A stretch of 5,813 nt of DNA from Candidatus Hodarchaeota archaeon (GTDB taxonomy: Archaea > Asgardarchaeota > Heimdallarchaeia > Hodarchaeales > YT1-057): positions 1-5,813 of the forward strand of contig JAEOTI010000501.1 of assembly GCA_016839955.1 (NCBI GenBank), read 5' to 3'. The notes beneath the pieces are model-generated. The model did not search any database, was not told the DNA's origin, and was given only the letters and a program-made list of their open reading frames with translations. Position 1 is the stretch's first letter, and each line of letters opens with the position of its first letter. Shown piece after piece: positions 1 through 5,813 of the stretch. A program made the translations under genes and the position numbers.

Positions 1-1719
1 ATCCTGTTCTTTCTGAGGATGTCTTAATAACCAATCATAAATTTCTCTCAAAATCCACGAGACTACCATTTGTCGTTTTGTCTGGTCGGTACCAACACTC
101 GCCAGGTTGATAATATAGAGTTGAGGTGATTTCGACACTAATTCATTAATGTTTAAGGGATATCCTCCCTTAAAGAATGATCCTTCTGTCCCGATGGCTA
201 ATTTCATTAAATTCTTACTTAAATCTGAAACCTTTTTCTTACTCAATAAAGACTCAATATCAATTTCTGAATTATCTAAAACAGATCTAATTGTTGTTGT
301 TTCACTTATCCGTCCTGCAAACGTTCGAATATCATATCTTCTCCCTTTTAACCAATCCTCTTTTAAAACTGCTTCTAATAGAGCTTTTTCGTGAGGAATT
401 TTCTTTAGACTATAACCCAGAATATCTAATATTTGAGTCGCCATGGCATCTAAAACAATTGTCAAAGATTCTGGATCATTAATTATTTCTTTCGCAGGAG
501 GAGCAAGTAAATCAATTGTGAGCTTCTTTCCTTTTTCAGAATTTGGTGTAAAAATGGTAATCGGAACCGTAGATACAATTTTTTTTCCTATCTCACTATT
601 AGCTAATGCTAAAGAACATAAATCTCCCTGAGGATCGATTAAAATAGCAGAATGATTTTGTTGTAAAATTTCCTCAATTATTACTTTTCCAAGAACTGTT
701 TTTCCTGATCCTGAGGAACCCAAAATTGCTATATGTCGTGTCAATAAATCCTTACGAATCATGATTTCTTCGTCATCTTTCACAGATTTTCCAATATCAA
801 TCTCATGAGATTCGTGAATGGAGGGAGTTTTTACCAAATCTTTAATTTTATCAATGATTCCTGCTTTTATTTCATCTGGAGGTTTTATTCCATCAAACAT
901 TTTATAACAATCGTGTTTTAATAGGCACTTATCACAGAGTTCTTCATCAGATATTCGGTGAGGGTAATCTTCTAACCACTGAGCCATTTCCAGAAGTAAT
1001 GTAAGTAATTTAGGCTTTAGATCTTCCGAAGGGGGAAGTTCAACATCCCGAATTCCATCTTCGAAAAAGTATAGAATCCTTATTTGACTCCTCTCTTTAA
1101 TTTCTCTCTCAATCCCCATTGAATAACACACAAGTTGAATGCAATCTTGATTAATATTCTCTGGTGAGCCAGTCTTATAATCAAAAATAATAATTTGATT
1201 TGTTTCAGGATCTCTTAATAGGAAATCAATTCTTCCAGTTAGTAGAAAATGTTTATCTTGGATAATTAATGGTAATTTGAAAGATTTCTCTGATGCCATG
1301 ATAATATTATCTGCGATCTCTTCTAGTGGATACCGAAAAAGTGCCTTTTTAATAATTAAGGCAAACTTTTCTGAAGAACCATCGAGTAATATCCATGCTT
1401 TTTCAATTGCATTAATATTACGAATTTTTGAGAGTTTTTTATCTATCCTTTCTGAATATAATTCATAGAGTATGTCTTTACATCTCTCCTGAATCTCTTT
1501 GATATTCATATTTTCAAAGAACAAAGAAGAAATCTTAGATCTATTTGAAAGTATTTTAACAAAATCATTCAAGGTGTCATGAACAAGGTTTCCAACACCC
1601 AATCCCATGGGATAAACTGGTCTCTTTCGAAATTTCTTTGCTAAAACAAAAATTCTTGGACATTTAATGGCATTCCTTACGTCGGTTGCTGAAAAGCGAT
1701 ACTCATGTTTTGGTGGCAC
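1..1719 (-). CDS. Cas4/AddB-type Fe-S nuclease fused to HerA-family ATPase (3' end off window)
   Basis: Seen: an uninterrupted frame of 573 codons runs from a GTG at 1719 to base 1 with no stop, so the C-terminus is missing. The start is firm: an in-frame TGA (1740-1738) lies 18 nt upstream, with a purine-rich Shine-Dalgarno between. Residues 1-275 look like a RecB-family PD-(D/E)XK nuclease: C20 in KCPR, H47 in GNLVHDTL, D165 in GRID, D180-x-K182 in DYKTG, and QLVCY at 195-199. C262, C265 and C271 follow with C-x2-C-x5-C spacing. One N-terminal and three C-terminal cysteines match the 4Fe-4S layout of AddB and Cas4-like nucleases. A linker at about 276-325 leads to LLTRHIAILGSSGSGKT (Walker A 334-341) and LIDPQGDL (360-367), typical of the HerA/FtsK superfamily; Walker B should lie past the edge. 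No obvious HAS-barrel precedes the ATPase, and the nuclease takes its place. Inferred role: ATP-driven DNA translocation coupled to cleavage. It is the last visible gene of the operon. Confidence 0.88.
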   Translation of the reverse strand, partial: MPPKHEYRFSATDVRNAIKCPRIFVLAKKFRKRPVYPMGLGVGNLVHDTLNDFVKILSNRSKISSLFFENMNIKEIQERCKDILYELYSERIDKKLSKIRNINAIEKAWILLDGSSEKFALIIKKALFRYPLEEIADNIIMASEKSFKLPLIIQDKHFLLTGRIDFLLRDPETNQIIIFDYKTGSPENINQDCIQLVCYSMGIEREIKERSQIRILYFFEDGIRDVELPPSEDLKPKLLTLLLEMAQWLEDYPHRISDEELCDKCLLKHDCYKMFDGIKPPDEIKAGIIDKIKDLVKTPSIHESHEIDIGKSVKDDEEIMIRKDLLTRHIAILGSSGSGKTVLGKVIIEEILQQNHSAILIDPQGDLCSLALANSEIGKKIVSTVPITIFTPNSEKGKKLTIDLLAPPAKEIINDPESLTIVLDAMATQILDILGYSLKKIPHEKALLEAVLKEDWLKGRRYDIRTFAGRISETTTIRSVLDNSEIDIESLLSKKKVSDLSKNLMKLAIGTEGSFFKGGYPLNINELVSKSPQLYIINLASVGTDQTKRQMVVSWILREIYDWLLRHPQKEQD

Positions 1720-1725
1720 TGTGGA

Positions 1726-1739
1726 CCTCTCTCCTCCTC
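1726..1739 (-). promoter_or_regulatory. Shine-Dalgarno of the nuclease-HerA gene
   Basis: On the minus strand the sequence GAGGAGGAGAGAGG precedes the GTG at 1719. It contains AGGAGG 13 nt from the start and a second purine block ending in GAGG 6 nt from it. The element overlaps the TGA of the upstream ATPase gene, so terminating ribosomes could re-initiate here. It decides the GTG start, because no other start codon lies between the in-frame TGA and the GTG. Confidence 0.75.
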
Positions 1740-3858
1740 AAACAAGATTTTTTGTTGATTTTAATTGAATTAATAATTCTTTATTCGGCCCTTCTCTAAT
1801 AATTATTTTTCTTTGCTTTTCTAGATCCTTTAAATCAGAGATTATTGAAGAGTCAGGGATATCCTTGAATCTTTTTTTAATTGAATTGAAACCTAGGAAT
1901 CTTTTTTCTTCAATGAGATTCCATAATTCGTCTCTATATTGGAAAGAAGTGACTTCTTGCTGCTTTTCAGTTTCTTCAGGAGAAACTACATCAATTTGAA
2001 TGTTGTATAAAGATACAACAAAAATAAATAGCTCCTCAAAAAATTTCAATGTTTGAATATATGAATTTACTAGGATTTTACAGACATCTTCATAATCGAG
2101 AATCTTATCCTTATAAGAGAGTTCTTTAGCGCCAGCAGAATCTAGAAGACGTTTTAAAGCGTAAAGCTTTAAATTAATTTTATTATCTATCTCAAAGTAA
2201 CCACCTTGAGATCTGATAGTTTCTACGAGGGTATTTGTTTTTTTAGCTGTTCGTGAGATCATTAGATCCTTTTCACGAATGAATATAGAATTGTCATAAT
2301 GGCCCTCGTTTTTGTAAGTAATTAAGCGATTCAAAGTATGATAGAGTTTTACCATATTACTCGCATTACTACATTCAATGCCAATTTTCTTATCTAAGTT
2401 AGAATGTCTAAAGTGCAATAATACGTTTATTCCTTTTTTCCCACGTTCAAAAATTAAATTTCTTTCAACATCTGATACCTTTACACCTTGAAAGCTGATT
2501 TTATAATCTTTCATACCCCTAAGGAGCTGATAAATTGCAGAAATTATTATATCCTCTCTTTTATCCATAGATGAATTCATATATTCAACATGATACTTAT
2601 CTTCAATGCTTACAAGTGATTTCAAGATGAATTCAGTTTCATCTTTGACAATATCTTCATCCAAATCTCCTTCAGGTGGAGCGATTTCAACTCCTGCAGT
2701 TTGAATTTCTTTGAAAAAAATACCTGCATTTCGTATGAATTTTCTTGGATTCCAAGCGCTTTTCTTTGAAAGATCCTCAATTGTATCTTCAGTAAATGGA
2801 TAACGGGGATTAGAAGGTGAAATAGTAGCCCTCTTCCACACTATATCCATTCTCTTTTCAATTATTAATCCACTTTCTTCTACTGTCAATTTATCAAGTG
2901 TTGAAGTATTCTCAATACGATCAATAACAGATTGATCAAGATTGTCTCTTACGAAAGTATTCCATACACCAGTTTGAACCATAATTATGGAGAGATGATT
3001 CTTACACGTATTATAGATATTAACAATCATCTGAAAGAACTTTTGTAATCCAACTATTCCAAAACTCTTCTCAATTGATTCAATCTGATCAAAAGCAAAA
3101 ACTACAATCTTATCGGTTAGTTCAAGAAGTGATTTCAATACATTAAAAGCAATGTTCTCTTCTTCAATGGAAATAGTTGCTCCAATAAGCCCCATCTCTT
3201 CTTCAGACAAACTTTCACATTGTAACCACTTAATTGCATAGAGAAATTTACGTGGATTAATCGCTTCAAATAAGATTTGAACAAGCTGAACTTCAATACC
3301 AGGAAAATCTCTGCTAATCTTGAATATCATTGTTTCTTTAATATCATTGAGGTCCTCTTCTGACAGTTTGAGTTTAAATATCTTAGTAGGAGACTTACGA
3401 AGCTCATTGAGAAGTTTCTTAAACTTTTTTCTGCCTTTTAGGGCTTTTTCCATTTGTTGAAAGAGAAGATTTGCAACAAGTTCCTCTAGAAAAGTAAAAT
3501 CGGAATCTGGAATCTTTTTTCTTAAATTTGATGATAATTCCCTTAGAATGTGCATATAGAATTTATCTAGATTAGGTACAGGTTCGATCTCGACAAAATA
3601 AAAGTTCTTTTCTTTAGCTTTTTTCCTCAATCGTGCCAAAAGATGAGTTTTTCCTAAACCTACTTCTCCTAGAATCAAATGAATGAATGAACTGTACTCT
3701 TTATCAGAAATCTCCTGAATTTCTGTAAGAATTTCACTGAAACATTTGGCGTTAAAAGATTCTACATCAAATATATCATCTTCCCAGGCTGATTTTACAT
3801 TGGTCTTTCTAAAAGGGTTACTTGCTGAATAAATTGCGTTTTGAACTTCTTCAATCAT
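1738..3858 (-). CDS. AAA+/ORC-like P-loop ATPase with C-terminal winged helix
   Basis: Complete 706-residue soluble protein, ATG at 3858, TGA at 1740-1738. Seen: Walker A GEVGLGKT (64-71); strand VEIEPVP (89-95); a long charged helical insert (about 115-245); Walker B VVFAFDQIE (252-260, D257 and E260); sensor-1-like strand IIMVQTG (291-297); R314 in VIDRI; and NPR (370-372), a likely sensor-2. This order fits the ORC/Cdc6- and STAND-like AAA+ ATPases. WLQCESLSEEE (211-221) with the following helices recalls the insert of BrxC/BrxD-type defence ATPases, but I would not assign that family. Residues about 433-560 are alternating strands and helices around IGIECSN (492-498), perhaps a degenerate nuclease-like fold. 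The last 65 residues look like a winged helix. There is no signal peptide or clear membrane helix. It sits 17 nt after the small winged-helix gene and 18 nt before the nuclease-HerA gene. Inferred role: DNA recognition, motor loading or licensing. Confidence 0.85.
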   Translation of the reverse strand: MIEEVQNAIYSASNPFRKTNVKSAWEDDIFDVESFNAKCFSEILTEIQEISDKEYSSFIHLILGEVGLGKTHLLARLRKKAKEKNFYFVEIEPVPNLDKFYMHILRELSSNLRKKIPDSDFTFLEELVANLLFQQMEKALKGRKKFKKLLNELRKSPTKIFKLKLSEEDLNDIKETMIFKISRDFPGIEVQLVQILFEAINPRKFLYAIKWLQCESLSEEEMGLIGATISIEEENIAFNVLKSLLELTDKIVVFAFDQIESIEKSFGIVGLQKFFQMIVNIYNTCKNHLSIIMVQTGVWNTFVRDNLDQSVIDRIENTSTLDKLTVEESGLIIEKRMDIVWKRATISPSNPRYPFTEDTIEDLSKKSAWNPRKFIRNAGIFFKEIQTAGVEIAPPEGDLDEDIVKDETEFILKSLVSIEDKYHVEYMNSSMDKREDIIISAIYQLLRGMKDYKISFQGVKVSDVERNLIFERGKKGINVLLHFRHSNLDKKIGIECSNASNMVKLYHTLNRLITYKNEGHYDNSIFIREKDLMISRTAKKTNTLVETIRSQGGYFEIDNKINLKLYALKRLLDSAGAKELSYKDKILDYEDVCKILVNSYIQTLKFFEELFIFVVSLYNIQIDVVSPEETEKQQEVTSFQYRDELWNLIEEKRFLGFNSIKKRFKDIPDSSIISDLKDLEKQRKIIIREGPNKELLIQLKSTKNLV

Positions 3859-3864
3859 AAGTAT

Positions 3865-3873
3865 TCACTCCCC
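3865..3873 (-). promoter_or_regulatory. Shine-Dalgarno of the AAA+ ATPase gene
   Basis: The minus strand reads GGGGAGTGA, ending 6 nt before the ATG at 3858. It lies inside the 17-nt gap after the TAG (3878-3876) of the preceding gene, which supports both this start and co-translation of the two genes. Confidence 0.7.
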
Positions 3874-3875
3874 TT

Positions 3876-4526
3876 CTAACTACGGAATTTTAAAAAATAA
3901 ACCATTCCTCTTCCAGGAACCTCTATCCCATACTCTGGCTCTTTGATTGTACTCGCATCATATGCTATCTGAAGATCGATAATTCTTTTTTCTTCTAATT
4001 CTAATAGTAATTCATTAATTTTATCTGGGGTGAATTTGGAGTATTTTTGTATTAAATTCTTCTTGATAATATCAAGAGGAATAAGACCATGGAATCTTGA
4101 CTCTTTGATGTTCGCTTCCTCATAGATTTTTTTTATTGTTGATTGAAATTCATCAATTGATAATAAAGATTCATCTTTAACTTCTGTATCAGTACTAAAA
4201 CGGTTCATAAATCTTCCATAACCAATAAATTGGTTCCCCAAATCTTCCATAGTCCTACCTAAGAGTTTAAGGATAATTTCTCTATTTTTCGAATTATAAA
4301 GCTCTTTTTTCCCTTCTTGAGTAAGTTCAGGCTTTTTTCCTCTTGGAGTTATAGTTAATTCCTTTAATAACGTCTCTAACTTTTTCCAATCTAATAATCT
4401 ATCCGAGAAAGGCCTTGACAGAAGATTTGCTCTAGCAATTAACATCGATTTATTTGGAAAGCCTTTTTTTTCAGCCTCCAAGGCAATTAAGATTGCGAAT
4501 TTTTCATATATTAATTTTTGATTCAT
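3876..4526 (-). CDS. Small helical protein with probable N- and C-terminal winged-helix domains
   Basis: Complete 216-residue protein, ATG at 4526, TAG at 3878-3876. I do not recognise a named family. Seen: a lysine-rich, mostly helical, soluble sequence without catalytic motifs, cysteines, signal peptide or membrane segment. Residues 1-75 (helices, then KKLETLLKELTITPRGKKPELTQEGKKEL as two split pieces: 48-60 and 61-76) resemble a winged helix with a wing near TPRGKKPELT (60-69). Residues about 80-130 form a helical middle. Residues about 147-215 have the winged-helix pattern LIPLDIIKKNLI, a second helix, LLLELEEKRIIDLQ (173-186), and a final strand GRGMVYFLKF (205-214). Being first in the operon, it could be an autoregulator, an adaptor that brings the ATPase to DNA, or a specificity subunit; the sequence does not choose between these. 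The domain assignment is inferred from secondary-structure pattern only. Confidence 0.8.
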   Translation of the reverse strand: MNQKLIYEKFAILIALEAEKKGFPNKSMLIARANLLSRPFSDRLLDWKKLETLLKELTITPRGKKPELTQEGKKELYNSKNREIILKLLGRTMEDLGNQFIGYGRFMNRFSTDTEVKDESLLSIDEFQSTIKKIYEEANIKESRFHGLIPLDIIKKNLIQKYSKFTPDKINELLLELEEKRIIDLQIAYDASTIKEPEYGIEVPGRGMVYFLKFRS

Positions 4527-4530
4527 ATTG

Positions 4531-4538
4531 TCACCCTC
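4531..4538 (-). promoter_or_regulatory. Shine-Dalgarno of the first operon gene
   Basis: The minus strand reads GAGGGTGA, ending 4 nt before the ATG at 4526. It is close to the anti-Shine-Dalgarno complement GGAGGTGA and supports the chosen start. Confidence 0.65.
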
Positions 4539-4575
4539 ATAAAAGTTGAAAAGAAAAAGTCAGCCTACACAAAAA

Positions 4576-4591
4576 TATTGATACCTCAATA
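4576..4591. repeat. Inverted repeat TATTG-N6-CAATA, possible operator
   Basis: Two 5-bp perfect arms (4576-4580 and 4587-4591) flank six bases. The element lies about 50 bp upstream of the first operon gene and near the start point that a TATA box at about 4602-4610 would give on the minus strand. That position would suit a repressor site, possibly for the operon's own winged-helix protein. The arms are short and A+T-rich, so chance is a real alternative. Confidence 0.3.
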
Positions 4592-4599
4592 CTGTATAT

Positions 4600-4615
4600 T
4601 ATTATAAAAGGATTT
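4600..4615 (-). promoter_or_regulatory. Candidate archaeal TATA/BRE for the leftward operon
   Basis: The minus strand reads AAATCCTTTTATAATA, a BRE-like purine stretch followed by a TATA-like core. Transcription would start roughly 25 bp downstream, near 4580, leaving a leader of about 50 nt. A competing minus-strand motif, GATTTAAAAGG (4670-4660) preceded by CTAAATA, would give a leader of about 115 nt. The sequence does not decide between them, and the archaeal reading itself depends on the host guess. Confidence 0.35.
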
Positions 4616-4705
4616 GGGTAGAATTTATACTTGAATTTCTTTCTTTAACTTTGAAACTACCTTTTAAATCTATTTAGCTCATAAATTCACAATAAAGTTC
4701 TTCAA

Positions 4706-4728
4706 TTTTGTTGATTTTTTGTTGATTT
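4706..4728. repeat. Tandem A+T-rich direct repeat, period 11
   Basis: TTTTGTTGAT occurs at 4706-4715 and again at 4717-4726, an 11-bp period, or about one helical turn. Same-face spacing could suit a protein binding site in the divergent promoter region. The 16-bp word GATTTTTTGTTGATTT (4713-4728) recurs exactly at 1746-1761 inside the end of the ATPase gene. Low complexity makes chance plausible. Confidence 0.4.
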
Positions 4729-4731
4729 CAA

Positions 4732-4746
4732 CTTAAGATTTAATAA
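4732..4746 (+). promoter_or_regulatory. Candidate archaeal TATA/BRE for the GIY-YIG gene
   Basis: The plus strand carries CTTAAGA followed by TTTAATAA (4739-4746), similar to an archaeal BRE plus TATA box. A start about 25 bp downstream would fall near 4770 and give a 5' leader of about 30 nt before the ATG at 4802. The upstream motif CTTTTAAAT (4661-4669) is an alternative with a longer leader. No -35/-10 pair stands out. Confidence 0.35.
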
Positions 4747-4761
4747 CCCAAAATGAGAATT

Positions 4762-4772
4762 ACAATTATTGT
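4762..4772. repeat. Perfect palindrome ACAAT-T-ATTGT at the predicted transcription start
   Basis: Two perfect 5-bp arms surround a single central T. The element sits where transcription of the GIY-YIG gene would begin if the TATA-like motif at 4739-4746 is used. A bound dimer there would block initiation. An adjacent direct repeat, TTATAGA at 4773-4779 and 4781-4787, lies just before the Shine-Dalgarno. Confidence 0.35.
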
Positions 4773-4791
4773 TTATAGAATTATAGAGACA

Positions 4792-4796
4792 GGGAG
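4792..4796 (+). promoter_or_regulatory. Shine-Dalgarno of the GIY-YIG gene
   Basis: GGGAG lies 5 nt before the ATG at 4802. It supports this start; the protein also begins at the expected point relative to the family's conserved N-terminal segment. Confidence 0.65.
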
Positions 4797-4801
4797 TTAT
4801 T

Positions 4802-5716
4802 ATGAGTAATCCACCACGATACGGTAAAACATTACGGATATACATTCCCGAAGGAATAGCTACTGGTTTACGAAAAGTGGAAATAATCAATTGGACAGGA
4901 ATTGCTTATGCATGTTCTCGGAGTAAGATTGACAAATTAAAACTAAGAAAAGAAGTAAAGAATGCAGGGGTATATCTTTTGATTGCGGAGGATGAAGAAT
5001 CACCAGCTGGTTTTCAAGTATACATTGGATCTAGTGAGAATGTTATTAGACGAATCAAACAACAGATGGATGAAAAAGATTTTTGGGACCAGGTCATTGC
5101 TTTTACGAGTAAAGATGAAAATTTGACCAAAGGACATGTCGAGTATTTAGAATCACGCTTGATAAATATGCTCGATGAAGCAAATATGGTTAGCCTTCTG
5201 AATACTGCAATTCCAGTTAAAAATCATATTCCTGAACCTGATACAGCTGCTATGGAGGAATATTTAGACAATTTGTTGCTTATTATGGGAACTTTAGGGT
5301 ATCCGAATATCCACAGGCAAAAAACAGCTTCTATTATAGCTTCAAAATCAAAACTTCAGGATTACACATTCAATATACACAATATTCAGAGACATGCAAA
5401 CGCTACAATGGAGATAGATGATAATGGAAATTATCTAGTTCGATCAGGGGCTCACATTAGCACAGAAGTTAGCCCCTCTTTTGATGTCATGAAAGGTGTA
5501 AAAATCTTAAGAGACCGCTTAATCGAACAGAACAAATTAGAATTATCACCTGATGGAAAATATTATATCCTTAAAGAGGATACATCATTTCAGTCACCAA
5601 GTTATGCAGGTGGATTTGTTCAGGGAAGGAAGTGTAATGGGAGGACTGAGTGGAAAACAGAGAATAATAAGGCGTTAGTTGACATTGAAAAAGATTTATT
5701 GGAGCTAGACCACTAA
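4802..5716 (+). CDS. GIY-YIG nuclease family protein with C-terminal DUF4357-type domain
   Basis: Complete 304-residue soluble protein, ATG at 4802, TAA at 5714-5716. Seen: the N-terminal segment GLRKVEIINWTGIAYACSR (22-40), typical of the stand-alone GIY-YIG/DUF4357 family; then the nuclease core with GVY (56-58), YIG (74-76), R83/R84 in the expected arginine place, and GHVEYLESRLI (111-121) with E117 as the likely metal-binding glutamate. All hallmark residues are present, so the nuclease is probably active. A helical linker at about 145-205 precedes the C-terminal domain, which ends in SPSYAGGFVQGRKCNGRTEW (265-284), the conserved DUF4357 pattern. The length of about 300 residues fits the family. 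The physiological role of these proteins is unsettled; DNA cleavage by the GIY-YIG fold is known. The gene is transcribed away from the nuclease-HerA operon with its own leader, so it is a neighbour rather than a proven partner. Confidence 0.9.
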   Translation: MSNPPRYGKTLRIYIPEGIATGLRKVEIINWTGIAYACSRSKIDKLKLRKEVKNAGVYLLIAEDEESPAGFQVYIGSSENVIRRIKQQMDEKDFWDQVIAFTSKDENLTKGHVEYLESRLINMLDEANMVSLLNTAIPVKNHIPEPDTAAMEEYLDNLLLIMGTLGYPNIHRQKTASIIASKSKLQDYTFNIHNIQRHANATMEIDDNGNYLVRSGAHISTEVSPSFDVMKGVKILRDRLIEQNKLELSPDGKYYILKEDTSFQSPSYAGGFVQGRKCNGRTEWKTENNKALVDIEKDLLELDH

Positions 5717-5736
5717 ATTTCTTCTTCATCTTGACT

Positions 5737-5782
5737 TTACAAAATAAAATTTCGAAATAATTTAAAAAGGCTTGTTTTGTAA
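5737..5782. repeat. Inverted repeat TTACAAAA...TTTTGTAA downstream of the GIY-YIG gene
   Basis: Arms at 5737-5744 and 5775-5782 are perfectly complementary over 8 bp, and pairing can extend to 11 bp through one G-U pair. A loop of about 24 nt contains the smaller palindrome ATTTCGAAAT (5749-5758). The A+T-rich stem and lack of a following T-run argue against a classical intrinsic terminator. The pyrimidine-rich stretch TTTCTTCTTCATCTT (5718-5732) just after the stop is a better candidate for archaeal-style termination. The repeat may equally be an operator for the promoter it overlaps. Confidence 0.35.
5753..5768 (+). promoter_or_regulatory. Candidate archaeal BRE/TATA for a gene beyond the right edge
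   Basis: CGAAATAATTTAAAAA reads as a BRE-like element followed by a TATA core and then GG. It is the most consensus-like archaeal promoter in the window. Transcription would start near 5790-5795 on the plus strand and run off the window. No start codon with a Shine-Dalgarno is visible before base 5813, so the gene itself is not seen. Confidence 0.4.
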
Positions 5783-5813
5783 TTTAGACAGCATAGAGAA
5801 GAATTTGCAAAGG

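Follow-up and report, generated by a model that had tools for sequence, protein, structure and literature searches.

A three-gene module of Asgard archaea joining an ORC/Cdc6-type ATPase to a nuclease-HerA fusion: a candidate variant of the predicted HerA capture systems

Introduction

What might a tight set of three genes, encoding a small DNA-binding-type protein, an ORC/Cdc6-type ATPase and a nuclease fused to a HerA motor, do for an Asgard archaeon? The question is raised by a short Asgard-archaeal contig of 5813 bases, which in its entirety constitutes the window analysed here. Asgard archaea are the closest known relatives of eukaryotes, and archaeal HerA pairs with the NurA nuclease.

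According to an Asgard defence survey (PMC11291487), four of five Heimdallarchaeia groups, Hodarchaeales included, have fewer known defence systems, and uncharacterised ones are suspected. HerA is also central to a set of computationally predicted 'HerA/FtsK capture' neighbourhoods with an Orc/Cdc6-iREase ATPase (PMC10853773; Rakesh, Aravind, Krishnan 2024). Their Orc/CDC6 ATPase carries an inactive REase inserted ahead of a C-terminal wHTH; it is accompanied by HerA/FtsK, with HerA domains of clades 2, 4 or 5 in that paper, by an active REase and by a wHTH, and in some cases by an additional multi-wHTH gene. As nuclease the paper names either of two REase families, one of which is linked to AbiJ, or else a HerA-fused 3'-5' exonuclease. 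In the mechanism put forward there, the ATPase positions the machine on DNA and HerA intercepts the invader.

We report here that the trio is a real, conserved module, best read as an Asgard variant of the Orc/Cdc6-HerA capture theme in which a Cas4/Dna2-like nuclease is fused to the pump.

Results

Organization of the locus and its three products

The genes are co-directional on the minus strand, in the order small protein, ATPase, nuclease-HerA fusion (Table 1), and the start of the window cuts the HerA gene, leaving it incomplete. An initial annotation of this DNA had described a tight co-directional trio with Shine-Dalgarno sequences; the reading frames, the short gaps and the purine-rich, Shine-Dalgarno-like stretch that precedes each of the three starts agree with this. 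The closest ATPase relatives are found in a Promethearchaeota genome (88% identical) and a Hodarchaeota fragment (82%), and the two best relatives of the fusion are likewise from Promethearchaeota and Hodarchaeota. The divergent intergenic region carries short repeats only, given here without a chance estimate. A tandem TTTTGTTGATT stands at 4706-4727 and 4713-4736, and a 24-nt copy that is 88% identical lies 3 kb away, at 1746-1769, in the 3'-terminal part of the ATPase gene.

Table 1. Coordinates of genes, domains, motifs and signals in the window
Feature	Position	Strand	Basis or remark
PD-(D/E)XK nuclease-HerA fusion, 573 codons, open at window edge	1..1719	-	ORF, Pfam
Subfamily switch point, between fusion residues 335 and 344	691..714	-	identity bins, trees
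HerA Walker A GSSGSGKT, fusion residues 334-341	697..720	-	
Cas4/Dna2-like nuclease domain, fusion residues 1-275	895..1719	-	PDDEXK_1
Intergenic gap ATPase gene/fusion gene, 18 nt	1720-1737		
Shine-Dalgarno-like purine run ahead of fusion gene	1726..1739	-	
ORC/Cdc6-type AAA+ ATPase, 706 aa, with REase-fold domain and C-terminal wHTH-like segment	1738..3858	-	ORF, domain calls, structure models
wHTH-like C-terminal segment, ATPase residues 638-700	1759..1947	-	secondary structure of full model only
Restriction-endonuclease-fold domain, ATPase residues 403-620	1999..2652	-	model pLDDT 91; Foldseek/VIA
Walker B-like FAFDQ, ATPase residues 254-258	3085..3099	-	D257, Q258, E260 invariant in 15 aligned sequences
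Walker A GEVGLGKT, ATPase residues 64-71	3646..3669	-	G64, G67, G69, K70 invariant in 15 aligned sequences
Intergenic gap small gene/ATPase gene, 17 nt	3859-3875		
Shine-Dalgarno-like GGGGAGTGA ahead of ATPase gene	3865..3873	-	
Small DNA-binding-type protein, 216 aa, C-terminal winged-helix-like region	3876..4526	-	ORF
Shine-Dalgarno-like GAGGGTGA ahead of small gene	4531..4538	-	

Profile search and fold comparison recovered the ORC-like ATPase and the nuclease-HerA fusion that had been proposed from the letters. The ATPase has a Pfam AAA_22 match and an ORC/Cdc6-type fold. Its best Foldseek and VIA rows include ORC/Cdc6, TnsC and BrxC, with low Foldseek TM-scores (~0.2 by query length), and its score against BrxC_BrxD is 20.4 bits for a cut-off of 22.2. 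REase-fold enzymes account for many of the best Foldseek/VIA matches to residues 403-620; the D/E columns of this domain vary in the alignment, and the catalytic positions are not conserved.

The fusion matches both PDDEXK_1 (E 1.4e-17) and DUF87/HerA (E 1.1e-17) in Pfam. Key residues of the nuclease are H47, D165, D180, K182, Q195 and Y199, together with cysteines C20, C262, C265 and C271. The six residues and the last three cysteines are identical in 24 aligned fusions, two pairs of which are near-copies, and C20 lies within a region absent from some of them. Judged from these alignments, the catalytic residues of the fused nuclease are retained, as are the cysteines that characterise Cas4/Dna2, which supports an Fe-S-type enzyme, as had been suggested; the HerA Walker A motif is also intact.

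The small protein had been annotated as a winged-helix protein. A DNA-binding-like character is borne out; the winged-helix match itself is weak and under the model cut-off (residues 131-183, Pfam MCM_WH_arc, E 0.014). Two of its three trio relatives have a weak HxlR or EarA match, and some members show weak N- or C-terminal HTH/wHTH matches in profile searches. The C-terminal ~100 residues are conserved with the same-position gene at three other Asgard loci (L115, L116 and L001). At E 1e-4 the protein is matched in five of 227 Asgard genomes: full-length in the three genomes that carry these loci (G001, G054 and G081), and in G043 and G227. The G043 match covers only the C-terminal part and includes an in-frame stop, and no trio ORF was found at its locus (L179). 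That of G227 (E 6e-5) directly precedes a 431-aa ATPase relative (L178:3409-5548), and the fusion was not found at L178; this small wHTH-type gene and ATPase relative perhaps represent a minimal pair.

A hybrid fusion gene in the window

The window fusion is a hybrid of two subfamilies. Per bin, its residues 1-300 are 76-95% identical to P0008 and 10-30% to P0011 (60-95% to P0008 over residues 1-325), while residues 346-572 are 95-98% identical to P0011 and 28-58% to P0008. Trees of the two halves agree, the N-terminal half grouping with P0008-P0010 (100/99) and the HerA half with P0011 (100/97). The switch coincides with Walker A of HerA, and the contig ends ~700 nt away.

An assembly chimera of the metagenome is the likeliest cause. 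The switch is confined to no more than 24 nt, a stretch that specifies GSGKTVL in either subfamily, and it is close to the contig end, a k-mer chimera pattern; the HerA half is nearly identical to P0011; and the hybrid is not seen in any other aligned fusion compared. True recombination between two paralogous fusions, a swap of the HerA motor domain, would be consistent with the preserved reading frame across the switch and with HerA-domain exchange as an already published theme ('HerA/FtsK capture', PMC10853773), but given the chimera pattern we regard it as doubtful. The nuclease-HerA architecture is independent of the window copy, because other full-length relatives carry an uninterrupted fusion (P0008, P0009, P0010, L115, L001, L160 and others), the longer ones measuring 711-784 aa.

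Distribution in archaea

The order small protein, ATPase, fusion was found in 3 of 227 Asgard genomes: G081 (L115), G054 (L116) and G001, Lokiarchaeota CR_4 (L001), whose phylum the 227 genomes represent. A contig end cuts the fusion at L116, and the ATPase record of L001 has unread letters and appears as two ORFs. The check for conserved gene order proposed with the initial annotation thus returned the same order at all three loci: the arrangement recurs elsewhere and goes beyond chance. Two further ATPase-fusion pairs very likely exist, since P0002 and P0008 lie on contigs of the same size (205,157), as do P0004 and P0010 (25,690), and the members of each pair would adjoin.

ATPase-like matches at E 1e-10 are far more widespread (122 of the 227 genomes, the best five candidates at most being scored per genome). 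Most of those listed cover only the middle of the profile and seemingly belong to a second, widespread family; matches beginning near the profile N-terminus occur in 15 genomes. This second apparent ORC-like/BrxC_BrxD-like family, often of ~520-660 aa, is present in around a hundred of the 227 genomes, mostly with one listed match per genome (examples are L162:2701-4560, L163:1699-3618 and L180-L182).

Fusions or fusion pieces starting at the nuclease were identified in four of the 227 genomes (G001, G054, G055 and G081; best four candidates at most scored). Among the 80 contig-scan loci listed L001 alone matched from the nuclease onward, absence there carrying little meaning. Three of the four have a trio-type ATPase; the fourth is G055, whose fusion begins 151 nt inside its contig. 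An ATPase-fusion association by Fisher test (four of four fusion genomes with a full-length ATPase, p 1.3e-5), which treats genomes as independent although they are not, was superseded when the tree placed the G055 ATPase among stand-alone genes. In that tree seven sampled stand-alone genes, of 11, form one clade with the G055 gene (100/100); the trio-type ATPases fall outside this clade and are spread over more than one branch. The fusion was not found at E 1e-40 in the 11 Asgard genomes with a stand-alone ATPase. The initial annotation had held that rare co-occurrence of the homologues would speak against a module. Such rarity applies in part, and to the ATPase only, through this stand-alone clade; trio-type ATPases and fusions stand together at the four loci with readable adjoining DNA (window, L115, L116 and L001). 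The stand-alone sister clade (L117-L127; G042, G043, G045-G053) is mostly of ~770 aa, and an ORF of 359-375 aa lies just upstream in 9 of its 11 loci; two of these, when inspected, look alike.

Outside Asgard archaea, the fusion was found in none of 398 Thermoproteota genomes (best two candidates at most per genome, in a search without positive control, whose empty result carries no weight), and 2 of 392 Halobacteriota genomes, G228 and G741, gave matches past E 1e-100 (again best two at most). The G228 match is limited to the HerA part. That of G741 (L183:2-820) is a piece of the fusion where a contig ends; over 271 aa it is 100% identical to P0018, and it reflects either transfer out of Asgard archaea or a misbinned contig. 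A search that again lacked a positive control, with as little weight, gave no ATPase match in either genome. ORFs that look by eye like HNH and GIY-YIG proteins occur near the G741 fragment. The last protein search added one weak relative, P0078.

Genomic neighbourhood

In the window, a DUF4357 protein (4802-5716, plus strand) diverges from the trio across a 275-nt gap and matches the PADLOC candidate defence family PDC-S14 (E 4.5e-88). At L115 the trio is preceded on the same strand by genes for a Cas3-like helicase, an HD protein, Csc2/Cas7d (which exceeds its NCBIfam cut-off), a 206-aa protein and Cas6 (PADLOC E 1.7e-43; under the NCBIfam cut-off), and by their sequence matches these cas genes constitute a type I-D-like operon. 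At L001, the region 2-9 kb downstream encodes Cas6, a CARF protein (E 2e-9) and a further protein that contains HerA. The cluster there (L001:12073-20061) comprises a radical SAM protein with a weak viperin match, Cas6, CARF, a TFIIB-like protein and the HerA-containing protein, of 906 aa. Repeat scans of L115 and L001 revealed no CRISPR arrays.

Thus cas or candidate defence genes, whose presence the initial annotation had proposed to check, were found at all three loci scanned (window, L115 and L001), L116 having one partial neighbour. The control tempers this: among ten genes around two stand-alone ATPases there was no cas gene, but four had a PADLOC match, one of them strong (subtilase/IetS models). 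With three loci and a small control, the neighbourhood is no more than suggestive of defence.

Relationship to known systems

The initial annotation did not recognise the combination as a named system. This does not stand, as the trio fits the published neighbourhoods of Orc/Cdc6-iREase, HerA/FtsK, REase and wHTH (PMC10853773). Shared features are an Orc/Cdc6-family AAA+ ATPase with an inactive REase after the AAA+ core, a HerA/FtsK ATPase (here DUF87), a nuclease of the PD-(D/E)XK type that is predicted to be active, and a probable wHTH-type gene. The trio nuclease keeps its active-site residues and matches Cas4/Dna2/PDDEXK_1. It differs in looking Cas4/Dna2-like, of the Fe-S RecB type, and in being fused to the HerA N-terminus, and the trio differs in its Asgard hosts and in lying once beside a type I-D-like cas operon. 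The system class is therefore already in print; the main text of PMC10853773 names neither Asgard nor Cas4, RecB or Dna2, and hence neither the Cas4/Dna2-like nuclease-HerA fusion nor the Asgard hosts.

Other systems are more distant. In DndFGH / DptFGH, too, three genes supply a wHTH protein, an NTPase and a nuclease carrying HerA, but DndF has a P-loop kinase domain, unlike the trio ATPase, and DndH models span 1678-1715 positions with many extra domains and HerA at the C-terminus, far beyond the length of the fusion relatives; the DndH match in the window fusion is limited to the start of HerA. BREX-related capture (BRC), outlined in PMC12839542 as a HerA/FtsK-centred BREX-related variant with more parts, likewise combines an ORC/Cdc6 ATPase, a multi-wHTH protein and HerA. 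It has in addition PglZ, DUF6079, a STAND NTPase and DUF4007, none of which was recognised in the trio loci scanned; the PglZ and BrxC/DUF6079 signature of BREX/BRC is lacking, with no PglZ match among the window proteins or the scanned L115 and L001 neighbours. Among motor-type PADLOC models, mad8 fits the fusions of L115 and L001 best (E 2.7e-19 and 1e-19, respectively), but MADS was rejected, since the scanned neighbours included no further recognisable MADS protein.

The nuclease shares the RecB fold and cysteine pattern of CRISPR-Cas Cas4, but it is fused to HerA and scores 46.2 bits against the NCBIfam Cas4 equivalog (cut-off 65); the CedD equivalog gives 40.5 bits for a cut-off of 600. 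Archaeal HerA-NurA also joins a HerA motor and a nuclease, whereas the trio nuclease is fused and is assigned by Pfam to PDDEXK_1 rather than NurA. A lead for the ATPase is arCOG03166, which the table of PMC4158269 describes as a fusion of an AAA+ ATPase with HTH and RecB nuclease domains that is 'likely involved in defense'; by that description it too combines AAA+, HTH and a nuclease-fold domain in one archaeal protein. The main texts of the archaeal defence surveys PMC11291487 and PMC12988326 do not mention HerA, and the literature matches listed, mostly open-access with few subscription journals or preprints, include no further paper on the set.

Discussion

We hold with moderate confidence that the trio is an Asgard three-gene anti-invader module akin to the predicted Orc/Cdc6-HerA 'capture' systems, and a defence role as such appears likely. 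The small wHTH-type protein and the ORC-type ATPase would recognise a particular site on the DNA or a state of it, and the ATPase would grip the DNA with its dead nuclease-fold domain and its wHTH. The ATPase may then recruit or load the HerA ring onto the recognised DNA, and HerA would pump this DNA through its ring and feed it to the Cas4/Dna2-like Fe-S nuclease attached to it for degradation. The complex, ring loading, translocation, choice of target and role in defence are all inferred.

A housekeeping set linked to DNA repair or replication, in which the ATPase marks broken or stalled DNA and the fusion resects ends like HerA-NurA or RecBCD/AddAB, would explain the resemblance of the HerA-nuclease pairing to archaeal HerA-NurA, and the stand-alone sister clade of the ATPase, with its recurrent upstream ORF, could be taken in the same sense. 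We consider it unlikely: the trio is patchy (3 of 227 genomes), its readable loci adjoin cas or candidate defence genes, and housekeeping end resection is weakened by a separate NurA match above the Pfam cut-off in all six genomes tested, three trio genomes included. Still less probable is a mobile-element module for replication, partition or DNA transfer, in which HerA would pump DNA and the ORC-like ATPase would act as initiator. The HerA part does match TrwB/TraD and CedD models, the NCBIfam ones far under their cut-offs, and PMC4158269 lists Orc/Cdc6-like and HerA-like families as virus-linked in its archaeal 'dark matter' islands; yet searches of 50,697 phage and 72,556 plasmid records gave no match to the ATPase, neither it nor the fusion had one in viral contigs, and the scanned neighbours included no recognisable gene for an integrase, a relaxase or a membrane pore. 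An origin as a phage, plasmid or virus gene was accordingly rejected.

A bolder version, which we regard as a long shot, would make the trio a CRISPR-coupled Asgard DNA processor: the ORC ring would select DNA and the HerA-Cas4/Dna2-like fusion chew it, finishing off targets that a type I-D-like effector has opened or supplying fragments for spacer capture, a RecBCD-like role assembled from an initiator ATPase. In addition, the HerA motor half may be exchanged in nature between subfamilies at Walker A.

On the favoured reading, that of an anti-invader module, the trio is a concrete candidate for the uncharacterised Heimdallarchaeia defence suspected in PMC11291487. If this is true, one small module would combine an ATPase of the ORC clade with a HerA pump and a nuclease of Cas4/Dna2 type, and with only three proteins the predicted 'capture' mechanism would become tractable to test.
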